Source: Crambe crambe (taxonomy: Eukaryota > Porifera > Demospongiae > Poecilosclerida > Crambeidae). Taken from it: a DNA stretch of 64,000 nucleotides. Below the pieces are notes generated by a model. That model saw only the letters and a list, made by a program, of their open reading frames with translations, searched no databases and was not told the origin of the DNA. The stretch's first letter is position 1. Every line of letters starts with the position of its first letter. Location of the stretch: assembly GCA_963924555.1 (NCBI GenBank), contig OZ004595.1:1178001-1242000 (forward strand). Reading direction: 5' to 3'. Shown here in pieces: positions 1-64,000 of the stretch. Made by a program: the position numbers and the translations under genes.

Positions 1-1697
1 CTACAACCACAATCTGCAGGTGGACATTGACACTCACAAGTGGTCAGGTTCTGAATCATGCCCAAACTCTGACACATTAAATCATCAGGACATACACATG
101 TGCAGTTATCGTCTAATCTCATTGGTGCGTCGCAGGGAATTAGGGAAGTATTCGTTGGACATTCGCATTCACAGGAGGTGTCATTGAAGATCATCGGCAA
201 CAGGCAGTTGTTTAGATTATCTCTGCACTTACACGTGCAGGAGCTGTCGTCGAAGAACTCACTTGGACCACAGCTGTCTTGTATAGATGGATCTCCACAG
301 GTACAGTCGCACACATTCGGATCAAAACTTTGTGGCAGCGTGCAATTTCTGTTGACCAGCGATGGACACACGCAGGAACACGATCTCATATTGAACTGAA
401 AATTGGGCTCACATGCAGTAATGTTCTCACAACCACAGGCGCATGTCGAATCTATGAAGACCTGAGGGAGAATGCAATCGGGAATCGGAGAGGGACATTC
501 ACACTCACAAGTATCCTGGTTGAATTGCTGCCCAAATAAGGGATCACAATCAATTGGTAGAGGACTGTTAGGAGGACAACGACACATACAGTTGAAGTTT
601 ATATCCGGAAATTGCACCCCAGGGCAGGTATTATTACATTCACATTGACAAGTATCATTGCTATATACTGAATTATCATTGGTGCATTGGATTGGTTCGT
701 TGGGGCAAGGACTGCACTGGCAGTTAGCTACGGAGAAATTCCGTGGGGCACAAATGCTTGGATTTGGACTGGAACTGGGACAGTCACATGTACAGTTTTC
801 TGTATTTGGAACCCGTCCAACATTATTGCATATAGTTGGGTCTATTTCAAGTGGGCACAATTGAGAATCAATCTGAAATTAAAATAAATAAAATTTAATG
901 AATATTCCAGCATATTGTTGGGTCTGAGAGCCAACCTGTATAGCACAAATAAGGAAGTACACATTCCCCTTTCAAAAATCATGATGCAAGACAGACAGTA
1001 CATTGCAAAATTGAAATTCAATCTCATGATAGCAACAAGGAGGGACCTACCTAGTCATAAGATTGCTTGCCACCAAACTAGCTATGTAATAATGAACGGT
1101 GTGTATACTGGGTCATTTTTGCTGGAGTATTGTGTAGACAAACTCCATTAGTTAGTCAGCTACTGTTTGCTGAACTGCTAGCTAGGGACATCCCTTCACA
1201 CCCCAAATAGCTAGCTTATTTTCTAAGTGGCATATAGACATGATCCATTACTCTCACACCCCTCTCGCACCTCTAAATAATTTTTTCTTACTTTTTTTGT
1301 GGCTATTAGCTAGCTCTTCCCAACACAAATCTTTGATTCAAACAGTGACAAGTTAGCTACCCATAATTTCTAGAAGTACTGTAGCTATAGACACGACACA
1401 TTATTTAGCCCAAATTTTTAGCTATTAAGTGCACGTATGCCTCTTGTCTCTGATCCATTGTCCCCCCCTCCTTCACCGCACATTTCCCTATTGTTGTATA
1501 TGTCTGGTGGTCACTCATAACAAGATTTCTACAGAGCCACCGTTGTGACTGCAACTTGGTATAATATAACACCTAAAGCCTCTGTTTGTCTCTCAAGCCA
1601 TATGGTGTTTTGAGCTTGCCCAACCTTTTCCATTTAACAAACTCACCTGCATCACGCATAATGTGACAAGCATGACAGAGAGTATTGGCAGCTGCAT
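1..1697 (-). CDS. Secreted CXCXC-repeat cysteine-rich protein, partial
   Basis: Two exons are visible: 1697-1647 and 872-1, the second running off the left edge. Exon 1 encodes a complete signal peptide (MQLPILSVMLVTLCVMQ) and ends in a gtgagt donor. The next acceptor (tttcag) joins in phase 0 and the frame stays open for 872 nt. The mature chain is a run of Cys-x-Cys-x-Cys clusters spaced about 25-30 residues apart, rich in Asn-x-Ser/Thr glycosylation sites, with no EGF or other globular domain seen. Such CXCXC arrays occur in the C-terminal tails of VEGF/PDGF-type factors and in Balbiani-ring-3-like secreted proteins; here no growth-factor core is seen, but the C-terminus lies outside the window. 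An extracellular matrix or secreted structural role is an inference. The 774-bp intron (873-1646) shows nothing else recognisable. Confidence 0.72.
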
Positions 1698-3447
1698 TGC
1701 ACCATTTGATATAGAGCTAGCTATAGCTTCTAATAAACCTCCAACTCTAGCTAGCTTCCAACCCTAAATAGCTTACACTCAAAAAGTTTTCTCTATGGAC
1801 TGAGGCAGGTTCACCTTTCACATTCACTTATATCACCTCCCTGTGTGTTGGGATACATGACCATTTATACGGGGTACAAGTATGGGGGAGGGAATGCTAT
1901 TCATGTGGTCATGTTCATCAATAAAGCTCTTTTGGACAGCATTCGAGGTGGGTGTAGCCAGGCTGTATTCTAGCTATATTCAGGGAATCCATGGTTCAAC
2001 ATTCTGTGAGAGTGTAGTTATATTAATATAGTTACAGTAATTTACTTAGTGCTATTGCATGCTAGCTAACCAGGTTGGCTAATGTGTCGGGCCTTTGATG
2101 AATCTCTTTGGGGGGTTTTAAGCGATGGCTCTCTACAGTGAATTGTGCTTCGAGCCAGAAGGACTTTATTTAGACCACTCTTTTTGTGGCATGCCAATTA
2201 TGGGGGGGAGTGTAATTAGATTTGCCCTGGGTGGGCAGGAAAAGAAAAGTGAAGTATGTACATACTATTGTGACGCTAAGCAGACCTCTGCAACCCTATG
2301 TCAGGGAATTGGATACACCTAATTCTCTGCTTTTTACAAGTTGCCAAGTAGAGTGAAAGAGAAATACACTAATAAAAGAAACTCAATTCCTTTTTATCTT
2401 GTGTCTATAATCAAAGATATAGTTATGGTGATGATGGGGTTGTGGGAACGTGGTGTGGTGGTGGTGATGGTAGGACCCCTAGCTAAAGATTACTATTAAT
2501 GAAGACAAGTGCAAACACCTTTAGCTATAATCTTACTGTGGAAATTACTTCTCTCCTCTCCCCTCTTCCCAGTTTCCTAGTTCAACTACAGCATGAACAC
2601 AAGTATTGCAATCATCTGTCTGCCCCTTCTTTCCCTGGTGTCGAAGTCGTGAAAATGAGGTGTGGTGCAGCTGCACCTAATTAGCTGACTAGTCCAGACA
2701 ACACACGCACCACATGACTAATCACCAATGGTATTTTAGCAACACAATTACATACAGCAGCGTACTTGGAGCAATGTGTGTAAAACAATAGTCACACTCA
2801 CTATAGCTAACTAATTGTGTACAAGCTCTAGCTAAGTAGCTAGGTGTACAATAGTGATATTTAACACAGTGTATTACTGGTGGCATTGCAAAAAATACAT
2901 AAAAAAAGAGAGGGAAATATAAGGTGATAATCGTTGTATACATGTGAGGTGGGTCCAACCTCACCTTTGGCACATAACTCTGCTCTAAGTGGTTGCAACT
3001 ATTTGCATAGAAAGACTATGCACCCTATAGTCTTGGAGATGTTGAATTTGCTAACTAACTGGATTACTGCATGTATGGCTGATATTTTTAGAAACCCAAA
3101 TAAAGTGTCATTAACTATTTCTAAGAACAGAAATTGTTTCTGAGTGATAGAGCCAATCGACTCCTGGTATATGGTTTGGGTCTGTGCATGTTAGCTAAGC
3201 TATTCTAAGAATAGAAATTGTTTCCAAGTAATAGAACCGATCTCTTTGTTTCCCACCTCCTGGTAGGCTTTGGGTCTGTGCATGTTTGTTTCGATTGCTT
3301 CCACCCGCAGTCTCCTCATCCTAGCAATGAACGCATCAAGTGTCCCTAGAAAACAAGAGAAACACATGGTTACAGAAGTTGACAGTAGCTACATAGAAGT
3401 CATGCAGCTTGTTGTACATCAGTCATGCATGATTATAATATGGAATT
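1698..3447. other. Intergenic region, no gene seen
   Basis: About 1.75 kb between two minus-strand genes. AT-rich, with many short gctagcta-type runs. Short open frames here (for example near 2125 and 2722) have no splice partners, family resemblance or coding composition. The only structure seen is the imperfect duplication listed separately at 3118-3283. The promoter of the CXCXC gene must lie just right of 1697. Confidence 0.5.
3118..3283. repeat. Imperfect tandem duplication, two copies
   Basis: Two copies of about 75 bp begin with ttctaagaa(c/t)agaaattg and both end with ttgggtctgtgcatg (about 3118-3190 and 3203-3283). They differ by substitutions and a small insertion, so the duplication is not recent. 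No coding content. Confidence 0.55.
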
Positions 3448-5749
3448 TTATACTTTTAGATCAGTGGATACTTCAGTTACACTGGCTTCGTCTAATGTCT
3501 GCTTGAGGTCCTCCACTTCATGGAACATAGCCCAGTCATATTGAGGGATGGGTTGATAACGCAATTTCTCAAACTTGAATAGGAAAGAGAGAGAGTTTAT
3601 AATAACAATGCATTGCTGGTTTTTTGAAATCTTACATTTCCTGTAGCCCAATAACTTCTTTCAAGGACTTCCTGTTCATATGTCTCTTGCTGCATACAAT
3701 TATAATATTATATATAATAATATAGTGATAAGATTCAGTAGTCAGTCAGGAGACACTATGAGACCTTGATTATCCAAAAAAAAAATTAATGATTTAGACC
3801 CATAGCTACAGATTTTTAGTTCTTGAAATTTAATTGCATCTAATTGTAACAAAGTGTTTTGACTAGATAGTCATAACCAACAAGTATAACAATTGACTCC
3901 TTACAGAACAGTTTTCGATATTTTCCTTCATCTGGTGGACTGCTGGGTGTTCTTCATATGTGCTCTAATAGAGTATAATGCACAAAAAAAAAAAGGATCC
4001 AATAGCATGCAGTTCTAGCTGCATGGCTGTAACTACCTTAAGTGTTTCGCAGAAGTCGTCTATACATCTCTCTTTCCATGTTTCATCTCCAAAGAATTCA
4101 GCAAATGATGTTGCAAGGTAGTTATCACTGGCTGTGTGAAGGGAGTCAGATAGGCAAACTGCAAAGAGCTTCTTTTTTGATTTGGTTTCAGCTGGGTAAT
4201 GAATCTATAGTCATTGTGTGGTAATATTGTTATCGGGTGATTTACCAAATGCTCTTTCGAAGGACTCCCCACTGTAGTCAGCCAGTGAAATGAAAAGTGT
4301 GTTTCTTGCCCTCAGGTGTGATAACTGTGGTTGGTAGACAGACTGTCTTGAATAGGAATCAATGAATTCAAGGTCACCAAAATTCCCTTGTTCAAACTGT
4401 GCTGGATTGCCAAATGCTGTCACTTGGAACTTGGAATAGTTGCCTTGACCAATAAAGATCACCACAGCTATAAGGGGACATTTACGATTCAAAACAACAA
4501 CAACAACAAAACCATTGCCTTGAATCTAACCCCATTTTTCCTTTCTAAAATATTTATTTATTTGTTTGTTTGTTTGTTTGTTTGTTTGTTTGTTTGTTTG
4601 TTTATTTATTTATTTATTTATTTATTGTCAATCAGAGGTCATGAGATGGTATCCATTTAGCTAATTACCATTATCTCTTGGGGAGGGAAAGGGCATATTC
4701 GACACATGAGGGACTGTACCAAAACAAAAGCCACCCTGATTCAGGTTAGCTGGACCGTACATCTTGAAATTTTCACCAGCAGCTTCATAGCTCTTTTTGA
4801 TACTTGCGTTCAGCCCTCCACCCCTCCCTGTGACAAACATGATCTGGTCTTCCTTTGCTAATCCTTTCTCAATAATGGTCTTGTATACCATGTTCATCTG
4901 GTCCCTGCTCTGCTTCTCTTTCTCGGGCACTTTCTCTCCACCACACACGAGGTAGAAAAGAGCACGTGGCGGGACATCTGCAGTGAGTGTATGTTCAAGT
5001 AAGGAATGAACTATACAGCTTATAATGAATGTCAACTAACTTTTTGCTTCTTGCTGATTTGCTGGACCACCTCTGAATGCACCTCCTCCACCACCAAATT
5101 TACCAAATCCACCCCCACCACCAAATAATGAACCTCCTCCTCCTCCTCCTCCACTAACACCACCACCAACTTCTCCGCCAAATATACTTCCAGTACCAAA
5201 TCCTCCACCACCAAATGCACCACCACCACCTCCACCACCTCCACCAAATGTACCTCCAGTACCAAATCCTCCACTACCTCCACCAAATGCACCTCCTCCT
5301 CCACCAAGTGCACTTTCAGTACCTCCACCAAATGTACTTCCAGAACTTACACCAAATGCACTTCTTCCTCCACCAAATGTACCTCCACCTCCACCAAATA
5401 CGCTTCCTCCTCCACTTCCACCTCCACCAAATACGCTTCCTCCTCCACTTCCACCTCCACCAAATACATTTCCTCCTCCACTTCCACCTCCATCCCCTCC
5501 ACCACTACCAAATAGACCTCCTCCAGTTCCACCTTTCCCAAACAACCCTCCTCCATGAGCATTTTCTTGTGTGGTTGCTTGAGTCACACTAATTGGTGCA
5601 GCTGGACCATCAAATTTTGTTAAGGGTGGAGTCACAGCCCTAGGACTAGTTGAACTCCTTGGAGATGATGAATCATTCACATGTTCTTGTTTTTGCTCTT
5701 TCTCTTCTCCCAGTGGCAGTGCTGCACTTGAAGAGGCTGGGAAAGCCAT
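3448..5749 (-). CDS. Gly/FG-rich protein with caspase/legumain-fold domain, likely pseudo-peptidase
   Basis: Seven exons join in phase: 5749-5041, 4977-4669, 4467-4246, 4191-4037, 3964-3905, 3689-3636, 3573-3448; 544 residues. Residues 1-236 are low complexity: a Ser/Pro start, then GGGxFGGG repeats resembling FG-nucleoporin spacers. From about residue 237 comes a globular domain whose segments match clan CD cysteine peptidases, best legumain/GPI8 (C13): LFYLVCGGE (strand 1), the helix RDQMNMVYKTIIEKGLAKE and QIMFV, then AVVIFIGQGN where C13 enzymes have a strand ending in the catalytic His-Gly, then LFISLADYSGES where they have the catalytic Cys (EACESGS). By this alignment His is Gln347 and Cys is Asp403, so it should be catalytically dead. 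The following LFAVCLSDS strand and ASDNY segment also fit. No signal peptide, so probably cytosolic or nuclear. The fold call is by eye; a caspase (C14) relative is the main alternative. Confidence 0.62.
4552..4626. repeat. (TTTG)n/(TTTA)n microsatellite
   Basis: About ten TTTG units followed by about six TTTA units, inside intron 2 of the Gly-rich gene. It makes a hydrophobic F/V/C/L frame that is not coding. Confidence 0.9.
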
Positions 5750-5897
5750 TCAGTCACAGAATCCTCACCTCAAGCTAGTACCTACCTAAGGTCAAACTGA
5801 GGGGAGATGCCCATAAATGGCTGTATGAATATAGCCACAGTGTGATGAATAATGATTATACAAGTGCATCACATGCATGCATGCAACTGTGGTTCTT

Positions 5898-6160
5898 CAG
5901 AGGCGTATGAGGGGCATAATTATTGGGGGGCGGGCTGGTAGAACATACCAGTCATAGATTTTGTGATTCAATTAACATGAATGTGGATGAGTATTTTAAC
6001 ACATAACATGAGTGACCTTTAATCTAGCTTCATTGACACAATGATTAAAGAATTGTTGATTTGTCAAAATATAGGGGGGCTCTGCCCCCCCTTGAAAAAC
6101 ATTGGGGGGGGGGGGGGGGCTCCAGCCCCCTCAGCCCCCCCCTCTCCTACGCCTATGTTC
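5898..6160. repeat. MITE-like element with G- and C-rich core
   Basis: The ends are inverted versions of one another: gaggcgtatgagg near 5901 and the complement of ctcctacgcctatg near 6143. Between them lie G-runs and C-runs able to pair (ggggggctctgccccccc; 17 G followed by ctccagccccc). No coding capacity. This looks like a non-autonomous terminal-inverted-repeat element upstream of the Gly-rich gene. Boundaries are approximate and no clear target-site duplication was found. Confidence 0.45.
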
Positions 6161-6195
6161 TTTTTTTTTTTGACAGTGAATTGATTCTGCATGCA

Positions 6196-6636
6196 TGTTC
6201 ACCTCCTCCACCACCAAATCCACTGATCTAGCCTAGGCCTGGGAATGAGGCTAGCACTGATCCACCAGTTGATAGAAATGAACAATTTAGAAATAGCTAA
6301 CATAGCTACTAGCATACTACAATAACTTATACAACAGTTAAACAGAACGAATCACACAAAATACAGCATACTTTTGTAGCTTCTAGTCACTCAAGCCAAG
6401 TTCTATGACCTTTCATTCCTGCTGTGTGACTTATGCCCATGACCATCCTTACTAGCTCAATTGCAACACCTCAGTACACACATGAGTTGCTGCAGAGTGA
6501 AGCCAGCTCTCTCTCTCTCTCTGGAAAAATTTTTATACATTATTGTGACACATACTGCGAAATCCAAATGCACTTCCAGTACCAAATCCTCCTCCACCAA
6601 CAGTACCACTAAATGTCCGCTTCATCATCAATATCG
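6196..6636 (-). pseudogene. Scattered copies of the Gly/FG-repeat exon
   Basis: Two short stretches upstream of the Gly-rich gene repeat its exon-1 sequence on the same strand. 6196-6230 encodes GFGGGGG and 6556-6636 encodes a fragment reading GGGGFGTGSAFGF. The second starts with two in-frame Met codons (6636, 6633) and ends at a gtatgt donor-like site; the first is flanked by ag and gtgaac. They could be relics of a tandem duplication of exon 1 or alternative 5' exons. Simple GGTGGA codon repetition alone does not explain the shared AGTACCAAATCC-type segments. Confidence 0.45.
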
Positions 6637-6722
6637 ATTTTAAACAGAAGTGACTCTTGTGTTACACTCCATGAAACATTTGTCGCTATTCTAGTTACTA
6701 CATACAATCAATAACAAAAATC

Positions 6723-6728
6723 TTTATT
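6723..6728 (-). terminator. Poly(A) signal AATAAA of BDP1
   Basis: AATAAA on the minus strand lies 8 bp after the proposed BDP1 stop codon at 6736, which fits the compact gene ends in this window and supports the last-exon model. Confidence 0.55.
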
Positions 6729-6735
6729 GGTGCCT

Positions 6736-9455
6736 TCACATGGATTGTAATAACTGTGCTTTGAAAGTTTTTCTCTTGACAGTGAATTGATAGTTATGGT
6801 CATAAATGATTGGCTCTGTATTATGGCTGGCTAGAGATATACAAGTCAAGTTCTCTGAATTGTCATCTGGTTTTCTATAATGAAGATCAAAAGATGGTAG
6901 ACAACATAGATTAGTATTGCTATACAACTTACTTAGAGCTTGAGTGATCAACTGTGGACGATTTTTCTCCTCTTTTTTGAATTTATTCTGGGGGAGAGGG
7001 ACAGATACAATTTCCTAAGCTTTTAATGTACATTACCCAAGACATGACAAAGCTATCTCACACATCACTATAAAAAAAGTATTACTGGGCCCCAGGCACT
7101 CAAAAGGTATGCTGGGAGATGACCAACATTACAACTGCCTATAGTGGAATAAAATGCTTGGCTATAATGTCATTGTATGGTACAATGAAGTCTTGCCAAC
7201 CTTCAGTTCTTTCCGGGATCTTTTTGGCAGCAACAAGGTCATCATTGTGAAATCGGTTCCAACCTGACTGAGTGCTTTGAAGAAAGTGCTGGTTTCTGGA
7301 TTATGTAATGTAAAACATCATAACACATACATAAAGTTGTGTCGTCAAAAAAAAATGGTGCTTGTCATCTATCTCACCTTCTTTGGTCCACTTAGTGATC
7401 TTGGATCTGTTTCTATATGATGCTGATGTTGTGTGGCCAGCTCCTTCTATGATCTCTCTATGCATTCATCATCACAATGATCAGTTAACATTAGCCAATC
7501 AAGTACATAATGACAGGGACATACCCCATATCCCCTGGGAGCTCACTTTGGGCAGTCGTTTCCATGAGCATACTGAAAGAAGTACAGTGTGATGATAGGA
7601 CTGCACTAATCCCTCACACAGTCCACACTCACCTCTCCTCATCTATGATGATTTTCCCATCTTTCCCAATTCTAAGTTGCGGGACGATTCTCCCTTCCTC
7701 TTGCTCTGGGTCATCTCTCTTGTCCTCGTCTGCCACGGCCTTTTCTCTTGAGGCCTGAATGTCGGGAGGGACAGGGGTACTGGACTTGGAAGCTGTTTGG
7801 GATGTACTTGCAGAGCTTGCTTCTTTCTGCTTCCTCTTAGTGTCTTCCACTTTAGAACTGCAGTTTATGGAAGGACTTTTTACTGTGTATGTATGTACAT
7901 TAATGGAAGTTCTCATAAACAGGACGACTTATCCTCCAAAGTGAGCATTCTCTCTTTGGAGGTCTATTAATGCTACATAGATATTACATAGTGAAACGTG
8001 CTTGCTGTGACCACCTATGGGACAGAAACGAGTGGCCTTAATAGGGGAGGTGGTCTCTTTAGGGAGGTCAAAATAGTTGCTGTTGGGTGACCTTAATAGA
8101 CAGGTGGTCTCATTATAGGGTTGTCTCATTATAGGGTGGTCTGTTTCACTGTACAGGTCAATATTATCTTCTGATGGAAAACTGATGAGTCAGCATACAA
8201 GGACATAGATTATACTTATACTGTACCTCATGGGGTTGGCGGTGGGGTTGTAGTAGATTAATTCCTGCATCGTCATGGTGGATCTGTTGGGAGCTTCACG
8301 AACACTAACTGTCGATGTGCGTGACTTCTTCGGACTTGGAGACAAGTCTTCAACTCCTTCTCCACTTGTGTTTGGAGATGGATTACATGAAGTTTTTCTT
8401 TTCTGCACAAAAAAAAAAACTTGCTCAGGCTTACATTTTATGCCCCATTGGTTACCCTTCACCACTAAAAATACTACTTGACAACAGAGAGGAGAGCAAA
8501 TTCTTTAGTGCCCATTCATTTCTATTATTTGTTCACACTTTACCTTTCTCTTTGGTGTGGATAATTTTTCTGACACTCCCTCTCCACTCACGTCACGGTC
8601 AGAAGAGACTGGACCAACGCCTCCTCTGGTTCTCCTTTTGCCTGCTGGAGATTTCTCTCCAGATGAGAATGTTACATCATCTCCATTACCTGTAGTCTCA
8701 ACCAAACTCGTATCTGCTTCCACACCAGCTTCTTCACAGTGGTGGGCGTCCTCATTTTGAGTACTGATAACTGAAAATTGGTCATTGGGACCTTCTGTTC
8801 TTGTTTCGTGTATGTGGTCCTTGACAGAATCTACTTCTTTACAAATATGCTCACTATTTCGAGTGCTTTCTTTATCACATTCCTGGACACTTGTCTCACT
8901 CTCACACTCAGCAAGTTGACCTTTCCTTTGAGAAGCTGTTTTCTTCGATGATCTGGAAGTAACCACTTTAGGGGGCACCTTCTTCCTCAGTTTGGTGCCA
9001 CTAACACTAGGAGTCACTATGGGTTTCCTAGCAAGGGAAGATACAATACTGGCTTGCACTTCACCTTCTCCAATCCCTGCTAATGATGAGCCATCACAGG
9101 GTTCTTGTTGGCTTTGGGATGGACTGATCTCAGTTGGTTTTTGCTCTTGACCAGAAGGCGGTCCTTTGGCATTTGTAGATTGCATGTCCAATCCATCTAA
9201 ACATGCATAAGTTATTATAACTGGTCTTGTGAGTTAATTATTGATCTAATTTAGCCCTAGCAAGTATTGTCCACTCTCTTACTACTAACCTTCTTTATCA
9301 CTTGATACTTTTCTTCCACCTTTGTCCTCTTCACACTGGACTACCCCACTGGATCGTCGTCCAGATTCCATGCCCCCATGGCTCCCTGCACGGGCCTCTC
9401 CCCCTTTCCCTTCACCCCGAGATCCACCAAGGTTCGGCTTGAATTTAGTTTTCAT
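6736..9455 (-). CDS. BDP1: Transcription factor TFIIIB component B'' (BDP1)
   Basis: Nine exons: 9455-9290, 9196-8544, 8402-8227, 7857-7633, 7572-7525, 7457-7378, 7295-7201, 6987-6933, 6830-6736; 530 residues, all phases consistent. BDP1 joins TBP and BRF1 in TFIIIB, which opens promoters for RNA polymerase III. The N-terminus (KTKFKPNLG) resembles the family's start. Residues 30-330 are Ser/Glu/Lys-rich and disordered, followed by the family motifs ELIYYNPTANPM, then VPQLRIGKDGKIIIDEE (about 390-406), and the extended SANT/Myb domain (RNRSKITKWTKE, FFKALSQVGTDFTMMTLL, RSRKELKNKFKKEEKN; about 440-495). It lacks the long C-terminal repeats of vertebrate BDP1. The last exon is the weakest: reading past another acceptor would stop after three residues. 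The start ATG sits three bases after an ag, so an upstream noncoding exon is possible. Confidence 0.88.
7987..8157. repeat. Short TIR element in BDP1 intron 3
   Basis: Imperfect terminal inverted repeats: acatagtgaaac at the left and gtttcactgtaca at the right. The inside is a run of related blocks such as gtggtctcattatagggt and gtggtctctttaggg. The same blocks recur at 10320-10370 and, inverted, at 34253-34372. Non-coding; looks like a non-autonomous DNA element of the CACTGTA-ended type. Confidence 0.5.
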
Positions 9456-10128
9456 GCTACAGAAAAGCTGCAGAGTAATCGAAGGAAATCCCTACAACAC
9501 CATCTGACGATAGCTATAAACTCACTTCTTCTAGCTGCCTGGAGTCTGCAAGAGTCTACCACCTATCACGCATCTTATACCTCTATCACATACTCGGACG
9601 GAGAGATCTGGTGCAATCGTGAATAGTCGTGGTGCAAGCAACACTCCAATAAATGCTCACCAACAACTATGAATTTTAAATAGTGCCCACCAAAACTTTC
9701 AAAATGATGCCCACCTAACTTTCTGATCGGGCAGACATTTTTAATACCTAGCCTTAAGGAAGGAAGAACGATGTAGTAGGCACCTATCAATTTCCTGTCC
9801 TCCTAGCAGAGAATTGAATCTTTATTACACCTCTACTTCAGAGAGAAATATTAAAAGAATGCCACTGCCATAAGCTAGCCAGAAACCCTCACACTCGTGT
9901 CTGGAGTAATAATGTAACATCTGACCTCTGCAGGTTATGAAAACACAGGCTTCAGTGTAGCTGTACAAATTCTCAACAAAGGAGCAACAATGAATGGCTG
10001 TACCTATATGCCATTTCCCCTATTATATGGTCAGCATGGTACATTAAGACATTGTTAACTGCATATTGCTCATGTATTCTCCTTCAAGGTGCCTTAAATT
10101 TGGCTGTATATGCACAAGTGTAATAGTA
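9456..10128. other. Spacer between BDP1 and CWF19L1
   Basis: 673 bp between two minus-strand genes. It must hold the BDP1 promoter and the CWF19L1 3' end. No conserved element, open frame or repeat was recognised. Confidence 0.5.
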
Positions 10129-14009
<3,881 letters not shown>

Positions 14010-14070
14010 CACTTCTCTTATTCTAATTGAAGCACCCTCGAGGGTGTGGCCACTTGAATTGAAATCAGAA
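14010..14070. promoter_or_regulatory. 61-bp divergent promoter with central palindrome
   Basis: This is all the DNA between the start codons of CWF19L1 (minus) and the ROCO gene (plus). It contains a perfect 14-bp palindrome, caccctcgagggtg, at 14033-14046, centred exactly midway between the two ATGs. Both 5' UTRs and core promoter must be extremely short or overlap each other's coding start. A role as a binding site is inferred. Confidence 0.6.
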
Positions 14071-17000
14071 ATGGCTCACTATGTTGAGTCTAGAAATGTT
14101 GTTGAAGCGATTGAGTCTAGAAATGTTCCTAAGGTAATGCAGATAATCAAGGAAATCTTTGAGTTAGGATCTATTCCAGCCAATGCCGCGGATGTCCTTC
14201 GCTTTGTGTGTCACCAAGGTTCTCTTGACGATATTAAGACACTCGTCGAGAAGTACAAGTATCCTACCGATACTGCACTGCTCCATGTTGTTTGTGAAAG
14301 GCAGTTGGATAGAACTGATGATATCTTGAAGTACCTGATTGATGATGTGGGTCTATCAAGTACGAATATAGTAAGGGAATATGATGGTAAGCTACCTTTA
14401 CATGTGGCATGCATGAATTGTCAGTTTCACAAGGATAATCGAGTGAAGTTAGTGAGTGTTGGTAGTGATGTGAACAGACAAGATGGGAGCGGTGACACAC
14501 CACTTCATTTAGCTTGTAAGTATGGCAGTGCTGACATTGTAAAATTTCTTGTAGATGAGCTGAAATGTCTTACTAATTTGACAAATAGAAGAGGTCAATT
14601 ACCACTCCATATAGGTTGTTATGACACTGGAATTGATTATCCCCTGAGTATTGTAAAATTGGTTAGTGCTGGCTGTGATGTGAACAGACAAGATGAAGAT
14701 GGTAACACACCACTCCATGAAGCGTGTTATAGCCATGGCATTGATGATTATGACATTTTGAAGTTTCTTGTGGAGGAGAAGAAGTGTGATGTTAACGTGA
14801 CTAATAATAGTGGGGAATTGCCTCTGCATTTTGCTTGTAGGTATGCATACAGTGTTGATAAGGTGAAAGTGGCAAGCAGTGGTTGCAGCAATCCTAATGC
14901 TGTGACTGATCAAGGTGATACTGTTTTACATGAAGCTTGCAAGATTCATAGACGAGGGCGTCTGGAAGTCGTGAGGTTCTTATGTGAAGAATTGGGATGT
15001 AATCCCAACCTTTCCAATTTGAAAGGTCAAACTCCATTGCATTTAGCTTGCCACCGCAGTCTTATTGTTGGGTATCCTATTGAAGCGAGAGACAATAATA
15101 TAGTCAAGTATCTTGTGTTAGTGGCAAGAGTTGACGTTGAAGCAAGGGACAATGAAAACACTACTCCTCTGATGTGCACGCCACTTAGTCGTCCTGATAT
15201 TGTTAAAATTCTCATAGAAAATGGTGCCAACCCTCAGCATCTTTATGAAACGTACCAGAATTTCTTTCATTCTTACTCTTCTAAGGAACCACCCTCCACA
15301 CCACTGAGCATAATCGTTATTGGCAACCATGCATCTGGCAAGAGCACACTCATCAAAGCTCTTGAGAGTGAAGGTTGTCAAGAGATGGTGCATGCTGAAG
15401 CATTCACTGCTGGGATAATTCCTTCAGCTTATGAGAGTGAAAGCTTTGGGTCTGTAATCTGGTATGATTTAGCTGGCCAGAGTGAGTATTATGCCAGTCA
15501 TGAAGCCATTCTACACACTATATTGTCTGCATCTCCTCCACTCATCCTTTTGTTAGTGGACGTAAGAAAAAACCTTGAATACATCCAGCAGGATATCCTA
15601 TACTGGTTGAATTTCTTGCATCGTCAATCTCCCTCAGAGTCAATTGGCACTAAGCCTCACTTGGTTGTAGTTTTGAGCTTTGCTGACCTATGTCCAGTCG
15701 AAGATAGCAAAGAAAAAGTCCAAAATATCAGTAGAAATTTAGCACCAGATTTTATCCAATTTCAGCTGCAACCCATTTTATTCATACCACTCGACTGTCG
15801 AATGCCTAACTCGGATGAGATCATGTCACTTCGTTCCCAACTCAGTGCCTGTTTCAAAGAGTTGTGTGGCATAGCCAAAATGAATTTCACCCTTCACTGT
15901 TTCTATGCTTTTCTCCTTGGTAAATTTAAATCGATACCAGCTGTAACTTTAAGACAAGTGCTGGCTATGAATGATGACAACTCAAATTATGAAGGACTTT
16001 CCTTAGCCGAGATGGAACTTAGAAGTAAGGAACAATATCTGGCTAGGCTCCTGCCTGTAGAGCCTGAAGGTGTCCTGAGACTGTGTGAAGAATTAAACGA
16101 AAAGGGTCACATTATTCTTTTAAAAAATAATTCCGACATAAAGAAAAGTTGGCTTATCATCCAGACAGAGATGATCTTAAATGAAGTGAATGGATCACTA
16201 TTTGCCCCTCAGCATTTCAAACAGCATTGCAAGCAGTTGAGCACTAGCACTGGTGTTGTGACATATTCTAATCTAACCAATCTCTTCCCTTGCTATGATC
16301 CAAGCATGCTGATAGGTTTTCTCACACACATGGAATTCTGTCAAGAGATTGATGATGAAATAATACTTCAACTTTTAGTCGATTCTGATCTCAAATCACA
16401 GGATTCACAACGATTCTTTTTCTTTCCTGGGCTGGTGAGCATCGAAAAGCCTGAAAAGATTTGGAAGGATGACCTAAAGCATCCTAACACCTGTGGGTGG
16501 ATTTTACAGACTTCAAAAGTAAATGAGTTTTTCACTCCGCGATTCGTGCAAGTGTTACTGTTGCGAGTTGCTTTCAACTATCCTCTTGCTGTTAAGACCA
16601 GACGGCAGATTGGTATTCCCCAACTTACACTTCAACGCCAATGCTCAGTGTGGAAAAATGGCATTTGCTGGAAAACAGGATCAGGATTGGAGTGTCTGGT
16701 TGAAGTTACAGAGCAATGCCAGGCAGTCGTGCTAATGCTACGGAGCATAAGCTCATCTCGAGAATTGACGTCACATTATATTTCCTATCGATCATCTTTG
16801 ATCAAGATAATAACCTCATCAATTTCAGACATCTGCCCCTCATTAGAGATTTCAGAGTCCTTCTGTCACCCTGATCACATCCAGTATCCACCACGATCGT
16901 GTGAAGACACTGCATTGTACAGCTTGCCATCAATAGCACATGCTCTATGCAAACAGCAAGTATTAGTATCATGTGATGATCCTCAGCATGAGAGCATTGA

Positions 17001-17841
17001 ATTAGAGAAGTTGGTCGCCTTTGAACCATTTTCTTACTTCAGCATTCACCAGCTCTTCAATTCTTCTGAAAATGAGAATGTCATACCAGATGATTACTTG
17101 CAGCGTGTTTCTCAAAGCATCTGCTCTAATGAGGCTTGCAGGATTGTGTATATAATGTTTACTCAAGAACAGAGGGTACCAGGAGATTTACAGCTTTCTA
17201 AGGATACTATATTTCAAGTATTGGTCAATTGGAGGAAGATTAATCATGCCACTTACAGTGACTTGAATCATTTTCTGAGTCAGTACAGCATATTTTGCGA
17301 TAGAGACCCTCAGGTAAGCACACCATTTACATTTGCACTATAGAATCATCTCTCTCTCTTATAGGTTATTGCATGTAAGAGTTGTGGTCATGCAGCTGAA
17401 TCAAATGTGGTGTCCTTTTTACCAGCCTCTTCTTATCCATCTACAGACAGTGATTCAAGTGGTGAGCATCTTTATTAACACACTCTGCGTACCTACTTTT
17501 TTATAGATCAACTTTTATCCACACCAGATAAACCCACCCTCCCAGTTCTCATCAAGTTCAAGTGTTGTAATGGTTCACATGTCAACATCATTGAAGAAAT
17601 TGGCATCCGTTACAAAAGTTTTGGTACTCTGTTACTTCAGGATGCAACTGGTGCTAAAATCGATGCTATAATACACAAACACATGAAGGATCCAAGTGCT
17701 ATAAATATGGAGATATTTCAATTGTGGCTCAGTGGTGCTGGTCTACAGCCAGTCAGTTGGAAGACATTAGTCAATATTCTTTACGATATCAAACTTGATA
17801 CAATGGCTGATGAGATCTTTGCAGCTAAGCAGACAAAATAG
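14071..17841 (+). CDS. Ankyrin-Roc-COR-death domain (ROCO family) protein
   Basis: Three exons: 14071-17313, 17365-17461, 17507-17841; 1224 residues. Residues 40-400 hold about nine ankyrin repeats (GDTPLHLACKYG, GNTPLHEACYS, GQTPLHLACHR). A Roc GTPase domain follows: P-loop GNHASGKST (about 418), switch II DLAGQSEY (about 466), and a degenerate G4 region (VVLSFADLC) where TKxD is expected. The COR domain spans about 640-900. Exon 3 ends in a death domain (EEIGIRYKSFGTLLL, WKTLVNILYDIKLDTMADEI). No kinase domain follows COR, unlike LRRK proteins. ROCO proteins act as GTP-dependent scaffolds; the ankyrin input and death-domain output suggest innate immune or cell-death signalling, which is inference. 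The open frame extends upstream to a GTG at 14044, but the first ATG is 14071 and is taken as the start. Divergent from CWF19L1. Confidence 0.88.
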
Positions 17842-18322
17842 TGTTTTATGTCTTATCACAAACTCAATTCTATTCTGTGTCCAGTCCACTGAAAAAATGG
17901 TAAGTCAAGTATGCATTACAGTTGGCTACATGATGGTATTGACTTTTCCCTAGTACAGAAACTGCAAGCTGATGAGGGATTCAAACCCACGTTTTTCTTG
18001 TTGTTTTTTATCAGAAACTAATGTAAGTTTATCCAATGGTGGTCATGCCAATTATAATTATAAAAATATTGTCATAGTAGGAAGAATCCTGCAATACAGA
18101 GCCTTGAGTTGCTGCACCACATGAAAATATCAAAGACTCGGGACATCTATGTTTTATGTTTTCAATAACCTTTCGTTTTCAGTAACATTTATATTTTTAG
18201 TACACTTTGTTTTCATATGTTATGACTTGGTATGGGTCTCCTCAGTTGCAGGCGATATCTGACTGGTATTAAATAGATTTTATAGTTTTTCGACCCTATG
18301 CTATTTCCAATTTTGCAATGCA
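17842..18322. other. Spacer between ROCO and POMK genes
   Basis: 481 bp, AT-rich. Must hold the ROCO 3' end and POMK promoter. No gene, repeat or RNA structure recognised. Confidence 0.5.
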
Positions 18323-19378
18323 ATGAGATGGAACTCTACACTTGTGCTGGGATCTTTTCTCTTCATCTTTGTGGTGCTGTTGCTTCTCTCAGTGCTGAAT
18401 CTGTGGAAGGAGATGGATATTCACCTTCAAACTACTCGGTGGTCCCCCGACTGCCTCCAGCAGCATGCACAGACTCCTGAACCAGATCATAACTCCAAAA
18501 TCGCATGCAAAATTGGTTTTGCATTCCATGGAGGTAAGAAGTGTATTCCATGTTCTCCTGGGACATTCTCCCTTGCCAACTGGATAACATGTCAGTCATT
18601 GTTGAACTGTGGGGAGATTCAGCACGAGAGTGTCATAGGAGAGCTTCTTTACACACTGGATCACTGGAACTACTACAGAGCTGATTGGAAAGGATATGAG
18701 GTGTTGTATGCCACATTCAGCAGTGTTGCTCCAACGACAGTTGATTATGACGTGGTACAACTCTTCCCTCCATCACAATACTTCTTATACCCCATTGGTC
18801 TTTGCAGGGAAAAGAATGTGGTTTTATTTGCTGTGAATTCAACTCTGTTGAAACCAGGGAGTGAATATGAAGCTCTTCTCAAGATCCATTCCGAGTGTGA
18901 CAACTGCATGACTCGATTCCATTTGGCTCGTAGCTATGTCCATATTCTCACTCAGCTTCATGCAACTAACAATGTCCTCTGCAACAGTGTCACTTCAAAA
19001 CACCTTTTGACTCAGTTCCTCGTATCAGACAACTTTGACTTCATCCTTGCCACATTGGATAACTTACCTCAAGATGTAAATAGATCAATAATTTGTCAAC
19101 AGAGAGAGTTGACAGGAGATTTTGTTGCTCCAGAACAGAGATGGCCTTATGGAAGGATGAAGATTTTCAATCCCAATGAACAACCAAAATACGACAGAAT
19201 GAGTGACATCTGGAAAGTACCTAATGTCGTCAGATCATTGCTGACTGCTTCATGCACTGATGTGTCAAACTATCTACACTTTATTCACATAAAGTGCAAG
19301 AATATGTCTCCACACAAACGACCTTCAGCTTTAGAGATACTGCAAGAATATGAACATGTTTGGAAGATGCTTAATTAG
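18323..19378 (+). CDS. POMK: Protein O-mannose kinase (POMK/SGK196) homologue
   Basis: Single exon, 351 residues; human POMK is 350. POMK is an ER/Golgi type II membrane kinase that phosphorylates O-mannose on dystroglycan. Residues 5-28 form one membrane segment (LVLGSFLFIFVVLLLLSVL) after a short cytoplasmic start. A Cys-rich region follows, then a kinase-like fold. The most conserved block is RELTGDFVAPEQRWPYG, nearly identical to human RELHGDFVAPEQLWPYG; DIWKVPNVVRSLL and KRPSALEILQEYE also match. The human glycine-loop (VGEGAVKRV) is not recognisable, and the catalytic-loop segment CDSND of human reads CNSVT here, so the proposed catalytic Asp is Asn. The Mg-loop-like LDNLP is kept. Activity is therefore doubtful. 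The downstream gene starts 134 bp after the stop. Confidence 0.85.
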   Translation: MRWNSTLVLGSFLFIFVVLLLLSVLNLWKEMDIHLQTTRWSPDCLQQHAQTPEPDHNSKIACKIGFAFHGGKKCIPCSPGTFSLANWITCQSLLNCGEIQHESVIGELLYTLDHWNYYRADWKGYEVLYATFSSVAPTTVDYDVVQLFPPSQYFLYPIGLCREKNVVLFAVNSTLLKPGSEYEALLKIHSECDNCMTRFHLARSYVHILTQLHATNNVLCNSVTSKHLLTQFLVSDNFDFILATLDNLPQDVNRSIICQQRELTGDFVAPEQRWPYGRMKIFNPNEQPKYDRMSDIWKVPNVVRSLLTASCTDVSNYLHFIHIKCKNMSPHKRPSALEILQEYEHVWKMLN

Positions 19379-19512
19379 TGTCGAAATATTAATTTTTTAT
19401 GAAAGGAATTTCCCTTCCGCGGGATCCGTGTCATGTGTTGATACGCACTATACTACATGTACAGTGCATGCAGTACACTTTAGCTAGCTAGCTAGGAAGT
19501 AGGTCCTTGAAG

Positions 19513-22500
19513 ATGGCTAACCGTAAGAAACGAGACGGAAAGCGCCGCTACTTTTGGTCCGAACCCGCTCCTCTGGAAAAACGGTACCCGTGGAAAGAGC
19601 TGACACTGCCTTGGATACCTAACCCCATTGTGAGTATCTTTACTCGTTGTATCTAGCTCTACACCTTCAGGGTGCTTTAATCAAGAGGTACTGAGCAAAA
19701 GAAGGCGCTTTAAATTATACCCCAGCAAGCCTCATGGGGAAGATAAAACATGGATTTTTGATAGCGACCTGTCAATTAATAATTAATTTTCTTCATCAGG
19801 AAGGGAGCAGGATTGCCGAGGAGATGAAGAAAAAAGGTAACGAGAGTTTCAAACGTGGAGATTACTTTGATGCTCTCTGGAAATATGAACACTCTCTGAA
19901 TCTTCTGCGTGCCTTACCTGATGTGGACAAGTACATGGCTGCCATACACTCTAACATTTCTGCTGCTTGCCTCAAACTTGGAGATGACCGTCGCTCGGAC
20001 TTGCTCGTTGATGATTTCTTCCCTTACAATCACCAGATCATGTGGTACGGTTTCAGCAAGCAACATGCTGAGAAAGCCCTCACCTTGAACCCTGACCCCA
20101 AAATAGCTCATAAGGTGAGGATCTGATCCATTGGTGAGGCTGCTGAGTAAGCACTCACCTTGAACCCTGATCCCTCATAAATATAATATAAGGTGAGCAT
20201 TTGAGTACCTGGGATTGGTGCGTGAATCTCAATATTAGGTGCACTCACCTTCAACCCTGACCCAAAGATTGGCCTGCTTGATATTTGCAGCTGCTGGGTG
20301 TTAATGTTATACAGCACAGCTGTATACACTCAGTATACATAGTTACATTACTGGCACATGGCCCTTTCTCACAACTCAGATATGGCAGGGTAGCTAGCAG
20401 TTTGCCTATTTCTTTATCTCAATGGAGACTATTGTGTTACATATGTTACACCTTGTGCTAATGGTTTTAATTCTCATGCATACATACATACATACATACA
20501 TACATACCTACATACATACATACATACATACATACATACATACATACATACATACAGTCCTACTGGAGAAGAGGAGAGAGCTATAGGAAGATGATTGCCG
20601 TTCCTGAGATGAGAGATGCCATGCAGTCTCTACTGCCCATCTTCCCCCTGAACTCCAATCCTTACCAGGACATTGTCTGCGACTTTGTCAAGTGCTTTGA
20701 GTTTCAGGACAGCGTGGAGTCCTCCAAGATACTCTGTGATGCCGTCATCATTGCTGTGGACCATGGTGAGTCTTTGGGGCTTTGAGGTTTTTTTTGTGGA
20801 GTAATTGAGGGGGGAGGGGGTTCTCTCTACTGGCTGTGGCTTGTATGTGGCTGGGAGATCTTTTCATCACTGTATGTTAACCCACTCCAAACAGATACTT
20901 TGCGCCCCCATCCATCCCTGGTCTGGTGTGCTAACATTTTGTATAACATGTGTTTTTACAGAGCAAACCAGCTATCTTCCCACACTGACAGAGAGACACA
21001 CAAAGAATGGCTTCATAACTCAACTTCTAAAGGACCTTGTGAATCACCCAGATGTATCTGCAGCACACATTGAGTTTGTCATCTTGGAGATGAAGATGCA
21101 CTCAAACGTTCCTCAATACGACGCTTCGACACTGAGTGCCACTTTCTTGCTCAGACAACAAATGCACAAGACCAAGGTATTCGAGAAACTTATCCGCTGT
21201 GGGTTGCCAGTCACAGGCAGGGATCTGTGCACAGCTGTGCAGGAGTTGCCTGGTACCAGGGCCGGTCTTGTCAAGCTCCTAGCCTCGTCCTACTCGGGAG
21301 AGGAGAAGGATCTGTTTGAAAAGGCTCTGGACACTGCTGAGAAGTTAAAGAAGAAAGACTTCCTGGATATTCTGATGGAATATTCAACAGTAAGTACCGT
21401 TTACAAGTTCATGTTTATTTTCAATTCACTAATTAGTACATTGTAAATAATTATCTGTGAACATGTGGTGGATATAAACTCATGTAGCTAGCTAGCTGGA
21501 GCAAAGTGATCCCTTGAGTGTGGGTCATTTGGGGCCTTGCCAAATCGTTACTGTGTCAGTTTCTCCATTCATCCAGTCAACTTTTGCCTTTAGCTATCGT
21601 TGGAAAGAGCATGCATACTGTACCTCTCTAATGATTGGAAAGCAAAGCATACTTGTCTAACCTCTCTCCTGTTACTTCTGTATCTTGATGGTTGGAAAGC
21701 ATAGATACTTACATTATGTTCACTACAGTGAGTGAAAATGACAAGTGTGTATTGACCAATGGTGTATTGACCATTGCATACAGCACATCATGGCTGTGTC
21801 ATAATGTCCTGTACTGTAAAGAGGTTTGCCAAGGGAATGGGGCTATGTGAAGGCATCAGGTCATACCAGGGACTCTGTTATATCGGTTTGAACTTTGCCA
21901 AAAGCAAGAAGTAGCTCAAACATTGAACAGCTGGAGTTAGTGTGTTGTTGTTTATTTAACACACACAGGGCTATGAGACACTAAAGGAAGAAGGAAACAG
22001 TCTCTTCAGCAGGGGAGCTTACGAAGAAGCCCTGGGGAAGTACTTCCAAGCCCTCAACTACTGCAGACGCCATCACATGGTGGAAGAAATGGCCATCGTC
22101 AGAGCCAACTGTGCGCAGGCTTGCCTGAAGCTTCGGTTGTTTAGCGATGCATACACACACGGTGTGGAGTGTGTCAAGTTAGACCCTCAGAATCATAAAG
22201 GTTACTACAGGAAGGCCGAAGCACTGAAGTCTCTGCTGTCTTCTTCCAGGGATTACGGGAACTATTCGGATGTGGTTCGGGACTACTTGAAGAGTCATGA
22301 GATTCAGTGTAACTTGGAGGCCTTTTCCCAAGCTGTGGTACTTGCTGTTGAACATGGTAAGTGATGGCAACAATACACTTACACTTGGTCTTGTTTAGTG
22401 GTTTTAATGGGATGTAAAGTCACAGACCACAATTGCCCCTGCTCTGTACTAAGTAGTACTGTAGATTTCAGGATGGTTGTCCATAAGGAATGAGAAATAG

Positions 22501-25500
22501 GTAGTGGCTTACAAGGACCTAAGAAACCTGATCCTTTTATGTCCTATATAATCCATGCAGTTGTGTAAACCATAGGACAAACTGTATCCACCTATTCCCC
22601 TAACCTTCCTGACAACCAACCAGCAATGTACAGTAGTACAGTGGATTGCAACATGAACATTGAACACCAAACCAAAATTTACACAGCTTCCTTTAATTGC
22701 AAGATTACTGCAATCCACTGTAACAAGTTGGACAGAAATAGATGATAGGCAATGGTTTCCATTAATCCCTGGTTATCAGTGTTGCATGCTTCATCATTGC
22801 ATATACTGCATTTTGTTATAATAATATCACTTAGTGATCGTGTCCTATAACTATCATTTGCACTGATTACAGGGTGTACTCAACTCGTTCCGAAGTTCCA
22901 TCGCAGCCACGTCAAATCGGGCTTCAGCAACAGCTTCCTCAAACACGTCTTCATCAAATGCACCCTCACAGAGCGACTCCTTCGTTTTGTGATCCTACAA
23001 CTCCCAGACAGTCAAATCGGCATGTCCACTTATAATACATCTTTTGTGGATCTGAAAGTAGTCGTGGTGATCACCTATGATGTGACCGTCATCAAACGTT
23101 TGCTGAACTGTGGTATGATAGTTAGAGAAGATGACATCATCACCATCACTCGAACTCTTCCCGATGCACAGATTGCTCTCTATGAGCTGATCCTGAACTA
23201 TTCAGCATGTGCGGAAGACAAGCATCACACTTGCATTAATTTTGCATGCCAGGAAGCACTGAAAGCTAAGAAGCCTAAGTTTGCTATCACTCTAATTAAA
23301 CGGGGATCTACTCCTCCGCCGGAGAAAATAAAGGAGATACCAGAACTTGCTCGAGACCCGTTTGTCAAGTCTTACATGACAACAGTAGGTGCTGCTTTGG
23401 CCAATCGTCAGTACAACGAGAGAATCCAGCGGGAGGAACTTAGTCCAGAACAAGCCTTAGTGAGTTGCATAGTGATCCTTTATATTGTCCTAGTGTGATC
23501 ATTGAGTGAACCCCTTTAATTAGGGCCTGATATATACCCCCTTCCCTGTTCCATTGAGTGAATCCCTTTAATCAAAGGGTGTAGGAAGCCTCCTTTGAAC
23601 ATGCAGGAATCATGTATCAGCACAATTTACACTGCTGGTTGTAAATGCAAGATTTTGTGATTTCTTAGAAGCGTGTGTCAGAACTGAATGCTAAGGCTAA
23701 GGGTTTCTTCCAGTCGGCTGAATACACTGCCGCACAGCAATTGTTCTACAAGGCACTCATCATCTGTGAGGACTTCAACTTTGTTGTGGAGGCAGCCAGT
23801 GTCCATGGCAACCTGGCTCATGTCCTACTCAAGACAAGGCAGTTCTATGAAGCCTTCAAGCATTCCGATGCCTGCGTCAAACTCTCTCCAACCTTTGACA
23901 AGGTACCGTGTCACAAGTGGTTACATGAGTCTGTCAACCCTTTCTGTACTGCATTAACATGTATGTTAACAAATTCTTACTGTTTGCATTATGTTAACAT
24001 ACATATAAATGCTAACATACATGTGCCTGTACATGTTATACAGCATGTTAATCAACTCAGTGAGTCTGTCAACCCTTTACTGTGTTGCTGTTAGCATGCA
24101 TGTTGCTAACATAATGTGCCTGTCTGTACTGTAATCAGCTCAGTGAGTCTGTCAACCCTTTACCAATTTTAACTGTGTTGCTGTTAGCATGCATGTTGCT
24201 AACATACATGTGCACGCCTGTACACTTTATATACAGAATGTTAATCACCTCAGTGAGTCTGTCAACCCTTTACCAATTTTTACTGTGTTGCCATGTTGCT
24301 AACATGCATGTACATGTTATACAGTAATATGCATGGCATATTGCAGGCATACTTCCGTCGAGCAGAGTCACTGAAATGTGCTCTAAAGAGCAGACAGTAC
24401 ACCATTCCTCCCGAGTACTCTTTTGAAGCTGCCATCAAAGACTATAAAACAGCGTATGAGATCAAGTGCGAAGCAAAGTATTTGGCCGAAGCAGTTCTCC
24501 TAGCCAGTGAACATGGTGTGTGTCCAGTATTGATAGCTTAGCTGTTTATAAGACTAGGCCAATTGACAACTGACTACACTCGAAGGAAGTGTTGATTGTT
24601 TCAAAGGACATCCTTTGATTTATGCTTTAATCTTGTCCCACTTAATTAGAATACATCAAGCATTCTTAGGTTTGTGATTAAGTATTTTTAATTCATTCCT
24701 GCATTCCTTACAGGAAAACTTGAACTACTTGCATTTTACTGCAAAAACCTGGCGTCTAAACATCTTCGTACTAAACTCCTCTTTGAAGTGCTAGGCAGAG
24801 AAAACTGTAAAGAGCCCGTGCTGAAGTTCTTGATGCTGTACAGTTGGGAGACACTCCCTGTTGATTGCAGCAAAGTAGTGGTCAAGACACTTTTGGTGGA
24901 TATAAAAGTGAAGGACGGAAAATTGCTGTCACGATTCCTCGATTGTGGAGCACCTGTGGCCCAGAGTGACATTCAAAGTGCTATTCGGTCTCTTTCTTCT
25001 GATAATATAGAGGTTTTTAAGGTTTTGTTATCAAAATGTGAAAAAGTGGACTTAAATAAACTCTGCTACGAAGCATTTGAGATGAATAAACCAGCGTTTG
25101 CTCTTCATTTTATCGAACAGGGTGCAAAGTTGTCCGGTGATGTTCATAAGCTGTTGCTCAAGTTGCTGAAACAAAAGAACTTTGATGGGGCCAAGGCTCT
25201 ACTGAAGTTCTTCACAGAGGAAATGCTAACGAATTTAGATCTGGCAAGTCTCCTGGAAACCGATCTGGTCCACAATCATGAAATGATAGAGATGCTGATC
25301 AAGTTGGGCCTGAATCCGAATGGGAAGAAGCCTCCTATATCCACAGTGATGAACTTGCCTTATCTCTCCGTGAAGGACCAGATTGGAGTGATTTGCCTCC
25401 TCATTCGCTGTGGGGCCAACTGCAACCAACTGTGTAAGTCTGCCCGGGGCAATGCAGGACCTGTACATGTGGCCACGGAACTAGCTTTGAGATCTGGTGA

Positions 25501-28500
25501 GTTCTATCATTAATATTCATCAAAGATTTTTTTTTGACATTCCGTAGTTGTACGAATATGCACTAGTCTACAGTATTACAAATACAGTATTACAATAAAG
25601 ATTTGTATGTTAAAATATTACTTTGTGCTCAATAGATGGTGATACTAGGTTGATTGAAGCAGTGATATCTTCACCATCCTTCGACAAGTCTGGGAAGCAT
25701 ACAAACGACAAATCAGAAACACCGATCCACCTAGCTGTCAAGCCACACTTGAAGAAAGAAATCAGTATCAAAGTGGTGTCTGTTCTCATAAAAGCAGGTC
25801 TCTTCAACCCCTCGACTCGAGACAAGTCCAACAAGCAAGCCGTCGACTATCTTCAGGCAAAGGATCCACGATTGAAGATGCTGGAAGAGCTATCACTAAA
25901 TTTCAAGAGTAAGCGTAAGAGGAAGAAGAACAAGGCCGATGCTGCAAAGCAGATGGAGTCATCTGACAGTGGGAAGAAAGAGGAAGAAGAAACTGCAGAT
26001 CATGACAAGGAACAGAAACAAAAAGTCTATCCATCTCGTGAATTGCCATCTGATAAAAAGACTTCAAAGAAGGCAGAGCCATCATCGTCTGTGGCCACTG
26101 CTGGCGTGAAATCATACGAGAAGATGTCTCCCATCGAGAAAATCAATTACCACTTGGAGAAGATTAGAGAAAAAGACTCCATATATTTTCAGAACGTAGA
26201 AGAGACTTCTCCTGATGATGAATCAAGTGCACATGAGACGACGTCAGTATCAGAACCAACTGGTACACCAGAACATCAAGAAAGAAGAGCTATTTTGCAG
26301 ACTTCAAAGTCATCACCTACCATACAAAGAAGTCCACAAATAAAAACATCTCCTGTGCAATCTGGTTCTTTGACCGATGAAGCTGAGGTCATCAAGATAG
26401 CTGACTTTGGATACGAGATGAACTTTGATTGTTTGCCGTGGGAAGTGGAAATCACCAAAAATGTCATCAAGTTCTTCAAAAACGAGAAGAGATATTCGTC
26501 TGTGGATCGTATGGGTGCTGTGAAAGTCATCTACCAGATAGCTGAGGGGAAGAGAAACAAACATCTCTCCAAGCAAGTCGGCAGCAATCAGAAAATTTGT
26601 CTCTATGAAGCACGTATCACTGGTGCTAGTCGGGTCCTCTGGGAAAAAGCCATTTCTTACTCTGCAAAGTTGACCGGCAAATCCCATATTCCTGTATATA
26701 CTCAAATCATCCGCGTGTGGGAAGTTGTTTTGGACCATGACGAGATTGACCGAAGGATCCGATACTGTTCAGAGCAAATCGAGCTTTCATACAAGCGAGG
26801 GTTCATGGCCTCGATTCGTTGGGGTCTAAAGCCAATATCACAGGATAGCATTCATTCTGATACGCAAGTTCAAAACGTCCGTGGTAGAGAAATCACTGAA
26901 CTTCCTTGCATGTATACAATTGATGCTCCAAACGTGAAGAAATCCGACCACGAATTTGTTCCAGCTGCCAGTACAAATGAGAACGAGTACAACGTGACAA
27001 CGTTTTACTCCTTTGACACCATGGCTGCCAAGAGCATGGTTGCTGGCACCAACGCTCGAAGAGACTACCCATTCAAAGAGTGGCAGAAGGAACACGAGAT
27101 CATCAAGATTGACTCGAAAGGAGCCATTCTTCTTCTGGGTAGAAGTGGCACAGGGAAAACAACATGCTGTCTCTATCGCTTGTGGAATGAATTTAAGAAT
27201 TATTGGAACCCTGAGTCTGAAACGTTTTTGTGGAAACTGCGTCGTAGGGCCATAATCTCGTCAGCTACACTGAACGTCTTAGAAGATGAAGATTTGAGTG
27301 ATTCCGATGAATCTACTGGTGACTCCAGTTCTGAGACTGAAGAAGAGCAACTGACTCTATCTCTCCCTCACACCAAGAATGACGATGGTTCAACATCTGA
27401 TGATCAAATCGAAGTTATCGAAGAAGATTTGCATCAAATATTCGTTACCAAGAATTATGTTTTGTGCGATCAGATGAAGAAGCGATTCTACAGCATGGCA
27501 TCAGCCTACGACTTTTTAGAACCTCACCTCTCATTTGAAGACGATCCCCTTCCGAGCAGTTTTTCCAAATTTGATAACCTCGCATTTCCAGCCTTCCTTA
27601 CTGCCAGACAATTTTACATCTTACTGGATAATTCATTGGGAGATGACAATACTTTCTTCAAGCGAGACGAGAATGGTAACCTTCAGGTCAAAATCACCAG
27701 CCTTGATTATGATCATGAAGATCCAGATCTTCTACTTGACATAGAGCATTCTGACTCGGAAGACGAAGATATGGACCCGATGAAGCCCACAGCTATAGAC
27801 GAGCAACCCTCGCTGAGACAGCACTCGGAGAAATGGACAGAAGTCACGGCTGTGTACTTTAAGGAGATGATATGGCCGAAAATCTCCCACCAATGTGGCG
27901 TGAGTGATAAAGACTTTGACCCAATGTTAGTGTGGATCGAGATCCAATCATTCATAAAAGGATCGGAGCTGACAATCAGGAAAAACGCTCCTCTCAATCT
28001 CGTCGAGTATAAAGAACTTGGAAACAGAATGGCCCCCAATTTTTCCAGCCATCGTGAAAAGATTTATGAGTTGTACAAGAAGTACCAGCGCTACAAACGG
28101 AATTTGAGGCACAGTAATTACCTGTTTGACGAGTGTGACCTGATCTTGGATTTGCACAAACGTCGGAAGAAAGTGAATGATGTTCCATGGTCGATTCATA
28201 GCATCTACATTGATGAAGTTCAAGATTTTACACAAGCTGAATTGTCCATCTTCATTCACTGCTGCAGGGATCCAAACTCCATGTTCTTTACTGGAGACAC
28301 TGCGCAGAGCATCATGCGAGGAATAGCATTCCGTTTCCAAGATTTGCGCTCATGTTTCCATCGGATCAACAGCAAAATCCCAGCCATTAATGTCCCTCAA
28401 AAACCACTCACCCTCAAAATCAACTATCGCTCGCACTCCGGCATCCTGAAACTTGCAGGGAATGTGATTGATCTCATCAGCGAGTTCTTCAAAGACTCCA

Positions 28501-31500
28501 TCGACCATCTTCCTGACGATGAGGGCATGTTTCCAGGACCCATACCTGTCTTTCTCGATTCTTGCAAAGAAGATGACCTTTCTCTGCTCCTGAGTGCTAA
28601 CAAGAGGGAGTGTTCTGCAATCGAGTTTGGAGCGCATCAGGTCATCATTGTCCAATCAAAAGATGCAAGGGATCGGCTTCCAGATATTCTCAAGGGGGCC
28701 ATCGTAATGACGGTGTTTGAAGCCAAGGGTCTCGAATTTGATGATGTGTTGCTCTATAATTTCTTCACTGATTCTTTGGTGGGTTTTCGATCACACTCTA
28801 AATAATGCCCACATATTGGTGTGCATTATTTAGAGATAGGATTACCATTATGTTGAAGTTCATTTGTTTTTTGTTATGCAGGTGGACGAGAAAGGCTGGA
28901 GGGTGGTTACATCTTACCTGGAGATACCACACAATCAGGGAAAGATTGAAAATGCAGGCAAGGTTCCTGGCTACAACTCGGAGGCCAGAAGCAAGTCATT
29001 TGATCCCACATTGCACAAATCCCTCAACACCGAGCTCAAGTATCTCTACACAGCTATAACACGAGCCAAATGCAACTTGTGGATCTACGATTCTAACAAA
29101 AAGGTGCGGCAAGCCATGCTGGAATATTGGTACAAGCGCAATGCTATTAAGATAGTCACAGCGAACGATGCAAACAAGAAACAGAAATACAGCCTGGTTT
29201 TTGCCTCCAATTCAACTCCAGAGCAGTGGAAAGCCCAGGGCGATAACTTCAGAAGGAAACACCTCTGGGAACAAGCCACCACTTGCTACGAAAGAGCTGG
29301 TCCTAATCACGAATTTTTAGTGAAAGAAGCCTCTGCTTACTACTACATACAAAATGCTCGCCAGCAAAAGCCTCATTTGTTCCAAAATGCTGCTCTTAGC
29401 TTCCTGGAACGAGATAGTCTCAAGCATTCTGTCCACTGTCTGAATGGAGCTGCCCTTTGTTTGAAGAATTCCAGGCCATCTAGGTGGTACGTTCCTGCTG
29501 CAGTCATTTTTGAGAAATTGGGTGACCTTATGAAGGCAGCACAGTGCTATCTCAAAGCAAAGAATTTTGACGAGTTTGCTAGAATCCAGGAAAGTCGATG
29601 CGAGTATGATTCTGTGATTAGGTGCCTATTGGGAAAACCCTTCATGAGAAAACGAGATGCACTCTCCAAAGTGGACGAGTACGAGAGGAAGGGTTACAAG
29701 CTCGATAAGAGATTCACGACCAGTGAGATGTCTTTTTCCTGTGCTAAGTTCTACTCGGAGCGTAAAGATCGGAACACATTATTGGAAGTGTTGCAGTACA
29801 TGCCAGATAGAGAGAAAAAGGTAAAGTTTATGAAAGAGGCTGACTTGCATAGAGAAGCCTATCGACATTACATCGAACATGAGCAGTATGAGAATGCTTT
29901 CACCTTGGCATTGGCCCATGGCTGGTTTGCTGAAGCTGCAGAGAAGGCGGAACGAATCGGTGACGAACGCGTAGAGGCAGCCTTCATCCTCGAACAAGCC
30001 AAAGCAGAGTTTCTTGAATTGCCTACTGATTTCGATCCAAAAGACGTCAGTCCACCTATAATTGCAAAGCTTAAAAAAGTAGTGTGTCTCAAAGACAAGT
30101 TAGTATTAGAAGCTGCTGAAGCAAACCTTTTGTTAAGTGTGTTGATGAAGGCATCGAGCTACAGTACCACAGCATTGGGCCTATTCAGATCACAAAAGCA
30201 TAAAGCCGGGCAGTTGGAGGCTTTTAATCAGCAGGTTAGTTGGGGAAACCCCTCTACTCGGGATATTCTTAACTGTTGCTACGTGGCCAAGAAAGCGGAT
30301 GCTGCTCTTAGCAATGTCGAAAATGATATGAAGATTGATGTCAAACAGGCTGTAAAGTTTTATGGGTTCAAACTTGTAGGGAAGGTGTATATAGCGTCCG
30401 AAAAAAACAGTAGGATGTGGTTCGATCATCATCCTAAAACTCTCAAAAAATACCTCTGTGAAGGTCCTGTTCATGATCTTGATGGTATGACACGTTTCCA
30501 GCACAATGTCACTGAAGTTATTGCTGGACATTTCAAGATGTTGGGAAAACAATGGCTTGCAAAGTTTGACTTGGAACCAAAATTGATGACTAACATTCAG
30601 TCTTTCAAACTACATGCCGAGCTAATCAGACATCGTAGTCTCAATCGACAGTACACGGCTCAAGAAATTTCTGCTGTATCTTTGAAAGAGTATATTCAAA
30701 ATTGTGTGCACTTGCTTGAGCTGAAACTACTAAAAGATGAACCCACTGACCGCACTGACCCTATAATCGCTCATCTGCTTGCCATATTCTCGCCAAAAGT
30801 ATCGCTCTACTTATCGCCACAAAGTTTGGACGACCAGCACTTGGAAACTGTTCGAAGATCTATTAGTTCGCGCATGAGTTTTGAAAAATTTATAAAAGAT
30901 AACTTTAGAAAGAATCAAGAGAAATCCAGAGAAAGTGACAAGAAAGAGAAAGTTAATGAATGGATATTTGCGTGGCGGGCTAGCTGCATCACTCAACCAG
31001 ACATGAAATCTCTTAAAAATGAAATCAACAGCCTGGAAAAGGATATCGACCAATCAGCAAAGAAGAGTACAGATCGTGACTACCTACCTCCTGCAGGATA
31101 TGTATTTTGGAAGAGTGAGAACCGCTATTGTCATGTTGTCAGCTTTTGGCTTCAATCCTGCATTGAAATCAGAGAGAACTCCAGACCTCTGTGGGCAGCC
31201 AAACTAGCCATCACCCACTTCATGGGGAATATAGCCGAGAATAAGAACGTGACCATTTCTGTAGAGAACTGTGTCGATGTTTTATCGGTTCATTGTACTT
31301 CACTCCTAGCCATGATCACTCAGTCAAATGCTCTGCAGAACTACTCCACTGTTTTTGTGTTGCCTCTCCTTTACAAGCACAGAGCACAGTTCTTTAGTGA
31401 CATGAATTGCAGGAAAAAAATGCAGGACAAGAGTCTTTTTGCAGCTTGCATATCTGAAGTGAATTCATGTAGCAATCTTCCCAGGTTATTCACCGATTGC

Positions 31501-33372
31501 AAACAACTACTCATCAAGGCAATGGGATACCTCATTGGTACCCACAGACGAGCTCCGTGGTTCAGCACCCTCAAACTTGGTTTGCGTGTCTATCCCAACT
31601 ATATTGCCTCCAAACTCTGCTTAATCCTTGCTCTTGCCCTCTATGGAAACATTGCACTGCTAAAGGATAGAAACTTGGAAGAATTCGAGGATAAGATACT
31701 AAATATACTTCAAAAGGCATGTAACAAAAATGAGGTTGTTCCAGAGTATATCAAGGCAGCATATGATGGGTTTTCCAAGTTGCGTACTGTGCTTCAGCGT
31801 GATCACCCTCGCTACGTCTTCAAACTAGTGGAGGACTTATTAAAGAGTGCTCAGATGGACTCCACCATGACAAGATTGTTTTTCAAGCAGCGTGCCAAAC
31901 ATCAAGGGCATGTCGATTTTGTGAAATATGAACAACCCCAGGCTAAACCTCCTCCTATTGGGACCCAGTTGTCCTCGACTTTGCAGGGTGATCAGTTGAG
32001 TGCATCATCACAGATGTATGTGCCACCTAGTGGGAGTCTAGGGACACCAGTGGATATACCTCCATCATTGCCTGCCCCTATTGGTAGCGAGAGGCATTTA
32101 CAAAGCACTGTTCATTCCCAGTCTTCTCCTCATGGCAGCTTGCTTCCTGTTTCCCCCACACCAGCAGATTCAGGATTGGATCCTGAGGCACAGCCCTTTC
32201 TCCCTGGACTCTCGTATTCCGCAAACGCACCACCTCCCTCTATGCAGCAGATGTTCACACCAAGTAATCAAGTTGGCTCTGGTATCCCTGCAGTTGATCA
32301 AATGAAAGGGCTTGAGACAGCTTTATCACATCAATTTCCTCCTCAAACTTACCTTCAATCACCAAGAGGGCTTGAAACAGACCAACTGTCTTCTCAAACT
32401 TACTCTCAGTCACTTGAAACAGGCCTAGCTCCTCCCTCTCAATCACCAAGAGGGCTTGAAACAGGCATACTTCCTCCCCAAACTCACCTTCAGACACAGA
32501 ATTACCTAACCCCAAGCAGTCCCACACCATCAGTGCAAGCTCGATCTCCAGAATTGGGTTATTCAGAACACTCACCTGCAGGCACACCTTATACTTTCTA
32601 CGAAGACATTTCTGGTGAGATAGAAATGCCTCCAGGCATGGATATTGAAAGTGAAACAGAAGAAGAAGAAGAAGAGAATTATGGACTTACTCAGCAAGAA
32701 CAGCCAAGCATTTGTATCCCTCCCAGTTTAACCGAGGGAGATATTATCGACTGGGAGAATAATTTCTGCAATGTCTGTGGCGTGAGTTACCAAGGAGATG
32801 GCGAGTTCAATGAAATGGAAGGAGATGGGACAAATTTGGAGAAGTTCACCACACATGTCACTGGATTGACTCACTCTGAAAACACAATTGCTTACAAACA
32901 CTTTATGGAAGTTATAGGCAATGAATCCGAAGGTCAACTAACGTTGATGGATCGAGCAGAAGCAATGCTCAAGAAATGTGAATCTCTTGAGAAGTCTACT
33001 GAGACTGAAGTGCTCGACCGAGTGATTGATAACCTTCGAGACAGTATTGAAGAATGTAACAAGTCGATATCCAAATATAAAGAAAACAATGAATGGAGAA
33101 ATGGAGCTGTGGCAATTACGGAAATGTTTAAAGATATCGATCACTTCCTGAAGGAGAGTAAGCATGAGTTTCGTAAAGTTAGTGGTATGAAGAAGCGTTT
33201 GAATGAGGAAGAAGATGACGAAATGGAGGAATTGGCTCAGTACGATCAAACGCCTGATGATGTCACGTTGAATGGTCCAGGACGTGGTGAAGGAAAGATA
33301 AGGTCCGAGCAAGAGAAGAAGCAATCACGCGAGAAGAAAAGAGGGAGGAAGAATCAAAAGAAGAGAAAATGA
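19513..33372 (+). CDS. TRANK1-like giant TPR/ankyrin protein with UvrD-type helicase domain
   Basis: Eleven exons: 19513-19629, 19800-20114, 20558-20765, 20962-21389, 21969-22356, 22873-23459, 23669-23902, 24347-24515, 24714-25496, 25636-28778, 28882-33372; 3620 residues, in phase throughout. Three TPR blocks (KKGNESFKRGDYFDALWKYE, KEEGNSLFSRGAYEEALGKY, AKGFFQSAEYTAAQQLFYKA) are each followed by a related helical segment, so the N-terminal third seems built by internal triplication. Ankyrin-like repeats cover about 960-1130. Superfamily 1 helicase motifs are intact: Walker A LLGRSGTGKTT (about 1577), IDEVQDFTQAE (about 1935), TGDTAQSI, LKINYRSHSG (about 2005), FEAKGLEFDDVLL (about 2104) and YTAITRAK (about 2182). 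Acidic disordered inserts lie between motifs. The C-terminus is Pro/Gln-rich (about 3140-3350), then acidic and coiled-coil, ending in a nuclear-localisation-type stretch KKRGRKNQKKRK. Human TRANK1 is about 2925 residues with the same order. Molecular function is not established. Confidence 0.9.
20479..20556 (+). repeat. (CATA)n microsatellite
   Basis: About nineteen CATA units in intron 2 of the TRANK1-like gene, running straight into the acceptor (catacag) of exon 3 at 20558, so the repeat replaces a normal polypyrimidine tract. Confidence 0.93.
22633..22722. repeat. 90-bp TIR element (tacagtggattgca ends)
   Basis: Left end tacagtggattgca and right end tgcaatccactgta are perfect inverted repeats of 14 bp, with a further inner match. 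It lies in intron 5 of the TRANK1-like gene. A related sequence, gattgcagtaatcttgcaa, recurs at 37994-38015. Non-coding; a miniature inverted-repeat element. Confidence 0.65.
23903..24346 (+). repeat. Tandem repeats filling TRANK1-like intron 7
   Basis: About four diverged units of roughly 80-120 bp share gtgagtctgtcaacccttta and gttagcatgcatgttgctaa. They occupy nearly the whole intron between exon 7 (ends 23902) and exon 8 (starts 24347). Confidence 0.7.
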
Positions 33373-33753
33373 TGAAGAAAACCCAATCAAAGGGCAAAGG
33401 TTAATAATATCCTGTACTGATACGATATTCTAAAAATAACATAATACTATTATGACTTGCTTTTATACAACACTTTATTGCCAAGTATTAATAACATTCA
33501 TTTATACACTATGTACTGTTTATACTAGCTTCTAATAGCATACTTATGCTGCTTTCTGTTAGTATTACACATGTATTATTGCCACATTGGGACTTAGTAT
33601 TCTCAGGTGGCTATATATCATGACTGTAATATAATTATGACAAGCTATTTATGTATCACACGATTCAGTTAGCTAGCTAAATACTAGTGTCACACAATAT
33701 CAAACAATGCACACACAGATGATGATCACACTGCATTGATCCTTAGTTGTTTG
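33373..33753. other. Convergent spacer between TRANK1-like and START genes
   Basis: 381 bp holding both 3' ends. A minus-strand AATAAA at 33478-33473 is the likely poly(A) signal of the START gene, so its transcript would end about 80 bp from the TRANK1-like stop. No other feature seen. Confidence 0.5.
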
Positions 33754-35348
33754 TTACTCTTCAGCACCAGTGGTCGACTTCTCTTGCTTGGAGAACGTGT
33801 TCCAGTAGTAGCGGGAGAGATTTTCGTGCCAAGCTGCTGGAGACTTGGCAGCAAATGCATTCACGATGAAATGAGGGATCCAACCTTTCATGTCCATCTG
33901 AAATATTAGTGACATGCGAGTTGAATTGGGGTCATCTGAACTAGGTCGAATGAGAACACCCGAGAGGATCGTTTCAGCTCTGTAATAAACAGACAAACAA
34001 ACAACAACAAAGTTAACAACAGATTTGTATATGATAGCCAACCTCCACTGACCTGACAATTCCACTTCTCTCTGGTCTATCAGGGTGAGTTGTGTTTTTG
34101 TAGAGCAGATGAGTCGTGTTCGTGGCCTCATCGTGTTGCTGGGAGATGTGCTGCACTAAGTCACGGTCGAACACCCCAAAAGGCATCTTAGCAAGCCTAT
34201 AACAGTACATGATAGCAAGACTGCATGGATCAGAGGATTTTAAAACCTGTACTGAGAGACCACCCTATTAAGAGATCACCTCTTTAATTGCAATATTTTG
34301 TACCTCTGTAAAGAGACCACCTCCATTAAGAGACCACCTTTTGGTGGTCAGTATAGACTAGAGATACCTATGATTGTTTGAATTGCTGCTTCGGAAAGTG
34401 AAAGCTTATTACATTTCGCATGCACAGTATAATAGTCTTCTGCTCAACAGCTTGTAAATATATCATTACCAGTACACCACTCTGTAGTGTTTATGAGTCT
34501 CCAGCACATTGATGACTGTGAAGAGTTTGTCCCACTTTGAGCGAGACTCAAGGTCATTGATCATTTCTGTCACTGAATATCAAAACAATAGCAACAACAA
34601 CAACTAAAATAAGGGCATATGAAAACAATAATGGCAGAAAGAGAAACCACAATATTAAGGTATTAGTATGCGTATTAACAGGAAGGTTTTGGAGCATAGT
34701 CATCCATATACAACTCGCGCATTGAATGCCAGACTGCTGCCATTGGATGATGAATTGAAGGATTATGCAAAACACTTTATTCAGTATTGTGGATATCACA
34801 AGACCAAAATTCTATTTACTATAACAAGTGTTTCCATAATATATGACTTCATACCTTTATTTGGAGGTATTCCTTTGAAGTTCAGGAATCCCTGCAGAAT
34901 TAAGTTGGGTAATAACACACAGAGATTATAAAATAGCTAGCCTAATAATGGCAGCCATGCATCCAGGCATAGGAGAGTACATTCCAGAATGTTTGCAACA
35001 GTTGGATCATTGTACTCTGTAAATGTATCAGTTGCAAACATTCTGCAATTTCCACTACCAGTAGCTAGTGTAATGTAGTTCCATGGGCCATTTGAATCTT
35101 TGTACTCTCTCACAGGCTACTTTGCTTTACCTTGATAAGGTGAACAGGTTTATCAGGGTCTGCTTTCCTCCATATTTCATAGTTGTCAGTCTTCTTTATG
35201 AAGGTCCATCCTTCTTCTCTGGATGTTGTGCGCTCTTCACGCAAAATCTTCTCTAAGTCTGCAATATTAAATTAGATAGACCTAAGCTAGTACCAGCTAG
35301 GGTCTAACCTTCGTCAGTGAACGGATTATAGTCGTCACCCTCCGCCAT
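33754..35348 (-). CDS. START-domain lipid-transfer protein, PCTP/STARD10-like
   Basis: Six exons: 35348-35309, 35258-35131, 34891-34855, 34572-34470, 34196-34053, 33979-33754; 225 residues, all in phase. START domains bind one lipid in a hydrophobic pocket and move it between membranes. Nearly the whole protein is one START domain: EEGWTFIKKTDNYEIWRK near the N-terminus, DLESRSKWDKLFTVINVLE, RVVYWLAKMPFGVFDRD (compare VVYW and MSNRDYVY of PCTP), RPERSGIVRAETILSGVLI, FQMDMKGWIPHFIVNAFAAK and the closing helix. No signal peptide or membrane segment, so probably cytosolic. The phosphatidylcholine-transfer/STARD10 branch fits best, but the ligand cannot be read from sequence. It is convergent with the TRANK1-like gene, and RPL15 ends 187 bp upstream of its start. 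Confidence 0.82.
34253..34372. repeat. Repeat copy with agaccacc blocks
   Basis: Three or four blocks reading agagaccacct.cattaagag inside intron 4 of the START gene. They are the inverse complement of the gtggtctctttaggg blocks at 7987-8157, so the two are copies of one family in opposite orientation. Confidence 0.5.
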
Positions 35349-35535
35349 TATTACAGCACCCTCTAGCTTCTATCCTCGATAAACCACACCCACAATAGCG
35401 CATACAACCCCTCCCACAAAGCTTCATAGTATACAGGAAGTACACAAACCCTTGAGCTTCCGGCCTGGTCTTCTAGCAATGCATTTACAAAATTTCCATT
35501 CATAATGTACCATGTACCAAGAATTAGATAAAAGC

Positions 35536-36396
35536 CTAACGGTATCGTCTGAGAGAAAGAGTGTTGTGCTTCTTCCAGTTGGCATAACGAGATCCACCCC
35601 TGACTTTATTGTGCAAATGACCCTTGCCAAGTCCACGGTTCTTTCTCCCAGCAGCTGTAAGGCCACGGAGTTCTCTGTGCTTGTGGACTGCTTTGCACAG
35701 CCAGTTGATTCTTGGGTCTCTTCGAATGATCTTGTGCTGTGGGTCCACCATGATCACCTCGTAGAACTTGTAGACTGAGTCCTGTCCTACCCAGTAAGAA
35801 TTGAGCACACGGAGACCTCCACAGTAACGTCCAGCACGTTCCTGCATGGAAAATCAAAAAACACACAATCATGGTTAAAAATCAGACCACAACTTTTAAA
35901 GCTTGTGCACAATAGAATCAGAAATGCACACACACACATTCCTCTAAGCTTGGATTATGGAACTAACATACATTATCTCCATTTCCCATTTAATGTTGTC
36001 TAAAAGGTGGTCAGATTTGCAGCCAATCAATAGGGTGTGCTTTATATAGAATTGAGAAGTGTGCTTTTAATCTATTACTGGTCTAACCTCAGCCACTGAA
36101 CGCAAACTCCTTTGGAACTTCAACTGATTGACTCCCTGATTTGTGGGTTTCCCCATCTGGTGACCTTTCTGAACCTTCCTTTTCCTCCCACCTCGTCGCA
36201 CACGCACACGGTAAACAACATAGCCCTGTTTTGCCTTGTATCCAAGGCGACGGGCCTTGTCTGGTCTGGTAGGGCGAGAGGCTCTGTGCACTGCATTCAA
36301 TTGGCGGAATTGCCAGCACCTCACACGAAGAAGGAATCGCAACAAATCAGATTGCTTCTTTCGCCAAAGTTCTTCAAGATACTTGTATGCACCCAT
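35536..36396 (-). CDS. RPL15: 60S ribosomal protein L15 (eL15)
   Basis: Two coding exons, 36396-36088 and 35841-35536, give 204 residues, the standard eL15 length. The protein binds 28S rRNA in the large ribosomal subunit. Sequence is strongly conserved: [17 protein letters not shown] at the start, [57 protein letters not shown] and [10 protein letters not shown], ending in a basic tail. The acceptor ag lies immediately before the start ATG, so translation starts at the first base of exon 2 and exon 1 is non-coding (see 36607 upward). Its 5' end faces NUPR. Confidence 0.98.
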
Positions 36397-36606
36397 CTAC
36401 CATATAGAGTTTTTTCAAGGGTGGGGGAGGAGAATAACCCATAACTATCACATGGTATACCACGACCAAAATGGGTATCTTAAATCGTTCTATTACGACA
36501 ACTGGAAGTACCATCTCTAAAAGGAACCTTTCAAGTACTTAGTATAGGGTTACAGTTCTGCTATAAATATTTGTGTCAAACGTATCAAGTAGATTACATT
36601 ACTTAC

Positions 36607-36642
36607 CTCGATTCAGAAGAAACCTCGTGTGCGTAGAGAGAG
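36607..36642 (-). other. RPL15 non-coding first exon, possible 5'TOP
   Basis: A consensus donor (gtaagt) follows cgaatcgag-type sequence at 36607. The exon upstream begins around a pyrimidine tract, ctctctctacg, near 36642, as expected of a terminal oligopyrimidine start site of a ribosomal protein mRNA. The transcription start is inferred, not observed. Confidence 0.5.
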
Positions 36643-36873
36643 CAAACTTCTCGCACATGCGCACTATTCAGGGGGTGACCCTTCAATTATTGCGCTATGA
36701 ATAATAATTATTATGGACTACGTAGAGTCTGACAGTAAACAAATCTGCTTAGGTGGCTTGGGAAATAGCTTAATCGGCTTTTGAGGTTTCGCTAGATCTT
36801 CATTTCATTGCATCAGCAACTTGCCAGGGCTTTATAAAAAAGAAGAATTTGACTTATCTAACTAAACTAAATC
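36643..36873. promoter_or_regulatory. Divergent RPL15/NUPR promoter region
   Basis: About 230 bp between the inferred RPL15 start site (minus) and the NUPR start codon (plus). It contains gcgcacatgcgcac-type CG-rich sequence next to the RPL15 start and an AT-rich stretch nearer NUPR. No TATA box stands out on either side. Shared control of the two genes is inferred from spacing only. Confidence 0.4.
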
Positions 36874-37086
36874 ATGGATGATACTTACTTCGATCAGTAC
36901 GATTACTACAATTTCGGCAGTGGATTCGACAAGATCTCCAAAAGTGGTGGAGGACACGCCAAGAATAAAGAGAAGAAGGTTAACATGAAGTATGCCCCCT
37001 CGGGCAACGTGAGATCGGTAGTCACCAAGCTGCAAAATGCAGAGAAAAAACTGAAAAGGGCCCGTCAAAGATTGAACAGTGTTTGA
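36874..37086 (+). CDS. NUPR1: NUPR (nuclear protein 1 / p8) family small chromatin protein
   Basis: Single-exon frame of 70 residues. NUPR proteins are small, disordered, basic HMG-like stress-response factors that bind DNA and chromatin partners. The core KYAPSGNVRSVVTKLQNAEKK matches the human ERKLVTKLQNSERKK block, and the N-terminal DQYDYYNF resembles the Asp/Tyr-rich segment of insect NUPR (DYYNFD). The region between, SGGGHAKNKEKK, corresponds to the basic GGRKGRTKRE segment. It ends in a basic helix, KKLKRARQRL. An ATTAAA at 37205 may be its poly(A) signal. Divergent from RPL15. Only the family's general role is known; nothing is inferred about sponge stress biology. Confidence 0.8.
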   Translation: MDDTYFDQYDYYNFGSGFDKISKSGGGHAKNKEKKVNMKYAPSGNVRSVVTKLQNAEKKLKRARQRLNSV

Positions 37087-37652
37087 CAACCCCACTCACA
37101 CAGTAGTGTCTTATCTGCCATACAGAAGAATTGGACTGAAATGCTACAAGATCGATTTACACAAATGGAAAAAAAATAGCTTACCTACTTTATCTTAGCC
37201 ATGGATTAAACTTTTCATCAATCCCTCTGTAGCAAATCATTAATTTTGTGACTGCCTGGTGTTAATATGTCTTCATGTATACTTAAATGTAGTTACTATT
37301 GATCATCATATGGACTAGTTGTCTTTGTACAGTTTAGTGAGTGCTACTGTTGTCATAAGCATCACTTTGGTATTCATTCACCATATGTATCATGAATTTC
37401 TGATTTAATGTTATTGTTTATTCCAGTTTGATTTGTGATCATCTGTGTACCTTGCACTTGCTTATCTATGGCATGTGGTTTAGTCCTAAGACTCCTAACA
37501 TAACATTGTATTCATGGCACTATGCACACCTGTGCAGACATGAATTGAGTTAATTAACTATGCTATGGGGCAAGTCTACAAATCAGTTGTGTGCTAGTGT
37601 TTTCTGTGGACACCTGCACAGAACATGTAGTGGACACATGTATGTATATTCA

Positions 37653-37970
37653 TAGGTGCCAACTGTCCCCAAACTTCTGGGACGGTCCCCAAACTGGCAG
37701 CTTTGTCCCAAAGGCCAGGGTCCTGACTGAGCACATTGTGGTTTCATGGTTCACAGGTGAGGCTGAGCTGGCAATGCATCACTCAGTACATTATCTGTAC
37801 TGTACAGATAATGTACTGAGTGATGCATACAGTACTGATGTACTAGCTACCTCCAAAGCTGTCAAAAGGCCTAACTAGTTGTAATGATGACATAAATGGG
37901 TGTGGTTAGTGGGTGTGGTTGGGATGTGGCCTGTGTGTCCCCAAAACCAGTTTGAAAAAATTGGCACCTT
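37653..37970. repeat. MITE-like element with internal hairpin
   Basis: Outer ends ggtgccaa (near 37656) and ttggcacc (near 37967) are inverted repeats, extended by matching blocks gtccccaaactgg and ccagtttg in from the ends. Length about 315 bp, no coding capacity, no clear target duplication. It carries the perfect 27-bp inverted repeat listed at 37774-37828. Confidence 0.5.
37774..37828. repeat. Perfect 27-bp inverted repeat with 1-nt spacer
   Basis: The left arm 37774-37800 (atgcatcactcagtacat...) is exactly complementary to the right arm 37802-37828, with one T between. As RNA or cruciform DNA it would make an almost loop-less hairpin. Confidence 0.93.
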
Positions 37971-37993
37971 ACCCCTATGGTATATATTTACAG

Positions 37994-38094
37994 CAGATTG
38001 CAGTAATCTTGCAACATGAAAATCCAGAACACCAAACCAACTCCATAGTCAGGCTATGTTTTGCTGTTCTGGATTTCTTGTTGCAAGATCACTG
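37994..38094. repeat. Inverted repeat around ttgcaacatgaaaatccaga
   Basis: About 38005-38040 and 38060-38094 are imperfect inverted copies (atcttgcaac...ccagaacaccaaa against the complement of tttgctgttctggattt...gttgcaagat). It shares gattgcagtaatcttgcaa with the element at 22633-22722, so it is another member of that family. Confidence 0.6.
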
Positions 38095-38233
38095 TATCAG
38101 ATGCAATCATGCAGCGCAGATAATTGAACTGCTGAGTCAGCGCACGTGGGCGCGACTTTGCCGCCGTGCACCCACGGCCACGTGGTTTGTTTACTTTTGG
38201 CTTGCAGGAACTATCGATCATTTTAAATGGAGC

Positions 38234-41200
38234 ATGTCTGAAAGGGCAGGCACCAATTCACCAGAAAATCAAAGGCCCAAAACCAGCCACCTCCCTTCTC
38301 CATCAAAGCACTCTTCATTCAGCCCCAAAGCAAGTCCAACGAAATCCAAGGCTAGAAAATACAGTCCCAGAAAATTCAGCCCAAGGAAGCGTCCTCCAGA
38401 GCTCAATGGAAGTTTTAGAGGCAGTCCAAGAAAGAAATCTAGTAGTGAGGAGGGTAGAAGTGAGGTGTACTATTCTGCTAATTTCAAGGCAGTACTAAAG
38501 AGTTGTTTGGAGTCCTCCAATCCTGAACATCATGTTATCAGTCCTGAGGAAGTATCCATAGTTGATGGATATATGAACCTCAATGGTGAATTGAGCTGAT
38601 TGGGTTTGGTTTAATAGCTAAGTAGATATTGAATGACCTTTTAATAGTATGGGAGTGCTGTAATCTGTGAAAGATTCCTGGCTCCTGAGACTAAAGGTGT
38701 AAATTTTGTATTGGTGGAAAGTCTTGGGCCATACAACAATGAAGAAATACTGATACAAATCATCTTCTCTAAAGCTTTAAGTGCTGGCTAGGTTCTCTTA
38801 ATCGGAATGGTTACTTTAATGTACTTGCTTGCTCAGGTCCTCCTCAGCAGCTGTATGTCAGGTTGTTCCTGCGCAAACACCAGTGGATCAGAGTATCAAA
38901 GATAACGTATGACGATATTGCTGTTGATCTTGTTCCTGCATTGAACACGTTATGCAAGAAGAAATTCCTTGTGAAAGGTATGTATGTGATAAATGAAACT
39001 TGCCAAAATTGTGACCTTTCTGCTTGAAATAGAGTCTGATTTGAAAGATCCTTCTGTCGTTTTGAACTTACTTCAAGTAAACGAGGTCAAAAGTGTCTGC
39101 AAGCAGTTGCACATGTCACAGTCAGTGGTGACAGCGTCTAAGCAAAAGATGATCGACGCTCTCTTCAAGCATGACAGAGAACATCACCCTCTCTTTGGAA
39201 AGTCACAGTTCATGTCTACTGTCGTTGCAAGGTAATTCCTTCCTGCCCCCTCCCCCCAGTTCCCATTCAGCCCCTTGTAATTTTCACCCCTCCACGTACC
39301 ATCCAGGTCAAAGTTGATTTTAGGGGGATGCGTAAAGATTTCTCCAGAACGAGCTGAGGTCTTCTCAAAGATGATGTTACTCTTTTCCATCACTAACAGC
39401 TGGACAAGCCGAGATGAAGAAAATGACTTTTCACAAATCATGTGAGTTGGTGGTAGAAGGGATTTTGTGGGTGATTGAACAAGAATCTGAGCCCTTTCAT
39501 ACAGATTTCAGATGTTGCAAGTTAATATAGGGAGATTGGTGTATGCAAATTATGAAATTCAAACCACAAAGCCGCTCTTCAAGGACAAGAAATCCTTTGA
39601 GACGTAAAGTGGACCTTTGAATACTTGACTGTGATATATATTTTGTTGTCGTTTTAGCTACTTTCAAGCTGTTAAGAGTGAGCATGAGCTACAGCAATCT
39701 ATTGAGAATTCAGAACATAACGTAGCAAATTTGATTCTACGGAATGAGAGAAAGGCCTTGGAGGATGCTCTTGAACTCCATAGTAATTTCTTGTGTGTAA
39801 GAGTGAAATCATAAAATCATATTTATGTATTGTGGCACCACACAGGTTCTGACTTGTCTACTACTTCTTTTCTCCTTCGCTTCACCTGTGGACACGTTTG
39901 CACGAGAACTCTCTCACATGGAGTTGAGTACTTGGAGAGATGCGAAAAGTACTCGGAGGCCAATGAGATGCTGGAATTTCTTTTGTCACAGACCACATTT
40001 AATACTCACTCTAGAAGGAAGTGGTGGGAACGACTTGCTCTCAATTGTGATTATCATTTGAAGGATAAAACCAAGGCAAGCCTTCCCCTCCTTGATTTAG
40101 ATGGGGGGAGGTGGAGAGGTGGGAAGGGAGAGGAGGGAAGGCGGTGAGGTAGGAGGAGGAGGGAGAAGGCTTGGTCAATCATCTCTATTCCTTCAATTAG
40201 TCTAAATTGTGACATTAGCATACATGCATAAAGTGTGAAACTTCACACTTCTTGTAGACGACAACATTTGTGATGGAAGAACCTAATAAGACAAAAAAAT
40301 GATGAACCAGCAGGTCTAAACACTAGTAGGTGCAGCTGGTGTACACACATACCTTAAATCTGTGACCTTATTGGCTCCAATTAGGATGGAAGGATTCACA
40401 AAATATTTGCATATATATAGTGGCAGTTGCATAGCAACAGTCGAGGGGAAGTCAACTAACATGCTCTCCACTTTATGATTTGATCATACTAATGTGCTTG
40501 TGTTGAATGTGCTTTCCACTTTGTGATTTGAAACATTGCAGTGTTTGGAAGTGATACAAAGAGGTCTCCATGATGATCACATCTCTCAAGCTGCCAAACT
40601 CTCCCTGGTACAAAGGGCTCGGAGGATCTTACTGTCCAAGTCCTCTCTATCGCGGAAGAGAAAGAGTTCCAACAGAGATGCCAATCATCTTATTATTAAG
40701 GACGTGAAGCTGGGGAGTTTTACGCTGGAGGATTTTCCTGAGATCAATATCATTCAAGCTCCTGAAGTAAATATGGATAAGAATTAATTTTTGTTCTAAA
40801 TTATCCTCTCCATTATGATCCACAAAGATTTATGGTGGGATTACTTCTTTGTATTGTTTTTGTTGTTGTATTCCATTGGTGGTGCATGCTGTATGGAAAG
40901 GGGTGATTACTGTAGCCAGCTGAGTTTTGACTATTTTCCTTAGATCTCTATCGATGGCAAACAGCTTCACACTGATTCGGGGCCTTTCTTCCTCACCAAA
41001 CCCACGCCTGGTGACAAGTACTCGTCCCACTCTCAATCACTGCTGGGTGTTGAAGGCTATGCCATTGACCACTACATGAGAGAGAAAAGCTGGCCTTGTG
41101 CTATTCATGCAGAAAACACCACCTTCTCTATGTTGTTTGCTGTGCTCATGTGGGACGCTATATTTGCACCAATTGCTGATGTTTTCAGAGCTCCATTCCA

Positions 41201-42453
41201 GGTCAGTAACACAAGTTTGATTAGTGTCAGAGTATACTGCAGATGTCCTTAGGATATTACAGTATACTGCAGATGTCCTTAGGATATTACAGTATACTGT
41301 AAATGTCCTTAGGATATTACAGTATACTGCAGATGTCCTTAGGATATTACAGTATACTGAGAGTGATGTCATAATCTACAATGTGCTATGTTTATGCAGA
41401 GTGCCCCACTGGATCTGTTTAGTGAGTGCTTTTATGCAAGCAGGAAGGAAATGATTGACGCTCGACTTCAGTGGATGAGAAGCACCAGTGAAGAGGTGAA
41501 TTAGCTTACTAGTCCAGGAAGTGGGTCAAGTTGCTTCTTTTCGATTCTCAGGAGATTTCCAGTGCTATCGAAGATTGTTGGACACATAATTCCGGCTGTG
41601 CTTGTGTCGGAGTCAACTGGGACTTGTTCCCGTCTGCAGTGGAAGATGCTAAAGTACGTAGGGAACTCCCCTGGACAGCCAATTTTTACCTTCTAAAGAA
41701 CCTGACCACTTACAAAAAAGAAGCTCCCTTACTACACTTTAGAGAGAATTGATTTACAAAAAGTGGATGTTCTATTCTGACTTATATTCTCCACTTTATA
41801 CTAATGCATGTACTGGAAGTGTTACACTCTTCATTGCCTATAGGACCTCTCTCTTCATTGCCTATAAGACCTCTCTCTTCATTGCCTATAGGACCTCTCT
41901 CTTCATTGCCTATAGGACCTCTCTCTTTATTGCCTATAGGACATTGCTTTGTGCTTGGGCCAAGAGATCTTGTGCAACATCTGTGACCTGTACTGCAAGA
42001 ACTATTCAACTGTTTGCAGCGGTCTGCCTGACCTCACCCTGTGGGACCCAGTGAAAAAGACATACAAAGTATAGTTGAAATAAAGAACGGTGCTTGGTAT
42101 TTAAGATCAAATACAGTAAAGAACTTGAGGGTGCATGTAGTAGATAATAATAGTCCAATGGGGCAATCTATGCCATCCCTACTTAGAGAGCACTGTCACT
42201 CTCTGATACTGTGGAACAGATCCTCTTTAGCATCCTATTTTGTTTGAATCTTGCATGTTTTTTGATATTGTTGTGTTTGTGATTGTTGTTACTATTATCA
42301 TAGTTAGTTGAGGTCAAGGGTCCAGGAGATAAGCTATCAAGCAAGCAGATGGTGTGGTTGTCTCGGCTGGCCACGTGGAACTGCCCTGTGGAAGTTTGCA
42401 GAGTCAGAGGCAAGCGAAATACTTTCTGTTCTGCCAACCACGATTCACTATGA
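38234..42453 (+). CDS. FAN1: Fanconi-associated nuclease 1 (FAN1)
   Basis: Thirteen exons: 38234-38585, 38837-38977, 39033-39231, 39307-39441, 39505-39603, 39658-39794, 39846-40075, 40542-40766, 40944-41201, 41400-41495, 41552-41653, 41940-42068, 42304-42453; 750 residues (human 1017). FAN1 is a structure-specific nuclease for interstrand crosslink repair. The N-terminus is disordered with SPRK-type motifs; the UBZ zinc finger of vertebrate FAN1 is not visible. A SAP-like region lies near 165-230, then a TPR-like helical region ([31 protein letters not shown]), and a VRR-NUC domain with catalytic PD (GLPDLTLW, Asp689) and ExK (LVEVKG, Glu704, Lys706), so the active site is intact. The intron after exon 7 is a GC-AG intron; exon 6 uses gtgtaa. 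The intron before exon 12 ends in an array of acceptor copies. Confidence 0.93.
41231..41360. repeat. 30-bp tandem repeat, four copies
   Basis: Four nearly identical units starting agtatactgcagatgtcctt fill most of FAN1 intron 9; copy three has one substitution. A fifth unit is cut short. Confidence 0.93.
41831..41939 (+). repeat. 24-bp tandem repeat of a 3' splice site, five copies
   Basis: Five units of cattgcctataggacctctc... each contain a cctatag acceptor (one copy reads cctataag). The last unit supplies the real acceptor of FAN1 exon 12. The unit length is a multiple of three, but each unit ends in an in-frame TAG, so using an upstream copy would stop translation. Confidence 0.85.
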
Positions 42454-43065
42454 TATTTCTTCTCTTTGTAGCTGTATAAATGTCATTGTGGGACAATCTG
42501 AATTGCCTGAATTCATCTCTACCTATGCTTATACAAGTTGCATGGGTATTTTCAATTTTTATCCCTTGTTTAATGTAGCCAGACACTCTTGTAGGTAGTG
42601 ACAGTTCAGCTAGATAAAATTACCCACTTCAATAGTTGTGCAACAGCAGTCCTGATTAGATAAGCAGTCAGTATTGTTTTGGGCTGATATCTTGTCCAAG
42701 GATCAAAATAGTTTCAAACAAACTTCAGAAGTTCAAAACCTATCCTTGTCAATGATCTGTTACTAAAAATAGGAGTCATTATTATTGTCAGCTGACTGTA
42801 TGTTTCATATACTGTATCTGTCAAAATGATTGCTAACTCTATCATGTTGATTCATAAAATTTGGATTGGCCATGTTGGTCTCTATGTGATTTACACATCC
42901 TTGGACCTATAGTCTCAGGTCATGTACTTTGAGGTTAGGCAAATAAATTTATTTTTTCTCCTTTCTTATATGCAGGCAGGATGAAATAAACTTAAACATA
43001 TGTTAAACTACCTCAGTATTCTATGCTGGCATCTCAGTATACTATCCATCATACTGTAATGGCAT

Positions 43066-43168
43066 AGTATACAAAGATAAACAGCAGTGTACTGGGATTC
43101 TAGTATACAAAGATAAACAGCAGTATACTGGGATTCAGTATACAAAGATAAACAGCAGTATACTGAGG
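43066..43168. repeat. 35-bp tandem repeat, three copies
   Basis: Three units of agtatacaaagataaacagc followed by agtrtactgggattc. The core agtatac also starts the unit of the unrelated 30-bp repeat at 41231. Confidence 0.85.
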
Positions 43169-43789
43169 ATATACAAGTTTATTCAATTCTGTCAAAATAG
43201 GGCATTAAACAAGTAATTTATTTTGAACTTAGATTTATATTTTACTTCTCCATAATATAAATTCTGGATTGGCTGTAAGCAAAAGCAAATGTTACATCAC
43301 TCCCTTAACCTCAATATTATGTCGTTCCCTTAACCTCATTATAGTCACATGAATTTCCATACCAGAGATGAAGTATATTTCTTATAATCCCATTAGAAGT
43401 CTATATATTATGCTGGAAATTTATGGTATGGTAACACCATTCTGTATGTGCCTTATGAAGTTATGGCAGTACCAAATGCATGGACCCCTCTGCAAACAAA
43501 ATCCATTGATAACCTTCGAGTGTCATGTGGTAGAGTTGGTTTATGTGAGGATACCACTGCCTCATGTATATATATATATATATCAAATACAGAATTGACA
43601 ATTTCAATTTTAAGGGTGGCATTTTGCTAAAAAAAACAACAAACCTTTGGTTTTGAAATTGCAATGCCACACTCCTTTCCCCCAGTTTCAAGCTGTGAGC
43701 ACACAGCTAATGAATAAATAAATAAAAAAATAAAAAAAACAAATTGTTTTTTTCTAACATGCTTCCTCCATAGGTAATATTAGAGATTA

Positions 43790-43975
43790 CTAATTACAAT
43801 CTAGGCTTCTTTTTTTTTTCTTTTTTTCTTTTTTTCCATTTCTTGTGAAGTTGTTTGTTTTTTTGTTTGTTTTTTTTTGTTTTTGTTTTTTTCCATTTCT
43901 TGTGAAGTTTTGTTTTTGTTTTTTTGTTGTTTTTTTGTTGTTGTTGTTTGTTGTTTTTTTTGCCCTTTAACTTGC
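43790..43975. repeat. T-rich low-complexity block
   Basis: Poly-T runs broken by G or C, with two copies of ccatttcttgtgaag (about 43837 and 43892), pointing to a local duplication. Confidence 0.8.
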
Positions 43976-44403
43976 AGAATGGAGTCTTCAAATCCTTTAA
44001 AATTTTCAGTATCAAATTATTATTACAAAATGCCTTATGCATGACAGCGCTCATCCAACCTTCACAGAAAGAGGTTTTTTTTTCTCTGCTGGCAAACTCT
44101 TTTTTGATACACAACAAACAGATTCTTTAAAAGACTACTCTGTACTATAGTACATGCTGAAATGGGGTAAGTAAATTGAATAGGTAGTGTGGAATCATCT
44201 AAGCTATAGAGTTAGTGTGAAGAGAAGTGGAGTGTAATGTAGGATTCAGTGGATTTGGGAGTTTGTTGATTTTACTGACTCAGTCTCTTCTTTTTTCTTC
44301 AGACTACACTTGCTGCAGCATTCACTTCAGTGGAGATCTGTAGAGGCAAGATATTTCTAGTCACCTTCTGCTATAAGAATTAATTTAATGTGCATATAAG
44401 CTA

Positions 44404-44634
44404 TTACAAGTGACCGTGATGCTCCTTCTCCTCTTGGAGGGACTCGAACAGAAAGAATACCCACTTTGGATGTTTCCTTCGCAGCATTTCCAACAGCAGA
44501 CCTACAGCACTCTCTCTTAAGCCCTGATCCCACCTTGAAGTTAGGAATGTGTACTCCTCTCCTGTTAGTAGCTTACGACCACACAAGATTGGTTGGAATA
44601 TCAATGAATTGAGTCATAGCTTTGTAATCTTGCA
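44404..44634 (-). pseudogene. CARD-like domain exon, probably a relic
   Basis: The minus-strand frame ending at 44404 encodes about 70 residues that look like helices 2-5 of a caspase recruitment domain: RKLLTGEEYTFLTS, then RESAVGLLLEMLRRK, then WVFFLFESLQEEKEHHGHL (compare LTDEEYEEL, RHLLDLLRTRG, AFEVFLQALRE in CARDs). The frame is closed just upstream by a stop near 44620, no good acceptor was found, and the first helix is poor. It ends before a full last helix unless it splices at the gtaata after HGHL. No neighbouring exons were found in the surrounding 4 kb. Most likely an orphaned exon of an immune or cell-death gene. A live gene with exons I missed is possible. Confidence 0.5.
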
Positions 44635-44994
44635 ATGAGAGTGAAGTGTCACTTTCAGTTTTCTCTTGACAACATGTATAATATTCTGGTCTAATGTTAT
44701 CACCTGCTGCCTCTCATTTGTTTTTCCATGACTGCTAAGCTAAACTAAAGCTGTCAAATCCCTTTGCCTTTTTATAACCAAGAGCAATGTAATGTTTGTG
44801 TAACACTTTTATGCATAATGAAAGCAAAACTGTATAATTTCTGGCATAATAGGTACTCCCAAGGATCAGGCATAATGGGTGAATTTTCAGTATGCAAAAG
44901 TGTTGGTAGAGGCTGTATTTTTAATGTTGGCCCATGGTTTAACAAGTTCTGCTTTATTTATAATAATAACTTTTTTATATGATAGGTATCATAA

Positions 44995-45165
44995 GCCCCG
45001 TTTACATGAGGGCTCTAACCCGGATTCGACCCGGATTCGCTTCAAGTGTGAACGGTGCCAACCTGGATTCCAATCCGGGTAGCCCAACCCACATCAATTA
45101 GGTGGATTGGAATCCGGATTGAATCTCAACCCGGGTTGGGCGTACATGTAAACACGGCTATACAA
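44995..45165. repeat. TIR element (agccccgtttacatg ends)
   Basis: Left end agccccgtttacatg and right end catgtaaacacggct are inverted repeats with two mismatches, flanked on both sides by ata/ta, which may be a TA target duplication. The inside repeats variants of acccggattcgacccgg and gattggaatccggatt, themselves inverted. About 170 bp, non-coding. Confidence 0.65.
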
Positions 45166-45167
45166 GA

Positions 45168-45488
45168 TTGATTAAATATTATCGAGGAGTAGTAGTTAGT
45201 AGTTACGATGCCTTTATTTGGTGTGTTGTTTTAGTTTTGGCTAACGCTTCTGTTCCTTTGAGTTGTAATTTTGTGGGGGAATTTCTTTCTTTATTGGCAG
45301 CTCTTGAATGTAGCTTTTTAGTTGGTATTTTGGCATCTTCGGGGGTAGTATTATCGACAGGTTATTCAATTTATATGTTTTGGGGGAGTTTCAAAGTATT
45401 TAGGGATTTTACCCGGCGGGAATTTTATAGTTTACTACCTCTAATAGTATTAATAGATTTGTTGGGAATAAGTCCATGTTTTAATTAA
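45168..45488 (+). pseudogene. nad4: nad4 3' fragment of mitochondrial origin
   Basis: An open frame of 106 residues matches the C-terminal third of NADH dehydrogenase subunit 4: IKYYRG, LANASVPLSCNFVGEFLSLL (nearly invariant in animal mitochondria), GVVLSTGYSIYMF, then DFTRREFYSLLPLIVLIDLL and a natural-looking stop. The N-terminal two thirds are missing. It has no start, targeting peptide or splice site, so it cannot work in the nucleus. The good state of the frame suggests fairly recent transfer. Confidence 0.88.
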
Positions 45489-45646
45489 AGATTCTATTAT
45501 TCTTGTTTAATATTTAATTGAGGTAAAGAAAGAATAATTGGGTGTGTTAATAGGCATTATTGTTTAGGGTGGTAAGGAGAAAGTTGGGGTGAAAGAAAGG
45601 GGGTTGACGTATGAGCATTGTTGTTATATGATGGTAATTGTTAGTT

Positions 45647-45714
45647 GAAGACTTAATATGGTAGAGCAGAGGATTTTTAGTCCTTAGGTTTTTGGTTCAA
45701 GTCCAGAGGTTTTG
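45647..45714 (+). tRNA. trnK: Mitochondrial trnK(ttt) copy, decayed
   Basis: Anticodon arm gagga-tttttag-tcctt gives anticodon TTT. The T-arm tttgg-ttcaagt-ccaga pairs fully, and the acceptor stem gaagact/ggttttg pairs at six of seven positions with wobble. The D-arm is shortened. It lies within the NUMT and is not expected to function. Confidence 0.6.
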
Positions 45715-46027
45715 GAGCTTGGTGATTAAGGGTTTCATAGAATAAGAGGTTTGAACTGTTTTTGGTAGAGAGAGTTTAGTATGAATTGTTGGATTTTAAG
45801 ATTAAGTTAGTTGATAAGATAAATAGGTTTTTAAAGAGGTTGGATATAGAATTTTTACTAGAGAGATGGTATAAGGTTAGTGCGATTGTTTAGGAACTTT
45901 TGATTGAAAAAGTTTAGGTGTTGGTGGGAGTCGGTTTTTAAAAGTATTATGTAATAAATTATTTGTTTTTTAGTGATTAGAGTGCATATTTTTTAAATGA
46001 TAGGTTATATAGAGGGCGTGTAACAGG

Positions 46028-46085
46028 GGTATGTTAATATGGTTTTCAGGGCTGAGATTTGCAGGTTCGAGTCCTGTCCATGCTA
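46028..46085 (+). tRNA. Mitochondrial tRNA remnant, identity unclear
   Basis: Acceptor stem ggtatgt/ccatgct and T-arm gcagg-ttcgagt-cctgt are recognisable, but only about 26 nt lie between them, so the D-arm and anticodon arm are partly deleted and the anticodon cannot be read. Confidence 0.4.
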
Positions 46086-46165
46086 GGACAGTAAGAATTG
46101 TGAGAAGAGTTAGTTGTATATATATTCCTATGTCTGGCATGAGTTGGTTTGATAATTTGGGGTAT

Positions 46166-46240
46166 TATCTTTGTGGTGGAATTGGTAGATGCATCAGACT
46201 TAAAATTTGGTTTTTATGGGTTCAAGTCCCATTAGGGATA
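46166..46240 (+). tRNA. trnL: Mitochondrial trnL(taa) copy, cloverleaf intact
   Basis: Acceptor stem tatcttt/agggata pairs over all seven positions (two G-T). D-arm ggtggaattggtagatgca is followed by anticodon loop ac-ttaaaat with anticodon TAA. The T-arm atggg-ttcaagt-cccat is perfect. Part of the NUMT; the structure is intact, although a nuclear RNA polymerase III A/B-box promoter would be needed for expression. Confidence 0.78.
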
Positions 46241-46241
46241 T

Positions 46242-46299
46242 GGATATATGGCTTAATGTTGAGTGTGGCTTTGATAAGGCTGAGGTTGTGGGTTCAAGC
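46242..46299 (+). tRNA. trnI: Mitochondrial trnI(gat), 3' truncated
   Basis: The 5' part and anticodon arm tggct-ttgataa-ggctg (anticodon GAT) are followed by ttgtgggttcaagc. The gene stops in the T-arm, which marks the right edge of the NUMT. Confidence 0.62.
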
Positions 46300-46300
46300 A

Positions 46301-47026
46301 GATCCTCTGAAAAATTTTAGACATCTGCAGCCTGTGAAAGGGTATTTTTTAATTTTTTAATGAAATTCTTTAGAAGACAGTGGAAGTATAACTCTGTGCT
46401 TATCGAAGAATTTTGAGCATAATTAAAGCAGTTTCAGCACAATAGGTAAAGTTTCAGCATAATAGGCAAAATGGAGCATAGCCCAGGACTCGCATACATA
46501 TACAGGCTCATTATCTCTCAGTGCTTGCTTGGTATTTATATAAAAGAGTGTGAATTAGACCTTTTTAAAAAAATCACTCTACTCGAGCTCCATGTGTTTT
46601 AATGCATGATGCATTCAAATGATGCCATAATGCATGATGTAATGCACTCACCTTTGGCTCATGCATGTGCACCTTGAGCACTATACATCACTATTCTCAT
46701 GCAGGTGCATTAAAACATTTAAGAGTGGAACTAAAGCAGAATGATCAACAACTCAAATGTTATTGCAGAAAAATGGATATTGCAGAGAAAAGCATAGCAC
46801 ACCTACCCTGCATTACAAAATGATAAACAATTCATTTCATTCAGTAGTTCAGAACTGCTAAGTGGTGTGTCAAAAGCAGAATGGGAAAAAAAAAAAAAGT
46901 ATTGAAATTAATCAAATACTACTATCATATTGGAATTGACTAGAATGGGAAACTAAGTCGAATCTGTCAAAATTAATTACATGCTGGCTAAAAATTCATT
47001 CAAATTTCATGTGATTGGCATGTGAC
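46301..47026. other. Spacer between NUMT and vinculin 3' end
   Basis: About 725 bp, AT-rich. It holds short direct repeats (tttcagcaYaataggYaaa near 46430-46470) and an inverted pair gtgttttaatgca / tgcattaaaaca (about 46593 and 46705) that may be the ends of a further small element. A 14-bp A run lies near 46887. No gene. Confidence 0.45.
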
Positions 47027-50000
47027 TTAAGCCCTCTTCACCCACTGGAGGCCAAGTTTCTCCCTCTCTGCCGGAGGCACACGAATAGTTGCTGCTTCTG
47101 TTGCAAAGAGAACTTCAGACACGGCAGACATTAGATTCTGTGCGTTGTCTGTCAACATCTCACTGGCTTCTTTATCTGCTTCAGGATCTGAAATTTTTTG
47201 AAGTAATGATTTTTTGAGTGATACATAATTACAAGAGATTCAAAGTGAATGCGTGTGAAAACTTCATTGCTATGATTAATATACATTTCCATTGACCATA
47301 GCTCACACGGTTTCCCCCAAATATATAAATATATCTTACCATCCCCTCCTTGTCGAGTGGCCTTCACGGCAGCTATGATCTTCAACTGAGTGGAGATGGT
47401 TGGGAGCTTGTCCACCACTTGAAGGACGGCTCTCTTCATCCTCTTGTCCGTGCAAGCATCAGCAACCTTCCTTGCCATCTTCACCACTTCTTCACTCTCC
47501 TTGGCTATCAGTTTGGCTGTTTGGATCAGTTCCTTTTTAGAGCCCACCTCTCCCCCTTCTCCTCTGTTGGAGTCATGTGACGTCATGAACATGGATTACG
47601 GTTTAATTCATGACGTTCAAATGTGACATTATTATCCAATTTGTACATACACAGAATGAACGTGATGTCACATGACCATACCTTGTGAATTTGGCCATTT
47701 GCTTCATGAGTTGCGCCATTTTCCTTGCTGCCTCCACCATCGAGTTATTCTCCCACTGCTTGGCATCCTTGTCCAGCTGATGGGCAGCATACTGCATAAT
47801 ACAAGAAATTTCTTAATAGTGCCCATCACCTAGTACTACAGGATCGGGATATGGTTTAAGACAGGAGAATACTATTTTGTGGGGCGAGTTGTAGCAAGAT
47901 AACAAATACGAGTATGTAAGGTGGAATCCCTCAATAAGGACGTAGACTGAAGGGTCCATGTTGAGCGGTACGTTCCACTGTACGTATGTGTTACCCCCTC
48001 CTTCCCTAACTCACTCCAATGGGATCTTGTTCTTTAATGGGAGCCTCCTCCACAGGGGATGGTGGGCGTGGTGGGACTGCTGGTGCAACTGCATGGGAGT
48101 CATGTGATTGAGAGTCATAAATCAAACTGCCTATAATGTATGTACCCTCAGGTGTTGGGGATGGGGGGCGTGGTGGAGGGGGTGGAGGATTGTACTGCAA
48201 GTCGACCACTTCAAACACATCGTGGACAGCTGACACCAACTAGAAATTTTTAACACTCAATTACAATGTCTTCTTTTAGGTTACTTAACCCTTATCCTTA
48301 ACCCTTATCCTTACTTAACCCATATCCCTATATACCTGGTCAGCTTTGACATCAAAATTTTCTTGGGCTTCCTTTTTACCAGGCTGAGTGATTGCTGCTT
48401 TTGCCCCAGTAACCATTGGAGCAATAGCTGAGTGGGTAAAGTATCATCAGAAATAAAACTGTTACTTGGGAGATTTTATGGGTACGGTATCATCAGAAAT
48501 AAAAACTCAATTGTATATAATGACATTGTGGACGTGGGCTGGTAAAGGGTGCTCACCAGTAGTGACGGCTGTGGAGGAAGTCTCCAAGTTTTGTTTGAAG
48601 TTGACATCAGTGGAATTCTCAGCCTCTCCCTTAGTAATAGCAATCACTCGATTAGCCGTCCTAGCAGCACTGGCCACATGGGCAAAAGCAGCCTGCATAC
48701 AAACCCATACCACACAAGTCAATTCAGAAAGAGGAGAGCTGTATAGATCCCTTGATACCATACCTTGGGGTCTGTGCCAGCCTTTGCCACTACCTTGGCT
48801 GCCTCAAGATCTGCCTTCAGCTGGTCTTCTGCATATGATAGTACATTTACATTACAATAGCCTGCATGTGATAGTCACATGATATTACATGACATGTGGC
48901 ATAGTCATGAAATCGAACTGCTGTCTGCCACTGCAGGAGACCCACCCCTACTAATTATCATGGACTTACCTGAGACCCGGAGGAAGTCGACAGTATCCAC
49001 ACCTCCATCCACTAGGCCTGTCAGTTTGGCCACTTGCGCCTGGTAGTCTTCCTTCAGCTTCTGGAAGTGCTCCTTGGCAGCCTAGAACAAAATAATGGTG
49101 GTCACATGACAACTAGTACAGCATAATAATGGTGGTCACATGACAACTAGTACAGCATAATAATGGTGGTCACATGACAACTAGTACAGCATTAATAATA
49201 GTGGTCACATGACAACTAGTACAGCATTAATAATAGTGGTCACATGACAACTAGTACAGCATTAATAATGGTGATCACATGACAACTAGTACAGCATTAA
49301 TAATAGTGGTCACATGACAACTAGTACAGCATTAATAATGGTGGTCACATAACTAGTACAGTATAATAATGGTGGTCACATGACATTAATAATGGTGGTC
49401 ACATGATAACTAGTACAGCATAATAATGGTGGTCACATGACAACTAGTACAGCATAATATGGTGATCATGGGAAATATTCATGGATAGACGATTTCCTTC
49501 ACACTTGGTACAGTTCCCAGAGGGTTACTGTCTACACTGGGAGATTCAATGAAGTGTTAAATTTGGTAATATTTTTCCCATGTATCAGGTGGGCCTGGAT
49601 AAGAGTCTAGGCAGTACAGATAAGTACCTCATTATCAGGATTCTCAAACACAATCTTGGAAGCGAAGACCACTTGCGGAGCTAGAGCTTTCACCTGTGGA
49701 GACCATTACCAGTTTATACTATGAAAGGTTACCATCATACATACAGACTTTAAAACCCTGCCTACCTTCTTAGAAGTATTAAGTAAGGCATCCACCATTT
49801 GACGGTCGGTAACAACACCAGATTTAGCCAGTGATGAAGCAGTTTCAGCCATTTTCTTTGCATGTGTCTGAAAATCAGTAGCCTTCTGGTTATAGGTTTC
49901 TTCCCTGTTTGCTGTACCTGTAGCCAATAATTAGAATCCATTTTGAAACGGCTTACAGTGACCACATTTTACCTAATGGAGCAAGAGCAGCCTCCGAAAG

Positions 50001-50374
50001 AGCATTCATGGGACCATTTGGATCTTTGAAATCCTCTGCCACTTTCCTCGTTAGCTCCAACTGAAGCTCACGTTGCAATTGGTCCATTTTTTCGCTGATG
50101 GCTTTAGCAATGGCGTGGGCCCTTTCACTATCTCCCTAAAAAGAGGAATCTGGTAAAAGGTATTTTTGAATAAAAACTACATACCTCTCCCTTGGCCTGT
50201 AGTGCTTCCAGTTCTTTTGTCAGTTCATCTATCTCGGAACATAGCTTCTCGATGGCTGCCCGTTTCTCAGGAGAGAGTGTCTTTGCAAACCTTTTTGCTT
50301 CCTTCAGAACAGACTGCACTGCCAGGATGCCTTCTCTATTGACAGCTGCATCTGTCCCTGTGTGTATGGTAGTA

Positions 50375-50424
<50 letters not shown>

Positions 50425-51591
50425 AGTCTAGCTCTCTCTCTCTCTCATACCAGTTCTTGCTAGCAGAGTCTGAGCTTCGAACACTTTGGCGGCCAGGGTT
50501 CCAGGTAGAATTCCACCAGGGAATCCTGATTGCTGACCCCCTGGGAGGGCCCCCTCCTCCTCCGTGGGGGAAGTGAGTTGCAGAACACGAATAATCTCCT
50601 TCAGGGACTCAGTCATGGCCAGGACAATATAATTTCTGTAATGATATTGTGTGAAAATAATCTCCCCCAAGGTAGAACTCAAATACTACTATTAAAACGA
50701 TTCACTTCTTCTTCATACTCCATAACTCAGTACACTCAGAGCTGAAATTTGGTGTGGAGATAGTCCAACCATTACAAAACACACGACAGAAAATTAGGGA
50801 AATTTCATCAGAGCATGTCTGAAGAATGGTTAATTTAATTTGGATGATTTCTGATGATTACTACATACACTACTACAGTGCAGCCTGGCTAGGAAAAAGA
50901 ACCCCTTAAAGAACCCCTTACCTATTCTCCTGAGCTTCATCTGAGCCTTTCTTCTTCTCCCTCTTGAGAGTGACATATGCCTTAATGGAGGACAGGAGAA
51001 GAGGAAGAGCTCGCTTCACCTGCAAAACCACACGATCCACACAGTATATTATGCTTGCAACTACCAGTTAATACATACCAAGCATAATTATGCTTATTAC
51101 AGATCATAGCAATTCTGGAAATATTAATGGTTGGCTGCGATAAAACAAGGTCAGTACTGGTCAAATCAAGGCGTCCATGGGGGTGTGGTTGCACTTGTAA
51201 ATGCATGTCTTAATTATCCCTTTACCTGTTCAGTCTCATCCTTCAAGATGCTAGTGTGAGAAGCATTCACCAGATCCTCGCAACGACCAGTCACTTGTTT
51301 CATTGCAGCTGTCATGCCTGCAGAGACAACAGAGAGTCAGACTCAATCCTTCTTCTATGTAGGTGTTATAGTGGGCCTTAATTGTGCCAAATCACGTGAT
51401 CTCACTTACCTCCAGAGAGGTTTTTGGTGAACTGGACCAGTTCATCCATGCTTTGAACCACTTCAGCCACCTTCAGATACTCGATGATTCCATTGCACGC
51501 CTTGACGATCTTTCGAACTTCTCCCTGGTCAAACACCAAGAGGAGACCAGAGACACCTTGTAGAATACCTGCATGCATGGGTGAAGAACAG

Positions 51592-51635
<44 letters not shown>

Positions 51636-51906
51636 GTTGTGTCACTCACTCTAGAGATGTGTTATGACTTGGAAATGGTCACCTCAATAGAGTAATTACA
51701 TTAGATTACGAGGATGTGGTTGTCTGGAAGAATTCAAGGAATACAGTACTAATGTACTCCGTCATTACACCCACCAAGAATCCATGTACACAAGTAAACT
51801 ATCACAGTGACACATCCAACTGGTATGTATATGCTACAGATGGATAGACAGCCTGGGGTGCAGAAAAACAAGCCAGTTATAAGGAAATGGTTTCTTTAGG
51901 AAGTTG

Positions 51907-51962
<56 letters not shown>

Positions 51963-53040
51963 CTGTATACATGGCAGAGTGGGTGGACTGATTAGAGGTA
52001 TGCATTCTCAAAGTGCTAAATATTCTACTAATCATGGACTGATCAACACAGGGTGTCAAAGACAGAATGGAGACGTCTAGTTTTATCTAGAATAGTGTGA
52101 TAACCACCATTTTTAAATGCAAACCAATAGAGCACACTCTTCCCTATACTAACCTCTTGATCCATCCAGTAGCATTTCTTTGTGGGGCTTGCTGTAAGGG
52201 TCCTCAGATAAGCCCTTGGCAGCCTCCAGGAGTGTCTTGGAGGATTTGTCTACCATCTCGAAGGTTGGGGGCATGTCAATCTTCAGCTGCTCATCTTTGG
52301 TGTTTTCTAGTGTTTGCTTCCCGACCTGTTGGTATGGAAACAGCTGTTAGTATGGTGTACTTTATAAGGAAGCACTACAGGTTTCCAGGTTGGGGGGGGG
52401 GGGGGGGGGGGGGGGAAACAAGGCACTGTTGAGAGCAGGAAGGATTTGGTAAGAAACTTTATTTGCAGAAGGTGGCCTGATAGGGTGACATGATTGGGAA
52501 GTGACGAAAGTATACTATTTTAAAAGTTGTTAGAATTTTCTCTGTGGCGAGTGGCTTCATTGCAATGTAAAATTATTGTTATTATAAACTATTATTTGTA
52601 AGGGACATTATTGTAAGGATCATAAATGAAGGAAAATGAAAGAGTCCTCTGGCCAGCCAACACAAAATAATTATGACACTATGACAGCATGAGCCATCAA
52701 AAATATTATTGGACAATCACCAAATTTTTGATGGCCAAATCTTCAGAACTTCCTGCTGGTGATTTTGACACATACATACATACATACATACATACATACA
52801 TACATACATACATACAACACATTATATACCATGACAAGGTTCTGGACAGCTGCATCGACGGCAGCCACAGGGGCCACAAGGTCGTGGATTATCTTTCCCT
52901 CGATTGCCTCCTCATGCACTATGACCAATTGAGACACCTGGAAGGGAAGGAGATAGGGAGGGGAAGGGAGGCAGTGGGAGGGAGAGGGAGAAAGGGTGAA
53001 GTGGGAGGGGGAGAAAGGGGGAAGTGGGAGGGGAGAGTAG

Positions 53041-53084
<44 letters not shown>

Positions 53085-54273
53085 ATGGGTGAATGATAAC
53101 TGTCACTACTCAATTCAAAAAGGTACAGTAGTTCTCTCATGACATACAGATTCAGACCACCCATTGTTAGTGAAGGGTTCTTTGGAAGCCTTCACAGTGC
53201 CCCTGTCAACTACACCGATAGTGTTACACACAGTCTTGTAGTGCTCAAAATAACGAGACATTTTCCAGCCATTCAATTTGGCCTGGTTCAAATTCATATT
53301 CAAATTCCCACTTAGCAACTATGGGAGTACCATTAGGACCAGAGTCACATACAGGACATTTTCTGGTCAATTTCTTCATTTGTCTTTACATTATGTAATT
53401 GCATTCACTTGATCCCAAAACACCAGCAGAGAACTGATCAACCACTCTGTGAGCTGGTTTTTGAAATTCGGTCAAGAATTGAGAAAGTGATAGTAGTTAT
53501 AGCGAATGATCAAGGTTGGTTTTAGGTGATTTGGATAAACACCAGTTAGGAATTAGTATTCCATGTTAAATGAATTATAACCCGTAATTCAAACTTGCCC
53601 ATATATGGAATTCACCAACAAGAAATCTGTTGCTAATCCACAACAAAGGAGACTTCCAAATTACTGTTCCATGAAATTAGGCAAGCATGCAGATGGATAT
53701 TGGATGGGGGAGAAAACCTATGAATATATACTGACTAACCAGTGATGTATATCAGATTCTTGACGAAATGGTTATTGATAATTTGTGCTGTATTCGTTGT
53801 TGTAAACGCTTTATCATTAACAACAGCTAATGTTGGTATAGCCAGGAAGTCATGGACACTTTGCAAGTGCCAAGTTAGAAACTTTCCCATTACTCCCATT
53901 TTTAGGCATACATTGTGATGAAGTACTTTTAATATGTAGTCTTGGCTGTAGTGTTTCCCTTTCTACCAGAGTGTGCAAGTTAGTATTCTGTTTGTCTTGT
54001 TTAATGAAATGAAAAGATTACTACTGGAGTTACATTGCATAAAGCACCTAAAAGAGAGCTCAAAATATTGGTTTATCTAGCTAGCTGGCTGGCTAAACAC
54101 ACAGATAGCCAGCTTACTATCACATGCACTGTTTCATTAGCTACCTCAATACGAAACGAGATAACAGCTAACCAAACTAGCTATTTCTTTAGTCTGCTTA
54201 CTTGTTGGGCCACTGGATCCAGTATAGACTGGATCAGTTTGGTGTGAAACTTGAAAACTGGTAGCACAGGCAT
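47027..54273 (-). CDS. VCL: Vinculin
   Basis: Nineteen exons: 54273-54202, 52937-52830, 52325-52154, 51568-51410, 51317-51226, 51019-50922, 50635-50451, 50357-50185, 50135-49973, 49917-49766, 49693-49628, 49081-48970, 48828-48764, 48692-48557, 48427-48336, 48239-48015, 47791-47682, 47563-47340, 47187-47027; 854 residues, phases consistent. Vinculin links talin or alpha-catenin to actin. The head starts [20 protein letters not shown] and has [37 protein letters not shown] and [12 protein letters not shown]. Human vinculin has 1066 residues and three central repeats; the length here leaves room for about one. The Pro-rich linker ([14 protein letters not shown], about 640) could bind VASP-like partners. 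The tail has [20 protein letters not shown] and [13 protein letters not shown] and ends WVKRA without the vertebrate TPWYQ. Intron 1 (1.26 kb) has no recognisable feature. Sponge vinculins with conserved biochemistry are known. Confidence 0.96.
49091..49466. repeat. Minisatellite, about 34-bp unit, roughly eleven copies
   Basis: Units of aataatggtggtcacatgac followed by aactagtacagcat fill most of vinculin intron 11. Copies differ by single bases and by a 2-bp indel; two are shortened. Confidence 0.93.
50380..50446. repeat. (CT)n microsatellite
   Basis: Two CT arrays split by a short spacer, in vinculin intron 7 just inside the donor of exon 7. Confidence 0.9.
51594..51631. repeat. (CT)n microsatellite
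   Basis: About nineteen CT units in vinculin intron 3. Confidence 0.9.
51912..51961. repeat. (GA)n microsatellite
   Basis: About twenty-five GA units in vinculin intron 3, opposite in orientation to the CT array 300 bp to the left. Confidence 0.9.
52392..52415. repeat. Poly-G run
   Basis: 24 consecutive G in vinculin intron 2. On the minus strand it is a C run about 65 bp before the exon 3 acceptor. Confidence 0.9.
52770..52816. repeat. (CATA)n microsatellite
   Basis: About twelve units in vinculin intron 2, starting 14 bp after the donor of exon 2. Confidence 0.9.
53046..53081. repeat. (GA)n microsatellite with purine-rich flank
   Basis: GA array next to a longer imperfect purine tract (52940-53045). 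On the minus strand this pyrimidine tract leads into the acceptor of vinculin exon 2 at 52937. Confidence 0.9.
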
Positions 54274-54495
54274 GATTGATAGCTCCTACTAATTCTGGTC
54301 TCGTAAGAAAACTCTGCAAAGAGGCCAATGATGTTTCTGAAGCTGCACAGTGCAGTATATTAATAGCTAGCTGGAGGAAATGGTACCGGGTGGAGTTAAA
54401 AGGCGCCCTATGAAAAAATTGCTTCCGGTTGTTTAAAAATAAATTAAGGAATTTCACGTGCTCCCAATCTTCCCGCTATCAAGTACCTCGTTATC
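54274..54495. promoter_or_regulatory. 222-bp divergent vinculin / BCL9-like promoter
   Basis: All the DNA between the two start codons. It contains cttccgg (about 54422), an ETS-type core common in divergent promoters, and a cacgtg E-box (54455-54460). The start-site positions are not visible. Shared control is inferred from spacing. Confidence 0.5.
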
Positions 54496-57400
54496 ATGTC
54501 GACTCTAAGTAAGTGCACTACTGTTTGCTCCCAAAGCAGAGCTGAGCACTTGGCAATGACCCTCTTTTGAGAGGGAAAAAGAAGCTCTTATATAAGTGTC
54601 TATAACAGCCGCAAAATTGGACTTGAGCGAAGTCAGCAAAGTTATCGAGGAGATAACTACCAAATTTGAAGCTTAAGTGTACAAACCAAAGTCCAACTTG
54701 CTACAAATTGAAGGAGAAAAGTTTGAATTGGCTTCAGATAAGAAGGGTTTTCGTCTAGAATTCCGAACTTTTTCACCCAGGGAGGTGTAAAGCTATTCTC
54801 AGTTTGCCCGCCCGCCGGTTTAGCCAGCAACTGTCGCAGAGAAAGCCAGCTAGGTATGTTGTAGCTTGCTACAAAGTAGCTTGCTAGCCTTTATATAGTG
54901 TTCGTTATGCTTTATAATGTTCACCGAGCTTTCACTACGTGTATATTGGTGTAGTAAAGCTTTCATGTTCAAAGACACGGTGCTCTGTGAACAGCCAGCT
55001 AGCTAGACCTAGCTTAGAATAGCCAGGTAGAACATTCATTGCAATCATGAATATCCCATTATTTACTGTTCATGATTATCATGGAGAAAGTGTTAAAATA
55101 GATGCTGAAAAGTGTATGGTCTGTAATAATTCATGTGTTATTACTAGAACTAAGTACTTCATTGTGCTCTAAATAGAGTTATAGGATTTGGCTACATATC
55201 ATCCATTGATCAATACGTATTCATAGACATCAAATTTTGTATCAGTGACTAGTTTCAAGTATGATTTTAACGCCTTTTAAATAACGATCTCTGAGGTTTT
55301 CTACAAAATTATGTTGGTGGGTGGAGTATGCATGTTCTAAATAACCGATTTAATTTCCTTCATTTATTATTCTTGTTTATTTTTACCACTCATTTATGTA
55401 CATCACTTAACAGTAGTCACTTTAGAAGATGAGATGTTGATCATGGTACTGTGACTATTTTTAACTTCTACATATCTGAGCCCAATGGAGAGCCCAATGG
55501 ATTTAAGCTTTTATTATCGTGGTCGTCAGGTCATCATTTATCACATATAGCAGAGCCCATCAGTATGGACTCCCTGAAATGAAATGAAAAAAACAAAACA
55601 AGAAGCAACAAAAAAAAACAACAAAAAGCAACATGCTTTTCTGATTCACCCCTGCAACGTGCTTTTTCCCCCTTGTCTCGAAAAGTTCACCACTTCCAGA
55701 TGTGTGGAATTTTTATTCTTGAGCTCTGCTATTGTTGGGTGCAGAGGGCAAATAAAGGGGGGTGCCCCTGTACCTTCCGAATGAATGTCGTGTTGATTAG
55801 AATATCAACCACACTTCCACTCCCACTAGGCCCCAGCTATAGACATGTGGGGCTGTGGTTTTATTTGCTGGACATAAGGGGTCAGCAATCATATAGGTCA
55901 ATCTTCCAATATGCTTCCTATTCAGAGTGTTTAGTGACATGCCTTGTGACAAAGGTGCACAGTAATTGCCTTAGTGTAGTAATTTTCTTGTTACTACTGA
56001 TTATCTTGTTTGTTTATATTTTTTCCTCTCCTTTTTTCTATAGTTAAACCATCAAGACATAAAGATGTCTTAGATCGGGTTTAATTACACAGTCTGTCTT
56101 TCTTTTTCTCCAGCAATGTCTGAGCTTGAATTGACTGAAGACAATAGCACGTTAACAACGCAAGATTCTTCAGTTACTGAAATTGCCGAGAAGGAAGCAA
56201 TTTTTGACACCTCGCCTCAACATCAAAGCAATCCAAGAGCTACTTCCAGTGAAGATGTAAAATTGCCACTTCTGCCTGACCGGGAACAAGAAGAAGAGAA
56301 GTCAGCAGAAGGAATTTCTAGTGATGCTGATATTCTTCTACTTGAAAGGACAAATCAATTACCAACATCTGCAGGTCAACCAGGAGGAACTGTTATCCAA
56401 AATGAAAACTCCATTAGATTGAATAAACCTGAAGGAGATGACTCACCGAGCGATTTGAGTCATAGCGAAAGTATAGGTGGAGAGACATCTATCTCCAAGA
56501 CCAGTGCAGATCAAACTGATTGTGTCCCAGATCCAACTGGTTCTGTTCAAGAGCCATCTTCTCTTCCTACTGCTGAAGATTCTCCTTCTGTTGCACGTCC
56601 AACATCGTCAGCCGAAAGACTAGATAGTGATGGAAAATCTCCATCACCGTTAGATTCTTTAACAGGTCATGCAGTGGGCAGGGACTTGGAATCAGATCCT
56701 AATTTGGCAACGAGTGCCGTTGAGAATTTGGAACCAGAACCGGATGTGGCTTTGGAAGCGAATTCAAAGGCTTTATCTAGAGTAGCCTCCGAGAGTGATC
56801 AACTATCATCGGATGCTGTTTCCAGTAAAGTATCACCAGGTCCTGGTACAGGTATCACTTCTGATAATTCACCAACTTCAGAAGTTTCTAAAAAACCCGA
56901 CATTAATGATGTGCCCATCTCGTTGGCCTCTGATGTACCTACTCCCATCTCTACCGCTCATGATAGTTCACCTCCAGCTCTCAGGGTTGTCCCCTCTTCT
57001 CACAGTGCCGAAGCTAATGCTGATCAAACTGTATCTACCTCAGACAGTAGTGATAAAACTGATTTACCATCTGGTGATGGCACAGTAATGGACACATCAG
57101 GTGAAGTAGTTACTGATACAGCAGATGGTGCAGATTGTAGTGTGGAAAAGGACATTGGAAATGAGACGTTGCAAAAATCTGGCGAAGAAGATGAGAAAAG
57201 TGTTGGATCGACACATGATGATAGTGAATTTGGCACTCCTAGTCAGACACTTCTCACTTCTGAAGTGACGAGTTCCAATTTGGAATCCACTCGTGAGCCC
57301 ACAGCATTGGAGGATGCACCTCAACCTCAAATGAGGTCCATGGAAGGAGAAGATTTCTCTCCATCGAAGGAAGAGAAGGAGGAATCTTTTCAGCATGAGA

Positions 57401-60400
57401 CGAGTGAAGGAGTAGAGGCTATGAAAACATCTTCACCTGTGAAGAGTTCGTCTGTAGAACCCTCTGAAAGTGATGTGGGTTTATCTGCAACACTTGACGA
57501 GACGAGTACGGTTGACCCATCTGAAACTGATATGGGTGTGTCGGGTGTTGAGAAGAGTCCTAGTCCCTCTGGAAGTAATGCAGCCAAGTCTCTTATGGAG
57601 GTCAGCACTGATCCTTCTGAAACCAGTAAGGGAGTGTCTTCTGTGGAGACTTCAAAATCCTGTGTGAGCGTGTCTGCCATGGATGGCAGTGAAATGGGTG
57701 TGTCCACTTTGGAGAAGACTTCTGATAGTGAAATGGGCATGTCTGCCGTTGAAGAGGGTGAATCTGCTGCCTCTAATAGTAAAGTGTGTGTGTCTACATC
57801 TGATGTTGAAAAGGTTTCCAGTCCCTCTGAAGATAGTGTGGGTGTGTCTTCAGCAAACTCTGACCCCTCCGGTGTATCTTCAGTGAACTCTGACCCCTCT
57901 GAAAGGAAAGTGGCCCTTCCTGAAAGTAGTGTTGGATCATCAACCTCAGAGAATCAACACACGGAACCAAAGACAGATACTGTGAAGTTGGCAACCAGTG
58001 CACCTCAATCACCAGTGGGTGTATCTGTCGGGATATCTGTTAAAGACCCCCCAGCACAGGCCAGAATTCGTTCCGTTGTCATTAGCAACTTGACACTGAC
58101 CCCTGGAGTCAAAATAGGCAAGGATGTTTGTCCAATTCCTCTCCCAATTTCTTCTTCCTCCATCACCACCACTTTGTCTTCAAGCCCTGCCCACTCTCTA
58201 TCAACCTCCACCTCTTCCTTTATGAGTTCGTCCCCTCGTATATTGAGTAGTGCCAAAGCCACTACATCCTCTACTCCAAATTCCTCTCAGACTGCTTCTG
58301 TGCTTACCACGGCCTACACTTCCCTAGCAATGCCGATTTTCACTGGTGTGGCTCCTACAGTCCTCACGGCTGCCACTCCAGTCATTGCTACCACCACAAC
58401 TCATACAGTCCCACGACAATCTTCTGGGAAAAAACCAAGTCTCTCTGCTGGTTTATCTCCTACTCTGTCTTCAAATTTAGCAGCTCTTTTTCCTACATTA
58501 TCTACCAAGTTTGGCAGTGGAGTTAGTATTTCACTCCCCTTAAATCCTGAAACATCTCGTTTGACAGCGAGCACTCTCGTGTCTTCAGCTTCAAAGTCTG
58601 TTCGGAAAGAGGACATTTTGACAAAAAAGATAACAGTTACTTCAGGAAGTTTGGCAGATACTCAACCTGTTGTGTTGGTAGCTGGAACTGCGAGCCAGTC
58701 AACGAAATCAAGCAGTGGTTTAACCTCTGGTTCCGTTGTCCAATCAAATCCATCCATCCCTGTCGTGACCCATGTGCCGGTATTAAAGGGAATGATGAAA
58801 GGGGCTGCCCTCCCTCGTGGGCAGGAACGCAGAATAGCTGGCATGCCAGCTGCCAAGCTGAAAGTGGGGCAGGTAGAGATGCTGCACACTGCGAGCGAAA
58901 TCCAGCAAGTCCCCCAGAAGGTACTGGGTGATGCAAAAGGCCACACTATATCTCTGGACCTATCCCACTTCAAGATGCCACAAGTTCTAGGTGTTCAGAC
59001 TGTCCCACCTTCCCAGAAGTTTAAGCTCTTGAAGGGTCCTGATGGAAAGTTATTGAAGGAGGAGACAGAGGAGGCAATACCAGTACTGAAGCAGATGAAT
59101 ACAGCAGTTTCAGGGCAAGGTATGTATTGTGTGTGTGTGTATGTCTACTTCCGCCTTATATCCCTAAGATTTGATTCCTTTTGTTCCATACAATGACAAT
59201 ATTTCCGATCACAGATGTCAAGTCTAGCCAAGAACAGCAGCAGTTGAAATTGACACCTCATCCTGTCGCTAGAAGAATCTGGATGTCCTCATGCAGACCC
59301 CTTGATCCGGTATGTCATATGATTATCACATGACATGACCACTCCCTTTACATGTTATGCTTTATCTCTAGGCATCTCTGGAAAGAATTGGAAATGACGC
59401 GAAGGGGAACGTGTATTGGTATGATGGAGGAAAGAACATGTTTCAGTCCCCTCCTGCCTCTGACCCAGCTTACAAGCCAAGGTCAGTCCACTTTTCTTGC
59501 TGAAATTACCACAATAATTATCTAATTAAGCCATATTTTTCTAATGAGCTTATAATCTAATTAAACATTTTGATTCTGTGTGGGATTGCCACACATGTGC
59601 ATGGGAGCAGCAAATGGGAGAGAAAACCTTCCATCAAAACTAAATTACAATTTTCATAAAGACCAATATTAGAGTGATAAAAATAGAATAAGTTGCATTC
59701 AGTTCCCTCTTAAAAACATTCAGTTCCCTCTTAAGTAGGTAGATGAGAGGGGCTTCTCTTAATGGTGGTGTATAGTATCAATGTGTAGTTTTTATCCTGT
59801 GCTTATGTCTCTCTAGTGAAACTGAGCTCCAGCTCTCGTGCAAGTCTATGGTTCAGTGGACTGCCAAACTGAAGTAAGTGATGAGCTTCTTCAAAAGAAT
59901 GGGTGTTTATTTATTTTCAATTGCTTGTTTGTTTATTTATCTGTTTATTTGTTTGTTTATAGGGAACTGAGGAACAGTACTGCTGAAGAGGACATCAAAT
60001 TGGCCCAGACCATAAAAGATCAATTTCTGAACCGAGTCAGGATCTCGACACAGGTTAGTTCATAGTAGCCTGAGATAATTGTGGGGGCTAAGTATCAGAT
60101 AGTCAAAATAGAATACCAAGAATAAGCCATACATACTTTAGAATAGGAGGAATACAGTGGAAACATTCAAGATTGTGACTTTCTGAAAAGCAAGAGGGTA
60201 CCCTTTTAAAATTAGTACTCATCAAATTGTTCGTCTTTTCCTCCCCCCCCCCCCCCCCCCCCCCCTTGATATAGCGCAAGTCTCGAGATGTCTCCATGTT
60301 CCAGAAGTTCCAAGCTGTCCACAATTACCCCTTGACCAGTCAAGCGGGAAACGCTTTAGCATCCTCGTCCAACCAAATCAAAATCATCACGTCCCAACCG

Positions 60401-63400
60401 TCAGGCGACACCAGTAACACCTCCTCGTCCTCAGTCTTACAATCTTCCTTCCCTCAAGGATCAATTCTGGTCGTTCCTCATCCGACTAGCCCTTTTCAGG
60501 CAGTCTTGCCTATTTTCGCCAACACATCCGTTATCATCCCCCCGGGAGGAAATGTGTCCTCTTCATCTTCTAGCTCCCCTGCTTCTTCTTCAGGGAGTGT
60601 GTCTACCATCACCCAACAAGCAGCTGTAGCAGTCCCGGCCCAGCAAGCCATCACCATTGATGGCAGGTTGTTAGGGATGGGGGCTTCTGGGTCTGCCGAG
60701 GGAACACAAATGTTGCAGCTGGTCCAGCAGGCAATGGTCAGTGCTGGCATTACTACTCCCACTGTACTGCCATCCAAAGATAGTACTCGACGTTCTAGCA
60801 AACAAGATGGCGCTGATAAAGCTGGCATGCCAAACGCAAACCTCACACAGATGATAGATGGCAGCATGCTACAGCAAGCCGGTCTTAAAGAGTACTATCA
60901 GAGATATATGGCCATGGGTGCTCTTTCAGCTGGTACTGCCCCAATCTACACCATGAAAGTAGAAGATCCGGTCCAGTTAGTCAAAGTGAACTTTGAATCA
61001 AAGTCGATTGAGTTTGGTGGGGAAGTCCCTATCAAGAAGATTGATATCGAGAGTCTCTCTGAAGAAAAATCCAAGCAATTAAAGGAGGAGTTGAAGGAAA
61101 CTGAGATACCAGAGAAACTCAAAGTGGAGATGGAGAAACAGAATGTGAGCAAAGGAGATGAGAAGACGGATGGTAATGTGAGTGTACAGGAAGAGGTGGA
61201 GGTGGGTGGAGATGCAGGGAGAAATGCCGATACTTCTGGTGGTTTCCATGGTCATTCCTCTGCTGATCTAATGTCTGCCAAACTTCTCCTCTCTCTGACG
61301 GAAAACAGCAGTAATAATTGGTCAGTTTCCCCAAAGAAGAACAGCTCTTTCCTTTCAATCACTTCTCCGAGCAGCAGTGGTGGTCCTCACACGCCATCAA
61401 GTGGCCGTAAACGGAAGCAGAAACCAATCGCTAGTGCCAAACCTTCAAGCACGCCGGAAAAGAGTGGCAGGAAACTCAAAGACGAAACCACCCCTTCTGG
61501 TGGTAAGAGTAGAAGAGGTAGGAAAGCACGAAAGGAAGACAGTGATGGGGAGGGGGGAAGGGACGAGTCCTCCACTAGTACCTCCAAAAATTTCACTCCA
61601 GAAGAGCTGCTTGAGATCCTGAATATCCCTCCTTCCACTTCTGGTAGGCCTGGTGGAGGCGTGTCCAATAAAGGTCCTGCTAAATCTCGTGCTAAGTCCT
61701 CGAAGGAGGCTATGGATTCACTAGTATCAGCCTCCAGGGCATCTGATAAAATGGAACAACTGAAGGCTTCAAGAGGTCCCAAGCCAGTGAAAGAGTATGT
61801 GATTGAGACAGACTCGGATTCCAATAGCAGCTCATCAAGTTCCAGTTCCTCCCGCTTTACTCCCGACAGTGGCAGCTCAAGTGATAGCTCCAGCGATAGT
61901 AGCAGTAACGATGATGATTCAAGCGAATCCAAGTCCAAAACTCCCATCAAGAAAGCTTCGGTGCCTCTCAGTGGTTCTTCAAGGGGGCGTGGTCGGGGTA
62001 GAGGGAAAGGGCGTGTTGCTGATAGCCGTTATTCCAGTTCTGATGACAGTAGCAGTTCTGATGAAGAGAACGAGGAGGGGAAGCAAGGGAAGGGCATGGC
62101 ATCACAACAACAGAGCGGAGGAACCAAGAGGAGAGGGAGGGGGAGGGGTATGGGACATATCGTTAGCATTCCAACCAGATTATTGAAGAATAAGATGAAG
62201 CGTGGAAAGAAATTGAAAAAACAGGAAGTGAATGTAAGTATTAACTTTAATAGGATATAGTGCATGTTTCATTGGGTAAAAAACAAACAAGCCCTGCATA
62301 ACTGTGCACTTATTGAACTACAAATTGAATTTTTAGTTGTGTTTATCATAATATCAACAGTGCTCACACTAATAACCAGTCACCTGACATTATCTCACAA
62401 GGAAGCCAGTTTTTGACAAGGAACTGTAGATGTACCAGTTAATTCTTCTTGCTTGCTTTTGCTAAATACGGTGTCAGCAAAGATGATAATGGCTTGTTAA
62501 GTGAACTTTTATCCTTTCACTCTATAGGCTGAAGGTGATCAAGATAAAGATGCTGCTATAGCACGTAAATTAAATGAATTCGCTCCAGACCTCCCAGTGG
62601 ATCTGGCTTCCTTCTATGCCAGCAAGGGTGGAGTTGATCTGGGCACGCTCAGCGAACTAACAAAAAGTGTGGGTGTGTCTGATGACAACATGGAGAATTC
62701 TCGTTCCAAGAGAACATGTGTGCGTGTGCGCGAGGAAATTTCAAAGCTGGAGGAGATTTTGAAAGATGATTCAGTCGACACAAAGGCTTCAACTTCGAAA
62801 TCAAGGGGTGGTGGGCGTGGTAGAGGGCGTGGCTCCACCACACGTACATCCCTGGAAGCAGCTAACCAGTTAGGTGAGATGGGAGCCGATGAGCTAGGGG
62901 GAGTGGCAGTCGTCCCTGCGGCAAAGAAGTACAAGAAACCAGCTTACAGTCAGTTTACACACAAGCGAAGGAAGAGGAAACGAAAACCTCCAGAAGAAGG
63001 TAAGAGGATTAGATGACTTATTTGTTTGTTTTGTTTACTTGTTTGTTTTGTTTACTTGTTTGTTTATTCATTCAATATTTAGAGCCTTTGTGGCAGCCAG
63101 CCAGGAAACAGGCCCCTGGTGAGATCCGGAAAACTGTGTACATTTTCTCGACAAATTGGGCCAATGAGGCAGCCAAAGCAGTGATGGCTGGAAAGTACAA
63201 CACTATCATTCAGTTCCACCAAAACCAGCCCAAAGGACCCGGTTTTCACCGTCATCCTCCCTCCAAGGAGACTGAAGACAAGGATCTGGGAGAAGAGTCT
63301 CACACTCCGGACGGAGAGGGGAAGGAGGAAGAGGAAGAGGAAAAAGAAACAACCAAGTTGAGGAGTCTTCCATCGAGAGGGCAGAAAAGAGGATCATCTG

Positions 63401-64000
63401 GTCGAGCCAGTCTGAGTGCTACCGATAACCCGTCTCCAGTTGTTAAGAAACGGAGGAGCAGCACCCAACGCAAGTCTCCTCCTAAGGCACAGTCTCCGCC
63501 TCCTTTCCTTCGATCCAGTCGAAGATTGCGTCGGCAGAAAAACCCCTCTCCTGTCCCACCCCCAACTCCCCCTATGGAAGAGGAAGAAGGGGAGGAAGAA
63601 AAAGTGGAAGAGACTCGGTCCCCGACTCCTCCCCCTGTGGCGCAACCTTCCAGTGGATCCAGGGGGAGAGTGACCCGTGCTTCTCGACGTCTTGCTAGAA
63701 TCCAGCAGCGGAACAGCACCTCCCATGAACAAAATGTTTCCAGCGAAAGAAAAAATTCTATCGAAGAAGACTTGTCAGATTTACACGTAACTCCCAAAAG
63801 GAGTAAGAATGAAGAGAGTAAGAAGGAATCGAGGGAGGAAGATGATAAAAAAGAAGATGCTGATAGTATTTCTAAATCGCAGTCAAGTCCAGCAGAGTCT
63901 CCACACATTGATCCCAGTCAGTTGTCTGTACCACCTCCAGCTTTAGCGGACGAAGATAATTACACCATCTGTCATGGTACTCCTCAAGGTCGCAGCCCTA
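54496..64000 (+). CDS. BCL9/Legless-like Wnt co-activator, long Ser-rich protein, partial
   Basis: Nine exons in phase: 54496-54508, 56114-59119, 59215-59309, 59372-59481, 59817-59873, 59963-60053, 60275-62233, 62528-62999, 63083 to the right edge; 2240 residues so far. Exon 1 codes only MSTL plus one base; ATG 56116, two bases into exon 2, could be the real start. Residues 1-1000 are acidic Ser/Thr/Pro-rich with SETSxGVSSVE-type degenerate repeats. At 1010-1120 is a compact, unassigned segment (GNVYWYDGGKNMFQS, ELRNSTAEEDIKLAQTIKDQF). Ser-rich, GRGRGKG and acidic regions follow. At about 1951-1985 is KTVYIFSTNWANEAAKAV then MAGKYNTIIQFHQNQ, matching BCL9 homology domain 1 (VYVFSTEMANKAAEAVLKG), which binds the Pygopus PHD finger. 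The beta-catenin-binding HD2 is not seen before the edge. Divergent from vinculin. Confidence 0.78.
54509..56113 (+). other. Intron 1 of the BCL9-like gene
   Basis: 1.6 kb. A stretch at about 54620-54850 is less AT-rich than its surroundings and ends at a gtatgt donor-like site (54854), so it may be an alternative non-coding first exon. A frame at 55048 (MNIPLFTVHDYHGESVKID...) is 40 residues and has no partner. Nothing else recognised. Confidence 0.4.
60242..60265 (+). repeat. Poly-C tract before exon 7 acceptor
   Basis: About 23 C (after ct) followed by ttgatatag and exon 7 of the BCL9-like gene at 60275. The C run is part of this intron's polypyrimidine tract. Confidence 0.9.

Follow-up and report, generated by a model that had tools for sequence, protein, structure and literature searches.

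BCL9, B9L/BCL9-2, and Legless are adaptors of the Wnt enhanceosome, and the C-terminus of BCL9/Legless binds Groucho/TLE. The contacts between homology domain 1 (HD1) and the PHD finger of Pygopus (Pygo) are set out in a passage of PMC2726290, wherein T182, A185, N186, A189, and I200 of HD1 are invariant contacts to the Pygo PHD and V201 is semiconserved; M374, T375, A378, and L382 of the PHD are the side-chain partners of HD1, A388 and W390 are further contacts, and S387, V389, and G391 are backbone partners. The hot regions for BCL9 on beta-catenin, as given in an excerpt of PMC9698307, are D162/E163/D164 and a pocket of L159, L160, V167, A171, and M174, and the hallmark of HD3, an invariant Trp with a downstream Phe/Tyr doublet, is stated in a section of PMC5352222 to be found in all orthologues. 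With respect to early-branching animals, individual statements in the literature place Pygo in sponges (PMC3851687), describe enhanceosome components as conserved in placozoa (PMC4571689), and list Pygopus in a ctenophore (PMC2959043). No sponge BCL9 relative was reported among the literature matches listed, a search from which subscription papers, supplements, and preprints were mostly excluded, such that a relative may be in print; likewise, a literature search for BCL9 together with Amphimedon found no paper, and the words Pygo, BCL9, and Legless are absent from the main text of three sponge papers (PMC5684314, PMC5797367, and PMC10280926).

The locus described herein lies in a stretch of 64,000 nucleotides of Crambe crambe DNA (hereafter the window) and is likely to encode a very large BCL9/Legless relative with an HD1 and with Pygo as its partner, the classical contact to beta-catenin being unproven or absent. 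The HD1 segment, VYIFSTNWANEAAKAVMAGKYNTIIQFHQN, is encoded at 63136-63225 of the plus strand, where the sequence-only reading had put it, and corresponds to residues V1948-N1977 of the spliced model. This predicted model, which was built from splice signals and open frames and starts at the ATG at 56116, comprises 2,760 residues in eight coding exons that contain no internal stop, the phases of the seven introns agreeing throughout. Coding exon 1, counted from the first ATG (56116-59119, plus strand, as are all the others), has 1001 full codons and is Ser-rich; it is followed by coding exons 2 (59215-59309), 3 (59372-59481, containing LERIGNDAKGNVYWYDGGKNMF), 4 (59817-59873), 5 (59963-60053), 6 (60275-62233; 653 residues, Ser-rich, with RGRGRG runs and without a family match), and 7 (62528-62999, charged), the last of which carries near its end KRRKRKRK, a basic and, by eye, nuclear-localisation-like stretch. 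The acceptor of coding exon 6 is directly preceded by a run of 23 C (60243-60265). An intron of 83 bases (63000-63082, GTAAGA...TTTAG, phase 1), with normal splice signals and its TAG acceptor at 63080-63082, leads into the last coding exon, which begins at 63083 with EPLWQPARKQAPGEIRKTVYIFSTNWANEAAKAVMAGKYNTIIQFHQNQPKGPGF (the first E straddling the intron), continues to the end of the window at 64000, and runs beyond it to a TGA at base 1,243,577 of the C18 contig (window coordinate 65577); in full, it supplies residues 1930-2760, across which the frame is uninterrupted. The HD1 exon had been numbered 9 in the sequence-only reading and is coding exon 8 here, while an acceptor at 56110-56113, just before the ATG exon, suggests one more 5' exon upstream. 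More than 1900 residues had been claimed to precede HD1, and 1,947 do so in the spliced model.

That the host is a sponge, previously presumed, is very likely in view of silicatein-like exons with a catalytic Ser in the same genome. Silicatein is a cathepsin L-like protein with Ser in place of the catalytic Cys and marks demosponges. Three tandem copies on contig C15 contain pieces that match a silicatein alpha sequence at 63-78%; the exon bearing the active-site motif CGASYAF has Ser at the catalytic position in both of the two copies read, and in the PDB it matches silicatein alpha best (6zq3, E 3.4e-14), with cathepsins behind. The three copies occupy C15:871803-883000 at a spacing of about 5 kb, with pieces on the other strand in between. 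Elsewhere in the window, the region 45123-46241 holds what we take to be the C-terminal part of a nad4-like reading frame, followed by tRNA-Lys(ttt), predicted with a mitochondrial setting, and tRNA-Leu(taa); the whole resembles mitochondrial DNA that was inserted into the nuclear contig.

The identity of HD1 was assessed by phmmer searches of the PDB (177,635 distinct sequences) with queries of 46 and 55 residues and with the whole 830-residue exon. The 46-residue query found BCL9 first (2vpb, E 9.4e-07), followed by further BCL9 sequences (E 9.9e-07 and 4.8e-06), Legless (3zpv, E 3.2e-05), and two PYGO2-B9L fusions (2xb1, E 1.7e-04, and another at E 4.6e-04), the first match outside HD1 being a lectin-like fold protein at E 0.69. 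The same six sequences led the 55-residue search at slightly weaker E values and were still in front when the whole exon was used (E 2.1e-04 for 2vpb to 0.029, with 2xb1 at 0.025). Local alignment to human HD1 scored 94, a value reached by none of 500 block-shuffled copies of the protein (mean 28, maximum 41). The assignment to HD1 thus stands, as does the continuity of the match, which is ungapped over about 30 residues (about 33 had been claimed). Identity over 28 positions amounts to 16/28 with human BCL9, 12/28 with fly Legless, and 13/28 with B9L, compared with 16/28 between human and fly. All five invariant contacts (T182, A185, N186, A189, and I200) are identical in the sponge segment, and V201 is replaced by Ile; its strand, helix, and return segment are assigned by homology with BCL9. 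A single-sequence AlphaFold2 model of the HD1 exon segment is all helix at low confidence (mean pLDDT 61, pTM 0.30), and this predicted fold lends no support to a BCL9-like shape. No second HD1 was found in the 143 Mb genome, in which the segment as a sequence query, one that a diverged copy may escape, returns only itself. Pfam gave nothing above cut-off on the last exon, and two unrelated DUF models overlap the HD1 segment below it (E 0.053 and 0.18). Since PF11502, the 39-position Pfam model that bears the name BCL9, represents the HD2 segment, the missing Pfam BCL9 match does not refute HD1.

Outside HD1, no similarity to BCL9 was seen, in agreement with the sequence-only reading. The residues P, S, T, G, Q, and N make up 46-55% of the downstream flank of HD1 and 33-48% of the upstream flank, with few hydrophobics, and the C-terminal part is long and of low complexity. 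The flanks had been called Pro/Ser-rich and disordered, a description that holds for their disorder-like composition but not for the exon just upstream of HD1, which is charged rather than Pro/Ser-rich. The remainder of the protein has no convincing match in Pfam, NCBIfam, or the PDB, the NCBIfam search, made on three exons, having returned none. By eye, LERIGNDAKGNVYWYDGGKNMF of coding exon 3 was considered as a WSD/WHIM or MBD motif and rejected, as neither Pfam nor the PDB supported it.

An HD2 helix had been proposed as something to look for past 64000; with the exon extended to its stop, no recognisable HD2 is present. PF11502 matched neither the last exon nor the other exons scanned. HD2 chains are part of the searched PDB library, and no match to them was obtained with the last exon or with residues 1120-1945 at E values up to 10. 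Human HD2 as a protein query found no match in the genome, a search that had no positive control. Genome-wide, PF11502 gave a single match to profile positions 13-25 (E 7.3, C15:5387507-5387545, in the frame ATIRDMQIMLFF), which was taken as chance, given its E value and its position on a contig other than that of the HD1 gene; among 14 control genomes, none was matched in one such search and one bacterium in the other, so that this search also lacks a positive control. Ungapped HD2 scores in the protein are at shuffle level (the 32-residue query was equalled by 101 of 200 shuffles and the 20-residue core by 186 of 200), and the best gapped local score, 26, was reached by 450 of 500. By eye only, VREEISKLEEILKD (residues 1839-1852) and RRLARIQQRN (2131-2140) show a slight HD2 pattern. 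As for HD3, the full model of 2,760 residues was scanned for a Phe/Tyr doublet in the 13 positions downstream of each Trp, and none is present. A human HD3 sequence aligned to the model with a score of 33, which 38 of 500 shuffles also attained, and the aligned part does not include the Trp; judged by these shuffles, the score is weak, yet not flat chance. With no beta-catenin-binding or ChiLS-binding segment recognised in the protein, the enhanceosome adaptor role suggested by the sequence-only reading gained no backing; nor did its suggestion of an ancient, as opposed to a derived, build, the comparison covering a single sponge. Divergence beyond the reach of the tests used could hide HD2 and HD3, or the two may be sited in another gene.

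One clear Pygo PHD is present in the genome, at C15:232897-233073, and is 54% identical to that of human PYGO1 (31/56). As a query, it finds nine Pygo-bearing PDB sequences (E 3.2e-21 to 1.1e-19), which are also those found with the human PYGO1 PHD, and other PHD fingers follow only from E 3.5e-04. Functional positions are identical to human in 16 of the 20 compared, the K4-methyl cage (Y341, V350, D352, A356, and W366) is kept, and six of the nine HD1-facing positions are unchanged (M374, A378, L382, S387, A388, and W390); the link to Pygopus postulated earlier is therefore plausible, inasmuch as the genome appears to supply a partner with most of the matching surface. The other three HD1-facing positions are changed (T375 to S, V389 to E, and G391 to V), and L358, which in the human protein sits beside R2 of histone H3, is Tyr. 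All four substitutions are located at HD1 or histone surfaces and count against the model of HD1-Pygo pairing. A passage of PMC2726290 notes a comparable Tyr in RAG2, where it contacts methylated R2.

At the predicted 5' end of the sponge Pygo, the first exon is apparently very short (MSEAD) and is followed by the PHD exon. Translation of 10 kb upstream of the PHD exon in all six frames shows a single NPF, inside a 13-codon stretch; the sponge Pygo may thus do without an NPF motif, or the motif could be further off or split by an intron. A minus-strand gene at about 6500-9700 of the fetched C15 piece (L012), which is presumably UBR5-like, lies apparently head to head with Pygo, its start being close to the presumed Pygo first exon. 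Six other PHD-like matches in the genome sit in open frames that by eye resemble parts of mobile elements. One of the six, a Pygo-like PHD of 42% identity, is located on the minus strand at C21:2704677-2704847, near the start of a 377-codon, mobile-element-like frame.

The beta-catenin gene was located at C9:5480285-5481225 as five matched pieces at one locus. D162/E163/D164 read S/M/D in the sponge, such that one of the three acidic residues is kept, and the pocket residues L159, L160, V167, A171, and M174 read L, L, I, A, and L, which preserves a hydrophobic pocket; L156, L159, and L178 are also kept. The loss of two of the three acidic residues fits a missing or changed HD2 and is no proof of it. 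Given the kept hydrophobic half of the groove, an HD2-like ligand could exist, and the pocket may equally have been kept for reasons other than BCL9. Among other enhanceosome parts, an LDB1 query recovered one 41-residue piece (41%, E 2.7e-04), that is, an LDB1-like exon in the genome. Neither the Pfam models SSDP, LIM_bind, and TCF CTNNB1_binding nor a query with the SSBP2 N-terminus matched the genome, which leaves absence unproven for exon-split genes searched without a positive control.

Besides the reading of the gene as a BCL9/Legless relative that pairs with Pygo, two rivals and two narrower versions of it were weighed. Chance similarity to HD1 is hardly credible: the motif is short, but the E value of 9.4e-07, the six leading PDB matches that are all HD1, and the failure of any of 500 shuffles to reach the score all speak against it, and the control stretches that fit a 10-residue HD1 pattern in bacterial and archaeal genomes (50) or a 9-residue pattern in viral contigs (35) include no relative by tblastn. 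It is very unlikely, too, that the exon is a decayed or captured one retaining the likeness of HD1 without its function; such an origin would suit a protein whose remainder has no convincing Pfam, NCBIfam, or PDB match, yet the invariant contact residues are retained, the frame is open over residues 1930-2760, phases are consistent over all seven introns, and a Pygo partner is present in the genome.

The two narrower versions concern beta-catenin. The gene might be a BCL9/Legless orthologue that serves as the usual adaptor from Pygo to beta-catenin, its HD2 helix having diverged beyond recognition, a view to which we give somewhat less than an even chance. The genome does hold a beta-catenin in which L156, L159, and L178 are unchanged and the hydrophobic pocket is retained, and VREEISKLEEILKD and RRLARIQQRN could be read by eye as a trace of the HD2 pattern; however, HD2 similarity is at shuffle level, PF11502 is absent from the last exon and has but one unlinked match in the genome, only one acidic-knob residue of three is kept, and, as HD1 is readily seen, HD2 would need to be under far lower conservation. 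Possible but doubtful is an HD1-only partner of Pygo that is uncoupled from beta-catenin, with the PHD-HD1 pair used for general chromatin reading. The negative HD2 and HD3 searches and the lone NPF in the 10 kb upstream of the PHD exon, where a UBR5-like gene apparently stands head to head, favour such an arrangement, but a single genome is poor proof of absence, the Pygo 5' end is a prediction that leaves room for a more distant or intron-split NPF, and the LDB1-like exon is present. In its strictest form, namely a stand-alone chromatin-reading pair of Pygo PHD and HD1 that is unwired from both beta-catenin and LDB-SSDP, the proposal rests on the unrecognised HD2 and HD3, the weakened acidic knob, and the apparent lack of NPF, and we consider it rather unlikely. 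Because the tests for HD2 and HD3 were negative, the gene should not be labelled a full BCL9 orthologue; their absence weakens the statement that the protein is BCL9, not the statement that it works like BCL9 as a partner of Pygo.

On the preferred reading, that of a very large BCL9/Legless relative paired with Pygo, the gene product would be mostly disordered and probably nuclear. Sponge HD1 probably binds Pygo; by analogy with BCL9-Pygo structures, a strand and a helix of HD1 would pack against the rear of the Pygo PHD and, once docked, would support the grip of the PHD on the methylated H3 tail. The protein would then resemble BCL9 in function, serving both as a scaffold and as the partner of a chromatin reader. 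Because HD2 and HD3 (the holder of LDB-SSDP) are unrecognisable, the link to beta-catenin would be diverged, indirect, or absent and, if it exists at all, would depend on a helix that has diverged strongly or on a different partner.

An HD1 in a demosponge would date the PHD-HD1 pair to the common ancestor of sponges and the remaining animals or earlier, provided that no transfer took place. With HD2 and HD3 unrecognised, it becomes testable whether stepwise assembly produced the adaptor or trimming reduced it in the lineage of this sponge. Should the stand-alone pair prove true, the part of the Wnt enhanceosome that reads histones could exist apart from the beta-catenin adaptor function and might predate it.

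In comparison with known systems, the sponge protein differs from BCL9 in that its HD1 starts at residue 1948 of the model rather than at V177 as in human BCL9, and from BCL9/Legless in general in that it has no recognised HD2 or HD3, the likeness being confined to HD1. Within these bounds, it aligns without gaps to the HD1 of BCL9, B9L/BCL9-2, and Legless (PDB 2vpb, 2vp7, 2vpe, 3zpv, 2xb1, and 4up0) and shares with BCL9/Legless the five invariant Pygo contacts as well as low-complexity flanks and a low-complexity C-terminal part. The Pygopus PHD of the sponge departs from that of human PYGO1 in the Tyr at L358, in T375S, V389E, and G391V, and in that no NPF-bearing exon was seen nearby, but it is identical to it at 31 of 56 positions and keeps the residues of the cage.
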